Assembly (NCBI GenBank): GCA_026391695.1
Contig: JAPLDP010000033.1
Coordinates: forward strand, 1-64,000
Length of the DNA stretch: 64,000 bases
From: Bacteroidota bacterium
GTDB taxonomy: Bacteria > Bacteroidota > Bacteroidia > Bacteroidales > JAGONC01
Reading direction: 5' to 3'
Shown here: one piece after another, positions 1 through 64,000 of the stretch
Layout of the letters: each line of letters begins with the position of its first letter
Numbering within the stretch: position 1 is the stretch's first letter
The notes under the pieces: generated by a model
Database searches by the model: none
What the model was told of the DNA's origin: nothing
Seen by the model: the letters and a program-made list of their open reading frames with translations, nothing else
Translations under genes and position numbers: made by a program

Positions 1-108
1 ATAGAGAATAAACAAAGGTCGTAAAATTTTGTTCATGTCACAAAAAAAAATTGCAGTATCGGAAAAGGATTTGTAAAATTAAGAATAATTCCAATGAAGA
101 TAAATGCC

Positions 109-116
109 TAATTTTG
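109..116 (+). promoter_or_regulatory. -7 promoter element, TAATTTTG
   Basis: This matches the Bacteroidota sigma-factor -7 consensus TAnnTTTG and lies 54 bases before the debranching enzyme start. No convincing -33 TTTG is seen at the usual spacing. The first 170 bases are AT-rich and hold nothing else I can support. Confidence 0.4.
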
Positions 117-170
117 AAGGTTTCAATAATTTTGGATGATCTGCTATAACTATAGATTAAATTTCTTAAA

Positions 171-2117
171 ATGAGTTATATAAAGTTTGATAAAACGCAG
201 TTGGTAAACCTTGAGTATTCGCTGAACAGGGAGTTGTTAAGGTCGAACCGGGCCGGATCATATGCGTGTACCACCATCATTGGGTGTAATACCCGCAAGT
301 ATCATGGTCTTTTAATAGCTCCTCAACCCGCTATTGATGGCGATAATCATGTTCTCCTTACTGCGTTTGATGAAACAATAATCCAGCATGGCACTGAATT
401 TAACCTGGGTATTCATAAATTCAAAGGAGAGGTGTACATGCCCAAAGGACATAAATATGTCACTGATTTTGAAGCAGATCCGATACCTGTTCTTACATAC
501 CGTGTGGGTGGAGTTGTCCTGCAAAAGGAGCGGTTGTTTTTATCCAATGATGCCCGCATATTATTCCGTTATACCCTTGTTGATGCGCATTCCCCAACGT
601 TGTTGAGGCTCCGGCCTTTTATGTCATTCCGGAATCACCATCATTTGAGCAAGGCCAATCATTTTGTTGAAAAGAAATATCAGCTTATTGAAAACGGTAT
701 AAAGGTAAGGATGTACCAGGGATATTCCCATCTCCATATGCAGTTTTCAAAGCCACCGGAATACACTCATGTGCCTGACTGGTACTATAATTTTGAATAT
801 ATCCGTGAAAAGGAGAGAGGGTACGACTGCCTGGAAGATCTTTATACGCCGGGATACTTTGAAATATCTATAAAGAAGGGGGAGAGTATAATTTTTTCAG
901 CAGGTTTGAGCCCAATAACTGTTACTACTCTCAAACGTGCATTTAGCGATGAAGTAAAGAAAAGGATCCCACGCGACAGTTTCGAAAACTGCCTTGGCAA
1001 TGCTGCGCAACAATTCATTGTCAGGCGTGGTAAGAGGACTGATATTATTGCAGGCTTTCCCTGGTTTGGCAGGTGGGGTAGGGATACTTTCATTTCTCTT
1101 CCCGGTTTAACATTGGTGCTGGAGAATCCTCAGACGTTTATCGCAGTCATCAACACCATACTTCAGGATCTCCACGGTTCTCTTTTCCCTAACTTCGGTA
1201 CAGGCCAGGAGCTATCATATAATTCAGTGGATGCACCTTTATGGTTTTTCTGGGCTTTACAGCAATATGTTATGCATACGAACCGCAAACAGCAGGTTTG
1301 GAAAGAATATGGCCATAAAATGAAGACGATACTGGAAGGTTACCGGAATGGTGATTTGTTCAATTTAAAGATGCTGGATAATGGCCTGATATATGCCGGA
1401 GAAACAGGTAAAGCCCTGACGTGGATGGATGCCATCGTTGACGGCAAGCCGGTTACACCGCGGGCCGGCATGCCTGTCGAAGTCAATTCTCTCTGGTATA
1501 ATGCGATCATGTTTAGTCTGGAACTCAGCAGGATCATGGACGATACATCCTTTATCGAAGGATGGCAGGATATATCATCTATGATACCCTTGTCTTTCAT
1601 CGATACATTTTGGGATGATAAAAAAGGTTATCTTGCCGACTATGTTGATGGTGACTATAAGAACTTTGATGTGCGGCCGAACATGGTCTTTGCTACATCC
1701 TTGCCGTATACACCGTTAGATGAGGAAAAAAGAAAAAGTATACTCGACGTGATCCGTAATGAATTGCTGACTTCACGCGGTTTACGGACACTCTCACCAA
1801 GTCACCCCGATTATCAGGGAGTGTATTATGGTGATCAATCGACACGCGACAGGATTTATCACAACGGATGCGTATTTCCCTGGTTGCTGGGCCATTTCGT
1901 CGAGGGTTATCTCCGCATTCATGGAAAATCTGGTTTAAGGTTTGTCAAACTCCTCTATAGTGGCTTTGAAGAGGTGATTCAGGATTATGGAATTGGTACC
2001 ATTGCGGAGCTTTATGATGGAGACCCTCCGCATAAGGCTGGCGGGGCTATATCACAGGCTTGGAGCGTTGCCGAGTTGCTGAGGATTGGAAAGATGCTGA
2101 AGAAGTATGAAACATGA
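171..2117 (+). CDS. amylo-alpha-1,6-glucosidase (glycogen debranching enzyme)
   Basis: Predicted cytosolic enzyme that hydrolyses alpha-1,6 branch points of glycogen. At 648 residues it has the usual two-part build: an N-terminal beta-sandwich domain (about residues 15-230, with NTRKYHGLL typical of this family) and a C-terminal alpha/alpha-toroid glucosidase domain (about 275-645). The motif GFPWFGRWGRDTF is a family hallmark, and Asp305 within it is a likely catalytic residue. The motif IAELYDGDPPHKAGG near the C-terminus matches the second acidic motif of the family. The ATG at 171 starts the conserved N-terminus. It is first in a run of glycogen genes on the same strand. Family assignment is firm; branch specificity is inferred. 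Confidence 0.93.
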   Translation: MSYIKFDKTQLVNLEYSLNRELLRSNRAGSYACTTIIGCNTRKYHGLLIAPQPAIDGDNHVLLTAFDETIIQHGTEFNLGIHKFKGEVYMPKGHKYVTDFEADPIPVLTYRVGGVVLQKERLFLSNDARILFRYTLVDAHSPTLLRLRPFMSFRNHHHLSKANHFVEKKYQLIENGIKVRMYQGYSHLHMQFSKPPEYTHVPDWYYNFEYIREKERGYDCLEDLYTPGYFEISIKKGESIIFSAGLSPITVTTLKRAFSDEVKKRIPRDSFENCLGNAAQQFIVRRGKRTDIIAGFPWFGRWGRDTFISLPGLTLVLENPQTFIAVINTILQDLHGSLFPNFGTGQELSYNSVDAPLWFFWALQQYVMHTNRKQQVWKEYGHKMKTILEGYRNGDLFNLKMLDNGLIYAGETGKALTWMDAIVDGKPVTPRAGMPVEVNSLWYNAIMFSLELSRIMDDTSFIEGWQDISSMIPLSFIDTFWDDKKGYLADYVDGDYKNFDVRPNMVFATSLPYTPLDEEKRKSILDVIRNELLTSRGLRTLSPSHPDYQGVYYGDQSTRDRIYHNGCVFPWLLGHFVEGYLRIHGKSGLRFVKLLYSGFEEVIQDYGIGTIAELYDGDPPHKAGGAISQAWSVAELLRIGKMLKKYET

Positions 2118-2204
2118 GTCGGCAGTCGGCAGTCGACAGTCGACAGTCGGCAGTCACTTTAAACGCAGTAAACTGCTGACTGCCTACTGTTGACTGCCGA
2201 CTTG
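2114..2204 (+). repeat. heptamer-phased inverted repeat (GGCAGTC family)
   Basis: The left part repeats the heptamers GGCAGTC and GACAGTC about five times. After a short spacer (about 2156-2177) the right part carries the complementary series (GACTGCC, TACTGTT, GACTGCC). The transcript could fold into a long stem. It fills most of the gap between the debranching enzyme and the GT4 gene, and may act as an intergenic terminator or mRNA-stabilising structure (inference). Confidence 0.75.
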
Positions 2205-2244
2205 ACAACGGACACGAAAAGAAATAAATAATAGAACAACATCA

Positions 2245-3537
2245 ATGAGAGTACTAATGTTCGGCTGGGAGTTTCCGCCTCATATCACCGGAGGACTTGG
2301 CACAGCATGCTTTGGATTGACCAAAGGATTAATGAAGCATGGGACAGAGGTCATCTTTGTTGTACCAAGAGCTTATGGCGATGAAAACCAGGAAGCTGTC
2401 AGACTGATTAATGCCAGTGACTTCTCGATAGATACCTCCGATCCGGAGTACAATGAATACTGGAAAAGAATCACCTTCCTTCAGATAGGATCAAATCTTA
2501 TACCCTACGTTGCCCCGGAAGAGTTCACCGACATTATTGTACAACAGGAACTGGAAAAGCAGACCGTCACAAAGGGGGTGTTCTCAAAACGGTTTGAATT
2601 TTCAGGAAAATATAACAAGGATCTTTTCGAGGAGATTTCCCGCTATGCGCTGGTAGCTTCTGCTGTGGCAGCTTCACAGGATTTCGATGTCATCCATGCA
2701 CATGACTGGCTCACTTACCCGGCAGGCATGGCAGCTAAATCGGTCAGTGGAAAACCTCTCGTCGTGCACATGCATGCCACTGAATTTGACCGTTCAGGTG
2801 AAAACGTGAACCAGAATATCTATGACATCGAACGCGAGGGCATGGAAACAGCCGACAGGGTAATTACAGTCAGCAACCTGACACGTCAGATCGTCATTCA
2901 GCGATATGGAATTGATCCTGATAAAGTCGTTACAGTTCATAATGCTGTCGAACCTGTGGATAAGGCAGACTTTTCGGATACCTCAAGAGGTGTAAAGGAA
3001 AAGATCGTCACTTTTCTGGGAAGGCTCACCTACCAGAAAGGACCTGAATATTTTGTTGAAGCGGCCAAGAAAGTACTTGAAAGAGACAGCCAGGTCAGAT
3101 TTGTTATGGCTGGTTCGGGAGATATGATGAAAAAAATGATACGGCGGGTTGCCACACTCAGGATGGCTACCAGGTTTCATTTCACAGGATTTCTGCAGGG
3201 TCAGGAAGTCGATCGTATGTTCCTTATGACCGACGTCTTCGTCATGCCATCAGTATCTGAACCTTTTGGCATCGTTCCCCTCGAAGCCATGCGTTCAAAT
3301 GTACCTGTCGTCATTTCACGGCAATCGGGTGTCGCCGAAGTTTTACGGCATGCCCTGAAGATAGATTTCTGGGATGTGGATGCCCTGGCCGACTCAATTT
3401 ATGGCTTATTGCATTATGAAGCTCTGTCGGCAATGTTTAAAAAATATGGTAAAGATGAAGTGGATAACCTTAAATGGGAAGATGCAGCATTGAAAGTGAA
3501 ACAGGTTTATGAGGATGTCATGAACCTCACCCCCTGA
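2245..3537 (+). CDS. GT4-family glycosyltransferase, bacterial glycogen synthase-like
   Basis: GT-B fold, retaining glycosyltransferase of family 4, 430 residues, probably cytosolic. The N-terminus has the sugar-nucleotide enzyme signature FGWEFPPHITGGLG (residues 6-19), typical of the glycogen synthase-like GT4 proteins found beside GH57 genes. The EX7E motif is SEPFGIVPLEAM, with Glu339 and Glu347. It lies between a debranching enzyme and a GH57 amylase, which suggests a role in alpha-glucan synthesis. The donor sugar cannot be told from sequence. It is distinct from the GT3 synthase encoded 3.6 kb downstream, so this locus carries two unrelated glucan synthase-like enzymes. Confidence 0.88.
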   Translation: MRVLMFGWEFPPHITGGLGTACFGLTKGLMKHGTEVIFVVPRAYGDENQEAVRLINASDFSIDTSDPEYNEYWKRITFLQIGSNLIPYVAPEEFTDIIVQQELEKQTVTKGVFSKRFEFSGKYNKDLFEEISRYALVASAVAASQDFDVIHAHDWLTYPAGMAAKSVSGKPLVVHMHATEFDRSGENVNQNIYDIEREGMETADRVITVSNLTRQIVIQRYGIDPDKVVTVHNAVEPVDKADFSDTSRGVKEKIVTFLGRLTYQKGPEYFVEAAKKVLERDSQVRFVMAGSGDMMKKMIRRVATLRMATRFHFTGFLQGQEVDRMFLMTDVFVMPSVSEPFGIVPLEAMRSNVPVVISRQSGVAEVLRHALKIDFWDVDALADSIYGLLHYEALSAMFKKYGKDEVDNLKWEDAALKVKQVYEDVMNLTP

Positions 3538-3539
3538 CT

Positions 3540-3553
3540 TCATCACCTGATGA
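3540..3553 (+). other. short perfect palindrome TCATCA-CC-TGATGA
   Basis: A six-base stem with a two-base loop directly after the GT4 stop codon. There is no T-run after it, so it is only a weak terminator candidate. Confidence 0.3.
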
Positions 3554-3630
3554 GGAAGGGGACAAGTTAGGGTGAAAGTCAGGCAGCTAAATATCCACAA
3601 ATGCTCGAATAACGTATAACATAAAAATAA

Positions 3631-5004
3631 ATGAGATCTCTTTGTTATTATTTCCAGGTACACCAGCCTTTCAGATTAAGGACATACCGGTTTTTTGATA
3701 TCGGAAAAGACCATTATTATTATGATGATTACCTGAACCGCTCTATCATCAAACGTGTTGCTGAGAAGTGCTATCTTCCTGCCAACAAGGTCATCCTGGA
3801 TCTGATAAAAGAATATGGCCGTTCATTTAAGGTAAGTTATTCCATTTCCGGAACCGCCATTGATCAGCTGGAATCTGTCGCTCCTGAGGTCATTGAAAGT
3901 TTTCAAAAGCTTGCTGCCACAGGTTGCGTGGAGTTCATAGCCGAGACCTATGCACATTCTTTGTCATCGTTGAAAAGCAGGGAGGAATTTTTCGAACAGG
4001 TGCGCCTGCATAGCCAGAAAATGGAGATCCTCTTTGGCCAGAAACCCAGGACTTTCCGAAACACAGAACTGATTTATTCGGATGACATCGGTGAGATGGT
4101 GTTCGATATGGGATTTGACATGATGCTTACCGAGGGAGCAAAGCACATACTGGGATGGAAAAGCCCCAATTACATGTATTGCAGCTCCAGGATTCCCAAG
4201 TTGAAACTCTTGCTTAGAAATTTCAGGTTGAGCGATGATCTGTCATTCCGTTTTTCCTTGCAAGACTGGAATGAGTGGCCTATGACCACCGAGAAATTTG
4301 CTGATTGGCTGAATGCCATCCCTTCGCATGAAGAAGTGGTGAACATCTTCGTTGATTATGAAACTTTTGGTGAACGTCAGTGGAAGGAGACAGGTATCTT
4401 TGAGTTTCTGAGAGATCTGCCACGGAAAGTGTTCGCTAAGACTAAGTTTACGTTCAACACCCCTTATGAACTATCCACAAAGCTGCAACCTGTCTCTTCC
4501 ATTCATGTCCCTCATGCTATTTCCTGGGCCGACGAAGAAAGGGACCTCACAGCCTGGCTCGGCAATGAACTCCAGGATGAAGCCTTTAACAACCTCTATA
4601 GTATTGAGCAAAAGGTAAAAAGCACCAATGATCCGCAACTGATCAATGACTGGCGTTATCTGCAGGGTAGTGATCATTTTTATTACATGTGTACAAAATG
4701 GTTCTCCAATGGATATGTCCATAAGTTTTTCAATCCCTATCCATCCCCATACGATTCATTCATTAACTATATGAATGTCCTTGCTGATTTTATGATAAGG
4801 ATTGATGACAGGTTAAGTGGTTCATTTATCCCTGAGCAGGTAACCAAAGAGGAGAAGAAGAGTGAGCTGGGAAAAGGAAGAAAAGTAACAAGGAAGAAGA
4901 GCGAAAGGAAGCCTGCAGCAAAACCTGCGACCGTTAAGGTTAAGACGACCGTTAAGAAGGGGAAAAAACCGGCAGTGAAGGCTGGCAAACGCTCTAAAAA
5001 GTAG
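3631..5004 (+). CDS. glycoside hydrolase family 57 (alpha-amylase-like) with lysine-rich tail
   Basis: GH57 (beta/alpha)7-barrel enzyme acting on alpha-glucans. His11-Gln-Pro is the conserved HQP of region 1. Glu146 in FRNTEL fits the nucleophile position and Asp242 in DYETFGE the acid/base position. The catalytic part ends near residue 400. The last ~50 residues are unusual: almost half Lys or Arg, in a low-complexity pattern of Lys, Ala, Pro and Thr resembling histone H1-like tails. There is no signal peptide, so it is cytosolic. Its neighbours argue for glycogen breakdown or remodelling rather than extracellular starch use. Confidence 0.9.
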   Translation: MRSLCYYFQVHQPFRLRTYRFFDIGKDHYYYDDYLNRSIIKRVAEKCYLPANKVILDLIKEYGRSFKVSYSISGTAIDQLESVAPEVIESFQKLAATGCVEFIAETYAHSLSSLKSREEFFEQVRLHSQKMEILFGQKPRTFRNTELIYSDDIGEMVFDMGFDMMLTEGAKHILGWKSPNYMYCSSRIPKLKLLLRNFRLSDDLSFRFSLQDWNEWPMTTEKFADWLNAIPSHEEVVNIFVDYETFGERQWKETGIFEFLRDLPRKVFAKTKFTFNTPYELSTKLQPVSSIHVPHAISWADEERDLTAWLGNELQDEAFNNLYSIEQKVKSTNDPQLINDWRYLQGSDHFYYMCTKWFSNGYVHKFFNPYPSPYDSFINYMNVLADFMIRIDDRLSGSFIPEQVTKEEKKSELGKGRKVTRKKSERKPAAKPATVKVKTTVKKGKKPAVKAGKRSKK

Positions 5005-5046
5005 GATCTGCTGCTGTAAAAAATTTTCAACAAACTATTTACCATA

Positions 5047-5823
5047 ATGGATTTACTGATAAAGGACCAATTATTTATTGTCACCGGTGCCAGTTCCGGA
5101 CTTGGAAATGCGGTAGCAAGGGCACTTGTATCTGAGGGTGCCAATGTCATCACTGTGGCACGAAGATCTGAAATCCTTAATAATCTGGAACTTACTTATC
5201 CAGGGAAGATTTCAGTAGTCAGTGGCGATGTGATACAATCCGAAACTCTTGACAGGATAGTCAAAGCAACAGGTGACCGGCGACTTGACGGGGTGTTTGT
5301 CAATGCTGGTGGCCCACCGGCTAAATCCATTGCAGAGACTACATTAGAGGATTGGGATGCAGCTTATCAATTATTGGTCCGCTGGAAAGTCAGCCTGATC
5401 AAATCGCTCCTCCCAAAATTCATTGAACAGCATTATGGTCGGATACTTTTCAGTGAAAGTTCAGCGGTAAAGCAACCTGTTGAAAATCTGGTTCTCAGTA
5501 ATGCGCTTCGGCTGGCCATAACAGGATTTTCTAAAACATTATCTGAAGAATATGCATCCAAGGGCATTACATCCAACGTTATCGGGCCTGGACACCATGA
5601 TACGGAAGCTGTGAAAAGACTATTCCGGAAGAAAAGCGAGCAGCTCAATATACCTTTCGATGAAGCAAAAACACAGGCTATCAGGAGAATTCCGGTTGGC
5701 CGCATGGGAGCTCCTGATGATTTCGCCTCTCTCGCTGTATGGCTTCTTTCGCCTTTTTCGGGATTTGTCACCGGACAGGTATATTGCCTGGATGGCGGCG
5801 CGATAAAGTCAACATTCCTTTAG
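5047..5823 (+). CDS. SDR-family oxidoreductase with non-standard active site
   Basis: Short-chain dehydrogenase/reductase, 258 residues. The Rossmann dinucleotide motif TGASSGLG is at residues 13-20, and the NAG motif is seen in VNAGGP. Where classical members have YxxxK, this protein reads SNALR (VLSNALRLAITGFSK): Tyr is replaced by Ser and Lys by Arg. This variant occurs in a subgroup of SDR proteins annotated as 3-oxoacyl-ACP reductase-like, so it may be a separate functional class rather than decay. It lies between GH57 and the synthase-phosphorylase gene with a 42-base gap on its left. Substrate unknown. Confidence 0.85.
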   Translation: MDLLIKDQLFIVTGASSGLGNAVARALVSEGANVITVARRSEILNNLELTYPGKISVVSGDVIQSETLDRIVKATGDRRLDGVFVNAGGPPAKSIAETTLEDWDAAYQLLVRWKVSLIKSLLPKFIEQHYGRILFSESSAVKQPVENLVLSNALRLAITGFSKTLSEEYASKGITSNVIGPGHHDTEAVKRLFRKKSEQLNIPFDEAKTQAIRRIPVGRMGAPDDFASLAVWLLSPFSGFVTGQVYCLDGGAIKSTFL

Positions 5824-5847
5824 ATTATTCATCTATTTAAATAAAAC

Positions 5848-5855
5848 TATCTTTG
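5848..5855 (+). promoter_or_regulatory. -7 promoter element, TATCTTTG
   Basis: Perfect match to TAnnTTTG, 22 bases ahead of the ATG of the GT3-GT35 fusion gene. This suggests the fusion gene has its own promoter. No clear -33 element. Confidence 0.5.
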
Positions 5856-5877
5856 CACACTCAAACACGGAAGGGAG

Positions 5878-8800
5878 ATGAATACAGTTAACAGCGTAGT
5901 GCGGCAGGTCAGACCAGATTATATTTTTGAAACAGGCTGGGAAGTATGCAATAAGATTGGTGGCATATACACTGTTCTTTCGACGAAGGCATCAAGTATG
6001 GTGAAAGAACTGGGAGATAATTACATTCTCATCGGACCTGATGTGATGAAGGAGATGAGTGAAAATAATGAGTTCATTGACGATGCAGGTTTATATAAAT
6101 CGTGGCGGGATAAAGCAGAACTGGAAGGTCTGCGTTTCAGGATCGGACGATGGAACATTGCCGGCAACCCTGTCGTCATTCTGGTTGATTTCACTCCATA
6201 TTTTCCTAATAAGAATAAAATATTTGCGCATTTCTGGGAGAGTTATAAACTGGACTCTATCACCGGGCAATGGGATTATGTTGAACCGGCCTTATTTGGA
6301 TATGCAGCTGCTAAAGTCATCGAAAGCTTTTATAATTATTATCTTACCGCTCATGACAGGCTGGTAGCCCACTTTCATGAGTGGATGACAGGCGCAGGGG
6401 TATTGTATCTCAAAGAATACGTTCCACAGGCAGCCACAGTCTTCACTACACACGCTACCATTGTCGGACGCAGTATCGCTGGCAATGGCCTTCCTCTGTA
6501 CGGTGATCTTCCGATATATGATGCCGAAGCTATGGCATCAAATTTTGGTATCAGATCGAAGTTTTCATTGGAAAAATTAGCCGCTGTTGAATGCGACACA
6601 TTTACTACAGTCAGCCCTATCACAGCCAATGAATGCCATTATTTTCTCAAGAGAGACCCGGATATCATCACACCCAATGGTTTCGATGATTCGTTTGTTC
6701 CGGTTACCGGTGAATTTACAGGGAGAAGAAATGAGTCAAGAAATGTAATTATTAACGTTGCAAAAGCCTTATTTAATCAGGATATTCCTTCGGATAGCAT
6801 ACTGGTGATTAACAGCGGGAGGTATGAGTTTAAAAATAAGGGCATAGATCTTTTTATAAAGGCTTTGGGACGTCTTAACTCCATTAGCGACCTGCCGGGC
6901 CAGCTTCTGGCTGTCATTGCAGTTCCTTCTAACCACAGTGGGCCGCGACAGGATGTCCTTCAGCGCATTGGCACACCGGATATGAGCAATCCTTTGTCGG
7001 ATGAGATTTTAACCCATGGATTACATGATGTTGAACATGATCCTGTCATCCGGATGATTAGGGAAAACAATCTTCACAACAGCCCGCACGACCGCGTCAA
7101 GGTCATGTTTGTACCTTCCTATCTCAATGGCAGCGATGGCATCTTTAATCTGGACTATTATGATTTCCTTATCGGATTCGATATTTCCGTATTCCCTTCC
7201 TATTATGAACCCTGGGGTTATACACCACTCGAAAGCTTAGCCTTCCATATCCCAGCTATCACCACTTCCCTGTCAGGTTTTGGACAATGGGTACATTTGA
7301 GAAATGGCGATACCACTTTGGGTATTGAACTCATCGAACGGGGAGATCATGATGATGACAGGGTTGTTGACCAGCTCACTGAAAAGCTTAATGATTTCAT
7401 CCGTAAATCACCGGCGAAAAGGGACCTTATCCGAAAGAAAGCCTGGGATATTTCACGCATTGCTCTATGGGAAAATCTTATCAGGAATTATTTCGATGCG
7501 TTTTCCCTTGCACTCAGGAAAACCGATACCCGTTCCGACCTCTTCAAGGGAAAACAACATGACCAGATAACGGTTCATAAAAGATTTACACCTGCCAGAC
7601 CTGATTGGCGGAAAATACTGGTGAATCAGGAAATTCCCAAAATATTTGAAAAGCTGCAGAAGATTTCGATGAATCTATGGTGGACCTGGCACTATGAGGC
7701 GTATGAACTTTTTGAGATGATTGATCCTCACGGCTGGAAAGGATTGAATAACAACCCTATAGCTTTATTGGAGTCGCTGAGTATGGAGACATTCAATAAA
7801 CTGCAGCATGACCACCATTTCATGAGTACTCTTGACAAGGTCTATGACCTGTTTGACGAATATATGAAGAAGGCGGAGGAGAAGCCCGCTGAAATGATCG
7901 CTTATTTCAGCATGGAATATGGTCTCCATGATACCCTGAGGCTATTCTCCGGTGGACTTGGCATGCTGGCCGGTGACTACCTGAAAGAGGCCAGCGACAT
8001 AAATGTCAATATCATTGGAATCGGATTGATGTACCGCTATGGTTTTTTCAATCAGAAGATATCCATTTTCGGTGATCAGCTGGCTACCTATACGCCGCAT
8101 AAATTTTCGCATTTGCCGCTGATACCTGTCCGTGATGCCGATGGTGGCTGGATTAAAATCAGCCTGGCTTTGCCGGGACGTGTGGTCTATGCCAAGGTAT
8201 GGAAAGTTGAGGTAGGGCGTGTGCCATTATATCTCATGGATACGGATATTTCCGAAAATTCAGAAAATGACCGTTCCATCACGCACCAGCTTTATGGCGG
8301 TGACGTTGAAAACCGGCTGAAACAGGAATTGCTGCTGGGTGTCGGCGGTATTCGTATTCTCGATGCTATGAATGTTGAACCTGACTTATACCATTGTAAT
8401 GAGGGTCATGCTGCTTTCATCGGGCTGGAGCGTCTGAGAAAATTGGTACAGGGTAAGAAATTTTCTTTTCAGGAAGCCCTCGAGATCGTGAGGTCATCGT
8501 CGCTGTTTACAACCCACACACCTGTTCCTGCCGGACACGACGCCTTTCCTGAAGACCTTCTGCGTACCTATTTACCGCATTATGCTGATCGTTTAAAGCT
8601 TACATGGGAGGACTTTATGAACCTCGGCAGGTTCAGGCCTGACGATCTTTCAGAAAAATTTTCGATGAGTGTCCTGGCTGCCCATCTCTCCCAGGAAATA
8701 AACGGCGTGAGCCGCATCCACGGAAAGGTGACGCAGGAAATGTTCCAAACCTTATTTGAAGGGTATTTTCCACAGGAAATATCTATCGGTTATGTGACCA

Positions 8801-10134
8801 ATGGTGTGCACTTTCCAACATGGGCATCCATGGATTGGCAGAAACTTTACAGGGCTCAGTTTGGCGACAGCTTCCTGTCGGACCAGTCTAATCCTGAATA
8901 TTGGCAAAAAATTCACCATGTCAATGATGAAAAAATATGGGATCTCCGTCAACAGCACCGTACAACATTGGTCAATTATATCAAGGAACGGATTTCAAAA
9001 GACATGACCATACGCCAGGAGAATCCCAAATTGATACTTGAGACCCTGGCAACATTAAATGAACATGCCCTGACTATCGGATTTGCGCGGCGTTTCGCGA
9101 CATATAAGCGAGCCCATCTGCTTTTCTCAAATCTTAACCGGCTATCCGGTCTTGTCAATATCAAAGGGTATCCGGTGCAATTTATTTTTGCCGGCAAAGC
9201 ACATCCACATGATAATGCAGGTCAGGAACTTATTAAAAAAATTATTGAAGTAGCCAGAAAGCCTGAATTCGCCGGTAAAATCATTTTTGTCGAAAATTAT
9301 GATATAGAGTTGGCTAAACGACTTATATCCGGTGTGGATGTCTGGCTCAACACACCTACCAGGCCACTGGAGGCATCAGGCACCAGTGGTGAGAAAGCCG
9401 TCATGAACGGTGTGGTCAATTTCAGCGTCCTTGATGGCTGGTGGGCCGAAGGCTACCGTCCCAATGCCGGCTTTGCCGTGCCGGATACAGAAACGTATAA
9501 CAACCTGCAGTTTCAGGATGAACTGGATGCCGAAATCATTTATAATATGTTTGAAGACCAGATCATCCCGATGTTTTATGACAGAGACCATAAAGGTGTA
9601 CCTGAGAAGTGGATTGGCTATATTAAAAATACCATTTCCGAGATCGCTCCGAATTATACAACAAAACGGATGCTGAATGATTATTTCTCCATGTTCTATA
9701 CCCAGATGTTTCAACAGGCCACCGAGATCAAAAAGGATAATTATCATCTGGCACGGAAAATCGCCTCATGGAAGAGAAAAATACTTAATGCCTGGGATGA
9801 TATTGAGGTTATATCGGTTAATGTGCCTGATTCTACAGCAAGCCCTCTCAAACAGGGTGGCGCTTTTACAGCCGAAGTAGTCCTGGATCTCAATGAACTG
9901 TCAGCTGAGGATATCGGTATTGAAGTGATCTTTGGACAGAAAGAAAATGATGAGGTGAAAGAGATCATTCATTCCAAGGAAATGAAAATGATGGGCCGGT
10001 CCAACGGAAATGTCAAGTATTTCTGTGAAATTCCTATGGATAAAGCAGGGGTATATGACTATGCCTTCAGGATGTTCCCTAAAAGTCAATTGTTGCCTCA
10101 CCGACAGGCGTTTGCATTAGTAAAGTGGATTTAA
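5878..10134 (+). CDS. glycogen synthase (GT3) - alpha-glucan phosphorylase (GT35) fusion protein
   Basis: A 1418-residue two-enzyme fusion. Residues 1 to about 560 are a eukaryotic-type glycogen synthase (GT3): EVCNKIGGIYTVL near the N-terminus is the donor-site motif, and YYEPWGYTPLE carries the EX7E pair Glu444/Glu452. About residues 570-650 are the DUF3417 domain that precedes short bacterial glucan phosphorylases. The rest is GT35 phosphorylase: AYFSMEYGLHD, CNEGHAAF, and the pyridoxal-phosphate motif SGTSGEKAVMNG with Lys1173 as the PLP lysine. Both halves keep their key residues, so one polypeptide should be able to lengthen and phosphorolyse alpha-1,4-glucan. GT3 enzymes usually use UDP-glucose. 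This architecture is known in Bacteroidota. Confidence 0.92.
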   Translation: MNTVNSVVRQVRPDYIFETGWEVCNKIGGIYTVLSTKASSMVKELGDNYILIGPDVMKEMSENNEFIDDAGLYKSWRDKAELEGLRFRIGRWNIAGNPVVILVDFTPYFPNKNKIFAHFWESYKLDSITGQWDYVEPALFGYAAAKVIESFYNYYLTAHDRLVAHFHEWMTGAGVLYLKEYVPQAATVFTTHATIVGRSIAGNGLPLYGDLPIYDAEAMASNFGIRSKFSLEKLAAVECDTFTTVSPITANECHYFLKRDPDIITPNGFDDSFVPVTGEFTGRRNESRNVIINVAKALFNQDIPSDSILVINSGRYEFKNKGIDLFIKALGRLNSISDLPGQLLAVIAVPSNHSGPRQDVLQRIGTPDMSNPLSDEILTHGLHDVEHDPVIRMIRENNLHNSPHDRVKVMFVPSYLNGSDGIFNLDYYDFLIGFDISVFPSYYEPWGYTPLESLAFHIPAITTSLSGFGQWVHLRNGDTTLGIELIERGDHDDDRVVDQLTEKLNDFIRKSPAKRDLIRKKAWDISRIALWENLIRNYFDAFSLALRKTDTRSDLFKGKQHDQITVHKRFTPARPDWRKILVNQEIPKIFEKLQKISMNLWWTWHYEAYELFEMIDPHGWKGLNNNPIALLESLSMETFNKLQHDHHFMSTLDKVYDLFDEYMKKAEEKPAEMIAYFSMEYGLHDTLRLFSGGLGMLAGDYLKEASDINVNIIGIGLMYRYGFFNQKISIFGDQLATYTPHKFSHLPLIPVRDADGGWIKISLALPGRVVYAKVWKVEVGRVPLYLMDTDISENSENDRSITHQLYGGDVENRLKQELLLGVGGIRILDAMNVEPDLYHCNEGHAAFIGLERLRKLVQGKKFSFQEALEIVRSSSLFTTHTPVPAGHDAFPEDLLRTYLPHYADRLKLTWEDFMNLGRFRPDDLSEKFSMSVLAAHLSQEINGVSRIHGKVTQEMFQTLFEGYFPQEISIGYVTNGVHFPTWASMDWQKLYRAQFGDSFLSDQSNPEYWQKIHHVNDEKIWDLRQQHRTTLVNYIKERISKDMTIRQENPKLILETLATLNEHALTIGFARRFATYKRAHLLFSNLNRLSGLVNIKGYPVQFIFAGKAHPHDNAGQELIKKIIEVARKPEFAGKIIFVENYDIELAKRLISGVDVWLNTPTRPLEASGTSGEKAVMNGVVNFSVLDGWWAEGYRPNAGFAVPDTETYNNLQFQDELDAEIIYNMFEDQIIPMFYDRDHKGVPEKWIGYIKNTISEIAPNYTTKRMLNDYFSMFYTQMFQQATEIKKDNYHLARKIASWKRKILNAWDDIEVISVNVPDSTASPLKQGGAFTAEVVLDLNELSAEDIGIEVIFGQKENDEVKEIIHSKEMKMMGRSNGNVKYFCEIPMDKAGVYDYAFRMFPKSQLLPHRQAFALVKWI

Positions 10135-10151
10135 ATTTGCTCAACTTGTAG

Positions 10152-10196
10152 TCCCGACTTTGTCGGGATTTCGCTCAGCTGCGCTTCGCTCAGCTT
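10152..10196 (+). repeat. dispersed palindromic repeat, copy A
   Basis: Starts with the inverted repeat TCCCGAC-TTT-GTCGGGA, then TTTCGCTCAGC...CTTCGCTCAGCTT. Related copies lie at 18319, 19892, 47003, 62566 and 62626. It sits just after the fusion gene stop, and the hairpin may serve as a terminator (inference). Confidence 0.75.
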
Positions 10197-10277
10197 GCAG
10201 CTTGAAGCTATTGAATAATGTGCAATAAATATTAAATAAATGCATAAATTTATTTTTCCCAGTAATACCTTAAAATC

Positions 10278-11024
10278 ATGAGACTTCTTGAAGGGAAAAC
10301 CGCTCTGATAACCGGTGCCTCGAGGGGCATAGGACGTGCGATAGCCCTTTGTTTTGCTACTGAAGGCGCCCAGATTGCCTTTACCGATCTTTTCAGAGAT
10401 GAACATATGGAGACTCTTGAAAATGAGCTGGCAAATATGGGCATCAAAGCCAAAGGCTATGCATCCGACGCCGGATCATTCACCGATTGTGAAAAACTGG
10501 TAAATGATGTGCTCGCCGATTTTGTAAAGATCGATATACTGGTCAATAATGCCGGCATCACAAAGGATAACCTCCTCCTCCGCATGGGCGAAGCTGAATG
10601 GGATGCTGTCATCAAAGTCAACCTGAAGTCGGTATTCAACATGACTAAGGCCATCCAGCGGCACATGCTTGGCAACCGCTATGGAACCATTATCAACATG
10701 AGTTCGGTCGTTGGCATCAGCGGTAATGCAGGACAAGCAAATTACTCTGCTTCCAAGGCCGGATTGATCGGTTTCACCAAGTCGGTTGCACAAGAATTGG
10801 GCACTCGTAATATCCGTTGTAATGCCATCGCGCCCGGATATATCGAAACAGATATGACTCGTAAACTGCCCGAAGAGATCAGGGAAAACTTGATCAAAAA
10901 GATACCTCTGCGCCGTGCAGGTAAACCGGAAGATGTGGCTCATGTTGCACTTTTCCTGGCATCTGACCTGTCGGATTTTATCAGCGGACAAGTCATTCAG
11001 GTTTGCGGTGGTATGTACACTTAA
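10278..11024 (+). CDS. fabG: 3-oxoacyl-[acyl-carrier-protein] reductase FabG
   Basis: NADPH-dependent reduction of 3-oxoacyl-ACP in fatty acid elongation, cytosolic. At 248 residues it has the normal FabG length. It shows the full set of SDR motifs: TGASRGIG (residues 12-19), NNAG, the catalytic Ser in NMSSVVG, and Tyr156/Lys160 in NYSASKAG. The C-terminal region (VAHVALFLASDLSDFISGQVIQVCGG) is typical of FabG. It stands alone here rather than in a fab operon. Unlike the SDR at 5047, its active site is intact, so the two are not interchangeable. Confidence 0.92.
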   Translation: MRLLEGKTALITGASRGIGRAIALCFATEGAQIAFTDLFRDEHMETLENELANMGIKAKGYASDAGSFTDCEKLVNDVLADFVKIDILVNNAGITKDNLLLRMGEAEWDAVIKVNLKSVFNMTKAIQRHMLGNRYGTIINMSSVVGISGNAGQANYSASKAGLIGFTKSVAQELGTRNIRCNAIAPGYIETDMTRKLPEEIRENLIKKIPLRRAGKPEDVAHVALFLASDLSDFISGQVIQVCGGMYT

Positions 11025-11087
11025 AAGTACCAGCTAAAAATGTATATGATCAATTGATTTTTAACAGTCTAATTAAAATTCACTAGT

Positions 11088-11786
11088 ATGAAAAACTTTT
11101 TGAAAATTTCCGTTGTGGCTGTGTCATTAATCATTATAGCCAGATATACAATTGCACAGGAATGCGAAGCCTATTTTCCGATGAAGGAAGGTTCGTATCT
11201 TGAAATGAAGAACTATGACGAAAAAAATAAATTGACTGGTACGGTCAAAAATACGGTCATCAAAAAAGAGGTTCAGGGTAATACAATTACGGTTACTGTC
11301 GATGTAAAGTGTTTTGATGAAAAGGATAAGGAGTCATTCACCAACCAGGTTCAGATGTACTGTAAAGATGGCGTATTCTATATGGATATGAAAAATTTCC
11401 TGGATAAGCAATCGATGGAATCGATGAAAGACATGCAAGTGACAGTCGAATCAGATAATATGGAGATACCATCGAACATGCAGCCGGGACAGACCCTGAA
11501 GGATGCATTCATTACATTCACCATGCAGATGGGCAGCATGAAAATGGTGGCATTCTCCGTTAAAATTATGAACCGGAAAGTTGAAGCTGTCGAAGATATT
11601 ACGGTTCCTGCAGGAACTTTTACATGCTACAAGTTATCGCAGGACATGGAAACCAAATCGGGGATCAAAATGACCAGCAGCAGTGTGAGCTGGTATGCAA
11701 AGGATGTTGGCGTGGTGCGGTCCGAAACCTTCGACAAGAAAGGAAAGATGATGGGATATTCCGTTCTGACGGATTATAAATACTAG
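11088..11786 (+). CDS. exported hypothetical protein, TapB/DUF3108-like
   Basis: A 232-residue protein with an N-terminal signal peptide (about residues 1-23, ending TIAQ). The mature part is a beta-rich domain starting with a CEAYFPMKEGSY motif and containing VPAGTFTCYKLSQ, followed by SWYAKDVGVVRSE. These are seen in a family of periplasmic Bacteroidota proteins (TapB-like, related to DUF3108). Its role is unknown. The start is clear because the signal peptide begins directly at this ATG. Bases 11025-11087 upstream show no strong promoter. Confidence 0.7.
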   Translation: MKNFLKISVVAVSLIIIARYTIAQECEAYFPMKEGSYLEMKNYDEKNKLTGTVKNTVIKKEVQGNTITVTVDVKCFDEKDKESFTNQVQMYCKDGVFYMDMKNFLDKQSMESMKDMQVTVESDNMEIPSNMQPGQTLKDAFITFTMQMGSMKMVAFSVKIMNRKVEAVEDITVPAGTFTCYKLSQDMETKSGIKMTSSSVSWYAKDVGVVRSETFDKKGKMMGYSVLTDYKY

Positions 11787-11812
11787 TAGTAGAACAGATG
11801 TTGGTGGTCTTC

Positions 11813-11902
11813 AGGTTGCAGGTTACAGGTTTCAGGTTTCAAGTCTTCAGTTCGTCAACCTGTAACTTGCAACCTGCAACTTGTAACTTGCAACTTATAA
11901 CC
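11813..11902 (+). repeat. heptamer-phased inverted repeat (GTTGCAG family)
   Basis: The left arm repeats GTTGCAG, GTTACAG and GTTTCAG; the right arm repeats the complementary CTGTAAC, TTGCAAC and CTGCAAC. The two arms can pair into a long imperfect stem between the exported protein gene and the VWA gene. Same architecture as the repeat at 2114, with a different heptamer. The motif recurs at 62595-62697. Confidence 0.75.
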
Positions 11903-11919
11903 TTTAACAACCTGCATCC

Positions 11920-14025
11920 TTGATTCTCAGCATCGTCATCGATTACTCCGGCTGGTTCATCCTGTTATGTTTATTAACTGGTGCACTATTCTCCGTCATC
12001 CTCTACCTGCGTAACAGAAAGGATGAACTGCCGGTGTGGATGCACAACCTGCTGGGTGTGATCCGGTTTATTTCCATCAGCCTGATCGCCTTTTTACTCC
12101 TCTCTCCGCTGTTGAAATCCATAACACGATCGTATGAGAAGCCTGTGATCATTTTCGCCCAGGATAATTCCCAGTCGGTTATTGCCGGGAAAGATTCCAC
12201 CTATTATCTCCATGCTTATCCTGAAGCAATCGATATTCTGATCAGCGATTTAAAAAAGGATTATGATGTAAGTCTTTATACATTCGGCGACGGTGTGAAT
12301 GCCATCGAAAAAGGATATGCTGGTCTTCCGGGATTATTTTCTGAAAAGCAGACTGATATTTCTGAAGTTTTTAATGACTTGCAGGCACGCTATTCGAACC
12401 GTAATGTCGGAGGAATAATAATTGCCAGCGATGGTGTTTACAATAAAGGAATGAATCCGGTATATGGTTCGCAGAAAAACCGCTTTGCGGTTTATACAGT
12501 TGCCCTTGGTGATACAACTGTGCAAAAGGACCTCATCCTGGCAAAGGTGAATTATAATAGGATGGCATACCGGGGAAATAAATTCCCTGTGGAGGTACTG
12601 GTCAGGGCATATAAATGTGACGGATTGACGACCAAACTGGATATCACAAAAGACGGAGAGCTTTTATTCACAAAAAATGTTGCACTGAGAGGCGATAATC
12701 ACACTGAAAATATCCTCCTTGAGCTTGAAGCAAAGGCAAGCGGATTGCAGCGGTACCGTATTAGCCTCGCCCCTCTGAAAGATGAGATCAGCCTGGTGAA
12801 TAACTACACTGATATTTTCGTGGATGTGCTCGATGACCGCCAGAAAATTCTTATCCTGGCTGCTGCCCCTCATCCCGATATCTCTGCCATGAAACAGGCC
12901 ATCGAAAGCAATTACAACTATGAAGTCGAAGATTATCTGGTGGATGCTTTTACTCAGCCACTATCGAAATTCAATCTGGTCATACTGCATCAACTGCCAT
13001 CAAGACAAGAGCCGGCGTTGCGTGTGTTGACTGAATTGACCGCCTCAAAAATTCCTGTTCTCTATATTATTGGAACACAATCCAATATTGTAGCCTTCAA
13101 TCAGCTCAGCACCGGTCTTATTTTGGAAGGTGTCAGTGATAAATATAATGAAGCTTTACCGGCGATAAATCCCGGTTTTGTTTTATTCGGTATCAGCGAC
13201 GAAACACGCCGCATGTACAATGATTTTCCACCTCTGATGACTCCGTTTTGTGAATATAAAACCACCCCCTCAGTCAATATATTATTTTTCCAGCGAATAG
13301 GTAAAATAACGACCTCTATGCCGATGGTCTTATTTAATCAGGGCCAGGATGTCAAGACCGGCGTCATCACCGGTGAAGGCCTCTGGAAGTGGCGTTTAAT
13401 GGATTATGCCCGTAATGATCAGCATCTGGCTTTTAATGAATTTATTCTGAAAACGATACAGTATCTGTCTGTAAAGGAAGACCGCAGCTTTTTCAGGATC
13501 TTCTGCAAAAACCGTTTTCTCGAAAATGAAACTGTGGAATTTGATGCCGAAGTATATACGAAAAATTACGAGCCCATCACTGACCCTGAAGTGGAGATCA
13601 TCATCAGGAATGATAATGATGAAAAGTTCCCTTATGTCTTTAGACGGACAGCTGGCGCTTATCATCTCTCTACCGGGTCTTTTCCGGTTGGAAATTACTC
13701 CTATCAGGCACATGTGAAGGTTGGGAATGATCTGTATGAACGCACCGGACAATTTTCGGTCGAAGCTCTGAACATAGAGAAAATCAATACAGTTGCCAAC
13801 CATAACCTGTTGTTTAACCTGGTAAAAAATAATGGCGGTAAAATGTTTTTTCCTGCTCAGATCAATGATATCAGGAATACTCTTAAAGACCGGCAGGATA
13901 TTAAAACCGTGATTTACGCCCAGAAACGGTATAATAAGTTGAATAATATTTTATGGGTGCTGGTTCTGATTGCCGGTTTATTATCGGTGGAGTGGTTTAT
14001 ACGCAAGATCAGAGGATCATACTGA
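11920..14025 (+). CDS. membrane-anchored VWA-domain protein
   Basis: A 701-residue inner-membrane protein. Two hydrophobic segments at the N-terminus (about residues 8-28 and 43-63) and one at the C-terminus (about 675-695) flank a large extracytoplasmic part. The segment IIFAQDNSQSV contains DNSQS, a DxSxS metal-site motif of von Willebrand A domains. The start is a TTG at 11920: an in-frame stop lies at 11905-11907 and the first in-frame ATG would remove the first membrane segment. Similar proteins are common in Bacteroidota, with no defined function. It is expressed with or just before the YdcF-like gene (41-base gap). Confidence 0.75.
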   Translation: MILSIVIDYSGWFILLCLLTGALFSVILYLRNRKDELPVWMHNLLGVIRFISISLIAFLLLSPLLKSITRSYEKPVIIFAQDNSQSVIAGKDSTYYLHAYPEAIDILISDLKKDYDVSLYTFGDGVNAIEKGYAGLPGLFSEKQTDISEVFNDLQARYSNRNVGGIIIASDGVYNKGMNPVYGSQKNRFAVYTVALGDTTVQKDLILAKVNYNRMAYRGNKFPVEVLVRAYKCDGLTTKLDITKDGELLFTKNVALRGDNHTENILLELEAKASGLQRYRISLAPLKDEISLVNNYTDIFVDVLDDRQKILILAAAPHPDISAMKQAIESNYNYEVEDYLVDAFTQPLSKFNLVILHQLPSRQEPALRVLTELTASKIPVLYIIGTQSNIVAFNQLSTGLILEGVSDKYNEALPAINPGFVLFGISDETRRMYNDFPPLMTPFCEYKTTPSVNILFFQRIGKITTSMPMVLFNQGQDVKTGVITGEGLWKWRLMDYARNDQHLAFNEFILKTIQYLSVKEDRSFFRIFCKNRFLENETVEFDAEVYTKNYEPITDPEVEIIIRNDNDEKFPYVFRRTAGAYHLSTGSFPVGNYSYQAHVKVGNDLYERTGQFSVEALNIEKINTVANHNLLFNLVKNNGGKMFFPAQINDIRNTLKDRQDIKTVIYAQKRYNKLNNILWVLVLIAGLLSVEWFIRKIRGSY

Positions 14026-14066
14026 TGGTAGACTAAACCAAAACCCGGGATTAATGATGTTATAAG

Positions 14067-14834
14067 ATGTTTTTCGTGCTGTCTAAAATTCTTTCCTACC
14101 TGTTAAATCCGCTCTTCTGGATCCTTGGTTTATTGATTATAGCATTGATAGTCAGAAAGCCCGGACGGTCAAAACGGTTGATATTTGTGAGTGTCGTGTT
14201 GTTTTACCTGTTTTCCAATCACTTTCTTGTGGATGAGGTGGTGCGGTTATGGGAAGTCAGGATGACCAGGACTGAGGATTTAAAAGAAAGGTACGATGCA
14301 GCTATTGTGCTTGGAGGCAATATAGTGGATTATGATGCCGGTTATGACCGCCTGATATTCAGGTACAATACCGACAGGTTATTCCAGGCCATTGACCTAT
14401 ATAAAAAAGGCACAATCAGTAAACTGATGATTGCTGGCGGGCCAGGTGATCTTGTGCTGCGCAGCCGCTTTGAGGCAACTTTCATGAAACGTTACCTTGT
14501 GTCAATAGGGATACCGGATTCAGTTATTTATGTGGATTCCATTTCTGACAACACTCACCAGAATGCAGTGAACAGTGCCGGAATCCTTAAGCAGAATGCA
14601 TCCGGAGGAGATTATCTTTTGATTACTTCGGCCATCCATATGCGACGGGCAGCAGGGTGCTTCAGAAAAGCAGGTTTGCAGGTCACGCCTTATCCGGTGA
14701 GTAAATTTACCGGACCACGACGGTATGATATTGAATATCTGCTGGTACCCCACCTGGAAAGCTTTGTCCTTTGGAAAGAAGTTATGCATGAAATGGTGGG
14801 TTATCCCATTTACTTTCTCATGGGCTATTTGTAA
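14067..14834 (+). CDS. YdcF/ElyC/SanA-family (DUF218) membrane protein
   Basis: A 255-residue protein with two N-terminal membrane segments (about residues 5-25 and 33-52) followed by a DUF218 domain. The domain begins AAIVLGGNIV and includes LMIAGGPGD and LLITSAIHMRRA, the typical nucleotide-fold-like strand motifs. Members such as ElyC and SanA affect envelope polysaccharide and barrier functions in E. coli; the biochemical activity here is unknown. The next gene (M48 protease) starts 7-16 bases downstream, so they are likely co-transcribed. Confidence 0.82.
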   Translation: MFFVLSKILSYLLNPLFWILGLLIIALIVRKPGRSKRLIFVSVVLFYLFSNHFLVDEVVRLWEVRMTRTEDLKERYDAAIVLGGNIVDYDAGYDRLIFRYNTDRLFQAIDLYKKGTISKLMIAGGPGDLVLRSRFEATFMKRYLVSIGIPDSVIYVDSISDNTHQNAVNSAGILKQNASGGDYLLITSAIHMRRAAGCFRKAGLQVTPYPVSKFTGPRRYDIEYLLVPHLESFVLWKEVMHEMVGYPIYFLMGYL

Positions 14835-14841
14835 TATTAAT

Positions 14842-16113
14842 ATGTGCATTATGATACATCCTCTTCTAATTATTATTTTATCGTTACTGGTTTTTGGCTT
14901 CTTCCTCGAGCGTTTGCTTGACTACCTGAATTCAACGTATTGGAATAATGAGTTGCCAAAGGAGCTTGAAGGCATCTATGATCCGGAGAAATATCGTAAA
15001 TCGCAGGATTATCTGAAGGTTAACCAGCGTTTTTCGACCCTGACCGATACGCTTTCCTTTATAATCATGATAATCATGCTTTTACTCGGAGGTTTTGCCT
15101 GGCTTGACAACACTGTAAGGCACTTCACTTCCCATCCGATACTTATGGCCCTGATGTTCTTTGGAATCCTCGGATTGGCTACTGATATCCTGTCAACCCC
15201 ATTTTCGTTATATCACACGTTTGTCATCGAAGAGAAGTTTGGTTTTAATAAGACCACACCAAAAACATTTATTCTTGATAAGATCAAAGGATGGTTGCTG
15301 GGTGCCGTTATCGGAGGAGGATTGTTATCATTGATCGTATGGATATATCAGTCGACAGGCAGTTTTTTCTGGCTTATTGCATGGGGGGTCATCAGCATGT
15401 TCATGATTTTCATGACTATGTTCTATTCTACACTAATAGTCCCTATTTTCAATAAGCAAAAGCCCCTTGAAGAAGGTGACCTGCGGCTGGCTATAGAATC
15501 TTTCGCAAGTCGTGTCGGTTTTCGCCTTGACAATATCTTTGTTATCGATGGATCAAAGAGGTCATCAAAAGCCAATGCTTATTTCAGCGGACTGGGTGTT
15601 AAAAAACGTATTGTTCTTTACGATACACTTATCAAAGACCATACGACCGATGAACTGGTGGCTGTTCTGGCGCATGAAATAGGTCATTATAAGAAAAGGC
15701 ATACACGAACAGGAATCCTTGTTTCAATAGCAGAAACCGGCCTGATGCTGTTCATCCTGTCGTTATTTATTGGTAATCCTGCTTTATCGCAGGCACTTGG
15801 AGCATCACAGGCCAGCTTTCATATAGGCATACTGGCATTCGGCATGCTTTACAGCCCCATCAGTTTAGTGCTCGGTCTGGCTATGAACATACAGTCACGG
15901 AAACATGAATACCAGGCTGACAGGTATGCAGGTGAAAACTATAATCCCTCTTCATTACAAAATGCCCTTAAAAAACTTTCGGTGAATAATCTCAGTAACC
16001 TGCGGCCGCATCCTGCATACGTCTTCGTCCATTATTCCCATCCACCGTTGCTGCAGCGACTTAAAGCGCTGGAGGATATGGAGAGATATAAGATTAATGA
16101 TGGGAGATTATAG
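14842..16113 (+). CDS. M48-family integral membrane metalloprotease (Ste24/CAAX protease-like)
   Basis: Zinc metalloprotease with several membrane segments, about 420 residues, resembling eukaryotic Ste24 (type I CAAX protease) more than E. coli HtpX. The zinc site HEIGH is in VAVLAHEIGHYKKRH, and the third ligand is the Glu of KHEYQADRYAGE. Other Ste24-like features are FSTLTDTLSF and the NAYFSGLGVKKRIVLYDTL segment just before the zinc helix. Two ATGs are possible, 14842 and 14851; both fall after the YdcF-like stop. Probable role is membrane-protein quality control; bacteria do not prenylate CAAX proteins. Confidence 0.88.
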   Translation: MCIMIHPLLIIILSLLVFGFFLERLLDYLNSTYWNNELPKELEGIYDPEKYRKSQDYLKVNQRFSTLTDTLSFIIMIIMLLLGGFAWLDNTVRHFTSHPILMALMFFGILGLATDILSTPFSLYHTFVIEEKFGFNKTTPKTFILDKIKGWLLGAVIGGGLLSLIVWIYQSTGSFFWLIAWGVISMFMIFMTMFYSTLIVPIFNKQKPLEEGDLRLAIESFASRVGFRLDNIFVIDGSKRSSKANAYFSGLGVKKRIVLYDTLIKDHTTDELVAVLAHEIGHYKKRHTRTGILVSIAETGLMLFILSLFIGNPALSQALGASQASFHIGILAFGMLYSPISLVLGLAMNIQSRKHEYQADRYAGENYNPSSLQNALKKLSVNNLSNLRPHPAYVFVHYSHPPLLQRLKALEDMERYKINDGRL

Positions 16114-16210
16114 ATTTTTGATTTGGAAGGGGAAAGTAGTTTTCCGATGTTTTTTTACCTGTTTTCCGATCGTTTCAAACATAATTTTATAATGCCTTAG
16201 GATTTGCAGG

Positions 16211-16319
16211 CGGGGTACCCACTGGGCGAAGATTCCGTTAAAAGCCAGGTGAGAGCGATTGACGTAAGTCGAGAGCTCATTTCACCTGGCTTAGGAATCG
16301 AGCCCCAAGTGGGTCGCCG
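16211..16319 (+). repeat. long imperfect palindrome in intergenic region
   Basis: The left arm (16211-16252) and right arm (16282-16319) are largely complementary. The cores are GCCAGGTGA (16244-16252) with TCACCTGGC (16282-16290), then GATTCC with GGAATC, then CCCACT with AGTGGG. It occupies the gap 16114-16492, which holds no convincing gene. Its size and structure suggest a non-coding palindromic element or folded RNA rather than a simple terminator. Confidence 0.6.
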
Positions 16320-16344
16320 AAAATCCAGGCTGTCTTTTTCTTTC

Positions 16345-16376
16345 GTACTTTCTTTTGGACAAGCAAAAGAAAGTAC
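16345..16376 (+). repeat. perfect 13-bp inverted repeat GTACTTTCTTTTG / CAAAAGAAAGTAC
   Basis: Thirteen-base arms with a six-base loop (GACAAG), 25 bases after the longer palindrome. It is followed by an AT-rich stretch but no T-run. Probably part of the same intergenic element. Bases 16377-16492 hold nothing else I recognise. Confidence 0.7.
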
Positions 16377-16492
16377 ATAAATAAAAAACATTTATTTTAA
16401 AAGAATTTTACGGTATTACAACGCTAAATGCGGAAGGTTCTCAAAGAGATGAGAGATTGAAAATCAAAGATTAAGAAAGGAATGCGTTCCTT

Positions 16493-17305
16493 TCAAATGT
16501 CCAGCTTTTTCAGATGATAATATATGACTGCGATCATCACGGCTGCATAGAATATAGCTATTCCAACTTCCGACACTGCCACATAATCCTGGAATTTCAA
16601 TCCCTGCCCGTTCATTTCGGGCAGAGGAATACTCGGAAAATGAACAAGCCTGCCGATTGCTTTCATTGGCATCACTTTTACCCATTCCGACGGGATCTTC
16701 CACCAGACAATGATCTGTTCAATGACAGTATAAAACAGAAGAAAAATTATGGTCAATCCAGCTCTTTTAAATAAAAAGGCCAGAAAGAAGGCAAATATCA
16801 TATAAGTGAGAACCTCAAGGAAATAACCCAGGAAAAACTGCAGTTTTACATGAAAGATATTGGAAATTTCCGGTGAGGATGAATGAATAAGCCCGAGGAC
16901 AAGGCCGATCAGGAAAACAAGTAAGGTAGCCGACAGGCTGATGATCAGGATGAGGTACAACTTTGAAAGGAGATATTCCGCACGGCTCATCCCGTTGATG
17001 ATATTCTGACGGATGGTCTTGAATGAGAATTCATTGCAAACCAGTGTGATGATGATGATGGCAAGGAAAAGATTAAAATATCCGGCGATGTACGCCATGT
17101 TGTGCCATATCTTCGGAAAATAGAATAATGAAATCTTTGGTATTGGGATCGGAGCAGACTTGCCTGCCTGTTCGACGATATTGTTGATGACCAGCTGCGA
17201 TACAAAAAGGGTGAAGCCTAAAGCAACCACATACAATCCTACAATAACCCAAAAGGTTTTGTAATCCAGAATCTTTTTTATCTCTATGTGAATCAGCCGG
17301 AGCAT
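16493..17305 (-). CDS. ABC-2 type transporter permease
   Basis: A 270-residue integral membrane protein with about six hydrophobic segments, matching single-domain ABC-2 permeases that pair with a separate ATPase. The central segment FSFKTIRQNIINGMSRAEYLLSKL is the cytoplasmic coupling-helix region typical of this family. Its start codon overlaps the stop of the upstream ATPase gene by one base, so translation is coupled. Cargo is unknown; related systems export drugs, antibiotics or lipids, and some affect gliding. Confidence 0.85.
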   Translation of the reverse strand: MLRLIHIEIKKILDYKTFWVIVGLYVVALGFTLFVSQLVINNIVEQAGKSAPIPIPKISLFYFPKIWHNMAYIAGYFNLFLAIIIITLVCNEFSFKTIRQNIINGMSRAEYLLSKLYLILIISLSATLLVFLIGLVLGLIHSSSPEISNIFHVKLQFFLGYFLEVLTYMIFAFFLAFLFKRAGLTIIFLLFYTVIEQIIVWWKIPSEWVKVMPMKAIGRLVHFPSIPLPEMNGQGLKFQDYVAVSEVGIAIFYAAVMIAVIYYHLKKLDI

Positions 17306-18201
17306 TATGATTTATCCAATAATTCCAGAAAGTATTTTTCCAGTGTTTTCTTTCGTTGTGCCAGATGTGACAGGACAATGCCTTTTTTGTACAGGAACCT
17401 GTTCAGCTCCAGTGTGGAGGTATTTCCCGACAGTTTGACAATGAGCCTGTCGCCTTCCTGAACACTTTCAACTACCTTATCGTATTGACTGATGGCCAGT
17501 TTCAGCTTATCCATGTGGTCAGTGCTGATTTCAACCAGGACTGTCTCGCTGAGGATCTCATTTACATTACCATAAAACAGTTTTTTCCCTTTTTCAAGAA
17601 CAACCACATGGGAGCAAGTTTTCTGTACTTCGTCGAGCAGGTGGCTGGCAAGTATGATGGTGATACCCTCGGTAGCAACACGGTTGATAAGTGTCCGCAC
17701 TTCTGCTATGCCCTGCGGGTCCAGCCCGTTGGTGGGTTCATCCAGGATCAGGACATCGGGGCTGCACAGAAGGGCAGCGGCAATAGCCATACGCTGCCGC
17801 ATGCCATAGGAAAATGTGCTGAACTTGCTGTTACGTCGGTCATAAAGACTTACAAGTTCAAGGTTCTTATCTATCTCATGATACGATACCTCTTTGATGT
17901 CACAAATGATCTGCAGATTTTTGATGGCAGACAGATAAGGATAAAACAGCGGCTGTTCAAGGATGGACCCTATCCGTTTCCGGCTGGTATGCGACGGTGG
18001 TTTACCAAACCAGGAATAGCTGCCCTGTGTTGGATTGATCACACCCAGGATCATTCCGAGGGTCGTGGTCTTCCCGCTGCCATTCGGCCCCAGTATGCCG
18101 CACACCTCTCCCTGGCGCACCTCCAGCGACACATCCTCTACAGCATGGATGTGCCCAAAATGCTTGGTGAGATTGTTTATAGTCAATACGACGTCGGCCA
18201 A
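17305..18201 (-). CDS. ABC transporter ATP-binding protein
   Basis: A 298-residue ATPase partner of the permease. Walker A is GPNGSGKT (residues 38-45), the signature region is FSYGMRQRM, and Walker B with catalytic Glu is VLILDEP, followed by the D-loop TNGLD. The last ~75 residues form a C-terminal domain found in drug/bacitracin-type exporters. The start is a TTG at 18201 giving MADVVLTINN; I see no in-frame ATG upstream that fits. It is first gene of a two-gene operon with the permease. Confidence 0.9.
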   Translation of the reverse strand: MADVVLTINNLTKHFGHIHAVEDVSLEVRQGEVCGILGPNGSGKTTTLGMILGVINPTQGSYSWFGKPPSHTSRKRIGSILEQPLFYPYLSAIKNLQIICDIKEVSYHEIDKNLELVSLYDRRNSKFSTFSYGMRQRMAIAAALLCSPDVLILDEPTNGLDPQGIAEVRTLINRVATEGITIILASHLLDEVQKTCSHVVVLEKGKKLFYGNVNEILSETVLVEISTDHMDKLKLAISQYDKVVESVQEGDRLIVKLSGNTSTLELNRFLYKKGIVLSHLAQRKKTLEKYFLELLDKS

Positions 18202-18303
18202 GGAGATGTAGTTGAACAGTTTATGTTATGAGACGAAGATAAGATGTTTTTATTACATGATACAGAAAATTATTTTCCCATGCTGGCGCATTAGCGGCTA
18301 TTA

Positions 18304-18429
18304 AGCAGGGAAAAGAAGTTGAACGAGGCGAAGCCGAGTGAAATCCCGACGAAAGTCGGGAGATGAAGAATTAAAGATACAAAATAAAAAATTCTTCATC
18401 AAATATTTTTCATTCTTCATCTCCCGGCC
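18304..18429 (-). repeat. ~126-bp element, left copy flanking the T9SS gene (repeat copy B)
   Basis: Contains the dispersed palindromic core (18319-18361, reverse orientation) and a perfect 15-base inverted repeat (18357-18371 with 18412-18426, CGGGAGATGAAGAAT). It shares order and most bases with the element at 19877-20009 on the other side of the T9SS gene. The remainder of the gap 18202-18659 is AT-rich with no gene seen. Confidence 0.7.
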
Positions 18430-18659
18430 AAAACTCTACTGACTTTCACTTAAAATGAATGTCAAATTACAGTAGGACATTTCATCATCCCGTTTTACAT
18501 ATTTCTTACAATTGCATTATGTATTTTGTACTTTTATGCATTCCAAAGAAACTCTGATACATTTTTATTCAAACTTCAATACAAATAGAAATTGACGATC
18601 AGAAAAAAAATTACACAGCCGAAATCAATAAATACTTTACATAACTAAAAACCTAGGCA

Positions 18660-19871
18660 ATGAAAAAGTCACCATTACTTTTAGTTTTTTTCTGCCTTTT
18701 CAGCATCACATCTTAGGCTCAGACAAGAGGAGCCTTGCGCGGCGAAATTTATGTCTCATCCCAAACATATGGCGGGTATGACGGCATGCATTATGCCATA
18801 TTTTATTCGTCAAATAACGGGGAAACCATGACTTTGGAGTACGAAAATGTTGAGAACCAACCTGGGGTTATGTGGGTGAGTTTTGTGCTTGGCGATGCCA
18901 CACCAGGTGTCGTATATAATCAGTATACTTACGGAATGAATAAATTGTGGGTGAGCTTTGATTATGGGGTGAATTGGGAATATAGAGGAAATAATCCCGA
19001 TTATACCCATTTTTTTAGTGGTGTTAATCCGGGATTAATTTTTAAAGGAAATTATGAAGGTTTTTTTAAAAGTATAGATTATGGATTATCATTTGAACTT
19101 CTGCCTATTACCGTTATTTGCCCTTTTACAGAAGTCGGCTTTATTGAACCGGAATTTTTTGGTATTTATGGTGAACCTGGTGTTGGTTATAACTTTGTAC
19201 ATAGTGTTGATTATGGACAAACCTATACTGAAATCCCAATCGACAGTTCAGTTGCTTTTTGGCAGATATCCGGCATTTATCCTCAAATTTCTCGGGGTAC
19301 TGAGCCGGGTGAATTGTACCTTGTTTCATGGTGGCCTGATTATCATTATAAAATATTTCATAGCATCGATACTGGATATTCATGGACGCTTAAATTTGAA
19401 TCTGGTTTTATTGACTTATACGATTGGTCAGTAAAATACTTGGCCGGACGTCAATCAGGATCCTTTTATGTGTTCCGCTCCACGTTAGATCCGACTTTAA
19501 ATCATAGGTTGTATTATATTGATTATAGTGAGGATTACGGAGAAACATTCATAACATATTTCCATGAACTTGATTCCATTTATACATCTGTAGCTGTCAT
19601 CCAAAAAACTGATCTGAGGTTGTCGGCTTCGCCAAATCCATTTTCCGATAAAACCAATATCGTTTTTTCCATTACCCATGCAGCAAGAATTTCGATAAAA
19701 GTCTACAACGTCTTCGGCGCTCTTGTAGAAATTCTTTTTGATGAATTTACCGAAACAGGCGAGCATCGGTTTACCTGGTCACCGAAAAACCTCTCTGAAG
19801 GGATTTATTACTATTCCCTCGAAGTGAATAATGAGAAGAAAGAGGTGAAAAAGATGATTTTGCTGAGGTAA
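18660..19871 (+). pseudogene. T9SS type A sorting protein, amber stop in signal peptide
   Basis: Reading from ATG 18660 gives a good signal peptide (MKKSPLLLVFFCLFSITS), then TAG at 18714, then in the same frame AQTRGALRGEIYVSS and 385 more codons. The expected residue at the stop is Gln (CAG to TAG is one transition), giving the classic signal-peptidase site SQAQ. The mature region has BNR/sortilin-like repeats (SVDYGQTYTEIP, SIDTGYSWTLKFE) and ends in a complete T9SS tail (SPNPFSDKTNI ... EGIYYYSLEVNN ... KMILLR). Without readthrough or a sequencing error the protein would not be exported. An internal TTG at 18735 could start a signal-less form. Confidence 0.75.
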
Positions 19872-19876
19872 AAATG

Positions 19877-20009
19877 GGCCGGGAAATGAAGTTGAACGAG
19901 GCTAAACTGAGTGAAATCCCGACGAAAGTCGGGAAATTAAGAATAAGGCTTACAAAATGAAGCATTTTTCATCATACATTTTTCATTCTTCATACTTCAT
20001 CTCCCGGCC
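19877..20009 (-). repeat. ~133-bp element with terminal inverted repeats, right copy (repeat copy C)
   Basis: Ends are inverted repeats of 16 bases with one mismatch (GGCCGGGAAATGAAGT at the left, ACTTCATCTCCCGGCC at the right). It contains the dispersed core at 19892-19934. The compact size, terminal inverted repeats and lack of coding sequence resemble a MITE-like element (inference). It directly follows the stop of the broken T9SS gene. Confidence 0.65.
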
Positions 20010-20067
20010 AACACAAAGCTTTTGGTTATCCCTGTTAACGCAAGTTTACTAGACATGTCTGCTAAGA

Positions 20068-22776
20068 TCAGGATGACTTGTCTCTCGTGAATCGTTCAAA
20101 GATTTTTCGTTCTTCCTGACTGAATTCATAAAGAGCTTTCTTGTCTTTTTTAAGGAAGTACCTTATGCCGATATCGAGATATCTGAGTGGATAGATGAAA
20201 TCTGGTAAACCTGCAAATAATTCATTCAATATTTGCTTCAGAATTTCAAACTTCATCGGGTCGATTTTGTTGTTTTTCCGTAATAATCCGAAAACAATAT
20301 TGGAAATAAGAGCTACCAGATGGTCCAGAGCTCCTTCACTTTCGCACAATGTTAATAGCCTGCTTAACACTTCCTTGATTTCAGTTTCACCGTTGTTGTT
20401 GATTAATCGTAATAAGGCATCTTCAATTCCAATCAGCTTAGGTAATCGGCCTTTTACTCTAAAAAATGCATCAACTTCAGTAATTGCAAGCTGTATTTCC
20501 TTCAGGGCAAACAAAACTTCCAAATAGGTTGAGAAATATAAAAACAAATCATTCTCATCTTCGTCGTAAGAGAAGCTGATAGCTTTTTGCAAGGCCTCTT
20601 TTGCCTTATTTAGCTGTCCATAACGATCAAATGAAACCCCAAGATTATTCCACACCCCGGCATCTTTTGGGTCGATTTCGATAGCTGAAGAATAATCCGA
20701 GATAGCGCCATTATAATCCTGCAACTCTGATTTAACAACACCCCTGGCGATTAAGGCACTAGTGTTTTTTGGGTCGATTTCAATAGCTAAAGAAAAATCC
20801 GATATGGCGCCCTGATAATCCTGCAAATTTGATTTAGCAATGCCCCGGTTGAAATATGCCTTGGCATCTTTTAGATCGATTTCGATGGCTGATGAATAGT
20901 CCAATACGGCGCCCTTATAATCCTGTATTTCTGATTTAGCATAACCTCGGTGGAAAAAGGCCTCAGCATCTTTTGGGTCGATTTCGATAGCTGAAGAATA
21001 ATCCGATATGGCGCCATGATAATCCTGCATTTCTGATTTAACGTAGCCCCGATAAAAATAGGCCTTGACATCTTTTGGGTCGATTTCGATGGCTGAAGAA
21101 TAATCCGAGATAGCGCCCTCATAATCTTGCATATTTGATTTAGCAAGTCCCCTGTAGAAATAGGCATCTGCATCTTTTGGATTAATTTCGATGGCTTTCC
21201 CAAGAGCTTCAATGGCATCCCCGTATTTACCAACTATGGCACTGGCTGTACCTATTATTCCAAGGATAAAATTGTTGTTGGGCATACTCACAAGGGCATC
21301 CCGTGCCATTTCAATCACTTTTTCCCATTCCCCGGAGTCCCCCAGTGATATAAGACTTTTAATAAAAGATTGATCTAACTCTTTCCAGGTGGATATCTCA
21401 TCAATTAACCGGCCGGCCTCTTCCGGATCACAGCAGGATTCCAGCTTCCTGATATCTTCTTCATTTACTGTCCAATGTTTTAAATAGTCGGATCTTACTA
21501 TTTCATAAATTCTGGCTTCATCATTATAGAGCCTTTTGAGCGGCTCCGGTTGAAAACGTTCCAAATAGGTATAACTGAGATATTTTGCTTTCAATTGCCC
21601 AGAAGAAAAAACCTTGCCTAAAAAGTTGGTGAACAATTTGATAATTCCATTACGGTCTTCATTGATTTCGATGCACATACGTAGAAGAGGTTCACTGATA
21701 TCATAGTACTTGTCTCTTCCTGTTTCGTTTACCGGATGTAAGTATCCCAATCGCTGCAGTTCCGAGATTAGTTTGGATATTGTATTTTTGTCGAGGAAAC
21801 AATCCCGGGCTATGTCGGCACCTTTTTGGGGATTGCGTTTAAGGCTGAGGTATTGAATTATTTTCTGCTGCTGGGGCGAAAGGTTTCTGATAAAACTATC
21901 ATAATAGGGCTTCAGTTCGTCAAGGGATTTAAGAAAAACTTCCGAGAGTTCGCTCCTGAAATCCGCTTTCAGGAAATCATAAAACACCAGTAAGAGCCGG
22001 TGGTTGCCCCTGGTAAATTCATGTATGGTTTCGAGATAACCTTTTCCTGTGGGCGTTTCCATAAATTTCACCATGTCCTCATTACCCTCGGCCTGGCTCA
22101 CCTTTTTAATAAATTCCAGAGATTCGTCAAGATCGAGCCGTTTAAGATGGATTATATCGAAGAATCCATAAAGAGGATTGGAATCATTAGAAAGGCTTTC
22201 AATAAGTGATTGATTGGTAGCAATGATTGAAACCTGGTTGAATTGCTGAATAAAGTCCCTGAGGCGGGATATCTCTATCACCTTATTCTTCCAATCCATC
22301 CCCCGCATGACGGTATCAAAGTTTTCGATAAGGATAAGCAGAATTTTTTTATCAAGAAAGCGACGCAGGATTTTTTCAGCGCTATTAGTCCACTCCCTGG
22401 GTGGGATTTCTTTCAACTGCTCGACCTCATTAATAAGGAATTCAGTTTTAACTGGATCATCACTCCACCGCTTTAATGCTTCAAAGATGCGCTGTAACAA
22501 ATCAAAATACGAGCCTATTCCGGTTTCTTCTTCTACCATGTAAGCGATTTCATGCTTGCGCATGTACTTGTCGTTTTTTGACAAGCGTTCATATACGAGC
22601 CTGAGGATATGGGTTTTACCGCTGCCTCGTGGGCCAATGATAAGATGCTGTGAAGGCATACCACCTTTCGTTTGTTGCAGTTGTGCTTCAACCAGCATGT
22701 CAACTATATGCTTCCGCCCGGTGAGCATTTTTTCCAACTTCGCAGGATTCTCTATTTTTGCATTAAATAAGTACAT
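20068..22776 (-). CDS. AAA ATPase - winged helix - TPR protein
   Basis: About 902 residues from ATG 22776 (MYLFNAKIENP); an upstream ATG at 22812 would overlap the preceding reading frame. The N-terminal part is a P-loop ATPase: IIGPRGSGKTH as Walker A and ILLILIENFD as Walker B, with a sensor-like SIIATNQS. A winged-helix domain follows (SPQQQKIIQYLSLKRNP ... ISKLISELQRLGYL). Residues ~525-735 are six nearly identical 34-residue TPR units (AIEIDPKDA ... RGYAKSEMQDY.GAISDYSS), then further helical repeats. The build is like STAND signalling ATPases. It lies 11 bases after a small ATPase gene on the same strand. Function unknown. Confidence 0.85.
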   Translation of the reverse strand: MYLFNAKIENPAKLEKMLTGRKHIVDMLVEAQLQQTKGGMPSQHLIIGPRGSGKTHILRLVYERLSKNDKYMRKHEIAYMVEEETGIGSYFDLLQRIFEALKRWSDDPVKTEFLINEVEQLKEIPPREWTNSAEKILRRFLDKKILLILIENFDTVMRGMDWKNKVIEISRLRDFIQQFNQVSIIATNQSLIESLSNDSNPLYGFFDIIHLKRLDLDESLEFIKKVSQAEGNEDMVKFMETPTGKGYLETIHEFTRGNHRLLLVFYDFLKADFRSELSEVFLKSLDELKPYYDSFIRNLSPQQQKIIQYLSLKRNPQKGADIARDCFLDKNTISKLISELQRLGYLHPVNETGRDKYYDISEPLLRMCIEINEDRNGIIKLFTNFLGKVFSSGQLKAKYLSYTYLERFQPEPLKRLYNDEARIYEIVRSDYLKHWTVNEEDIRKLESCCDPEEAGRLIDEISTWKELDQSFIKSLISLGDSGEWEKVIEMARDALVSMPNNNFILGIIGTASAIVGKYGDAIEALGKAIEINPKDADAYFYRGLAKSNMQDYEGAISDYSSAIEIDPKDVKAYFYRGYVKSEMQDYHGAISDYSSAIEIDPKDAEAFFHRGYAKSEIQDYKGAVLDYSSAIEIDLKDAKAYFNRGIAKSNLQDYQGAISDFSLAIEIDPKNTSALIARGVVKSELQDYNGAISDYSSAIEIDPKDAGVWNNLGVSFDRYGQLNKAKEALQKAISFSYDEDENDLFLYFSTYLEVLFALKEIQLAITEVDAFFRVKGRLPKLIGIEDALLRLINNNGETEIKEVLSRLLTLCESEGALDHLVALISNIVFGLLRKNNKIDPMKFEILKQILNELFAGLPDFIYPLRYLDIGIRYFLKKDKKALYEFSQEERKIFERFTRDKSS
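20640..21200 (-). repeat. 102-bp tandem coding repeats (TPR units)
   Basis: Six consecutive units of 102 bases encode the TPR array. They are highly similar in DNA as well as protein (the segment for EIDPKDA recurs with almost no synonymous change), which points to recent duplication or gene conversion and possible copy-number variation. Confidence 0.7.
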
Positions 22777-22787
22777 AGCATGAAGAA

Positions 22788-23962
22788 TTAAGTATAATTT
22801 AGTTTCCACCATTTTTTTAAAAGGCTATACCTGAATGAATAACTTATTGTATCTTCATCATCTAACCTGTCCAAATACATATCCTCATATAGCTCCCTAA
22901 GCATTCCAGAAATTTCGGAATCATCGGCTACTATGTTTTGTTTCACAAGGTTGATAAGTTTATTGGACGTGATTGGTTCCGCACTTTTACATAAAATACG
23001 CAAGAGTTCATGAGCCATTTTTTTTCCTTATCGGCATAATAAGTATCAATACGTTCGGTAAAATGCCCGAACTGGTTATTATGCTCGCGGGCCGAAACGA
23101 ACTCTGAAATGGTTTTATCAATTACTTCATTTGAAACAGAATTACTTTGTGCATTAAGTTTCAGTTGAGTAAATATTCGGTCGATAAAAAAAGGGAGGTA
23201 GGAGGTGGCTTTTGCCAGATGAGAAATATCGGAAATATGCATTTGGTTTTTTTTTGATAAATGCCTGATCAGTGCCTCGGCATCTGAAGGACTCATTTCT
23301 TGTACAATATAGTGATGCATATTATTAAGCGGAGCTCCGCTGTATCTATGTTCCTTCTTCAGATAATTGATAACGAGGTTCATGCCAACAGAACCACAAT
23401 AGATAAACCTGAGGCCGGAACGTTTTTCATATTTCTCCCTGATTGTCCTTAGTTCATCCAGTATTTCTTCGGCCTGGATGTGATTACCATTACTAATAAG
23501 GTTCCACAGCATTTTAGGAAACTCGTCCAGCATGAGAATGACTCTATCCTTGTGTTTTGAGATAAGATCATCAATAATTAGATTGAAGATGACTTTCCAG
23601 TGTCTGGTAAATTCGGGAGTTTTAAAATAACCAAAATCTTTGTTCCCTAAATTGTGGTTTAGCCAGTCAAGTACTTTTTTGAAATCGTTTTTCTTTATCA
23701 ATCCTTGTTCAATCAGTCTTTCCCTGATTACATTCACAAATTCTTCGGCAGTCTGTACCGATTCGACAAAGCAGAGCATTGACTTCTGTCCGTATGAGGA
23801 GATTTCATCCATTTTGGTGAGAATCATTGTTTTACCCATTCTGCGGACGGAACTTATCACCACACTACAGTGTTCAAGGATGATCCGGAGATCATTAATT
23901 TCTTTTTCCCTTCCGATTATATCAGATACAATTGGTTTCATAATACTGATTTTAATATTCAT
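22788..23962 (-). pseudogene. archaeal-type AAA ATPase, split by a frameshift at an A8 run
   Basis: The first part (23962 down to ~23020) encodes an ATPase of the PF01637-like type: GREKEINDLR, then a degenerate Walker A SVRRMGKT and Walker B VILMLDEFP. After ERIDTYYADKEKK the frame goes off into a poor ending. A -1 shift at the A8 run (23018-23025) continues into MAHELLRILCKSAEPITSNKL ... SYSFRYSLLKKWWKLN, which is the winged-helix C-terminal domain this family has. Combined length ~378 residues is normal. Possible starts are 23962 and 23941. Either the gene is broken, or slippage on the A-run (programmed or phase-variable) yields full protein, or it is a homopolymer sequencing error. Confidence 0.75.
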
Positions 23963-23965
23963 TTA

Positions 23966-23993
23966 TATCGTACGATAAAAACATCGTACGATA
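23966..23993 (-). promoter_or_regulatory. two copies of the palindrome ATCGTACGAT, 16 bp apart
   Basis: Perfect 10-base palindromes at 23967-23976 and 23983-23992, each followed by AAAAA. The 16-base period is about one and a half helical turns. They lie immediately before the start of the small ATPase gene, where an operator would be expected. Confidence 0.6.
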
Positions 23994-24062
23994 AAAATAG
24001 CGCAAATATAATACATTTTTTTGTAAATCCGGTATTTCGTAGAATTTTTTTTGATTTTTAGA

Positions 24063-24094
24063 ACCACTCGCTGCAAACGCGCGCCAGCGGTGGT
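24063..24094. repeat. hairpin ACCAC-T-CGCTG ... CAGCG-GTGGT
   Basis: Ten-base-pair stem with a one-base bulge and an 11-base GC-rich loop (CAAACGCGCGC), in an otherwise AT-rich gap between the ATPase promoter and the RsmI-like gene end. It could be a terminator for the gene on - (no T-run) or a fragment of a dispersed element. Confidence 0.5.
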
Positions 24095-24122
24095 AGTATA
24101 GGTAGTACTACTGACCGGGATT

Positions 24123-24836
24123 TTATTTGTAAATCAGAAACACCGCCGGCCTCTTATTTATTTCGGGTCTGTCTTTCTTCCATTCACTGATGCTCAAAGT
24201 TCTGATGAACTCAGCGTCCGTTGTCAGGTCGCAGGCAATGCACAGCATCGTCTCGGATGCGCATACCTCTATTACAGACTCGAACATCACCATGTTCCTG
24301 TATGGGGCTTCGATGAAAATTTGCGTCTGGCTGTCTTTATAGACTTTTTTCTCCAATTCTTTTAATGACCGGAGTCTCTCATTTTTATTGACAGGCAGAT
24401 AGCCATGGAAGACAAAGTTCTGTCCGTTGAAACCCGATGCCATGAGTGCCAGGATGATCGACGATGGACCGGTTAAGGGAACCACACGGATGCCACTAAG
24501 GTGTGCTTCCCTGACAATACCGGCACCTGGATCAGCCACACATGGCGCCCCAGCTTCCGATAATAGCCCTATATCATTGCCGGATAGCAGTGAATCAATG
24601 ACAGGACGGATATCTCCCTCTTCCGAATGTTCATTGTAAATATAAAACCTGACAGTCTCAAAGTCCCTCATATAACCTATCCTACGAAGAAATCTCCGTG
24701 CAGTTCTTTCTTCTTCAACGACAAATTCACTGAGTTGCAACATAATTTCCCTGTTTCGGACCGGTATGACAAGGTCGATGTCAGAATCGCCAATTGCCGA
24801 GGGGAGTAAATAAAGTTTTCCGTTCATCTTATCCAT
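24123..24836 (-). CDS. RsmI-like SAM-dependent methyltransferase (tetrapyrrole methylase fold)
   Basis: A 237-residue protein of the SAM-dependent tetrapyrrole-methylase fold, related to RsmI, which 2'-O-methylates C1402 of 16S rRNA. Conserved motifs are LLSEAGAPCVADPG, VVPLTGPSSIILALMASGFNGQNFVFHGYLP and the IEAPYRN segment. It is shorter than E. coli RsmI (286 residues) and its N-terminus lacks the usual G-rich TPIGNL start (it reads LYLLPSAIGD), so it is the divergent Bacteroidota paralogue. The start may be 24836 (13-base overlap with the upstream gene) or 24827 (ATGA overlap). Third gene of the dnaA operon. Confidence 0.8.
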   Translation of the reverse strand: MDKMNGKLYLLPSAIGDSDIDLVIPVRNREIMLQLSEFVVEEERTARRFLRRIGYMRDFETVRFYIYNEHSEEGDIRPVIDSLLSGNDIGLLSEAGAPCVADPGAGIVREAHLSGIRVVPLTGPSSIILALMASGFNGQNFVFHGYLPVNKNERLRSLKELEKKVYKDSQTQIFIEAPYRNMVMFESVIEVCASETMLCIACDLTTDAEFIRTLSISEWKKDRPEINKRPAVFLIYK

Positions 24837-25792
24837 GATATCTTCATCAAATCAACATTCCCACCCGATAAAATAATCCCGATCTTTTTACCTTTTATCT
24901 CCAAAGCCTGGATATCACCCGATTTGCTGATTTCGAGGAGAGCAGCTACCGGCACGGCTGATGAGGGCTCAATAATGATTTTCATCCGTTCCCATATCAA
25001 TTTCATGGCGTCGATGATACTCTCCTCCCTGACTGTCAATATTTTATGAACATAATCAAGGATGATTGGGAATGTCAGGCTTCCTAAAGAGGTCAGTAAT
25101 CCGTCGGCAATGGTATTGGGATTGACTGAGGGGACAAATTTCCTGGTTGTGAACGACAGGAAAGCATCGTTGGCCTGTTGAGGTTCGGATCCCACGACTA
25201 AAGTCGTGGGGGAGATATAGGCGGTGATGAGAGCAGTGCCACTCAACAGGCCACCGCCGCCGACAGGGGTGAGGATATAATCGAGGTGGGGCACATCTTC
25301 GATAAGTTCTTTTGCCGCTGTCGCCTGACCAGCAATAGTCCGGTAATCATTATAGGGATGCAGCTCTGTGGCATTCGTCTTGGCCATGACCACTTTCAGG
25401 GTTTCTTCTCTGGATGCGAGAGTGGGTTTACAGAAGGTGATGATGCCGCCATAGTTCCGCACAGCGTCTACCTTTACATTGGATGATGTTTCGGGCATCA
25501 CAATGTATGCCTTAATGCTGCGGTTATGCGCGGCCAGAGCCAGCGCCTGGGCATGGTTGCCGGAGGAATGTGTGCAGACACCATTCTTCACCTCCTCATC
25601 CGTGAGTGAGAAAACTCCATTGGTAGCACCGCGAAATTTGAATGCTCCTGCCTTCTGAAAATTTTCACATTTAAAAAATACTTCAGCACCCAGCAGGGCA
25701 TTAATATTTTTTGAGGTCAGGATGGGTGTGCGGTGAATATAGTAGTGAATACGTTTGGCTGCCTGTTCAATGGCCTTCAGGTCGGGAACCAT
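24824..25792 (-). CDS. threonine/serine dehydratase-like PLP enzyme
   Basis: Fold-type II pyridoxal-phosphate enzyme of 322 residues, cytosolic. Lys52 in KAGAFKFRGA is the PLP-binding lysine; SSGNHAQALA and the phosphate-binding loop VGGGGLLSG are present. Without a C-terminal ACT domain it resembles catabolic threonine dehydratase or serine racemase rather than biosynthetic IlvA. Its start overlaps the dnaA stop by one base (TAATG), and its stop overlaps the RsmI-like gene, so the three form a coupled operon. A 20-base palindrome lies inside the coding sequence at 25191-25210. Confidence 0.87.
   Translation of the reverse strand: MVPDLKAIEQAAKRIHYYIHRTPILTSKNINALLGAEVFFKCENFQKAGAFKFRGATNGVFSLTDEEVKNGVCTHSSGNHAQALALAAHNRSIKAYIVMPETSSNVKVDAVRNYGGIITFCKPTLASREETLKVVMAKTNATELHPYNDYRTIAGQATAAKELIEDVPHLDYILTPVGGGGLLSGTALITAYISPTTLVVGSEPQQANDAFLSFTTRKFVPSVNPNTIADGLLTSLGSLTFPIILDYVHKILTVREESIIDAMKLIWERMKIIIEPSSAVPVAALLEISKSGDIQALEIKGKKIGIILSGGNVDLMKISWIR
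25191..25210. repeat. palindrome CCCACGAC-TAAA-GTCGTGGG inside a coding region
   Basis: Perfect 8-base arms with a 4-base loop, within the threonine dehydratase-like gene, encoding part of SPTTLVVGSEP. The reading frame and the family length are kept here. Confidence 0.7.
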
Positions 25793-27228
25793 TATAATTT
25801 AATCTTTTTATCCAGTTCTTCAACGTAGGTCCTGAATTGTTTGTCGGTTTCGATGAGGTTATTCACTGTCCGGCAGGCATGCAATACAGTTGCATGGTCT
25901 TTGTTTCCGCAATGCAGCCCGATTGTGGCCAGCGATGATTTAGTATGTTTTTTTGAGAAAAACATCGCCAGCTGTCTCGCCTGAACGATTTCCCTCTTCC
26001 TCGTTTTGGAATTAATCATGTCAACAGGAAGTTTGAAATAGTCGCAGATAACTTTTTGTATATAATCAATGGATATTTCCCTCGATGTATTCTTGACGAA
26101 CTTGTCGATCATCTGCCGTGCCAGCTCGATGGTGATGACTTTTTTATTTAAGGATGACTGGGCCAGGATGGAAATGAGCGCTCCTTCCAGTTCACGTATG
26201 TTGGTGGTGATGCTGTAAGCCAGGTATTCAACCACGTCATTTGGCATGTCGATGCCGTCATTATAAAGTCTTTTCCTCAGGATAGCGATGCGTGTTTCCA
26301 GGTCGGGCACCTGGAGATCAGCGGCCAGCCCCCATTTAAAACGGGAGAGGAGACGTGGCTCAATGCCCTGGAGTTCGACGGGAGGCTTGTCGGAAGTGAG
26401 GACGACCTGTTTAAAGTTTTGATGAAGATGATTGAAAAGGTGGAAAAAGACATCCTGCGTTTTTTCTTTATTTGTAAGAAAATGGATATCGTCCATGAGC
26501 AGCACATCAATCATCTGGTAGAAGTGGACAAAGTCGTTATGGCTGTTATTCTTTACTGCGTCAATGAACTGGTTGATGAATTGTTCGGCCGACACGTACA
26601 GGACGATCATTTCAGGGAAGGCGTTTTTGACCTGCAATCCAATGGCATGAGCCAGGTGAGTCTTGCCTAGACCCACATTACTATATATGAATAATGGGTT
26701 AAAGGCCGTTTTGCCAGGGTTGGTAGCTACAGCAAAACCGGCTGATCGTGCCAGGCGGTTGCAATCACCTTCAATAAAATTATCAAAAGAATATGACTCT
26801 ACGAGTTGTGAGTTTATCTTGAGCTTCTTCAGCCCGGGGATCACAAATGGATTCGGTATTTCTTTTGATTTGCCTCTGTTGAGGTCGATAGGCATGGAGA
26901 CGGGCTGATTTTTTGTAGCTTTCCTGTTTGTCGTCGGAACCTTGATAGTATAAGGAGCTGAATTATTGTATGATGCATCCATGACAATGCTGTATTCCAA
27001 CCGGCCATTTGCACCCACTTCGTGTTTGATCGTCTTTTTCAGTAAACTGATATAATGCTCCTCCATCCACTCATAAAAGAACTGACTTGGTACCTGGATA
27101 GTCAGAACATTGTCATCAAGTTTGACAGGGATAATCGGTTCAAACCATGTTTTATAGCTTTGATAGTTTATATTATCTTTTATGATTTTCAGACAATTGT
27201 TCCAAACCTCTGAATGATCTTTTTTCAC
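25792..27228 (-). CDS. dnaA: chromosomal replication initiator protein DnaA
   Basis: Initiator ATPase that binds DnaA boxes and opens oriC. 478 residues with all four domains: N-terminal domain I (residues 1-85, VWNNCLKIIKDNINYQSYKTWFEP), a linker, the AAA+ core with Walker A GLGKTH (186-191) and Walker B VLLMDDIHFL (242-251), and the DNA-binding domain with the DnaA signature GLHCGNKDHATVLHACRTV near residues 440-458. It is the first gene of an operon with a dehydratase and an RsmI-like gene; dnaN is not adjacent, as is common in Bacteroidota. Confidence 0.97.
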   Translation of the reverse strand: MKKDHSEVWNNCLKIIKDNINYQSYKTWFEPIIPVKLDDNVLTIQVPSQFFYEWMEEHYISLLKKTIKHEVGANGRLEYSIVMDASYNNSAPYTIKVPTTNRKATKNQPVSMPIDLNRGKSKEIPNPFVIPGLKKLKINSQLVESYSFDNFIEGDCNRLARSAGFAVATNPGKTAFNPLFIYSNVGLGKTHLAHAIGLQVKNAFPEMIVLYVSAEQFINQFIDAVKNNSHNDFVHFYQMIDVLLMDDIHFLTNKEKTQDVFFHLFNHLHQNFKQVVLTSDKPPVELQGIEPRLLSRFKWGLAADLQVPDLETRIAILRKRLYNDGIDMPNDVVEYLAYSITTNIRELEGALISILAQSSLNKKVITIELARQMIDKFVKNTSREISIDYIQKVICDYFKLPVDMINSKTRKREIVQARQLAMFFSKKHTKSSLATIGLHCGNKDHATVLHACRTVNNLIETDKQFRTYVEELDKKIKL

Positions 27229-27710
27229 TGGTGTCGTTTAACTCAAGCTTTTTAATACAGAATTTTTAATAAATTTTCGCTAATCTATTCTTTACCAGTT
27301 CGATTGAACCAGTTTTTATAGTCCTGTCTTTCTCGAGAGGGGGTGGTATTTATTATTCACAAAAGTGATGTAAAAAAAGTTTAAAAAAAAATGTTTTTTC
27401 TATTGATTATTAAAAAAATTGTCTTATGATGAATCCGTTTGCATACCTGAAAATATAATAAATTTCTGCTTGAAAATATTCTATAAAGCTTTGAAACAGA
27501 ATAAAAAAATTCATAAATAAAGACGATCAGATACTTTTTTAAAGATATAAAAATAATCGGGAGTTTTAAAAGAAAAAAAACACCCTTTCTGTTAAATTTT
27601 ATGAGGGATAATTTTGGATACCCAATATACTTTTTATAGGTTTAGAATTTTTGTACCATGTAGCTGACTCAGATAGGGATAATGAATATAATGTACATGG
27701 CATAGAATTA
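27229..27710. other. AT-rich gap upstream of dnaA; weak oriC candidate
   Basis: 482 bases without a gene, very AT-rich, with A-runs and T-runs. I find only one good DnaA box-like site, TTATTCACA at 27353-27361 (fits TTATnCACA). That is too few to call an origin. It must hold the dnaA promoter, but I see no clear TAnnTTTG element on the - strand. Confidence 0.35.
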
Positions 27711-28325
27711 TTACTGTGATTTCAAGTAGTTAAATTTCAGATTGTTAATTTTAGATAATCTTTCGCAGACGCGATGTGCCTGCAATTTTCGTACCGTGAA
27801 AATGATCCGGCAACGGAGGTCAAATGCAGTTTCAATTTGTTCAATGTTCTCCTCTTTCATGATTTTCATTACATCATTCATCGCCTGGTAGTCGAAATTA
27901 ATCTCAATAAAGTCTTTAACGGTTTTGGTGACCATGATGGCTTGGTCAAGAGCCTCTCTGGCCGCAGTCCTGTATGCGTTTATCAGCCCCGGTATGCCCA
28001 GTTTGGTTCCTCCGAAGTACCTGACTACCACTATTAATACGTTGGTCAGGTCATTTGATACCATCTGTCCGTATATTGGCCGTCCGGCGCTGCCTGAGGG
28101 TTCACCGTCATCATTTAACCGGTAAGAGGACTTATCCGCACCCAGCACCCAGGCATAGCAATGATGTAAGGCATCATGATATTCCTTTCGCAGGCCCATA
28201 AGGATTTGTTTAATGGATTCTTCGTCCTCAACAGGATAGGCAAGGGCAATGAAGCGGCTGCCACGGTCACGGTACTGGCCTGATGAGGATGAAGCAATGG
28301 TGCGGTAAGTGTCGTTTGCAGGCAT
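27711..28325 (-). CDS. IMPACT/YigZ family protein (UPF0029 and DUF1949 domains)
   Basis: A 204-residue cytosolic protein. The first ~115 residues are the IMPACT/UPF0029 domain (SRFIALAYPVEDEESIKQIL, HHCYAWVLG, DGEPSGSAGRPI, VVVVRYFGGTKLGIPGLINAYRTAA), nearly complete in its conserved motifs. Residues ~130-200 are the ferredoxin-like DUF1949 domain. Bacterial members are poorly understood and may act in translation or ribosome-related stress control. It is divergent from the STAS-kinase gene, with 153 bases between them. Confidence 0.92.
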   Translation of the reverse strand: MPANDTYRTIASSSSGQYRDRGSRFIALAYPVEDEESIKQILMGLRKEYHDALHHCYAWVLGADKSSYRLNDDGEPSGSAGRPIYGQMVSNDLTNVLIVVVRYFGGTKLGIPGLINAYRTAAREALDQAIMVTKTVKDFIEINFDYQAMNDVMKIMKEENIEQIETAFDLRCRIIFTVRKLQAHRVCERLSKINNLKFNYLKSQ

Positions 28326-28426
28326 GTTTTATTTTCCCGGATAAAAATAGCAAATAAAATCGAAATCGGGATTGATGTGACAGGTGTCAATCTGAATCCG
28401 TAATGACAATTCCGGAATGTATTTTA

Positions 28427-28434
28427 TACATTTG
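28427..28434 (+). promoter_or_regulatory. -7 promoter element, TACATTTG
   Basis: Matches TAnnTTTG and lies 44 bases before the STAS-kinase start, in the divergent gap with the IMPACT gene. No clear -33 element. Confidence 0.5.
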
Positions 28435-28478
28435 CACTATTGTGTGATTAAAAAATGTAGCAATAAAATTTTTCATAG

Positions 28479-30797
28479 ATGCAAATTACTGTTCAAATGC
28501 GGGAAGGAGTGCCCGTCTTCATCCTCAACGGCCAGTTCAATGCTCTCGGTGCGGCTTCATTTGATGAGGAGGCAGCCAAACTTCCATCCGATATCCATTA
28601 TGTCATCATTGATTTCTCGGATTGCCAGTTTCTGACCAGTGCAGGGATCCGTTCACTGATCAAGCTCGAAAAAAAGCTGCTGGAGAGAAAAGGCAGAATA
28701 CTGCTGGCACACCTGTCAAATACTATCCATCAGGTTCTCGAGATATCAGGCTTATCGCGCCAATTCAGGCTTTTCGATACCGTCGGCAATGCCTCGGCAT
28801 GGATACAGGCTTCAGAGGATTCGATGAAACACATCGTTTCATATAAAAAGAGTGAACGCAAATATCTGGTCACGGATTTATCCATCGAAGGCACACAACT
28901 GCATATCTGGGGATTGTCACCAGGCAGGCAGGCCGAAAATTTCATACATGCTGCGTTAAATGAACTCGATCTGGCCATTGGAACAGGTTGCCTCTCCGCC
29001 AGCCGCGAACAGGCTAATGTGTATGAAGGCCCATTCCTGTCAACAGGGACATTTTTTGGCTTCATTCCCTTTGACAGGTCTCTCCCATACGATTATCTCA
29101 TAGCAGCAAAACCTTCCGAAACAGGTGTGTATATTAAAAGTGGCTTTAATTTCAGAGGGAAACCATCAGTGATTTTCGAAACAGACTTGGATTTCTCAGG
29201 GAGATACAGCCAGATGGTTCAGGATGTTTTCTCATTCATGAAAGAGAAGTTACACCATATTCCTGCAATTGCCGGATTTCTATATTATTCTGAATATGAT
29301 TTTCCCGCCGAAGATGTCAGGGAAATTGAACGGAAAGAAAAATGCCTGTTGTCATTTTCTGTGGCCATAAACGATGCCGGCCTGTCGGACCTTAATGATG
29401 ACGCGCTGGAGCGGTCGCTCGGAAATATAGGTTTCACAGCCATCAATGAGGATATCCGTTTCTTTGGTCTGACGGTGACACTGAGTGAAACAGAAGAAAT
29501 CAAGGATTACTCGGATATTACGCATAGCCTGCATTCATTTATTGATTCGGATAACTTAGCCGCAATCATTCCGCTGGATAAAGATACCAGGATTACAAAG
29601 GGTAAGATATGGGTATATATTCCGGATACCATTCAAAATGCTGAGGATGCCCGCCTGAAAATTGAAACCGTCGGAGATTTTCCGGTGCCTGATGAATGGC
29701 AGATCATTATCAGGAATATCTATAAAGATTGCAGCAGGGTTGTTCTTGATCCCATTCATGGCGGATTCTCTGCAAAGACCTTTCATGTGACCAGCTTCGA
29801 TGATCAGGGCCGCAGGAGGTTGCCGACAGTATTGAAAATGGCTGGTATCGATATCATCGACAGGGAAGAAAAAAATTATAACCGCTATGTAAAAAACTAT
29901 ATCCTCAATAACAGCACCTCCATTATGGGCAGCTATAAATATGGCGAATGGAAAGGTCTCTGCTATTCCTTTGTTGGGATCAATGGGCCCGACAGCATCA
30001 TTACGTGGCTCACCCATATTTACAAATCACAGCCATCAGTGAAACTGGCACCCATATTCGACCGCATATTCACTGATATCCTTCGGCCATGGTATGGGCA
30101 ACCAAGGCTTGAAACTATTTTTCCTTTCAGAGATCATAATCCTTTACATACCTTCTTCCCGGACATTTTTAAGGATGCCGAAAATATTTTATGCATAAGG
30201 TCTGATAAACAGTACATTCATATCCCTGAACTGGGCCGGGAGATAATCAATCCCTACTGGTTCCTTGAACATGAATTTAAAAGGAGGGAGAATTATTCAA
30301 AACTCTGGTACACGTGCATCACACACAGGGATCTGAATATGCAAAATATCCTTCTCGATGAGGTGGAGAACATTTACATCATCGATTTCTCTGAAACACA
30401 AGCAGGCAATGCCATTGCCGATTTTGCCAGGCTGGAGCCTATCCTGAAGATCGAGATGACAGATCTTAAAAATGACGCAGATCTCAGGGCCATTCTGGAA
30501 TTTGAACAGGGTTTGCTTGTGCCGCAGAGGCTGAATGAAAAGCCTGAACTGAGTTATCATGGCCATGACACAGCCGTACCAAAGGCCTATGAAGTGATTT
30601 GCCGGTTACGACAGTATGCCGACAAGGTGACCATTTTTGAGGAGGACATACTTCCATATCTCCTGGCGGTGCTGGAATGGACTTATCCTGTTGTCAGTTA
30701 CAAAGGAGTTGACTTGATCAGAAAACGTTACTCTGCCGTGAGCGCTGCTTTGATCTGTGAGAAAATAATGGAACTGGATAAAAACAGCCTTACTTAG
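28479..30797 (+). CDS. STAS domain - unknown domain - phosphotransferase (kinase-like) fusion
   Basis: A 772-residue cytosolic protein. Residues 1-112 are a STAS domain of the anti-sigma antagonist type, with Ser54 in CQFLTSAGIR at the position phosphorylated in SpoIIAA. Residues ~115-400 match nothing I recognise. Residues ~425-770 look like an aminoglycoside/choline phosphotransferase-type kinase: a glycine-containing loop HGGFSAKTFHV, likely ATP-binding Lys453 (LPTVLKMA), a Glu-bearing helix, catalytic loop HRDLNMQN (Asp618, Asn623) and metal-binding Asp636 in IIDFS. All core kinase residues are kept. It may switch itself or a partner by phosphorylation. Its 3' end overlaps the convergent CoA-binding gene by 8 bases. 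Confidence 0.75.
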   Translation: MQITVQMREGVPVFILNGQFNALGAASFDEEAAKLPSDIHYVIIDFSDCQFLTSAGIRSLIKLEKKLLERKGRILLAHLSNTIHQVLEISGLSRQFRLFDTVGNASAWIQASEDSMKHIVSYKKSERKYLVTDLSIEGTQLHIWGLSPGRQAENFIHAALNELDLAIGTGCLSASREQANVYEGPFLSTGTFFGFIPFDRSLPYDYLIAAKPSETGVYIKSGFNFRGKPSVIFETDLDFSGRYSQMVQDVFSFMKEKLHHIPAIAGFLYYSEYDFPAEDVREIERKEKCLLSFSVAINDAGLSDLNDDALERSLGNIGFTAINEDIRFFGLTVTLSETEEIKDYSDITHSLHSFIDSDNLAAIIPLDKDTRITKGKIWVYIPDTIQNAEDARLKIETVGDFPVPDEWQIIIRNIYKDCSRVVLDPIHGGFSAKTFHVTSFDDQGRRRLPTVLKMAGIDIIDREEKNYNRYVKNYILNNSTSIMGSYKYGEWKGLCYSFVGINGPDSIITWLTHIYKSQPSVKLAPIFDRIFTDILRPWYGQPRLETIFPFRDHNPLHTFFPDIFKDAENILCIRSDKQYIHIPELGREIINPYWFLEHEFKRRENYSKLWYTCITHRDLNMQNILLDEVENIYIIDFSETQAGNAIADFARLEPILKIEMTDLKNDADLRAILEFEQGLLVPQRLNEKPELSYHGHDTAVPKAYEVICRLRQYADKVTIFEEDILPYLLAVLEWTYPVVSYKGVDLIRKRYSAVSAALICEKIMELDKNSLT

Positions 30798-31242
30798 GAT
30801 ATTTCCCGAAAACCTTCACAAAGAATCTGTGAAACCTGTGGAATGACCCGACAGGATGCGAAAACATAAGGATACATTCCTTAAATACGATATTGCTCTT
30901 GCTGGTATTAGCATACTCAATTACCGCTTTATTCTCAGCGCCTTGCTGTATCCAGAAATGCTTTATTCCGCGTTCTTCGCCGGCTTTGATAAGATCAAGC
31001 GTTTTGAAGGGATTTGTCGTGATGACTATTCCTGTAACATCCGGCGGTAAAGACTTGATATCAGGGTAACATTTCTCGCCCTGAAAAACATCCATGTGAG
31101 GATTTACCGGATATACTTTCAGGTCTTTCTTTTTCAACTCTTTAAAAGCTGCATTACCGAACTTATTTTCTTTCCTTGAAACGCCGACTATAGCGATGGA
31201 TTTTTGGCTTGTGAAATCCTGAACTGATTGTAGGGTTGTCAT
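30790..31242 (-). CDS. CoA-binding domain protein (YccU-like)
   Basis: A 150-residue single-domain Rossmann-like protein of the CoA_binding_2 family. The motif SIAVVGVSR-like IAIVGVSRKENKFG starts the fold, followed by VYPVNPHMD and VTGIVITTNP. The last part, KHFWIQQGAENKAVIEYANTS, is typical. E. coli YccU is a homologue of unknown function. It converges with the STAS-kinase gene. Confidence 0.85.
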   Translation of the reverse strand: MTTLQSVQDFTSQKSIAIVGVSRKENKFGNAAFKELKKKDLKVYPVNPHMDVFQGEKCYPDIKSLPPDVTGIVITTNPFKTLDLIKAGEERGIKHFWIQQGAENKAVIEYANTSKSNIVFKECILMFSHPVGSFHRFHRFFVKVFGKYPK

Positions 31243-31360
31243 AGTAAGAGAATTTTATTTCTGGAAATGAATTTTTATTACGGCAAATATCGCAAAGATC
31301 ATTAAGTATACCAATGAATTTCCTGAAAATTCTCTAAAAGGCTTTTAATGTCAGCTAATA

Positions 31361-32095
31361 CTACTTGTCCCTTGTCAGCGGAACAAACCTTACCGGTATT
31401 AAATCCTGTGTGATGGTGCGGTTACCTTTCTTTTTTACAAGTATCAACGATTGCACCATGTATGGATCACCAACAGGCAAAACCATGAGTCCTCCATCCT
31501 TTAACTGGTCAATAAGTGGTTGAGGGATATCCTCGGCTCCTGCAGTCACTATTATGGCATCAAAAGGTGCAAACTCATCCCATCCGTTATATCCATCACC
31601 ACATTTAACGGTAATGTTCTTGTATCCCAGGGTCTCGAGTCTTTCTTTTGCAGAATTAGCGAGCTCACAGATGATCTCGATGGTATAGACATGGGCGACA
31701 ATTTCAGCCAGTACAGCGGCCTGGTAGCCGGAGCCTGTTCCAACCTCGAGGACTTTATAACCGGATTGTGGCTTGATGACTTCAGTCATATAAGCTACAA
31801 TGTAAGGCTGAGAGATGGTTTGCCCGGATCCAATAGGCAAAGGATGGTCTTCATAAGCACTATTCAGATATAGATCAGGAACAAACAGATGCCGCTCAAC
31901 AGTGCGCATAGCCCGCAAAACTGCCGTATCCTTCACTCCTCGACGTTCGATCTGATCAATGACCATACGTTCCCGGCGTATCGTATAAATGTCTTCCTGG
32001 GCGTGGGAACAACCGGCGATAAGAATGAGGATGAACCAAAGACCAATCGTTATACAAAAAGGCTTGATTATCAATTTACTACTTATTATTTGCAT
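31361..32095 (-). CDS. pcm: protein-L-isoaspartate O-methyltransferase, lipoprotein form
   Basis: Repairs isoaspartyl residues by SAM-dependent carboxyl methylation. The methyltransferase core is clear: DHPLPIGSGQTISQPYIVAYMTE, the SAM motif VLEVGTGSGYQAAVLAE, and DAIIVTAGAEDIPQPLIDQL. The N-terminus is unusual for Pcm: a hydrophobic signal (residues ~11-27) ending in the lipobox LIAG before Cys29, so the enzyme is predicted to be an exported lipoprotein. SAM is not known to be available outside the cytoplasm, so either the location is cytoplasmic-facing or the signal is misleading. A later internal start (Met45 of RRERMVIDQ) would give a cytosolic form. Confidence 0.88.
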   Translation of the reverse strand: MQIISSKLIIKPFCITIGLWFILILIAGCSHAQEDIYTIRRERMVIDQIERRGVKDTAVLRAMRTVERHLFVPDLYLNSAYEDHPLPIGSGQTISQPYIVAYMTEVIKPQSGYKVLEVGTGSGYQAAVLAEIVAHVYTIEIICELANSAKERLETLGYKNITVKCGDGYNGWDEFAPFDAIIVTAGAEDIPQPLIDQLKDGGLMVLPVGDPYMVQSLILVKKKGNRTITQDLIPVRFVPLTRDK

Positions 32096-32202
32096 AAGGG
32101 ATTAAACAAAAGATTTATACCATTAAATTACACAAAAATGAACGTTAATCCAATTGTTTTTTGATATATAAATTAATTGGTGTTCATGTCCCCAAATGGA
32201 TT

Positions 32203-33630
32203 TCACCTGATAAGAAGCATTTTCCCTGAAAAAAACCGGTCATCGATTGTTATTTCGTAATAATAGATACCGGATTTATGACCCCGTGCATCCCAATGGA
32301 TGCCATGTTCACCTTTTTCCTGAAATGTATTGACTAATCCGGTGACCTTTTGTCCCTGATGATCAATTATTTCAATCTGGATGTTTGCCGGTTCATCTAA
32401 GGTGTAAATGATTGTGGTCGATTCTGAAAACGGATTCGGTATATTATAGGTTCTTAAATTTCTAACGGAGAAAATGTCATCCTGGGTGGACAGAATCCCT
32501 TCTTCATTAAGCTTCAATATCCACATATCACTGAATTCACCAAATTGATAGCTTGTAGTCCCTCCAACGATATACCCTCCATCATCTGTCTGATGAATTT
32601 CTTCGGCCCATGAGTCTGAATAAGCATTTTTTTGATAAAACCTTGTCCAGACAGAATCCGCGGTTTCATCTAATTTCATTATAAAAAGACCATTTTCTCC
32701 TGATAGCTGCCGGCCGTGGCCTGAACAGATGAATCCACCATCGGAGGTTTTTTCTATCAGGTAGATACTCGACCCTGGCTCCATTGCATAAGATTTATCC
32801 GTCAGTATATTTCCATTTGCATCCAGATAATAGAAAATGATCAAGTTACCATAATCCTGCGTCACAGCAACAATATACTGGTCGTTATTGGTTTCTTCAA
32901 CTGAAAAGGCAATTTCATAGTCAGCAGTGCCGAAAGTTTTTGTCCACAGCGTGTCACCGTATCGGTCAAGTTTCATTGAAAAAATATCGTACCCGTTTTC
33001 AGGATTGGTGTATATCTGTCCGACCATAATGTACCCTGTATCCGATGTCTGTTTCATTTGATAAATGACTCCATAATCTTCGCCCTGGTAAGTTTTTATC
33101 CAATCTGTTTCTCCGTCTTCATTTAGTTTCAGAAGGACAATCTTATCAGGCCATTCAGAATAGTTACAACCAAGGACTATATAACCCCCGTCAACCGATT
33201 TAATGACATCATTGGCGAGAAGTTCCTCAACCTCATATTGATAAGTCCATATTGTATCACCCGTTTCTGTCAATTTTATGATCTTCATTTTCGTTCCCTG
33301 GCTTACTGAAGTCGGCGACGTGAATCCGGATACAACATAACCTTCGTCGTTACTTTGAATGACGGATAATGCCCAGTCCGCCTTTTCGAAGTCAAAAATT
33401 CTCGTCCACAGTGTATCACCAAGAACATCCAGCTTCAATATCCACATGTCATTTGTATCGTAATTGATGCCTGTACAGCCGGCAACGATATACCCTCCGT
33501 CGGATGTGTGTTTGATGGATGAAGCCACTTCTTTACCACCTCTGGAATAGGTTTTCTCCCAGGTAAGCGTTTGTCCACTGACAATGATTGTCAGGAAAAA
33601 CAGTGAAAGTGTCAGGAAATGACTTTTCAT
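32203..33630 (-). CDS. T9SS type A sorting protein with beta-propeller-like repeats
   Basis: A 475-residue secreted protein. A signal peptide (residues 1-19, ending VSGQ) is followed by about eight copies of a ~50-residue repeat of the form SDGGYIVAG ... WILKLD..GDTLWTR, as in delta-60/beta-propeller repeat proteins. The C-terminal ~80 residues are a complete T9SS tail: NIPNPFSESTTIIYTL, IEIIDHQGQKV, GIHWDARGHKSGIYYYEI, KMLLIR. It would be secreted and anchored by the type IX system. It is the last gene of a three-gene operon with two DUF3857 proteins (5-base gap). Confidence 0.88.
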   Translation of the reverse strand: MKSHFLTLSLFFLTIIVSGQTLTWEKTYSRGGKEVASSIKHTSDGGYIVAGCTGINYDTNDMWILKLDVLGDTLWTRIFDFEKADWALSVIQSNDEGYVVSGFTSPTSVSQGTKMKIIKLTETGDTIWTYQYEVEELLANDVIKSVDGGYIVLGCNYSEWPDKIVLLKLNEDGETDWIKTYQGEDYGVIYQMKQTSDTGYIMVGQIYTNPENGYDIFSMKLDRYGDTLWTKTFGTADYEIAFSVEETNNDQYIVAVTQDYGNLIIFYYLDANGNILTDKSYAMEPGSSIYLIEKTSDGGFICSGHGRQLSGENGLFIMKLDETADSVWTRFYQKNAYSDSWAEEIHQTDDGGYIVGGTTSYQFGEFSDMWILKLNEEGILSTQDDIFSVRNLRTYNIPNPFSESTTIIYTLDEPANIQIEIIDHQGQKVTGLVNTFQEKGEHGIHWDARGHKSGIYYYEITIDDRFFSGKMLLIR

Positions 33631-33635
33631 GATGA

Positions 33636-35537
33636 TTATAACGTTCTTGTCAAAACTGCCTGAATTTTATCAGCGTTATAAATCTTTTGAAGAAAGTCAA
33701 CTAACTCCGGATAGGTGGAAGCAGGTGATATAATTTTATTCATTTTTAAACCTCTAATATAAAATATCTTATTCTCTTGCTGACCAGTGGTCATATAGTA
33801 TTCCCCAAAAGTAGATGAAAATTGTATGTTTTCCGGAATAGATTCGATTTTAAAATTATCAGGAATATGAAAGATGATGGTATCGGCATTCTGAAAAGGG
33901 TATCTGATGACAACTTCTGTTTTTCGTTCATCAATGGTTTTTGGGACTGAGGAAAGTTTGCCAAGGGGATTAAGTGAAATAAACATGCGTTTCCCCGTCA
34001 CTGAGGCATAGGTATTCAGAATTAAATCCAACTCTTCATGAACCCGAGGTACCGGGTTTGATTCGACTTTATAGAATATGTTCTTAATTATATAATTAGA
34101 TAGTGGTAACGTGTTGTAATACCATTTTTTTTGTTCTTCAGAAGACTTATTGATTACCACTGATATATCATCGAATTTTAGCCCTGAATAGGTCGTTTTG
34201 ACAGAGGCTTTTGCTGAACCGGATCCATCTATGTGCATTTCCATTTTTCTGGAACGGGTATTGTCAGCAAGTCCATAGGAGTTGGTTTTAACAATTTTGC
34301 CGCCATCTTCTGTTATGAGAAGAACATGACGGTCATCTGTAAAGTTACCGGTATAACCAAATGGATTTGTTTTACTTGTACATTCGAGCCATATTGTATC
34401 TTTTTCATTGGGTACGCAAAGTATGATATGATTCGTCTGGTTCGAAGGAAAATCAATCATCAGATCCATTTCATTATTTCCGGCTCTCACCTCAGTATAA
34501 TACGAGTTAATGCCTGCAGCATTTAATAAAGCTCTTGTATAATTTACAAGAGCTTTACAATCACCATATTTCACTTCATCCACCTTATCTGCACCTATTG
34601 GCTGGAAACCGCCGATTCCGAGCTGAATACTGACATATCGTGTTTTTTCCTGGACATAGTTGTAAACCCTTCTGATGATTTCAATTCTGTTTTTACAGTC
34701 CATTGTCAGTTCTTTAATTTCTGTGATCGTAGATTCAGGCAATATATCCCTTCCGGCTAATAAATCCTTAGTCCACTGACCATAACTCTCCCAGCTCTCC
34801 ATGTTACCTTTATAACCGCCATATTTAAATTCATTTGGTGCTGTAATGACCAATGGAGTATATTCGTACAGATAAGGACAATATGGTTCTTTTTCTTTGA
34901 CGGTCAAATTACTGACACTCCATTGATAAATTGTTGTACCCTTTTCATAAGAAATCTTTACCTGTTCCGGGATATTTAATTCCTTATATCTGAAATTCAG
35001 ATTTTTAGGCATAATAATTTGAAAGGTGGAATGTTGCACTGACAGATCATAGTCGTATTGTGGTTGCCAGACGGGGTAATTAATTAAACTGGAGTAGGTT
35101 ACTTTATAATTATACTCAACGGTGAATGGATATGAGTTGACGTTGGGAGTAAAATGCCTGACCCTGTTTTCTTCATATAATGAAAACCCACTGGCAGCAC
35201 TGAAATCTTCAAAGTCAGCATTTTTAAGCTTTAATATAAGTTCTCCCTCCTTGTTATAAATTTTCCCATCAATCTCTGATATTCTAATAAATGAATTATA
35301 AAAGACATTAAGATCAGCAAACACATCACCGCTTTTGTTTAGTACGGTTATTGCCAAATGAACTTTTTTAATAGCCATACTAATAGAATAGACCGTAAAT
35401 ATCAGATCATAGTCTCGGTATATGGCAGCAGTATTTTCCAAAAGGGGAGAAGGAATTTCAGCCACACTATAGTTCTCCTGACCAGATACAATGATCGAAA
35501 ATATAAGCAGGAAAGCTAAAATCAGTCTGAACTTCAT
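33636..35537 (-). CDS. DUF3857 and transglutaminase-like domain protein
   Basis: About 633 residues from ATG 35537, which lies one base after the upstream stop and begins a clean signal peptide (MKFRLILAFLLIFSIIVSGQ). DUF3857 covers about residues 40-200. The transglutaminase-like core follows, with the Cys in KYGDCKALVNY and His in NHIILCV; the third position is Glu in WLECTSK rather than the usual Asp. The remainder is a DUF3858-like beta domain. Exported to the periplasm or outer membrane. Family function is unknown; it probably acts on surface proteins or peptides. Second gene of the operon. Confidence 0.85.
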   Translation of the reverse strand: MKFRLILAFLLIFSIIVSGQENYSVAEIPSPLLENTAAIYRDYDLIFTVYSISMAIKKVHLAITVLNKSGDVFADLNVFYNSFIRISEIDGKIYNKEGELILKLKNADFEDFSAASGFSLYEENRVRHFTPNVNSYPFTVEYNYKVTYSSLINYPVWQPQYDYDLSVQHSTFQIIMPKNLNFRYKELNIPEQVKISYEKGTTIYQWSVSNLTVKEKEPYCPYLYEYTPLVITAPNEFKYGGYKGNMESWESYGQWTKDLLAGRDILPESTITEIKELTMDCKNRIEIIRRVYNYVQEKTRYVSIQLGIGGFQPIGADKVDEVKYGDCKALVNYTRALLNAAGINSYYTEVRAGNNEMDLMIDFPSNQTNHIILCVPNEKDTIWLECTSKTNPFGYTGNFTDDRHVLLITEDGGKIVKTNSYGLADNTRSRKMEMHIDGSGSAKASVKTTYSGLKFDDISVVINKSSEEQKKWYYNTLPLSNYIIKNIFYKVESNPVPRVHEELDLILNTYASVTGKRMFISLNPLGKLSSVPKTIDERKTEVVIRYPFQNADTIIFHIPDNFKIESIPENIQFSSTFGEYYMTTGQQENKIFYIRGLKMNKIISPASTYPELVDFLQKIYNADKIQAVLTRTL

Positions 35538-35538
35538 A

Positions 35539-37587
35539 TCATTGATTTTTTCTGACGAGAACAATTTGCTGAGACTGTTTGGTTACTATCTGGTTAAAAT
35601 ATTCTTTAATGACAGGATATTCACCTGGCAGGAAGAGAGTCCGATCAACCGTATATTTACTTGTTAACTGATATATGTTTCCTGTCTTTGTAATATTATA
35701 TATGAATTTCCCCCCTGAATTGGGTAATGTAACATTTGCATTTTCAGGCATTTCTTCGGCTTCATATTCTTCCGGGACTTCAATGCGGACAACATAGTTA
35801 ATTTCGAATGGGTGCCCGAAATCAACAGGAAATTTTCTCTCCTCAAGTTTGAAAGGATTGATTTTTTCCTGGTCGATAAGCATTGGATTTAAGTATATCC
35901 TGTCACTAAATCCCTGAGCAAGGCCCGTTAATGTTATCTCAGAATTGAATCTCAATGATGAATAAACATTATCAAGGTTTTCAAAGCTGTACTTTGTGAC
36001 CGTCAAGCCGGGATGGTCGTTTTGAAGTTTTTCAATATAATCTTGAATATTGACCTCAGCAGTTATTTCCTTTCTTCTGTTTAGTGCGGCATAACCATCT
36101 AAGTCAATAATATAAGATCCTGCGACAGTTCCATCGGGAGTGATTTTAAGCTCAGCTATGACGGTCTCTGAATATTTGTTGTTCGGTTTGATATCAAGAT
36201 CTTTTGAGCCTTTCTCGCTTATGATTCTGCTGTTAAAGTTTAAACACCTGTAAGGCAGAAGGTTTGCAGGACATAGAGGCTCCGTAGCATCTAACAGGTA
36301 GGAGGTATCATTGATGTTAACAGCAACAATAACATAGTTGAACTGGGTAAGTGAGGGATGGGCTGGATGAAGTATGCCGTTATCCCTGGTGCTTAAAATG
36401 GCCGGTTCAGCATTCAGTCCGGCTTGTCGGAGCATAACTGCCAACGCGAGATTTATGTCTGCAACATTCCCTGTTCCTTTATCATAAGCTTCTTTAATAT
36501 TGGTGGTGACATATTTACTCTTTTCATTATTCCATTTATAGTGAGTTTTTGTATAATCATATATCACCCTCATTTTTTCCCGTGGATTATTTATTCCGGA
36601 AATTAGTGATTCGACAGTTTCCGAAATAAATCCTTTTCGATTCAACTGCAAACCAAAATCTTCGTCTTCAATTAACAATTCATTAATCGCCTCCCATGTC
36701 TGTGTATAATCTTTCCTGGCGGAATTGGGATATTGGATATTCGCCAGCTCAAATTCGATACTCGTAAAATAATTATTAATAGTAGTCATGTACGGTTCCT
36801 CAACCAGTGCCGGCACATTTTGTGTGACCAACCTGTAACGATTTGATTGAAAATTGATTGTTTCTATCTGCGATGTCCGGTTCACTGCATATCCTTCCTG
36901 CGTCTCGGTTTTAACGGTATAATTTATCGATCCGGGAACTCTTGTCTTCTCATTGATGAAGAACGGTTCATATCCTCTTGAACTCAGATTGTAAGTAAAA
37001 TATTCGGGAATGGTTACCATATATTCACTCCAGATGATCGGAATGGCAGATTGGAATTGCCACCCCCTAAGGTTGAACATAAAATCGGATATGATCGTAT
37101 ATTCATATTCTATGATGCAACCATCAGCGATTCCAGGCAATGTGAATTTGCAGTTGTCCCAGTTGGACGAGGATTCTTCAGTAAATACCGCATTTTTCTT
37201 CATTGAAGTCTCAGCGATCTTCCCTTTTTCATCAAAATTATAGGTGGAGGCCTTCACTGAAGTAAGTTTTTCTCTTGAAGTCATATCATGATACAGAGGA
37301 ATCCTGACATTGGCCCATTCATAACCATTCTTATTAAATATCTTAATCCTGGTATGATGTTCAAATTTAATTTGAAACCCATCCTGTTCACTATATTCGA
37401 AATATGATTTGCCGAAATCGCCCAATACAACAGCACTCGCATTTGTATCTTGCGAATAGACGGTCATTTTAAGTTCTTCCGGAACGATTTTACCATACTT
37501 CATCGGTGACTTTTGCGAAAATGCAGCTTGATTCAGTGATAGAAGCAGGACGAACGCAAAGGGAATTAAAGCTAAATTTCTTTTCAT
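35539..37587 (-). CDS. DUF3857 protein with degenerate transglutaminase core
   Basis: A 682-residue exported protein: signal peptide (residues 1-24, ending AAFSQ), DUF3857, transglutaminase-like fold and a C-terminal beta domain. In the core, the site that would hold the catalytic Cys reads GTGNVADINLALAVML (Val for Cys), and the His position reads FNYVIVAV (Tyr for His). Only the Asp of LLDATEP remains. It is therefore likely a non-catalytic member, paired with the downstream homologue that keeps Cys and His. First gene of the operon. Confidence 0.82.
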   Translation of the reverse strand: MKRNLALIPFAFVLLLSLNQAAFSQKSPMKYGKIVPEELKMTVYSQDTNASAVVLGDFGKSYFEYSEQDGFQIKFEHHTRIKIFNKNGYEWANVRIPLYHDMTSREKLTSVKASTYNFDEKGKIAETSMKKNAVFTEESSSNWDNCKFTLPGIADGCIIEYEYTIISDFMFNLRGWQFQSAIPIIWSEYMVTIPEYFTYNLSSRGYEPFFINEKTRVPGSINYTVKTETQEGYAVNRTSQIETINFQSNRYRLVTQNVPALVEEPYMTTINNYFTSIEFELANIQYPNSARKDYTQTWEAINELLIEDEDFGLQLNRKGFISETVESLISGINNPREKMRVIYDYTKTHYKWNNEKSKYVTTNIKEAYDKGTGNVADINLALAVMLRQAGLNAEPAILSTRDNGILHPAHPSLTQFNYVIVAVNINDTSYLLDATEPLCPANLLPYRCLNFNSRIISEKGSKDLDIKPNNKYSETVIAELKITPDGTVAGSYIIDLDGYAALNRRKEITAEVNIQDYIEKLQNDHPGLTVTKYSFENLDNVYSSLRFNSEITLTGLAQGFSDRIYLNPMLIDQEKINPFKLEERKFPVDFGHPFEINYVVRIEVPEEYEAEEMPENANVTLPNSGGKFIYNITKTGNIYQLTSKYTVDRTLFLPGEYPVIKEYFNQIVTKQSQQIVLVRKNQ

Positions 37588-37744
37588 TTGTAACTATATT
37601 AAGATGTTAGTTTTCACTTCATTTAAAGTAAAAATTTAAAAATAGAATATATAAACATATTATACAAATTTTTGAAAAGGAATATATTAACAAATTATTT
37701 TAAAATTTAATTGAAGTGGCAAAAGAGAAGGTAATAATGCGAAA

Positions 37745-37804
37745 ATGAAGAATCTTATTCTACTTTTTTTATGGGTCATTACATTAATGCGTACTTGGGG
37801 TTAG
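37745..37804 (+). other. 19-codon micro-ORF resembling a truncated signal peptide
   Basis: Encodes MKNLILLFLWVITLMRTWG, hydrophobic like the start of a secreted protein, with the stop codon inside a hairpin. It could be a leader peptide or the leftover start of a lost secreted protein gene. No promoter is evident. Confidence 0.3.
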
Positions 37805-37854
37805 AATTCGTAATTCATATTACTTTCGTTACCCTAAAAGTACGCATTTTTTTT
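37786..37854 (+). terminator. terminator-like inverted repeat with T8 tail
   Basis: Perfect 11-base arms AATGCGTACTT (37786-37796) and AAGTACGCATT (37838-37848), followed by eight Ts (37847-37854). The 41-base loop is long but contains its own small stem (GAATT-CGT-AATTC). The T-run places it as a + strand terminator, yet no + gene other than the micro-ORF precedes it. Confidence 0.5.
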
Positions 37855-37863
37855 AATCCTGTT

Positions 37864-38838
37864 TTATATTATCGACACATATACTTTATCAATCATTTCC
37901 TGGTATTCTGAATGCACATCGCTGAAAGAGGTGATGCCGCCACCACTTTTATATATCAGGCCATGACCGGTTTTTTCAATAAAACGTATCATGACGCCAC
38001 TATCGAGGTTTTCGCCATCAAAAAAACCAAAAATACCCGTATAAAACCCCCGTTTATAACCCTCAACCTCCAAAATGATGTCCACTGTTTTTTTCTTTGG
38101 CGCACCCGTCACTGAGCCGGCAGGCAGCAGAGTGAAGAGCACTTCTCCGATATGACCCTGGTAACCTGCACTGAGTTCCCCGGTGATTTTAGAGCTTACC
38201 TGCAGCAGGTTTTTGTCTTTCGTGTAAACTTTATCGATATACCTGAATTTCTCCACGACCACTCTCTTTGCCACCATATTCAGGTCATTGCGGATAAGGT
38301 CGACAATGGTATAATGTTCAGCCGTCTCCTTTTTATCGTTAAGAATTATCTGCGTGGCATTGGCCAACGACGCATCAATCGTCCCTTTCATCGGGTAAGA
38401 AGAGATATGGCCATTATTCATCTGCACAAAAGTCTCAGGAGAAAATACGATAAACTTATCCTGAAAAAGTAATTTGTACTTTGCTGAGCTTAAAACGAAT
38501 ATCTCTTTCAGGATCATATTGGTATCAACAGGTGTCGGGCATGTCAGGTTTATCAGATAGGTGTTGCCTGCAGCAATGTTCTTCATGACCATGTCAAATC
38601 TGTAAGAATAGTCCTTAAAAGAAACAGGATGTTTTTCAAAATGAATAACTTTATCAGGACGTTCAGGATGGGAATAATTCGTTAATCCATTGATATAGAA
38701 GAGAATGTCATTTCCTTCTGCTTGATCTAAGGGAAAAATATATGATTCAATCATCTCAAAATCAATGATAAACAGAAACGGGATCCTTCTCTTTCCCATA
38801 TCATTCATTTTTCTGATGGTTGTTTCTGTATTTGACAT
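37864..38838 (-). CDS. pabB: aminodeoxychorismate synthase component I (chorismate-binding)
   Basis: Converts chorismate with ammonia to 4-amino-4-deoxychorismate in folate synthesis. Conserved motifs of the chorismate-binding fold are TYLINLTCPTP, HYTIVDLIRNDL, SVTGAPKKKT, GFYTGIFGFFD and GGGITSFSD. About 324 residues from ATG 38838 (MSNTETTIRK), the start that best fits the family's N-terminus (RRIPFLFIIDFE); earlier in-frame ATGs at 38874, 38895 and 38916 would overlap pabA. It is shorter than E. coli PabB, as usual in Bacteroidota. Divergent from pabA. Confidence 0.88.
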   Translation of the reverse strand: MSNTETTIRKMNDMGKRRIPFLFIIDFEMIESYIFPLDQAEGNDILFYINGLTNYSHPERPDKVIHFEKHPVSFKDYSYRFDMVMKNIAAGNTYLINLTCPTPVDTNMILKEIFVLSSAKYKLLFQDKFIVFSPETFVQMNNGHISSYPMKGTIDASLANATQIILNDKKETAEHYTIVDLIRNDLNMVAKRVVVEKFRYIDKVYTKDKNLLQVSSKITGELSAGYQGHIGEVLFTLLPAGSVTGAPKKKTVDIILEVEGYKRGFYTGIFGFFDGENLDSGVMIRFIEKTGHGLIYKSGGGITSFSDVHSEYQEMIDKVYVSII

Positions 38839-38872
38839 TACATGCAGACTTTTTAAGTACTGAGATGAATCC

Positions 38873-39481
38873 ATGAACCCACGGCTGCTTATCATCGATA
38901 ACTTTGATTCATTCACTTACAATGTAGTTCAGATCATTGAAGAGCATGGAACCTGTCACTATGACGTAATCAAGAATGATAAAGTCGATATCAAAGCTGT
39001 TGCAGGCTATGATAAGATCATTTTTTCTCCCGGTCCCGGCATTCCTTCTGAGGTTCCCGTCATGAATGAGATCATCGGTATCTATTGTAAAGATAAATCA
39101 ATTCTGGGGATTTGTCTGGGATTCCAGGCTATCGTTGAATACTTTGGAGGAAAGCTTTATAACCTGCCGGGAGTATATCATGGGATAAAGCAACGAATCA
39201 GAATTATGGATACCGCGGATTACCTGTTTGCCGGTCTTCCTGAAGATATCTATGTCGGACTGTATCACTCCTGGGCTGCTGTTCCGGATAATATCCCGGA
39301 GGCGCTCCGGGTCACCTCAGTGAGTGAAGATGACATTATCATGTCAGTCACTCACGTTAACTTTGATGTTAAAGGCGTCCAGTTTCACCCAGAATCATTC
39401 ATGACGGATTCAGGCCGGCAAATCATTCACAACTGGCTGGATTATTGCCCTATACTGGTCGACTCAACGAAATATTTGTGA
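38873..39481 (+). CDS. pabA: glutamine amidotransferase, PabA/TrpG type
   Basis: Supplies ammonia from glutamine to PabB (or to anthranilate synthase). A 202-residue class I amidotransferase with nucleophile Cys81 in GICLGFQ and the His-Glu pair in VQFHPESFMT. The N-terminus RLLIIDNFDSFTYNVVQII is the family start and fixes the ATG at 38873. It is placed head-to-head with pabB with 34 bases between the preferred starts, so the two are surely one function; use in tryptophan synthesis as well is possible. Confidence 0.9.
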   Translation: MNPRLLIIDNFDSFTYNVVQIIEEHGTCHYDVIKNDKVDIKAVAGYDKIIFSPGPGIPSEVPVMNEIIGIYCKDKSILGICLGFQAIVEYFGGKLYNLPGVYHGIKQRIRIMDTADYLFAGLPEDIYVGLYHSWAAVPDNIPEALRVTSVSEDDIIMSVTHVNFDVKGVQFHPESFMTDSGRQIIHNWLDYCPILVDSTKYL

Positions 39482-39488
39482 TCGAACA

Positions 39489-39572
39489 TTAATTAAAGAC
39501 TATCCTACCCGTGGATGTTCCTTGATCTGATTTTACATTGACCAGATAAATACCCTTAGCCATGCCTGACCC
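39489..39572 (-). pseudogene. orphan T9SS C-terminal sorting tail
   Basis: On the - strand this reads GSGMAKGIYLVNVKSDQ, then GTSTGRIVFN and a stop, which is the last part of a T9SS type A tail (GIYLVNV ... GRIV). It follows the arsM stop in a different frame, with no start or body of its own. It is the remnant of a lost secreted protein gene. Confidence 0.65.
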
Positions 39573-39589
39573 GGGATACGGGAACAGTA

Positions 39590-40405
39590 TTAAGATTTGT
39601 GTGCCCTTACCGTTATGCTGTAAATTCCGGAAACCTTCTGCCGCAATTCACTGATTTTCTCCGCAGAAAGGTATTTTTTCAGCATTTCATCCGGCAGATC
39701 GATTTTCTTTTCCTTTGGGATGTCAATATCCCGGAATCCCGCATCGCTGACAATCCGGAGGTATTCGTCTTTTTGAACGGCCCCCGAAACACAACCTGCC
39801 CAGAGGATGGCATCTTCTTTTAAGGCATCGGGCATGACACCATTCAGCACAATATCTGAAACGCAAAAATGGGCACCCTGTTTCAGCACACGATATATCT
39901 CACTGAAGGCTTTCGCTTTATCGGGCACCAGGTTAAGCACACAGTTACTAATGACTACATCCACAGAATGATCAGGCAAAGGGATGTGCTCAATGTCACC
40001 GGTAATAAATTCGATATTCTGGAAGCCGAGTTTATAATTATTCATTTTAGCCTTTGACACCATTGACGGCGTGAAATCCAGTCCGATGACCTTACCTTGT
40101 TCGCCAACCAGTGCCCTTGCCACAAAGCAATCGTTTCCGGCACCGGAGCCCAGGTCGAGCACCGTGTCGCCCTCTTTTATACCGGCATATTCTGTTGGTA
40201 AGCCGCATCCGAGGCTCAGATCAGCGTCAGGATTATAACCTTCCAGATCATGGTATTCATCACTGAAGACAGTGTAAGTGCTCTCATCTTCGGGAAGGCT
40301 TGAACAACCACAGCAGGACTTGTTCTTCATGGAATTATCGGCAATCTTTCCATATTTTTCTCTGACAATGTCTTTAATGTCTTTTTTTGTTTTCATCTGT
40401 TTCAT
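39590..40405 (-). CDS. arsM: arsenite methyltransferase ArsM
   Basis: Methylates As(III) with SAM, giving volatile or less retained methylarsenicals; cytosolic. 271 residues. It has a Cys-rich segment KSCCGCSS (Cys31, 32, 34), the SAM motif VLDLGSGAGNDCFVARA, and the family's As-binding cysteines in VVISNCVLNLVPDK and LWAGCVSGA. These three cysteine sites match the arsenic-binding set of known ArsM enzymes. It lies 36 bases after arsR on the same strand, so it is expected to be induced by arsenite. Confidence 0.9.
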   Translation of the reverse strand: MKQMKTKKDIKDIVREKYGKIADNSMKNKSCCGCSSLPEDESTYTVFSDEYHDLEGYNPDADLSLGCGLPTEYAGIKEGDTVLDLGSGAGNDCFVARALVGEQGKVIGLDFTPSMVSKAKMNNYKLGFQNIEFITGDIEHIPLPDHSVDVVISNCVLNLVPDKAKAFSEIYRVLKQGAHFCVSDIVLNGVMPDALKEDAILWAGCVSGAVQKDEYLRIVSDAGFRDIDIPKEKKIDLPDEMLKKYLSAEKISELRQKVSGIYSITVRAHKS

Positions 40406-40441
40406 TCATTAAAAGTGATCGGATTAAATGTCAATTCGTTG

Positions 40442-40759
40442 TCAGCAACAACTGATATCGCTGAAGAATTTATTTATTAATGTTTTAAATTTTGTAATGG
40501 CAGTGGAGGAAAGGCAGTAGTTGATTTTTACGCCGTCAATTTCACCTTTGATCATTCCGGCTTTTTTTAGTTCCTGTAAATGTTGCGACACAGTTGTCCG
40601 GCTTAAAGGGATCTCATTTGAGATGTCGCCTGATATGCAGGTTTTTGTTTCTGCAAGATATTTGAGGATGGCTACTCTGGCAGGGTGTGACAGGGCTTTG
40701 GCTATGAGCGCTATCTCGCGGAGTTCCTGGTCAAAAACATCTGATTTTGTATAAGTCAT
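40442..40759 (-). CDS. arsR: ArsR/SmtB-family transcriptional repressor
   Basis: A 105-residue winged-helix metal(loid)-sensing repressor. Residues ~10-90 form the fold (LSHPARVAILKYLAE, then recognition helix SRTTVSQHLQELKKAGMI and the wing GEIDGVKINYCLS). Cysteines at KTCISGD, YCLS and the C-terminal CC could bind As(III); the classic ELCVCDL motif is absent. I prefer ATG 40759 over an upstream 40786 because the promoter palindrome lies between them. It probably represses itself and arsM. Confidence 0.87.
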   Translation of the reverse strand: MTYTKSDVFDQELREIALIAKALSHPARVAILKYLAETKTCISGDISNEIPLSRTTVSQHLQELKKAGMIKGEIDGVKINYCLSSTAITKFKTLINKFFSDISCC

Positions 40760-40764
40760 ACATT

Positions 40765-40795
40765 TTATGTTATATGACGCAAACATACGACATAA
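40765..40795 (-). promoter_or_regulatory. putative ArsR operator over the arsR -7 element
   Basis: Inverted repeat with 11-base arms, TTATGTTATAT (40765-40775) and ATACGACATAA (40785-40795), 9 of 11 pairs matching. The - strand -7 element TATGTTTG (40780-40787) lies in its centre, so a bound dimer would block transcription start. It is directly before the arsR ATG. Confidence 0.6.
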
Positions 40796-40870
40796 TTTAA
40801 TAGCTTTAACAAAAGATGTAGTTTTTTTGAAATTATTTTTGAACTCCCTGATGATTGATTGAAAACCTCC

Positions 40871-41974
40871 TTAAACTTTAAGAAAGATTTTCTTCTTGTA
40901 TAAAAAGTACAATAGAAGCCATTCAATAAGTATTACCATCAATCCCATGAAGACGGGTTGCCAGTTCTGACTTACAAAGGCCATCAATCCGCCAAAAATG
41001 TGGTTTGCAGGAATTGAAAAATCGATAAGCGATGTTGCCATGTAAATGGTTATCGGATTCAAGCCAATGACAACAAATGGGAATGCCCATTTCCTGAATT
41101 CCAGAACGTCGATAATCAGGTAAAAAACAGTGAAAAATAAAACCGACCATGCTGCGGCATACAGAACAAAGGAGCTCGTCCAGAGTTTTTTATTGATAGG
41201 AAGCCATAAATCCCATAGCCTGGCAAGCATAAAAAGAAAAATGAATGCAAGAAGCAGATATCCGGTTTTATGCAGTCCTTTGATCCTGGTCATTTTGACA
41301 AATGATCCTGTTACAGCACCGAGGAGTGCAGTTGCCACTGCAGGTATCTTGACAAGGATTCCTTCCGGATCGAAGATACCTTCATAGAACTTACCGGGTA
41401 ATAAAAGTCTGTCGACATAGCCATTAATGCAACCATCGATGGTCAGAACACCAGCACCAACGTCTGGAACCGGAACGAGTTTGAGAATCGCCCAATATCC
41501 CAATAATAGCCCGATGATCCAGATAATCTGTCGCTTCACATTGGTATTGAGATAGATAATAGCAGCGAAAAAATAGGCTATTCCGATGTGTCCCAGGACA
41601 CTGGCAAACCGGATCTGGGAAAAATGAAGATCATATAACCCATTATAGATGATGCCAAATAGCACAAGTAACAATGCCCTCCGAAAAACCTTCAGATATA
41701 TCCTGCTTTTAGGAATGCCGTTTTCAAGTTGTCTTGATAAGGAAAAGGGCATGGTCATGCCCGACAGGAATAAAAACAAAGGGAATATCAGGTCATAAAA
41801 ATGGAATCCATTCCATTCAACATGTTCGAGCTGACTCGATAACCATATGGTCCATGTCCATCCCGTACAGGCCTTTAAGGAATGGATGACATATTCGCCC
41901 CCGATGATCCAGAACATGTCGAATCCCCTGAGGGCATCAATTGAGTAAAGTCGCTGGGATTGCTGCATTATCAT
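40871..41974 (-). CDS. DUF5009/heparan-alpha-glucosaminide N-acetyltransferase-like membrane protein
   Basis: About 367 residues from ATG 41974 (MIMQQSQRLYSIDALRGFDMFW). It has roughly ten membrane segments. The RLYSIDALRGFDMFWIIGGE start and the FPLFLFLSGMTMPFS segment are typical of the NagX/HGSNAT-like acyltransferase superfamily (DUF5009, DUF1624). It may transfer acyl groups to glycans across the membrane. A longer start at 42070 has no family support. It is divergent from the nitroreductase gene. Confidence 0.8.
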   Translation of the reverse strand: MIMQQSQRLYSIDALRGFDMFWIIGGEYVIHSLKACTGWTWTIWLSSQLEHVEWNGFHFYDLIFPLFLFLSGMTMPFSLSRQLENGIPKSRIYLKVFRRALLLVLFGIIYNGLYDLHFSQIRFASVLGHIGIAYFFAAIIYLNTNVKRQIIWIIGLLLGYWAILKLVPVPDVGAGVLTIDGCINGYVDRLLLPGKFYEGIFDPEGILVKIPAVATALLGAVTGSFVKMTRIKGLHKTGYLLLAFIFLFMLARLWDLWLPINKKLWTSSFVLYAAAWSVLFFTVFYLIIDVLEFRKWAFPFVVIGLNPITIYMATSLIDFSIPANHIFGGLMAFVSQNWQPVFMGLMVILIEWLLLYFLYKKKIFLKV

Positions 41975-42079
41975 AATAACAGGTATTTCAGAAAAGCATT
42001 TTGTTTTAAAAGTGAAAGCGCATGCAAGTTGCAAAATTTTTATTAATTTCTTCCATGGCTGAGCATTCATTAAATCATC

Positions 42080-42087
42080 TAAATTTG
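42080..42087 (+). promoter_or_regulatory. -7 promoter element, TAAATTTG
   Basis: Matches TAnnTTTG, 25 bases before the nitroreductase ATG at 42113. This supports that ATG rather than the TTG at 42107. Confidence 0.5.
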
Positions 42088-42112
42088 GCGGAATTTTAAA
42101 CTCTTCTTGCTG

Positions 42113-42976
42113 ATGAATTATGACCTTTCAGTATTTGTTGCCATTCAGAAAAGGAAGTCCATTCGGACATATGAAAAGACAGACATTGACAATAATGTAA
42201 CTGCTGATATTATTAAAATTCTTAACACTGATAATACGGGCCCATTCGCTAACAGAGCCCGTTTCAGTATTATCAGAACTGATGATTACAAGGATCAGAA
42301 TGCCCGGCTTGGAACATATGGTTTTATCGGCGGCGCTTCCAGATTTATTGTAGGTGCAGTGCAGAAAAATGATCCAATGAACCTGGAGGATTATGGCTAT
42401 ATCCTGGAATCAAAGATTCTTCATTTTACGCAAATGGGATTGGGGACATGCTGGATTGGAGGATCATTACGAAGAAGTGAATTCGCAAAAACCATCACAT
42501 TGAAAGAGGATGAAGTTATCCCCGCCATTACACCTATAGGATATAGTAAAGATGGTTATGATTTCAGGGATAACCTGATCAGGATAGTGGCTGGTTCTAA
42601 ACACCGAAAACCCTGGAAAGAACTTTTTTTTGATGAAGATTTTTCCAGACCTTTTCCAAATGATGATTCACAGGGTTTTTCAAGAGTCCTTGAAATGGTG
42701 CGGCTTGCTCCCTCAGCAAGTAATCGCCAGCCCTGGAGATTGATCAGACAGGGAACCCTGTTTCATTTTTATCTTTTCAGAAGAAATCCTGACAAAGTTT
42801 CAGCATCTGATGTTGATCTACAGCGGATTGATATGGGCATTGCATACTGTCATTTTGAATTATCTGCCCGGGAGCTTGGACTTCGGGGAAAGTGGTTGAT
42901 AAATAAACCCGGAATTGTTTTAGATGCTAGCATGGAATATTGTGCATCGTGGGAATGGATTCATTTTCATATTTGA
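42113..42976 (+). CDS. nitroreductase-family protein
   Basis: A 287-residue FMN-dependent nitroreductase-like protein of the putative TM1586/nitroreductase subgroup (double-length fold). Features are the FMN phosphate-contacting RKSIRTYEKTDI near residues 13-25, GTCWIGGSLRRSEFAK, and VRLAPSASNRQPWRLI. The last is a second RxxPSxxNxQPW motif as in classical nitroreductases. Substrate unknown; members reduce nitro compounds, quinones or flavins. Start chosen by the promoter at 42080 and by MNYDLSVFVAIQKRKS. Confidence 0.8.
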   Translation: MNYDLSVFVAIQKRKSIRTYEKTDIDNNVTADIIKILNTDNTGPFANRARFSIIRTDDYKDQNARLGTYGFIGGASRFIVGAVQKNDPMNLEDYGYILESKILHFTQMGLGTCWIGGSLRRSEFAKTITLKEDEVIPAITPIGYSKDGYDFRDNLIRIVAGSKHRKPWKELFFDEDFSRPFPNDDSQGFSRVLEMVRLAPSASNRQPWRLIRQGTLFHFYLFRRNPDKVSASDVDLQRIDMGIAYCHFELSARELGLRGKWLINKPGIVLDASMEYCASWEWIHFHI

Positions 42977-43018
42977 CTTAGATTTTCCATGTCATCAACA
43001 ATACAATGGCAAATTTTT

Positions 43019-43026
43019 TACTTTTG
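43019..43026 (+). promoter_or_regulatory. -7 promoter element, TACTTTTG
   Basis: Matches TAnnTTTG and lies 20 bases before the DUF47 gene, so it probably drives the DUF47-PiT pair. Confidence 0.5.
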
Positions 43027-43046
43027 CTTAAAAAAATGAATGCATT

Positions 43047-43676
43047 ATGGCTATAAGTTTCTTCCCAAGGATCATTAAATTTTTTGAATTGTTTAAAAAG
43101 CAGAATAACATTCTGTTAGAAAGCTCATCCCTGTTAAGCGATTTATTCGGGGATTATACCAATATCTCTGAGAAATGCGGGAAGATCATAAAAAATGAAC
43201 TGGCGGGGAATGATATTTCAAAGGAAATAGCAAAGTCATTATCGCTCACTTTTATAACTCCTATAGACAGGGAAGATATCTTTGCGATCAACATGGCACA
43301 GGAGAACGTTTTAAATTCCATACGTGCCATTGCGACGAGGATCGGTCTGTATAATTTTGAGAATATCAGGCCGGGAGCTTTAGATCTGGTCCAGAAGATG
43401 AAAACAATACTTGAAGAAATTTCTGTCATGCTGGGCACATTGAGCACCAGAAAAGATGTTGAACAATCCACTAAAAAAGTTAAGGAGATAAAACTTGAAG
43501 CCGATATGATGTTGCTTGTATCTCTTGGTGAGATCTACGAAAATCCTGCTGAAAATACAAAGGAATTACTGAACCTGATCAAATGGGCACATATTTACGA
43601 CCGAATTGAAGAAGCCCTTGCAAGTACAGAATTTTTAGCAAATACCATTGAGGGAATATCTTTGAAAAATGCCTGA
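43047..43676 (+). CDS. DUF47/PhoU-like phosphate transport accessory protein
   Basis: A 209-residue all-helical cytosolic protein (DUF47, formerly Pit accessory protein; PhoU-like fold). It starts FFPRIIKFFELFKKQN and contains ITPIDREDIFAIN, the family's metal-binding-like ITPFDREDI motif. It overlaps the phosphate transporter gene by 8 bases, so the two are translationally coupled. Members regulate low-affinity phosphate uptake. Confidence 0.9.
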   Translation: MAISFFPRIIKFFELFKKQNNILLESSSLLSDLFGDYTNISEKCGKIIKNELAGNDISKEIAKSLSLTFITPIDREDIFAINMAQENVLNSIRAIATRIGLYNFENIRPGALDLVQKMKTILEEISVMLGTLSTRKDVEQSTKKVKEIKLEADMMLLVSLGEIYENPAENTKELLNLIKWAHIYDRIEEALASTEFLANTIEGISLKNA

Positions 43677-44667
43677 CATTCAAATTCTTTTAGTCTTAAT
43701 TATTCTGATTGCCATCATTTTTGATTACACAAATGGTGTTCATGACAGTGCCAATGCCATTGCGACAGTTGTATCGACAAAGGTGTTGTCCCCGCGACAG
43801 GCGGTAATGATGGCAGCAGTGTTGAATCTTCTTGGCGCTTTTCTGGGAACGCATGTTGCATCGACCATCGGAAAAGGTATTGTCAATGCTGAAATGATTG
43901 CTAATAATCAGGTACTCATCCTCGCCGCACTGGTGGGGGCAATAATCTGGAACCTGATAACATGGTTTTTCGGACTTCCTTCCTCATCTTCACATGCCCT
44001 GATTGGTGGGCTGATTGGCGCAGCGATTGGGTATAAAGGCTGGGCATCGCTAAATTATTCAACCATCATTGATAAAATAATCATTCCGCTCTTCATGTCG
44101 CCTATAGCAGGATTTATTGGTGGTTACCTTTTAATGCTGATGCTGGCATGGATAACTTACAACTATAAGCCAAGAAAAGTTAGCAAGATGTTCCGCAAGC
44201 TTCAGATCGTTTCGGCCGCTTTCATGGCCTTGAGCCATGGCAATAATGATGCGCAGAAGACGATGGGAATCATAACTCTGGCTCTCCTCCTGTTTCACGT
44301 CATTCCGGCCTTTGAGGTGCCTTTATGGGTAAAAATATCCTGTGCCTTGGCAATGACAATCGGTACTGCCAACGGGGGCTGGAAAATAATCAAGACAATG
44401 GGTCATAAGATCTTTAGAATGGTACCTATTCATGGTTTTGCCGCTGAAACTTCCGCTTCTCTGGTCATCATGTCTGCTTCCCTTTTTGGCGCTCCCATAA
44501 GTACAACCCATGTCATTTCCTCTTCTATTCTGGGTGTGGGATCTTCCAAGAGAATATCAGCTGTCAGGTGGATGGTGGCAGGGAATATGGTCGTTGCCTG
44601 GATTCTGACAATACCCGCATCTGCCATTGCCGGGGCGATTTGTTTTTATATTTTTAGTCTTTTCTGA
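43669..44667 (+). CDS. inorganic phosphate transporter, PiT family
   Basis: Proton- or sodium-coupled low-affinity phosphate transporter in the inner membrane; 332 residues, about ten membrane segments. Both halves carry the PiT signature: DYTNGVHDSANAIATVVST near residues 14-32 and ALSHGNNDAQKTMGII near residue 190. The segment PISTTHVISSSILGVGSSKR also fits. Coupled to DUF47 upstream. Bases 44668-44722 show nothing further. Confidence 0.93.
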   Translation: MPDIQILLVLIILIAIIFDYTNGVHDSANAIATVVSTKVLSPRQAVMMAAVLNLLGAFLGTHVASTIGKGIVNAEMIANNQVLILAALVGAIIWNLITWFFGLPSSSSHALIGGLIGAAIGYKGWASLNYSTIIDKIIIPLFMSPIAGFIGGYLLMLMLAWITYNYKPRKVSKMFRKLQIVSAAFMALSHGNNDAQKTMGIITLALLLFHVIPAFEVPLWVKISCALAMTIGTANGGWKIIKTMGHKIFRMVPIHGFAAETSASLVIMSASLFGAPISTTHVISSSILGVGSSKRISAVRWMVAGNMVVAWILTIPASAIAGAICFYIFSLF

Positions 44668-44722
44668 TGGCACATTGATGATTGCCTTTATAGCATACAG
44701 GAAATCCTGAAATAAATTATAT

Positions 44723-45838
44723 ATGAGATTCAAGTCGATATGGATGTCGTTTTTGCCCGTAATAATGGTCTGCATGATTTGTGCCGGCCAGCAAAAAACG
44801 CAGTATACCCGCTGGTCGCTTGCCGATATTATTTATGATTTTGAAGGATTACCTGTATATGATAAGCTCATAACAGGCGGACCCCAGGTTGAAAGTCTCG
44901 ATTCAAAGGGTGGGGAACTTTTGCTCTATTTGACACCAAAGAGTAGTTATGATTGCAGGCAGACTTTCAGGATCGGATGGCGGTTTGATCAGGATGTCAC
45001 CGACCTGGCTGAGGGACAGACTATCAACGTGGAGGTGTTCAGCTATCCGGTCATTGATACAGTCAGGGGACTGCTGGATTGCTATCGGGATGCAAGGGAA
45101 GTGCAAAGCGACAACGACTGGCTGCATGTACGTTTTACTGTTGGCGACTCAACGGGTATAGCCAGTAAGCCTGATTTATCCTTTTACTGGGAGAAAACAT
45201 CCTATCTTTTCAGCCTCAGCAAAACTGTTGATGCTGCACTTGTCTATACCGGCAACGGAGTGCCGGCAGCGAGCGCTTCCGGATCTTTCATGGTCAAAGA
45301 CGGTATTGATGATGCCGGCACAGACAATGCACCTTTTGGAACTTTTACATTTGAGGTCAACAAAAAGGGTGTATACTGTTTCCGTGTTGCATATCTTTTT
45401 AATGGTATGGAATCCGATATCTCTCCTCCCGGGATAGAACGGTTGCTGATGGATAAACTTGTTGTTGATCACACCATGGCAGAAGGTAGTAAGAATCCGG
45501 TGATGAGTATTTCTTTGATCGGACTGCTTGAAGATGCTGTTGGAAGGGAGCTGAAAATAGCAGTACGGTTCATGGATAGCTACCGAAAGCCATTACCCTG
45601 TTTGCACGGAGATACGATCCATTGCGAGCCTAATGGTAATTCCGTATCATACTCCCCTGTTATTTCTGTGCCAGTCCGGCAATATTATTTGCAGGATCTG
45701 AAAATTGAAATGCCTTATTCTGCCCTTAACATTTCCACCTCCCAAACCAGACATCTGGTCTCGGTGTATGCGGAAGTCTTTCTCGACGGAAATAGTATTG
45801 GTACGTCAAAATCTGCGCAGACTACTTTTTTCTGGTAG
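44723..45838 (+). CDS. exported protein of unknown function
   Basis: A 371-residue protein with a signal peptide (about residues 1-22, ending ICAG). I do not recognise the mature part. It begins TRWSLADIIYDFEGLPVYDKLITGGP and contains an SSYDCRQTFRIGWRF segment and an alternating hydrophobic pattern suggesting beta structure. It lacks a T9SS tail, so it is probably periplasmic or outer-membrane linked. It follows the phosphate transporter by 55 bases, and is convergent with the T9SS gene at 46051. Confidence 0.7.
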   Translation: MRFKSIWMSFLPVIMVCMICAGQQKTQYTRWSLADIIYDFEGLPVYDKLITGGPQVESLDSKGGELLLYLTPKSSYDCRQTFRIGWRFDQDVTDLAEGQTINVEVFSYPVIDTVRGLLDCYRDAREVQSDNDWLHVRFTVGDSTGIASKPDLSFYWEKTSYLFSLSKTVDAALVYTGNGVPAASASGSFMVKDGIDDAGTDNAPFGTFTFEVNKKGVYCFRVAYLFNGMESDISPPGIERLLMDKLVVDHTMAEGSKNPVMSISLIGLLEDAVGRELKIAVRFMDSYRKPLPCLHGDTIHCEPNGNSVSYSPVISVPVRQYYLQDLKIEMPYSALNISTSQTRHLVSVYAEVFLDGNSIGTSKSAQTTFFW

Positions 45839-45883
45839 AATATCAGGAAATATATTGACTCTTTCGTGCAGTGACACTTATTA

Positions 45884-45960
45884 TTCACCACAGTAGTCAC
45901 AATAGATCACAATAGAAAAAATAATTCCCTATTGTGTCCTATTGTGGCTATTGTGGTAAA
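45884..45960. repeat. long hairpin of CACAATAG repeats between convergent genes
   Basis: Arms 45884-45915 and 45929-45960 pair at 27 of 32 positions around a 13-base AT-rich loop. The left arm repeats CACAATAG and the right arm CTATTGTG. Its place between two converging transcription units fits a two-way terminator. Confidence 0.75.
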
Positions 45961-45962
45961 AC

Positions 45963-46055
45963 TCATTTGTATACTATCATTTTCTTTGTGTCAATCATTC
46001 CATTTGCCTGAAGTTGATAGAAATACACTCCCGCCGGCAACCCTGACGCATCAAA
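45963..46055 (-). pseudogene. second, out-of-frame T9SS tail after the 46051 gene
   Basis: Reads FDASGLPAGVYFYQLQANG then MIDTKKMIVYK and a stop, a well-formed T9SS type A tail end. It starts in the stop-codon region of the upstream gene but in another frame, and has no start codon. That upstream gene already ends with its own complete tail. Confidence 0.7.
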
Positions 46056-46947
46056 AATCAGGGACAATAAATCTCCCAAAATAGTGATTCTCTTTATCGT
46101 CAACATATACTAAGTATGTGCCAGGGGGCAGATCACCAACATTGATGTGTTGTACCGGGGATATTCCGGTAAAGGTTTTCACTTTGATCCCCAATGTATT
46201 GATGATGGAAAAGGTCTTTTGTGAATGATCGCTTTTTGGGATTTCAATCGTTATGACATCATAACAGGGATTCGGATAGATCAGTAGTGAACCACCTGTG
46301 AGTTCCGGTATGCCAATATTTAACGTAGCCGTGGCACGTAGAAGAAATACACCGGGATTGGCGGCTATCATCGATAGCTTCTGCCAGGTCGTACCATCTT
46401 GGTACCAAGCGAGATCCTGAGCTGTATACGGTCCATTTTCATCGTAACCTACCCAGTTTGTGCTATTAAGAGTATTATTCCATTTCACCATGGCATAGAA
46501 TTTACCTGTGAACGGGATATTGTTCACATTTACAACCACCCAGTCATCGTTTGGTGGAGTGAATAAACCGGAAGAGCCTATCAGATTCCGGGTCGAATCG
46601 AAGACATCAATACTCACCTGCGCGTTACCATGGATTTCATTTGTCACAAAGTACAATTTAAATGACTGTATAGCACCAGTGGCAGTGGGTGGGACCGGGA
46701 ATTCATTGCCCATCCAGCCTATATATCCCGGATTGACAGCCCAACCGTTTTCCGAAGTGCTATCATCAAAGATATATTCGGTAGTCCCCGGAAATGCGAT
46801 ATAATCTTGTGTCATCCGGTTCTGATTCATTGGAGTCAGCTTTTCCGAATGAGATAAAAACTGGACCTGACTTTGAGAATTTAAGGCAATCATGATTAAA
46901 ATGAGAGTCGCCGTTTGTCTGCTGCATTTTATAAAAGTTGTCTTCAT
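46051..46947 (-). CDS. T9SS type A sorting protein, beta-sandwich
   Basis: A 298-residue secreted protein. Signal peptide residues 1-26 (ending NSQSQ). The central domain (about 55-205) starts EYIFDDSTSENGWAVNPGYIGWMGN and looks like a carbohydrate-binding or jelly-roll beta-sandwich found in choice-of-anchor-type proteins. The last ~80 residues are a T9SS tail (IYPNPCYDVITIEIPK, SIINTLGIKVKTF, LPPGTYLVYV, GRFIV). Divergent space with the lipoprotein gene is 412 bases. Confidence 0.85.
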   Translation of the reverse strand: MKTTFIKCSRQTATLILIMIALNSQSQVQFLSHSEKLTPMNQNRMTQDYIAFPGTTEYIFDDSTSENGWAVNPGYIGWMGNEFPVPPTATGAIQSFKLYFVTNEIHGNAQVSIDVFDSTRNLIGSSGLFTPPNDDWVVVNVNNIPFTGKFYAMVKWNNTLNSTNWVGYDENGPYTAQDLAWYQDGTTWQKLSMIAANPGVFLLRATATLNIGIPELTGGSLLIYPNPCYDVITIEIPKSDHSQKTFSIINTLGIKVKTFTGISPVQHINVGDLPPGTYLVYVDDKENHYFGRFIVPDF

Positions 46948-47002
46948 TTTGGATAGGTTAGATTAACTTGTTTGATATTTGGTGCTTGAAATTTATTTGG
47001 TA

Positions 47003-47044
47003 TCCCGGCAGAGTCGGGATTTCGCTCAGCTTCGCTTCGCTCAA
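47003..47044 (+). repeat. dispersed palindromic repeat, copy D
   Basis: Begins TCCCGGCAGAGTCGGGATTT and continues CGCTCAGCTTCGCTTCGCTCAA; same family as copies A-F, lacking the perfect CCGAC/GTCGG pair on its left. Confidence 0.7.
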
Positions 47045-47241
47045 TTTGGTATCTGAGATTTTACTTACACAGTTAAATTTTCTATAAAAATAGGGTAAAA
47101 GATTTTTTTATGGTTTTGTCTTTCATTTTACTCAAAAATACGAATAAAATAATAGCTGGAAATTGAAAATTTTTAGTGAATTTCTAATCCAGTATGTTCA
47201 GAGAGTTTTTTCAATAGAATATAGTTCCAGTTAAAATTATA

Positions 47242-47249
47242 TAACTTTG
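47242..47249 (+). promoter_or_regulatory. -7 promoter element, TAACTTTG
   Basis: Matches TAnnTTTG about 110 bases upstream of the lipoprotein gene at 47360. Confidence 0.35.
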
Positions 47250-47359
47250 TTTATCAAATTGATCATTGTTCATGAATTCTGTTGATCGATTTAGAGTATT
47301 TACCAGGCAACTTTTAAAAACATGTCTGGTCTATATAATAAAATAAATAAATTTCAGTC

Positions 47360-47863
47360 ATGAAGAGGAGATATTTTCTTTTAACCGGAATTATACCATT
47401 AATTTTTGCTGTTGGATGCCACAAAGATGATCATAATGATGAACATGCTACAATTCAGGTTGCTCATTCCGATTGCAAAGCTCTGTCGTCATCTGACAGG
47501 CAAACCGTTGCTGATAGCAATGAAAGTTGCATAGAATATGAATATTTTCTGCAGCAAAATAAATTAATTTTGAAACATATCAATGCTGGGTTTAATTGCT
47601 GTCCGGAAGATATTTATTGTACTTTGACTGTAACAAATGATACGATAAAAATCCAGGAATTTGAGCAGGCACCGCTCTGCGAGTGTGAGTGCCTGTATGA
47701 TCTTGATATAGAGATCACGGATATCATTATAGGACAGTATCAGGTGATCGTTGAGGAACCCTATTGTTATGACCAGGTAAAGCTTGACTTTACTGTTGAT
47801 TTGTCTGAGAATCCGAGCGGAATATATTGCGTGGAAAGAAATGAGTATCCCTGGGGATTTTAA
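47360..47863 (+). CDS. small Cys-rich lipoprotein, unknown
   Basis: A 167-residue predicted lipoprotein: hydrophobic signal ending FAVG with lipidated Cys20, then a charged HKDDHNDEH stretch that may bind metal. The mature part has about ten cysteines in pairs (NCCPEDIYC, CECECLY), suggesting disulfides in an exported beta domain. I do not recognise the family. The next gene starts 49 bases later. Confidence 0.7.
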   Translation: MKRRYFLLTGIIPLIFAVGCHKDDHNDEHATIQVAHSDCKALSSSDRQTVADSNESCIEYEYFLQQNKLILKHINAGFNCCPEDIYCTLTVTNDTIKIQEFEQAPLCECECLYDLDIEITDIIIGQYQVIVEEPYCYDQVKLDFTVDLSENPSGIYCVERNEYPWGF

Positions 47864-47912
47864 TTCCTGCTCAATATTTTCAACTTTCTTTTTTTTTAAA
47901 TAGCTGAACTTT

Positions 47913-48428
47913 ATGAAAACACGGTGCATATTGACTATCGCTCTTTGCGGGATTATTATGATGCTTTATGGACAACCACAGGCAGATACCTGGAAGCAAT
48001 GGAGTTCATTAATTGGTGACTGGAAAGGTGAGGGAAGCGGTCAACCCGGCCAGGGAGGCGGAACATTTTCATTTAAACCGGACCTGGATAATAATATCCT
48101 TGTCAGGAAAAACCATTCCGAATATCCGGCAATGGAAAATAATCCTGAAATTATCCACGACGACCTGATGATTATTTACCCTGATAATAATGGTAGTCCG
48201 GTAAACGCTATTTATTTTGATAATGAAGGACACGTTATAAATTATACAATAACTTACCCTGACAATGCAATTATCCTGACGAGTGAAAAGATTCAGGGTA
48301 TGCCGACCTTCAGGTTATCATATATCTTTCTTGACAAAGAAACGGTGAGCGTGAAATTTGAACTTTCCCAGGATTCGGAAAAGTTCACGACCTATATTGA
48401 AGGCAAATCCAAACGAGTCAATAATTAA
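47913..48428 (+). CDS. exported nitrobindin/lipocalin-like beta-barrel protein
   Basis: A 171-residue protein with a signal peptide (residues 1-20, ending MLYG). The mature part begins WSSLIGDWKGEGSGQPGQGGGTFSF, close to the GxWxGxG start of nitrobindin/DUF1794-like calycin barrels. It then alternates strands (NNILVRKNHSEY, AIYFDNEGHVINYTITY). A small-molecule-binding role is inferred from fold only. It is 12 bases before mgsA. Confidence 0.65.
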   Translation: MKTRCILTIALCGIIMMLYGQPQADTWKQWSSLIGDWKGEGSGQPGQGGGTFSFKPDLDNNILVRKNHSEYPAMENNPEIIHDDLMIIYPDNNGSPVNAIYFDNEGHVINYTITYPDNAIILTSEKIQGMPTFRLSYIFLDKETVSVKFELSQDSEKFTTYIEGKSKRVNN

Positions 48429-48440
48429 CTTTCAATACTT

Positions 48441-48926
48441 ATGCCTGAACAGGAAACAACGATTGTGAAACGTATTGCCCTTGTGGCACATGACAACTGT
48501 AAAAAAGACCTGGTTGAATGGGTGGAATGGAACTGGGATTACCTAGTAAACCATACGCTTATCTGCACAGGTACCACCGGCAAGGTTGTCGAAGATGCCT
48601 TGAATGCCAAAATGGGGGAGGGACAGACCTTGAAAGAGAGCATGATCAAGCTGAAATCCGGCCCATTTGGTGGCGACCAGCAGCTTGGTGCCATGATTGC
48701 CGAAGGTAAGATCGATATCCTGATCTTCTTCTGGGATCCGATGCTGCCCCATCCGCATGAGGTAGATGTCAAAGCATTGCTCAGAATATCAGTTCTTTAT
48801 AATGTTCCAACGGCTTGCAACCGCTCCACTGCCGACTTTATCATTTCATCCCAGTTATTCAAGGAAAAATATGAACCTGCTGTGAGGGATTATTCCGAAT
48901 ACCTCACGAGAGATTTGCCATTGTGA
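48441..48926 (+). CDS. mgsA: methylglyoxal synthase
   Basis: Converts dihydroxyacetone phosphate to methylglyoxal and phosphate, an overflow route from glycolysis when phosphate is short. 161 residues, normal length. The core has catalytic Asp79 in SGPFGGDQQLGA, Asp99 in FFWDPM, the phosphate-binding STGTTG-like TGTTGKVVE, and the C-terminal PTACNRSTADF. It does not look like an operon member of the barrel gene functionally, though the 12-base gap suggests co-transcription. Confidence 0.94.
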   Translation: MPEQETTIVKRIALVAHDNCKKDLVEWVEWNWDYLVNHTLICTGTTGKVVEDALNAKMGEGQTLKESMIKLKSGPFGGDQQLGAMIAEGKIDILIFFWDPMLPHPHEVDVKALLRISVLYNVPTACNRSTADFIISSQLFKEKYEPAVRDYSEYLTRDLPL

Positions 48927-48959
48927 GAGTGGTTTAAGCGATATTGCATATATATTTAT

Positions 48960-48967
48960 TAGCTTTG
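48960..48967 (+). promoter_or_regulatory. -7 promoter element, TAGCTTTG
   Basis: Matches TAnnTTTG, 137 bases before the large T9SS protein gene. The gap 48927-49104 shows nothing else. Confidence 0.35.
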
Positions 48968-49104
48968 TATTATAATATATTTGATTAAACTGAATATCTT
49001 GTTTTTGTATTATTAAATGAATGCCCTATCAGCAAAAAGTTTAATAGCATAAGATAATATCATGATCATTTCTTAAGATAGAAAAGCAATAATATATTGA
49101 AAAT

Positions 49105-52100
49105 ATGACACAATCTATAAGGTCATTATTATTTCTCTTTCTTTTGACTTTCATTTATAGTGCAGGAAAAACTCAAAATATATGGTTCGTTAGTGACGCT
49201 GGTGATAATGGAGTGGGTACATTGCGAAACCTGATCTCGTCAGCAAATGATGGTGATACTATCAAATTTGCAGAATCCATTGATACGGGATATCTGACAT
49301 CGGGGGAATTACTGATTGACAAATCGCTGAGTATCATAGGTAATGATGTTTGCATTATTAGGGACACTATCAATACGGTACAATTTTTCAGGATTATAAA
49401 TATTTCAGACTCAGTAACGGACAATACTGTCTTTTTTCAGGGACTTCAATTTCTTTATGGCCGGACACGAGAAGAAAATATTGATATTGAACCAGGAGCA
49501 GGTATTTATATAGCGAACGGCACCTTGTTGATGAAGGATTGCATGGTGAAATACAATAAAACCGGTGATGGCAAGGTAGGAGAAGATGGCGATGATGGCG
49601 GTGGAATTTACAATTGCGGAAACCTCATCATGAATAATTGCGATATATCAAATAATCGTGCTGGAAATGGCGGCATCGGCATTCCTCAACCTCCTGATGA
49701 TACTGGAGGTGATGGTGGCAATGGAGGCGCAATATATAACCGGGGCAATCTTCATCTGATAGATTGTACAATTAATTTTAACAATGCAGGACATGGCGGA
49801 TATTGTTACGGACAATATCACTCAGATGCTGAAGGGGGAGAAGGCGGTTGTGGCGGGGCTGTTTACAATACAGGTGAATTACTAATTGAGCGATGTTTTT
49901 TTAGTAACAATTCTTCAGGTAATGGAGGTGGTGCAGGTGGAGATTTTTCATCACTAGCAAAAGATGGTGGTAAAGGCGGAGTGATAATTAACTTCGGTGT
50001 TTGCAATCTATTGCTTTCAGCATTATCGGAAAACTTTACCGGTAAGGGAGGTGATGGAGGAGGTGCAGTCTATGTAACAGTTCATGGAAATGGGGGGGAT
50101 GGTGGCGCCATCTCGAACCATGGTGTATTTAAGGCTATCAATTGTCTGATGGCTGGGAATCAAACGGGTATAGGCGGCCATCCGACATATTCCAGATCCG
50201 GGAATGGAGGCGGGATATTCTGCGCAGATAACACAATCAGCCTGATTAATTGTACTATTGCAAAAAACAGATGCTCAAGTAATGATGATAAAATTATGAG
50301 CGGACGGTTAAGTAGCATAGGTGGAGGTGTGCAAGTTGATAATGGGCAATTAAACCTGGACAATACAATTATTGCATTAAATCTTTCAGAAAGTCACCCC
50401 GAGGGGGATGATCTGAGTGGAACAGGAATTTCAGACTATTCACTTATTACCTGTCTTCCGGAAGGAAATTTATCCGGGCAGGGCAACCTGATAGGAATAT
50501 ATCCATTATTTGTCAATGATACAAATTACCGTTTATCATCCAATAGCCCGGCAATAAATACAGGAAATCCCGACACATCCGATCTTAATCTACCTCCTGT
50601 TGATCTTGACAGCCTGCCCCGGATCCTGCAAAATATTGATATGGGCGCTTATGAATACCAGTATCCTATCTCTTCCGGAAGGCTCATGGTTTATCCGGAT
50701 ACATTAGTAATCAGGGCAGTGGGTGGACAAACGGCATTCATAGATAGCATTTTCATTAAGAATATTGGTGAAGGTAATCTTACGATTTTTTCTGTTTTAT
50801 CAGAAATACCATTTGAAATAAAAAGAGCCGGTCAAACCGGTTGGGGTTATGAAATTGAGGCCTATATTCTGCCACCAAATGAAAGTGATACGGTTATGGT
50901 CAGATTTTATCCACCAGATACTGGTTATTATTTCTGTGATATAAATGTGAACAGTAACGATCCTGATTTCCCATTGAAGACCGTATACGTTAAATCATAC
51001 TATTATGCTTGTCATGAATTATCGGGTACTATTGAACAGGATTCCACCCTAACTGGATGCGTATATATTACAGGAAATGTGATTGTTCCCAACGGTGTGA
51101 CCCTTTACGTTGAACCTGGATGCACGGTCAAGTTTGACGGAAAGTATAATTTAGTTATTAATGGGAAAATCCTGGCATTAGGCTCATTGAATGACAAGAT
51201 TACTTTTACAGGGATTATGCCCTGGGAATCACCGGAAGAACTTGAGAATTGGAGTGGTATCCTGATTCACGGTACCTCTCCTGGTCATATTGACACTGCT
51301 GTATTTAATCATTGCATTTTTGAATATGCAAATCCTGGACCGGCTGTGGATATTTCTGAATATGCACATGTCAGAATGTCAAATTCACTATTTAGATTTA
51401 ACGCTGGGGGGATTTCATGTTATTCCTCAGTGCATCCGCATGATTTCTCTGATCCATTATTAGTGCTTAATAACTCGATATTTCACAACAACATTCGAGG
51501 AAGTGGTGGAGGTGTTTTTGTATATTATTCTGTCGTTTCGAATGTTCTATTTTATAATAATGTAGCTACCGGTACTTATCATTATGATGGTGGTGGGGGA
51601 GCAGCTGCATTTTATTCAACCCTAATGAATTGTACGTTTGCAAAAAATATTGCCTATGAAGGAGATGGTATTACCGGAGAGAGGTATATTCTTAGAAATT
51701 CAGTTTTTTATGATGATTGGCCATATTGGTGGGAATGGGGCGCCTCTATAACATACTCGTGCGGGAAATATTATGGATTTTCAGGGAATAATATTGATGC
51801 TGATCCTCTTCTTGTAGACCCGGCAAACAATGATTTCAGATTGTCATCTGCATCCCCTTGTATTGATAGCGGTGATCCGGATACGACTTACCCTTACTTT
51901 CCTGAATATGACCTTGATTTCCATCCACGCATCTATAATAATCGTGTGGATATTGGAGCCTACGAATATCAGATTGTATCTCCACCCCAAATCAGCATCG
52001 ATACGGATGAAATAAACTTCAACAATTGCCCTCTTTTAGTTTCCAAAATCGATTCTCTTTTAGTATATAATTTGGGCACGGATCTGCTGATTCTTGATTC

Positions 52101-52566
52101 TGTTACGGTACCTGAAGGATATGATATCAAACAAGCAAATGGCAGTTATAAGCCTCTTTTAAAAGGAGTGGAAATTATAGGGAATCAGTATATAGCTCTG
52201 TATATACGGTTTTTACCTGAAGAAGGTAAAGAGTATAACGGTTATATCACTATTTACAGCAATGATCCGGAAGAGCCTGTTAGCACTGTATATGTTTCGG
52301 GTTATGGGGTTGATGGTTATGATGAAATAGATCCCTTACAGGTAAAAATTTATCCAAATCCAACTGGAAAAAAACTGGTAATTTCTTCTCCATATTTATT
52401 CACTTCTGTCGAATTAATTGATACACAGGGAAAAACTTACATCAGTAAGGAAGGTAACAAGAATTTCAACATCACATTGGATGTCAATTTTCTAAACAGT
52501 GGAGTATATGTTTTGAAATTAAGGAGTAAGTACCAGGTTATCAATAAAAAAGTGATTATGATGTAA
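49105..52566 (+). CDS. large T9SS protein with parallel beta-helix and Gly-rich repeats
   Basis: A 1153-residue secreted surface protein. Signal peptide residues 1-24. Residues ~30-470 are a right-handed beta-helix rich in Gly and Asn (GDGGNGGAIYNRGNL, GGGIYNCGNL), ending with a choice-of-anchor Q motif (DTSDLNLPPVDLDSLPR, IDMGAYEY). A choice-of-anchor D-like Ig domain follows. A second beta-helix (~650-960) ends with another choice-of-anchor Q motif (FHPRIYNNRVDIGAYEY), then another Ig-like domain. The last ~75 residues are the T9SS tail (IYPNPTGKKLVI, LNSGVYVLKL). Probably an adhesin or glycan-binding protein. Confidence 0.88.
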   Translation: MTQSIRSLLFLFLLTFIYSAGKTQNIWFVSDAGDNGVGTLRNLISSANDGDTIKFAESIDTGYLTSGELLIDKSLSIIGNDVCIIRDTINTVQFFRIINISDSVTDNTVFFQGLQFLYGRTREENIDIEPGAGIYIANGTLLMKDCMVKYNKTGDGKVGEDGDDGGGIYNCGNLIMNNCDISNNRAGNGGIGIPQPPDDTGGDGGNGGAIYNRGNLHLIDCTINFNNAGHGGYCYGQYHSDAEGGEGGCGGAVYNTGELLIERCFFSNNSSGNGGGAGGDFSSLAKDGGKGGVIINFGVCNLLLSALSENFTGKGGDGGGAVYVTVHGNGGDGGAISNHGVFKAINCLMAGNQTGIGGHPTYSRSGNGGGIFCADNTISLINCTIAKNRCSSNDDKIMSGRLSSIGGGVQVDNGQLNLDNTIIALNLSESHPEGDDLSGTGISDYSLITCLPEGNLSGQGNLIGIYPLFVNDTNYRLSSNSPAINTGNPDTSDLNLPPVDLDSLPRILQNIDMGAYEYQYPISSGRLMVYPDTLVIRAVGGQTAFIDSIFIKNIGEGNLTIFSVLSEIPFEIKRAGQTGWGYEIEAYILPPNESDTVMVRFYPPDTGYYFCDINVNSNDPDFPLKTVYVKSYYYACHELSGTIEQDSTLTGCVYITGNVIVPNGVTLYVEPGCTVKFDGKYNLVINGKILALGSLNDKITFTGIMPWESPEELENWSGILIHGTSPGHIDTAVFNHCIFEYANPGPAVDISEYAHVRMSNSLFRFNAGGISCYSSVHPHDFSDPLLVLNNSIFHNNIRGSGGGVFVYYSVVSNVLFYNNVATGTYHYDGGGGAAAFYSTLMNCTFAKNIAYEGDGITGERYILRNSVFYDDWPYWWEWGASITYSCGKYYGFSGNNIDADPLLVDPANNDFRLSSASPCIDSGDPDTTYPYFPEYDLDFHPRIYNNRVDIGAYEYQIVSPPQISIDTDEINFNNCPLLVSKIDSLLVYNLGTDLLILDSVTVPEGYDIKQANGSYKPLLKGVEIIGNQYIALYIRFLPEEGKEYNGYITIYSNDPEEPVSTVYVSGYGVDGYDEIDPLQVKIYPNPTGKKLVISSPYLFTSVELIDTQGKTYISKEGNKNFNITLDVNFLNSGVYVLKLRSKYQVINKKVIMM

Positions 52567-52676
52567 GATGAAATCCTGTCTTCTGATAACTTATCTTCTT
52601 CTGCAACGATCGACTTTGCAGAACTAAAGAAAAACAATAATCGCAATAACCTGACCTTCATCGTTTTGACTGAAAA

Positions 52677-53108
52677 TTAATCCTGTATAGTTACCAAATA
52701 AAATCCCCCCGGCTTCATATTGAGGTCTATTTCATCCTTCTTCATTGGTCCTGGCACTGAATAATTTAACAGAAAATCCTGATTGTGGTAATAAACCGGA
52801 ATTTTTTACCGTCAAGATCCATATGCCGGATTGGTTAATGCTGACATTATGAGGACCTTCAATATTTAATGCGGACAAGTCATTATCAAAATAGGACGAT
52901 ATTTTCAGATCAGAAACATACAGGCCAATCCATGCATCGGTGGTAGGCCCCCATGTTCTGAATTTGAGTTGTACGATTTTACCGGAATAATCTGTAAGGG
53001 GAAATGATATCTCTTCACCTCCCATTATGCTCCAGTTCCCCGCTTCCAGAATATAATTCCATACAACAGTTTCTTCGTCCTCAAAAATGAGGGGTATTTG
53101 CTATGCAA
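52677..53108 (-). pseudogene. fragment of a secreted protein with frameshifted T9SS tail
   Basis: The frame 52732-53108 is open without a good start and encodes a beta-sandwich piece (IFEDEETVVWNYILEAGNW ... VQLKFRTWGP ... NQSGIWILTVKNSG), as in choice-of-anchor/CARDB-type regions. It stops at 52732; in another frame the sequence goes on DEIDLNMKPGGFYLVTIQD to a stop at 52677, a T9SS tail-like end. Missing 5' end and frameshift show decay. Confidence 0.6.
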
Positions 53109-53129
53109 CTAAAAAATTTTCTATCTTTA
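53097..53129 (+). promoter_or_regulatory. promoter with -33 TTTG and -7 TATCTTTA
   Basis: TTTG at 53097-53100 and TATCTTTA at 53122-53129, 21 bases apart (consensus 19), 29 bases ahead of the ATG at 53159. It overlaps the 5' end of the decayed gene on the other strand. Confidence 0.5.
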
Positions 53130-53158
53130 TAATATTGATTAACCTAATATATCATAAA

Positions 53159-54253
53159 ATGAAAAAGTTCCTGGTTGTTTTAATTTTTGCCTTAATCGTC
53201 AAAGGCGGTTTTGGCAATCCGATCATCGTTTATTTCCCGGATGTTAAGATTTCTGAACTCTATTTTAACGAATCCGGTGAATGGCAGCTCGAAATATCTA
53301 TATATATTCCTCAGGAATTAAGCCTTGATAGAGCCATTGATAGTCTATTTATTGAAAGCAATGCAGGCATTGTAAGAATCAAGCCCTTCCCGATAAATTC
53401 TTATGAGTTCCTGATTGTAATTGATCAGGATGACATTTTTGAACCTTTAGTAATAGATCCCGATCAGGATAATCTGATATTATACTCTTATGTGCAGGGG
53501 ATTGACGAGTTTGGATATTATGGTTATTATGAGATATTTCCGTGGGAATTGAATTTTGGTTACCCTGATTCTAATATACCGGTATTATTGCCTGGACAAT
53601 CAATATGTTATCGTTATATTTCATGGAGTATTTATTATTATAAGGATAACAGCCCCACACTTGGTTTCCCGAATGATACCAGTGATGCTTATGGCTATTT
53701 AAAAGGACGGTTATTTGATATAAATCTGAACGTTGTGACTAGTGGAGATTTTATTTGTTTGGATCGGATTGAGAATCTCACTTTTGATACCTTAACAGGA
53801 TATTTTACAGAGAAAATCTTCGCAAAAAATTATTCTTATCATATTATTCTTCAATCCTTTGGTGGTCATTTCTATTACTTATCCACCAATAACATTCAAA
53901 TCAATATGGAAGTCGATTCAACTGTCGTTCAAGATATCTATTTGCTTGATACGATTGTCGGAGTGCCTGAACCAGCCCCGGAATTTAGCCGGATATCGAT
54001 AATTCCTGCGCCTAATCCCTGCCGTGATGAAACCAATTTCTTTATTAATATACCGGATGACGTTATTTATACTACCGGCTTGGTAACGCTATATGAAAAT
54101 TCCGGTAAGAAAATCAGGTCAGGTACATTTTCAAGACAACAGTCATTAGCATTGCCATTCGACATACACGGCCTCCCGCAGGGCGTCTATTTTTATTCAT
54201 TATCCATTGATAATAAATCTGTTAAATCTGGCCAGTTGCTGGTTGTGCGATAG
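53159..54253 (+). CDS. T9SS type A sorting protein
   Basis: About 364 residues from ATG 53159, which gives a proper signal peptide (MKKFLVVLIFALIVKGGFG) and sits after the promoter at 53097. The middle domains (PIIVYFPDVKISELYFNESGEWQLE ...) look like exported beta-sandwich modules of unknown ligand. The last ~80 residues are a T9SS tail: IIPAPNPCRDETNFFI, YENSGKKIRSG, FDIHGLPQGVYFYSL, GQLLVVR. It is two bases upstream of the next exported protein gene. Confidence 0.82.
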   Translation: MKKFLVVLIFALIVKGGFGNPIIVYFPDVKISELYFNESGEWQLEISIYIPQELSLDRAIDSLFIESNAGIVRIKPFPINSYEFLIVIDQDDIFEPLVIDPDQDNLILYSYVQGIDEFGYYGYYEIFPWELNFGYPDSNIPVLLPGQSICYRYISWSIYYYKDNSPTLGFPNDTSDAYGYLKGRLFDINLNVVTSGDFICLDRIENLTFDTLTGYFTEKIFAKNYSYHIILQSFGGHFYYLSTNNIQINMEVDSTVVQDIYLLDTIVGVPEPAPEFSRISIIPAPNPCRDETNFFINIPDDVIYTTGLVTLYENSGKKIRSGTFSRQQSLALPFDIHGLPQGVYFYSLSIDNKSVKSGQLLVVR

Positions 54254-54255
54254 AT

Positions 54256-54849
54256 ATGAAGATACACTTCAGACTTATTCTTATCCTGATCTTCAAGCTG
54301 TCATTGAAGGTTTCAAGCCAGGAAATTGAGTTCTTCAGGGAGGACCTGACATTTCAACTGGATACAACTTTTTTTACGGTCGACGGCGATTATTATTTCA
54401 GAAATACTTCGTCTCATCCGGAATATATGACTTTCTGGTACCCCATTTCATATCCTGACCGGGATTTCAAACTGGATTCGGCTTTAATTTTCGATTTCAC
54501 GAATAACCAATACCTGAAACCTGCTCAAAGGACAGACTCCGGATTCTTTTTTAAATTGAATTTTTCCGGCAGGGAAATTAAGAAAGTGAAGATCTTCTAC
54601 CGGCAAACGCATAATGGCAGAAATGCAACTTACATTCTGACAACCACAAAATATTGGAAAAAACCTCTTGAAGTAGCAAATTATTCATTGATCACAGATA
54701 AGCGGAGTATTCTTATTGATTCGCTTTCTTATCAGCCCGATAAGTCTTTCATGGCCGGGGATAATGTGATCTTCGAATGGAAAAGAAAAAACCTGATGCC
54801 TGATAAAGATTTTACTTTTTGGTTTCACAGAAACACAGATTATTATTGA
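54256..54849 (+). CDS. exported hypothetical protein
   Basis: A 197-residue protein with a signal peptide (residues 1-21, ending KVSSQ). The mature part is beta-rich (FFTVDGDYYFRN, MTFWYPISYPD, GRNATYILTTTKYW) with no recognisable domain and no T9SS tail. It follows the T9SS gene by two bases and is likely co-expressed, so it may be a periplasmic or surface partner of it. Confidence 0.65.
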   Translation: MKIHFRLILILIFKLSLKVSSQEIEFFREDLTFQLDTTFFTVDGDYYFRNTSSHPEYMTFWYPISYPDRDFKLDSALIFDFTNNQYLKPAQRTDSGFFFKLNFSGREIKKVKIFYRQTHNGRNATYILTTTKYWKKPLEVANYSLITDKRSILIDSLSYQPDKSFMAGDNVIFEWKRKNLMPDKDFTFWFHRNTDYY

Positions 54850-54926
54850 TTACTATTCATTGGTGATAAAGCTTACCGCAAGGATCAATCCGGCTGAGGT
54901 GATCAAATATGAATAGGGCTGCAAAA

Positions 54927-56570
54927 TCAGGTATAAAGAAACCGCTTGATTTTATGCGTAGGAGTTTTTTTGAACGGATCGGGCTGAACAATGACTGTTT
55001 GCAATTGTGAGAATTTATTTACCCTCTTATTAACATATTCGCGTATTTCAATCAGCGACTCCTCTTTTTTTCGCTCCACATAATTCTCTACGTGGTTTTT
55101 CAAGTGGTGGTAGCGCTGTTCAATTTCTTCATGGTTAAAATGGACCAGGGCAACAAGTTTACCTTTTTTTTCCACGACAAGTGATTCATTTACAAGCGGA
55201 AAGTTGTTGATGACCGATTCAATCTCTTCAGGGTAAATATTTTCACCATTTGCGCCTACAATGATGTTTTTTATCCGTCCTTTAATATACAAGTAACCAT
55301 CTTTGTCAAACACTCCCAGGTCACCGGTTTTAAACCATCCATCAGCGGTTATCACCTCTTTGGTAAGGAGTGGTTCCTTGAAATAGCCCATCATCACATT
55401 CGGGCCTTTGGCCCAGATTTCACCTTCAGCGGTGTGTTTGTCAGGATTATTAATTTTCAACTGCACGCCTTCGATAGCGGGACCTGTCGACTCAAGCCTG
55501 ATGGTCTGGGGATTTACACCTGCCAGCAAAGGTGAGGTTTCGGTCAGCCCATATCCGATAGCATAGGGAAACCTGGCTTCGATGAGGAAACTTTCAACGT
55601 TCCTGTCAAGCTTGGCTCCGCCGATGCCAAAAAAATGCAGCTTGCCACCAAAGGTTTTCATGAGTTTCTTGCCGGCAATCCGGTTCATTACCCTTCTGAC
55701 AGAGGGAATTTTATACAAGGCTTTGGAAATCCAACTTTTAGTCAGGGTAGGCAATATTTTGGTCCGGTATATTTTTTCGATGATGAGTGGTACAGTCAGC
55801 ATCACTGTGGGTTTAACAATCTTCAGGGCCGGAAGTAACACTCCCGGTGTGGGTGATTTGCCTATGTAATATATACATGATCCGCCCAGCATCGGAAGAA
55901 TAAGTCCCAGTGTGTTTTCATAAGTGTGGGAAAGAGGAAGGATAGAAAGAAACCGGTCGTTTTCATCGACAGGCTGAACCACTTTTCCTTTTAAAGCATT
56001 GAAGCAGATATTTTTATGCGAAAGCATCACTCCTTTCGACTTACCGGTAGTGCCTGATGTGTAAATGATGGATGCCAGGTCATCATCTTTAACCTGGTAT
56101 TCTCTGGCAGGCTCGGCATCGGGATTAAAGAAAACACCCGAATTTTCAGATTTTTTGACCAAAAAGTCATCAATAATGACTGTGTCTTTTAAAAAGTCGC
56201 TCTTGATGCTGCTAACCTTATCCGATAAACTTTCCGAAACAAAAATAGCCTTCGACTCGGAATGGTTTAGGATGTTCTCGATTTCTCCCGGAAGAAAATC
56301 AGGTAATAAAGGAACAGCAACAGCTCCCATGAATGTAATAGCGTAATAAGTGATACCCCAGTTGGGCATATTCGGGCTGAGGATGGCAACTTTGTCGCCA
56401 GGATTAATGCCTAGTTGCTCCAGAAAAGCTATTAATGCCCGTATGTGGCGGTCAATCTCCTGATAGGTTTTTGGAACTTCACCGACGATAGCCATTGCAT
56501 TGCAGTGACCATATGTCTTCACGGTTTTCTTAAATAACACCGGAAGATTCATCCCTGGTTTTTCATCCAT
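54927..56570 (-). CDS. long-chain acyl-CoA synthetase-like AMP-forming ligase
   Basis: Activates a carboxylic acid (probably a fatty acid) with ATP and CoA through an acyl-adenylate. About 547 residues from ATG 56570. Motifs: ATP loop IIYTSGTTGKSKGVMLSHKN, GYGLTETSP, TADGWFKTGDLG, and the catalytic-lysine region near the C-terminus (KTPTHKIKRF). The -7 element at 56590-56597 fixes this start and rules out the TTG at 56600. It has no signal peptide. Substrate chain length is not readable. Confidence 0.88.
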   Translation of the reverse strand: MDEKPGMNLPVLFKKTVKTYGHCNAMAIVGEVPKTYQEIDRHIRALIAFLEQLGINPGDKVAILSPNMPNWGITYYAITFMGAVAVPLLPDFLPGEIENILNHSESKAIFVSESLSDKVSSIKSDFLKDTVIIDDFLVKKSENSGVFFNPDAEPAREYQVKDDDLASIIYTSGTTGKSKGVMLSHKNICFNALKGKVVQPVDENDRFLSILPLSHTYENTLGLILPMLGGSCIYYIGKSPTPGVLLPALKIVKPTVMLTVPLIIEKIYRTKILPTLTKSWISKALYKIPSVRRVMNRIAGKKLMKTFGGKLHFFGIGGAKLDRNVESFLIEARFPYAIGYGLTETSPLLAGVNPQTIRLESTGPAIEGVQLKINNPDKHTAEGEIWAKGPNVMMGYFKEPLLTKEVITADGWFKTGDLGVFDKDGYLYIKGRIKNIIVGANGENIYPEEIESVINNFPLVNESLVVEKKGKLVALVHFNHEEIEQRYHHLKNHVENYVERKKEESLIEIREYVNKRVNKFSQLQTVIVQPDPFKKTPTHKIKRFLYT

Positions 56571-56589
56571 TGGGAATTTCTTTGAACTG

Positions 56590-56597
56590 CAAAAGTA
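56590..56597 (-). promoter_or_regulatory. -7 promoter element, TACTTTTG
   Basis: Matches TAnnTTTG on the - strand, 19 bases ahead of the acyl-CoA synthetase ATG. Confidence 0.5.
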
Positions 56598-56803
56598 CAA
56601 TTTTATTTCAGTTGACCGAGATTAATTACTAAGCCAGTTTTCCTATTCTTGCCACTCAGTGCCTATACTGTTAAGCTTGGAGATATGTTAATTAATAGTT
56701 TTGGTCAGTCAAGTTAATAACAAAAAATGCCGGTCTATGTAAAACTTTTCTATTTTAGTGCCTGCTAAAAGAAATTACACAGTATTGCAAAAATAGCGAG
56801 CCA

Positions 56804-56932
56804 ATGTTCATTCAGGTCGATAGCAACCGGTTTACTGATCATAAGGGTGATATGTATGATTCTGAGGCTAAGTATAATTATCTTCTTGGTGAAGTGATTG
56901 ACATTAAACATTATAATGATGAAATCGTTTGA
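56804..56932 (+). CDS. small acidic ORF overlapping the next gene
   Basis: A 42-codon frame from ATG (MFIQVDSNRFTDHKGDMYDS...) with natural-looking composition. It overlaps the start of the cobalamin-reactivation-like gene by 17 bases, so it could be a coupled leader. No family resemblance. Not proven to be translated. Confidence 0.3.
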   Translation: MFIQVDSNRFTDHKGDMYDSEAKYNYLLGEVIDIKHYNDEIV

Positions 56933-57605
56933 ATTCTCATTTGAGGAATTACAGATTGGAACAGCAGATATAGAACAAATGCTGGGTTATGACCCCGGCT
57001 TTACTCCAATGCCAATCACTGAGACGATTAATGATGTGATAAAAGATGCTGCCTCACACAGTTCAATAAAAGGAGGATATTTGATTTTCGATGATGTCGT
57101 GTTAAATAAAGAACATCATACCCTGACTGTGAGGGATATGGTGTTTGATATACAAAAAAATGTCTATCAGAATATCAGACAATCGACACAGGTTGCTTTT
57201 TTTCTTTGTACAGCCGGTAAAGGAATGTCCGACTGGTCAAAGTCGCTGATGAATGATGGCCAGATATTGAAAGGATATATTGTGGATGTCCTGGGAACCA
57301 TTATCGTAGAATCGGCCATGATCAGCATCCATATTCACTTGAAGAAAGCGATGGAGGTAGAGGGTTTGAATCTCACCAATCGTTATAACCCCGGTTACTG
57401 CGGATGGAATGTGCTGGAACGATATAAACTATTTTCTTTTTTCCCAGAAAGATTCTGTGGTATTACCCTGAGCAATAATGGCTTTATGAATCCGCCTAAA
57501 TCCGTGAGCGGCATCATCGGTATTGGGGAACGCGTGAAATATAATCCTTATGATTGTGGTTTATGTAAAATGAAAAATTGTATGTATAGAACCTATAAGG
57601 AATAA
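56916..57605 (+). CDS. methionine synthase activation-domain-like protein (B12-related)
   Basis: About 229 residues, resembling the stand-alone MetH reactivation domain (PF02965): RYNPGYCGWNVLERYKLF, followed by GITLSNNGFMNPPKSVSGIIGIG, the family's cobalamin-contacting loop. In MetH this domain binds SAM to reductively methylate cob(II)alamin. The C-terminus has a CxxCxxxxC motif (CGLCKMKNCMY) that might hold a metal or Fe-S cluster. Two ATGs (56916 and 56919) are possible. It probably serves a corrinoid protein elsewhere in the genome. Confidence 0.78.
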   Translation: MMKSFEFSFEELQIGTADIEQMLGYDPGFTPMPITETINDVIKDAASHSSIKGGYLIFDDVVLNKEHHTLTVRDMVFDIQKNVYQNIRQSTQVAFFLCTAGKGMSDWSKSLMNDGQILKGYIVDVLGTIIVESAMISIHIHLKKAMEVEGLNLTNRYNPGYCGWNVLERYKLFSFFPERFCGITLSNNGFMNPPKSVSGIIGIGERVKYNPYDCGLCKMKNCMYRTYKE

Positions 57606-57681
57606 ACATTAGAATAAACGTGACTTTATTCTGTTCTTTCTTGAGATATTGGAAACCACAGATTTACAATAAAATCAAATT

Positions 57682-59007
57682 ATGAAGCGCGCATTGCTGA
57701 TTTACACTTTTATCGCAGCCCTTGGAGGATTGCTTTTTGGTTTCGACACAGCTGTTATCAACGGCGCATTACCTTTTTTTACAACGCATTTCGGGCTCAC
57801 GGAAGCCATGAAGGGGTGGGCTGTCAGTTCGGCACTCATCGGATGCATTATGGGTGCCTTATTTATCGGACGGCCCGGTGATATTTTCGGAAGGAGATAT
57901 ATGTTACGGATCCTGGCTGTTTTATTTCTTATCTCAGCCATCGGAACAGGGCTTGCCAATAACCTGACGGTTTTTGTCATTTTCCGATTTATTGGCGGAC
58001 TGGCTATTGGCGGATCATCCGTGCTCTCACCCATGTATATATCGGAGATAGCTCCTCCTCATCAGAGGGGGCGGCTGGCCATCACGTTTCAGCTGGCTAT
58101 TGTCATCGGTATCCTTGTGGCTTTCTTTTCGGATTATCTGTTATTGAACACAGGACCAAATAACTGGAGATGGATGTTCCTTGCAGGAGCAGTACCTGCC
58201 ATAGCCTTTTTTATCCTGTTATTTTTTGTCAGCCGCAGCCCCAGGTGGCTGGTTAAAACAGGCAGGATCGAAGAAGCCCGGAGAGTTTTGAAAGAAGTGA
58301 ATGCTGAAGCCGATTGTGAACGAACCATTAGTGAAATACACGATTCGATCAATAGCGAGGTAATGAATAAAAGCATCTACCTCTTTAAAAAACCCTATCT
58401 GAAGCTTATACTCATCGGCATTGCCGTGGGCATGTTCAATCAGTTCACCGGTATAAACATCATCATGTATTATGCAACGGATATCTTCCGGTCGGCCGGC
58501 TTCTCAACAGGTTCAGCCATCGGTCAAACCGTACTCATAGGATGTACCAACCTGATATTTACTCTTGTTGCGATGACCATCATCGATAGGATCGGACGAA
58601 AAAAGCTCTTGCTGACCGGTGCTATCGGCATGGCCATCTTCCTTGGTTTATTCTCATATGCTTTCATTTCCGGTAATATCGGTGGATATCTGCTGCTCAT
58701 CATGCTGATCGGTTTCATCGGGTTCTTTGCCGCCTCACAGGGCGCAGTCATCTGGGTGCTGCTCTCCGAGATGTTCCCCAATAACATCAGGGCACGGGGA
58801 TCAGCTATCGGCTCATTCTCGCATTGGTTCTTTAATGCGCTGCTAACTTTCCTTTTCCCCGTCATAGCAGGTACTATTGGGACAGGCGTTGTTTTTATAT
58901 TTTATGCTGTGGCCACTCTGGTGAGCTTCTTCTTCTTTAAAAAATTCCTTGTCGAAACCAAGGGGAAATCTCTTGAAGAACTGGAGAGGGTGGTCATAAA
59001 TAAATGA
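57682..59007 (+). CDS. MFS sugar transporter (sugar porter family)
   Basis: 441 residues, twelve membrane segments, inner membrane. Sugar porter signatures are the start LGGLLFGFDTAVINGALPFF, the loop GRPGDIFGRRYMLR, RSPRWLVKTGRIEEAR, QFTGINIIMYYATDIF and the C-terminal VETKGKSLEELE (PETKG-like). These place it with xylose/glucose/galactose-proton symporters. Exact sugar unknown. It stands alone between the B12-like gene and DUF4159. Confidence 0.92.
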   Translation: MKRALLIYTFIAALGGLLFGFDTAVINGALPFFTTHFGLTEAMKGWAVSSALIGCIMGALFIGRPGDIFGRRYMLRILAVLFLISAIGTGLANNLTVFVIFRFIGGLAIGGSSVLSPMYISEIAPPHQRGRLAITFQLAIVIGILVAFFSDYLLLNTGPNNWRWMFLAGAVPAIAFFILLFFVSRSPRWLVKTGRIEEARRVLKEVNAEADCERTISEIHDSINSEVMNKSIYLFKKPYLKLILIGIAVGMFNQFTGINIIMYYATDIFRSAGFSTGSAIGQTVLIGCTNLIFTLVAMTIIDRIGRKKLLLTGAIGMAIFLGLFSYAFISGNIGGYLLLIMLIGFIGFFAASQGAVIWVLLSEMFPNNIRARGSAIGSFSHWFFNALLTFLFPVIAGTIGTGVVFIFYAVATLVSFFFFKKFLVETKGKSLEELERVVINK

Positions 59008-59048
59008 CCTGTTTAAAAACCTGTATCAAAAGCCTTGCAAATAATCTG

Positions 59049-59056
59049 TAACTTTG
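59049..59056 (+). promoter_or_regulatory. -7 promoter element, TAACTTTG
   Basis: Matches TAnnTTTG and lies just ahead of the 20-bp tandem repeat, so the repeat would be in the mRNA leader of the DUF4159 gene. Confidence 0.45.
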
Positions 59057-59060
59057 CGCC

Positions 59061-59127
59061 CTTTGCGCCTCTTTTGCGTCCTTTGCGCCTCTTTTGCGTC
59101 CTCTGCGCCTCCTTTGCGTCCTTTGCG
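59061..59127 (+). repeat. 20-bp tandem repeat CTTTGCGCCTCTTTTGCGTC
   Basis: Three full units and the start of a fourth (the third has two substitutions). It lies between the promoter element and the start codon of the DUF4159 gene. Confidence 0.85.
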
Positions 59128-59142
59128 GTTAAACTTAGAAAA

Positions 59143-59799
59143 ATGAAATACCAGTTCTTAATCATAATAGCAGCTTTTTTCGGATTCACAAGCCTCGTCG
59201 CCCAGCCATCAATTCAAATAGCCCTTCTGAAATACAAAGGCGGCGGCGACTGGTACGCCAATCCCACATCCCTGACCAATCTCATTGACTTTTGCAATAA
59301 AAATCTTGGCACACGGATTAACGGCGACTATGCCACCGTGGAGCCCGGTGACCCGGATATCTTTAACTACCCCTTTATCCATATGACCGGCCATGGAAAT
59401 GTCGTCTTTACTGAGGAAGAAGCCCGGAACCTTAGAAAGTACCTTATCGCAGGGGGTTTCTTGCACATTGATGACAACTACGGCCTTGATCAGTACATCC
59501 GCCCTCAGATTAAAAAGATATTCCCGGAACTGGATATCGTTGAGCTGCCATTTGATTTCCCTATTTATCACCAGAAGTTCGAATTTAAAAACGGGTTGCC
59601 AAAAATTCATGAGCATGATGGCAAGCCCCCGCAGGGTTTCGGACTGATATGGGAAGGACGGCTGGTGTGCTTTTATACCTATGAATGCGACCTTGGCGAT
59701 GGATGGGAAGACCAGGCTGTCCATAAGGACTCGGAAGAGACACGCCTGAAAGCGCTTCAGATGGGAGCCAATATCATACAGTATGTGTTTATGCAGTAG
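59143..59799 (+). CDS. DUF4159 domain exported protein
   Basis: About 218 residues from ATG 59143, which begins a clear signal peptide (MKYQFLIIIAAFFGFTSLVAQ); earlier frames run through the tandem repeat. The DUF4159 domain (flavodoxin-like, ThuA-related) has FIHMTGHGNVVFTEEEARNLRKYL, FLHIDDNYGLDQY and GIWEGRLVCFYTYECDLGDGW-like segments. In other bacteria DUF4159 proteins lie near DUF58/VWA genes; a DUF58 gene is 3 kb away here on the other strand. Confidence 0.85.
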   Translation: MKYQFLIIIAAFFGFTSLVAQPSIQIALLKYKGGGDWYANPTSLTNLIDFCNKNLGTRINGDYATVEPGDPDIFNYPFIHMTGHGNVVFTEEEARNLRKYLIAGGFLHIDDNYGLDQYIRPQIKKIFPELDIVELPFDFPIYHQKFEFKNGLPKIHEHDGKPPQGFGLIWEGRLVCFYTYECDLGDGWEDQAVHKDSEETRLKALQMGANIIQYVFMQ

Positions 59800-59834
59800 A
59801 ATTGATTACCGAACTAATAGCGAGGTGCGAATGG

Positions 59835-62474
59835 TCATTTCCTCCTCAGCATCGCCAACTGATCCTCTACCACCCTGATCTTTGCCTCGGCATCGGCTTT
59901 TTTCTTTAGCTCCATGTCAACAACATTCTTCGGTGCGCCGGCTACGAAACGCTCATTGCCAAGCTTTTTCATCACTGTATTCAGAAAGCCCTGCATATAC
60001 GCTAATTCATCCTCCAGCTTTTTGATCTCTGCCTCAACATCCACCGAGCTGGTCAGAGGAATATAGAACTCTGTGGAACGGACCATAAAGGTCAATGCAT
60101 GCTCAACTTTTTCATCCACATAATTTACCCCTGACAAATTGCATAATTTGACAGCGACACTGTCGAACGTTGTATCGGGCTCTTCGTCGAAATTCTTTTT
60201 AACCGACAATTCTATTGCTTCTCTTACAGGAATATTCTTTTCTTTACGGACGTTCCGGATCGCGACGATCACATCTTTCGCAAAGTCAAATTTCATGAGG
60301 GTTTTGTGACTGTACCTCTTTTTCTCAGGCATCCGCGATATGATGATGCACTCCTTCTGCTTCCTCTCACGTAACATGTGCCATATCTCCTCGGTGATAA
60401 AGGGCATGAAGGGATGTAACAGTTGCATGAGCTTCTCAAAGAAGGCGACAGTAACATTAAAAGTAACCTTATCGATGGCTTTGCCATATTCCGGCTTGAT
60501 CATCTCCAGATACCAAGAGCAGAAGTCATCCCATATAAGTTTGTACACCGACATCAGAGCTTCCGAAATCCGGTATTTCCGGTACTGTTCGTCAATGATC
60601 CCGATGGACTCATTCAGGCGCGCTTCAAACCAGGCTATTGAAATCCTGGAGGATTGTGGTTGTTTAATTTGTTCGTCAACCGTCCATCCTTTCAACAGCC
60701 GTAAGGCATTCCATATCTTATTGCTGAAATTACGTCCCTGTTCGCACAGCACCTCATCAAAGGGCAGGTCGTTGCCTGCAGGTGAGGTGAACAGCATGCC
60801 GACGCGCACGCCATCGGCGCCATATTTGCCCATCAGTTCAATGGGGTCGGGTGAGTTACCCAGCGACTTCGACATCTTGCGGCCAAGCTTATCACGCACG
60901 ATGCCGGTGAGGTAGACATTATGGAAGGGTATATCTTTCCGGTATTCCAATCCTGCCATGATCATGCGTGCCACCCAGAAGAAGAGTATTTCCGGCGCGG
61001 TGACGAGTTCATTTGTCGGATAATAATATTTAATGTCAGGATTGTCAGGGTACCGTATGCCATCAAAAACCGAAATGGGCCACAACCACGATGAAAACCA
61101 TGTATCGAGTACATCTTCATCCTGCTTTAAATCGTCAATCTTCAATCCGTTAATCTTGAATCGTTCTTTCGCTATCCTGTAAGCTTCTTCCCTGTTAATA
61201 GCAACCACGACCTCCCTGTTGGGCAGATACCATGCCGGTATTCTGTGCCCCCACCATAACTGCCGTGATATGCACCAGTCACGGACATTCTCCATCCAGT
61301 GACGGTATGTATTTTTAAACTTGGCAGGATGGAATTTCACCACGTCGTTGTTGACCACATCAAGGGCAGGTTTTGCCAGTGCCGGCATTTTAAGGAACCA
61401 CTGCAGCGACAGCTTGGGTTCAATGGCAGCATCCGTTCTTTCAGAATATCCAACTTTGTTCACATAGTCTTCGATCTTGACCATGTAACCTTTCTCAGCC
61501 AGTTCCGCCGAGATCTTTTCCCGAACGTCAAAGCGATCTCCTCCGACATACAAAAGTGCCGCAGGGCTCAGGGTACCGTCATCATTAAAGATGTCGATAG
61601 TTTCGAGATTATATTTCAGCCCGATGGTATAGTCGTTAATGTCGTGTGCCGGTGTGATCTTCAGGCATCCGGTGCCAAATTCCATGTCGACATAATCATC
61701 AAATATGACCGGAATGGAGCGGTTTATGAGTGGAACAAGAACACGTTTGCCGGCCAAGCGTTTATACCGTTTATCTGCAGGATTCATGCATACTGCCGTG
61801 TCACCAAGTATAGTCTCAGGACGTGTGGTGGCAATGGTGACCCATCCATCATCCGTTCCTTCGATCTTGTAACGTACATAATACAATTTGGAATTCACCT
61901 CTTTATAGATGACCTCTTCATCCGACAGGGCTGTCAGCGCTTTGGGATCCCAGTTGACCATGCGGACACCACGGTACACCAATCCTTTGTCATACAGGTC
62001 AATGAACACCTGGATGACAGACTCATACATGCCTTCATCCATGGTAAAACGCGTCCTGGACCAGTCGCAGGAAGCGCCAAGCTTCTTAAGTTGCTCCAGG
62101 ATAATACCGCCATGCTTTTCCTTCCACTCCCATGCATGCCGCAGGAATTCCTCTCGTGTGATGGATGACTTGTCAATGCCGGCTTCACTGAGCTTAGCCA
62201 CAACCTTTGCCTCGGTAGCAATGGAGGCATGGTCGGTGCCCGGGAGCCATAATGCATTTTTCCCCTGCATCCTGGCACGACGGACTAAAATATCCTGAAT
62301 CGTATTATTCAGGATGTGACCCATATGCAGTACGCCTGTCACATTCGGTGGAGGTATCACAATGGTATACGGTTCCCTCTCATCAGGAACGGACCTGAAA
62401 AATCCATTTTCCATCCAGTATGCATACCATTTGTCTTCAGTGTGGGATGGATCGTATTTCGGCGGAATCAGCAT
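59835..62474 (-). CDS. valS: valyl-tRNA synthetase
   Basis: Class I aminoacyl-tRNA synthetase charging tRNA-Val; 879 residues. HMGH (residues 50-53, in [15 protein letters not shown]) is the HIGH motif, and KMSKS is near residue 532. The CP1 editing domain has [16 protein letters not shown] and [17 protein letters not shown], the anticodon-binding domain follows KMSKS, and a C-terminal coiled coil (about 820-879) is present as in ValS. The -7 element at 62536 lies 62 bases upstream of the ATG. Confidence 0.97.
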
Positions 62475-62535
62475 GAATGATTTTCAATTAACAATGATCA
62501 AGGATCAATGATCAATATTTAAATAATAGAAAGGG

Positions 62536-62543
62536 CAAATGTA
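62536..62543 (-). promoter_or_regulatory. -7 promoter element, TACATTTG
   Basis: Matches TAnnTTTG on the - strand upstream of valS; no clear -33 element. Confidence 0.45.
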
Positions 62544-62565
62544 GTAAAAAACCAGATAAATATAA

Positions 62566-62697
62566 TCCCCACTGCGTCGGGATTTCGCTTCGCTCAACCT
62601 GTAACCTGCAACTTGCAACCTATGATCCCGACTGCGTAGGGATTTCGCTCGGCTTCGCCTCGCTCAACCTGCAACCTGTAACCTGAGCCTGCAACCC
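62566..62697 (+). repeat. tandem copies E and F of the dispersed repeat with GTTGCAG-type heptamers
   Basis: Copy E (62566-62597, shortened) and copy F (62626-62667) of the TCCCGAC...GGGATTTCGCT family, each followed by CAACCTG/TAACCTG heptamers like those at 11813. The two repeat types are joined here into one composite. It fills the valS-DUF58 gap. Confidence 0.75.
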
Positions 62698-62698
62698 A

Positions 62699-63634
62699 TC
62701 AATACATCTTCTCCCTCTTCAGCAAATACGGCAGCAGAATCTGGTTAAATCCACGGTTAATGTCAGCTTCAACAAAGTCGATATGATACTTGCCACAACG
62801 CAGCTTGAGCTCATTTTTGAATTTACTCAATGTACTGACATATTGCTCCTTAACCTCATGAGGTAAAATTTTAATTTCCTCGCCTGTTTCCATGTCGATA
62901 AACTTATAGGGTCTGTTGTCGAAGTCGAAATCGAGTTCTTTATTTTTATCCATGACATGGAACAGGATCACTTCATGTTTGTTGTATTTCAGGTGCTGCA
63001 GTGCAGAAAAAAGTTCATCGGCATTGCTGCGGCTTTCCATCATGTCGCTGAAAATAATTACCAGGGAACGTTTATGTATCCTATCGGCTATTTCATGCAG
63101 AGAGGCTGTTGCAAAGGTATTTTTATGTGTCGTCAGTGCAATGGGCTTCAGCATTTTTTCCAGTTCCGTGATGAGGTATTTATAGTGCACGGAGCTGGAT
63201 TTTGCCAGGGTATGCATCTCAATCGTATCGGAAAAGATGCTCAGTCCGGCTGCGTCGCGCTGTTTCTTCAGCATATGCATTAGTGCGGCAACGGCGTATA
63301 TGCTGAAGGTGATCTTGTTGGGATTATCTATTGAAAGATTTTCTTTGACAGGAAAGTACATTGATGAAGAGTTGTCGATGATGAACTGGCAGCGGAGGTT
63401 TGTTTCTTCCTCAAAGCGTTTGGTATACAGCCTGTCGGTGCGGCCATAAAGTTTCCAGTCGATATGTTTTATCGATTCCCCGGCATTGTATTGCCTGTGT
63501 TCGGCAAACTCAACCGAAAAACCATGAAAGGGGCTTTTATGAAGGCCGACGATGAATCCTTCCACAACCTGGCCTGCAATGAATTCCAGATGGCCATAAG
63601 GCTGAAGCCGGTTTTGATCGATGGAATATTCCAA
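62699..63634 (-). CDS. DUF58 domain protein
   Basis: A 311-residue cytosolic VWA-related protein. The DUF58 motif is ESIKHIDWKLYGRTDRLYTKRFEEETNL, followed by the VWA-like strand QFIIDNSSSMYF with DNSSS as the metal-site motif. DUF58 proteins usually travel with MoxR ATPases and VWA membrane proteins; MoxR is not in the window. It is 11 bases after trxA on the same strand. Confidence 0.88.
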   Translation of the reverse strand: MEYSIDQNRLQPYGHLEFIAGQVVEGFIVGLHKSPFHGFSVEFAEHRQYNAGESIKHIDWKLYGRTDRLYTKRFEEETNLRCQFIIDNSSSMYFPVKENLSIDNPNKITFSIYAVAALMHMLKKQRDAAGLSIFSDTIEMHTLAKSSSVHYKYLITELEKMLKPIALTTHKNTFATASLHEIADRIHKRSLVIIFSDMMESRSNADELFSALQHLKYNKHEVILFHVMDKNKELDFDFDNRPYKFIDMETGEEIKILPHEVKEQYVSTLSKFKNELKLRCGKYHIDFVEADINRGFNQILLPYLLKREKMY

Positions 63635-63645
63635 ATCAATGACTA

Positions 63646-63963
63646 TTAAAGATATTTTTCAAGTTTTGCCACCAGTGCGGTTTTGGGAACGGCGCCAACC
63701 TGCCTATCGACGATTTCTCCATTCTTGAAAAATAAAATGGTGGGGATATTTCTTATGCCGTATTTGGCTGTAACCGCCGGATTATTATCTACGTCGAGTT
63801 TCCCGACGACGATGCGCCCTTCATATTCCTTAGCAATATCTTCGATGATGGGAGCCACCATCCGGCATGGCCCACACCATACTGCCCACACATCGACAAT
63901 AGCGGGTTTCCCGGATTTTAAAATCATATCGTCGAAATTCGCATCCGTAATTTCTAAAGCCAT
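63646..63963 (-). CDS. trxA: thioredoxin
   Basis: Cytosolic disulfide reductase, 105 residues from ATG 63963 (MALEITDANFDD). Redox site WCGPC is at residues 29-33 (DVWAVWCGPCRMVAP), with Asp24 and the cis-Pro loop NIPTILFFKNG. The start is supported by the -7 element 30 bases upstream at 63993. A longer start at 63984 would lie too close to that element. Likely co-transcribed with DUF58. Confidence 0.93.
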   Translation of the reverse strand: MALEITDANFDDMILKSGKPAIVDVWAVWCGPCRMVAPIIEDIAKEYEGRIVVGKLDVDNNPAVTAKYGIRNIPTILFFKNGEIVDRQVGAVPKTALVAKLEKYL

Positions 63964-63992
63964 AACGCAAGGTTTTAATGTCAAGATTTGCC

Positions 63993-64000
63993 CAAAAATA
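63993..64000 (-). promoter_or_regulatory. -7 promoter element, TATTTTTG
   Basis: Matches TAnnTTTG on the - strand at the window edge, 29 bases before the thioredoxin ATG. Confidence 0.4.

Follow-up and report, generated by a model that had tools for sequence, protein, structure and literature searches.

The window, by which we mean the whole 64,000-nucleotide stretch of DNA that was analysed, carries a gene for a T9SS-exported protein between two related foldback elements, inside an island that separates two conserved neighbours. The features are listed in window coordinates; C numbers denote contigs of the same genome, and G001, G003 and G004 are related genomes.

17308–18201, minus strand: ABC-transporter ATPase, conserved left neighbour
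18202–24122: island of 5.9 kb, absent from G001, G003 and G004 at the corresponding site
18202–18217, plus strand: 16-bp remnant of the left end of an element, with 1 mismatch; it touches the ABC start codon and forms the left edge of the island
18304–18429, plus strand: element L, with hairpin 1 (CCCGACGAAAGTCGGG) and a long foldback (hairpin 2)
18430–18659, plus strand: 5' region, also at C55; 18496–18648 also at C19
18660–19871, plus strand: T9SS-cargo Asp-box propeller gene, 404 codons, internal TAG at codon 19 (18714–18716)
18984–19196, plus strand: central block, type A (residues 90–160, counted from 18717), apparently exchangeable
19626–19868, plus strand: type-A T9SS sorting domain (CTD-A), like the C-termini of the C82 and C78 proteins
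19632–19645, plus strand: chimeric junction, where propeller homology stops and CTD-A homology starts, with a 14-bp overlap at the SASPNPFS codons
19877–20009, plus strand: element R, with 16-bp terminal inverted repeats (TIRs), 6 bp 3' of the stop codon
20068–22812, minus strand: ATPase_2/AAA domain with TPR repeats (STAND-like), within the island
22943–23962, minus strand: second ATPase with weak ATPase_2/AAA matches, within the island
24123–24851, minus strand: RsmI-like methyltransferase (TP_methylase just below cut-off), conserved right neighbour

The reading frame of the bracketed gene is interrupted once, at codon 19, so that its signal peptide is not intact; the C55 paralogues are open at that position. 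The part 3' of the stop encodes a T9SS sorting domain (PF18962, E 1.9e-9, above cut-off). With this domain and this sole lesion, the broken T9SS gene that the original prediction placed between the elements is confirmed. Asp-box/BNR repeats were matched below cut-off (BNR, E 1.2e-4). The AlphaFold2 model (pLDDT 78, pTM 0.76) is all-beta and consistent with an Asp-box beta-propeller, and its Foldseek matches include GH74 proteins, sortilin, sialidases and PorZ (E down to 1e-7, TM-scores 0.2–0.4). Relative to the nearest paralogue, the C55 copy, dN/dS is 0.13/0.63 over 256 codons, and the stop therefore looks recent; alternatively, it may be a base error in the draft assembly. About 150 bp of the 5' region (18496–18648, C55:7298–7449, C19:53896–54043) recur on C55 and C19 with 92% conservation. 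The C19 copy is followed by no visible T9SS gene start up to the contig end.

The two matching elements of ~130 bp in the same orientation, as originally described, were recovered as a direct repeat (D2, 18305–18420 versus 19878–19993, 84% over 116 nt) and with a 44-base core pattern (three N positions, up to three mismatches), which matched elements L and R only in the window and nothing in 100 shuffles. The 16-base TIRs of the right copy also stood, with one mismatch: element R starts with GGCCGGGAAATGAAGT and ends with the reverse complement of GGCCGGGAGATGAAGT, while element L has a degenerate 5' end (GCAGGGAAAAGAAGT). As RNA, both elements fold into long foldbacks (z -6.8 for element R and -6.0 for element L; 0 of 200 shuffles equally stable). 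A terminator search at the elements gave no match, and an Rfam search returned only miRNA and sRNA family matches far below gathering scores. Elements L and R diverge by 16–19%, which is too much for a recent exchange between these two.

Further copies of the element were found by sequence search, dispersed over the contigs of the window's own genome (G000), a fragmented draft of 3.63 Mb in 95 contigs. Their alignment is modular. A leader with hairpin 1 is combined with hairpin 2, a longer AT-rich foldback, and the ends are of the GGCCGGGAGATGAAG type; individual copies hold hairpin 1 alone, hairpin 2 alone, or both. A sequence-model search gave at least 13 loci above 36 bits, from 12 of which the model had been built; the number is a lower bound because 150 of 4652 first-look candidates were scored. 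Eight of the 13 lie at T9SS genes or at a T9SS remnant (window L, window R, C55:7142, C82:703, C78:67405, C78:74263, C65:281 and C15:4182). Among these, C78:67405 lies 531 bp upstream of a T9SS gene, C15:4182 lies 165 bp upstream of a trypsin-like T9SS gene, and C65:281 adjoins a sorting-domain remnant of 26 residues. The expectation that the element would be found beside other T9SS genes is thus borne out at further T9SS units of this genome, but the element is not T9SS-specific, as the other five loci (C84, C42, C65:693, C70:1337 and C78:66513) lie away from such genes. On C78 and C65 the element points the opposite way to the gene. The exact core pattern was absent from genome_contigs, where the own genome is possibly missing, and from viral_contigs; phages gave no element match, and plasmids a single one, over 35 bp of a Priestia plasmid. 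A related hairpin, CCCGACTTTGTCGGGATTTCGCTCAGC, is also dispersed in the genome (window 10152–10196 and contigs C25, C21, C35, C74 and C89), and at contig C25 it adjoins a PF05635 gene.

The element family is best modelled as lineage-restricted mosaic foldback repeats that are BIME/MITE-like. In the outline given by PMC3733652, BIME/REP palindromes are short intergenic palindromic modules, variously combined and dispersed in the genome. The element resembles them as so outlined, being a mosaic of short palindromes outside genes, with either hairpin or both, and differs in its length of ~130 bp, in its frequent position at T9SS and accessory genes and in its few copies (at least 13), a low number for a REP family. 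Neither hairpin motif, searched as an exact pattern that degenerate copies would escape, occurred at any of the five PF01797 (RAYT, Y1_Tnp) loci with ~1.5 kb of flanks, and we rejected a RAYT-driven REP on this ground. BrickBuilt and other Porphyromonas gingivalis MITEs, in the features summarised by PMC4596501, are intergenic and lineage-restricted, with imperfect TIRs, stem-loops and no internal transposase. All of this applies to the element, whose TIRs are intact in element R save for the one mismatch and degenerate in element L. Unlike BrickBuilt, for which a 23-nt minisatellite is described (PMC4596501), the elements bracket duplicated gene units and mark island edges. Target-site duplication was not seen: by eye, no matching flanks were found at six elements (C33R, C33L and four elements of locus L180, described below), and a MITE with target duplication was rejected.

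We compared the window with the rest of the genome, all against all. Window 18362–19429 matches C55:7157–8227 at 87%, and window 19632–20000 matches C82:455–818 at 82%, so that the two halves are 87% and 82–84% identical to their sources. On these alignments the window gene is a chimera, with a C55-like 5' region and body and a C82/C78-like sorting domain and right element. CTD-A is 78–80% identical to the C82 and C78 C-termini, whereas the sorting domains of the rest of the family, alignable in 30 members, are all 12–36% identical to it. CTD-A forms the C-terminus of the C82 protein, whose upstream part, on C54, opens with a C25 propeptide, and it also ends a C78 protein of 1143 residues in which a beta-helix is present and a C25 match is lacking. 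These fuller operon copies, C55-C54-C82 (with the C25 propeptide) and C78, carry elements at both outer ends; the order C55-C54-C82 was deduced from overlaps of 122 and 141 bp between contig ends. Since the C82 and C78 proteins end in CTD-A, the window gene would most simply be the body of the first operon gene fused to the sorting domain of the last, and the locus is probably an internally deleted operon unit. The C25-type gene on C54 (L086) lies in two overlapping frames, 2047–3177 and 3–2114; this copy may therefore be disrupted or carry a sequence error. C54-like DNA was present near propellers in 5 of 10 relatives' loci compared, and a C54-like gene directly followed the last propeller in 6 of 15 downstream regions read by eye.

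In the alignments, most boundaries of homology between unit copies coincide with elements. The homology between the window and C55 begins inside element L and runs almost unbroken through the 5' region, and that between the window and C82 stops together with element R. The exception is C65/C78, where homology extends ~110 bp beyond the element.

In G001, G003 and G004, 8–16 bp separate the ABC ATPase gene from the RsmI-like gene, beyond which come a threonine dehydratase-like gene of the PALP family and dnaA; in the window, the bracketed gene and the two ATPases are inserted between the ABC ATPase and the RsmI-like gene. The site is empty in these three relatives. Deletion or replacement between the two elements, as the original prediction had envisaged for related strains, stands as far as the gene's absence goes, but the inserted stretch of 5.9 kb reaches beyond the bracketed gene. 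The element remnant at the left edge was equalled in 1 of 300 shuffles, and 0.06 matches with up to two mismatches are expected in the window; the right edge showed no clear element (score 18, reached by 113 of 300 shuffles). PADLOC gave a best E of 3e-4 for the two island ATPases, the second protein being without a match. The TPR repeats of the STAND-like ATPase have a period of 102 nt.

A second island in the same genome has elements at its edges, C78:66513–66588 and C82:702–821. Homology to G004 ends at C78:66482 and restarts at C82:826, with corresponding positions C78:66388 and C82:807 for G003 and C78:66393 and C82:974 for G001. On either side lie a carboxyltransferase gene (left of C78:66482) and a metallo-hydrolase gene (right of C82:826), and in G001, G003 and G004 these two are neighbours with one small gene between them. 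Because the intervening contigs are not joined, it is from this gene order that the two edges probably belong to one island. In G003 the small gene is a four-helix PF05635 gene with a foldback repeat on either side. A different small gene, which we take to be GxxExxY-like, occupies the gap in G001 and G004; its frame is interrupted in both genomes, and the G004 copy lies between inverted repeats. Taken together, the gap holds three kinds of insert across four related genomes (L208, L209, L210 and the own C78/C82).

Comparable brackets occur in relatives. At locus L180 (JAEINX010000018, Bacteroidales MAG15), a palindrome with a 15-bp stem and a sequence unrelated to the window element is present in four copies, all oriented alike. 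The first precedes propeller 1, the second separates propellers 1 and 2, and the other two follow propeller 3 and the last gene of the operon, a C25 peptidase gene. There is no copy after propeller 2. The palindromes lie 18–25 bp after three stops, 226–228 bp before the starts of propellers 1 and 2, and ~370 bp before the start of the peptidase gene (185 bp at L194 of the same MAG); the window distances are 6 bp after the stop and 231 bp before the start. Similarity between the first two tandem units sets in abruptly just upstream of the palindrome. The 5' regions of the window and L180 share no clear similarity (score 21, no shuffle control). Among 16 relatives' arrays, brackets were clear in two when compared with the best of 10 shuffles: L180 (146 versus 36) and L182 (78 versus 29), which has a direct bracket of another sequence than the L180 palindrome. 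L191 was marginal (40 versus 36), L173 barely above shuffles (28 versus 27), and the score of 210 for G44 comes from similarity between sorting-domain coding sequences; the remaining 11 arrays were at or below shuffles. L185 and L190, which repeat G44 and G3C59, and C78, from the own genome, were excluded. The test is of limited power because several relatives' contigs end early.

These positions also bear on a plainer account, that the elements are ordinary BIME/REP-like hairpins, serving 3'-end protection or termination, which were copied along with a duplicated T9SS operon, and that unit edges coincide with them because alignments stop at intergenic repeats. Copies 6–25 bp after stop codons in the window and L180, the strong hairpins and the copies at non-T9SS genes all fit. 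Element sequence at both edges of the large second island and at the left edge of the window island does not, nor do the abrupt onset of homology beside the L180 palindrome and the want of a terminator-like site at the elements, and we regard both parts of this account as possible, though rather unlikely. That assembly or binning at repeats has produced the pattern is highly improbable. The genome is a draft of many contigs, several of which end inside these genes; however, the window flanks are syntenic with three relatives, an independent MAG (L180) has the same architecture, and the window gene is not a join of known contigs, because its halves differ by 13–18% from the nearest copies.

Bracketing extends beyond T9SS genes. 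PF05635 genes of G000 and G003 were bracketed by direct or inverted repeats in 13 of 21 cases, versus 1 of 34 neighbouring control ORFs (p 1.6e-6). The set comprised 23 matches (L215–L237), of which L234 (below cut-off) and L235 (no usable reading frame) were dropped; the PF05635 gene on C55 scored as not bracketed. The bracket sequences are locus-specific and unrelated between most loci. The T9SS brackets may be one case of a wider bracketing habit.

In an integron cassette, an ORF is followed soon after its stop by an imperfect palindrome of uniform orientation, with the attC core motif RYYYAAC...GTTRRRY. The L180 palindromes, shortly 3' of stops and all in one orientation, resemble this arrangement. 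They differ from it in that each unit has its own 5' region, no integrase was identified and the core was found in none of nine elements, on which ground an integron was rejected. A more general, integron-like proposal is that the palindrome is the recombination site of an enzyme acting in trans, gene and palindrome together being the moving unit. The uniform orientation at L180, the PF05635 bracketing over control ORFs and the one gap that holds different small genes in relatives, with flanking repeats in G003 and G004, agree with it. No recombinase was identified in a search that covered PF01797, however, attC core and target duplication are lacking at the nine and six elements inspected, and the repeats of different genomes, like those of most PF05635 loci, are unrelated in sequence. 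A true mobile cassette is accordingly improbable to our mind.

Inside the units, the propeller family appears to exchange a two-blade block. Residues 90–160 fall into six types at 50% identity among 33 family members (33 of 40 reading frames, seven partial frames having been dropped), and form about two blades of the predicted propeller, between two Asp-boxes at residues 80–87 and 163–170 (the second read by eye). Block types are common to several genera. Block type is nearly independent of flanking sequence: over 32 members, the Mantel r was 0.62 for flank versus flank, and 0.08 (p 0.11) and 0.17 (p 0.014) for flank versus block. In topology tests each tree was rejected for the other part (p-AU 1.7e-4 and 3e-55, from 5000 resamplings, fewer than the program recommends). 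The tandem paralogue pair of G2C202 is ~95–100% identical in DNA over much of both flanks and ~50% inside the block. Within tandem arrays, 0 of 12 pairs shared a block type, where about a fifth of pairs is the random expectation, which is only suggestive of block-type exclusion. For Kgp of P. gingivalis, domain rearrangement or allelic exchange that does not follow strain phylogeny is among the points described in PMC5266723. The present surface proteins are likewise varied through domain exchange; unlike Kgp as described there, tandem paralogues differ in two-blade block and sorting domain, and units have palindromic brackets (PMC5266723). We found no description of palindrome-bracketed T9SS units in the literature, as covered by titles and abstract openings, with most subscription papers outside this scope.

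We favour, with a probability of roughly 60%, the reading that the foldback repeats are homology joints for the duplication, deletion and exchange of surface-gene units. BIME/MITE-like foldback repeats would sit at the outer ends of T9SS propeller-peptidase units, and unequal homologous recombination between elements and between paralogous genes would duplicate, move and collapse these units. The window locus would be a unit shrunk through internal deletion, and the 16-bp remnant that forms the island's left edge would record entry at an element. The elements would then be joints, perhaps also RNA 3'-end hairpins, rather than transposons with an enzyme of their own. In favour of this joint reading are the dispersed copies, the mosaic boundaries, the sorting-domain swap, the empty site, the left-edge remnant, the second island, L180 and the recombination within the propeller family. 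Against it stand the divergence of elements L and R, the five copies off T9SS genes, the right island edge without a clear element, the inversion in C78 and C65, the C65/C78 overrun, the clear brackets in few arrays, the gaps at L180 and the fragmented draft; recombination at the elements, as the probable cause of the unit structure, is read from sequence. The original idea of a cassette moved or exchanged by recombination between repeats survives in part: dispersed copies, homology edges mostly at elements, the empty site and the L180 parallel support it, whereas elements L and R are too divergent for recent exchange and the element is inverted in C78 and C65.

A broader and decidedly speculative proposal, which we consider unlikely as it stands, is a non-integron cassette system of Bacteroidales. 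Foldback repeats that differ between lineages and are alike in position (often ~230 bp before a start and within 25 bp of a stop) would bound units of one gene or one operon (T9SS propellers and peptidases; genes of the four-helix PF05635, ORF6N and HigB types). Exchange of these units would take place at shared intergenic sites, and the surface proteins inside would be varied further by two-blade block swaps.

If the joint reading is true, it would provide a concrete route by which Bacteroidota rebuild their sets of T9SS-exported surface proteins. Units would begin and end at palindromic joints, and exchanged protein blocks at conserved codons of the Asp-boxes and the sorting domain, with testable breakpoints and a parallel in a second lineage. 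It may also help to explain why, in these draft genomes, several contigs break off in such genes.
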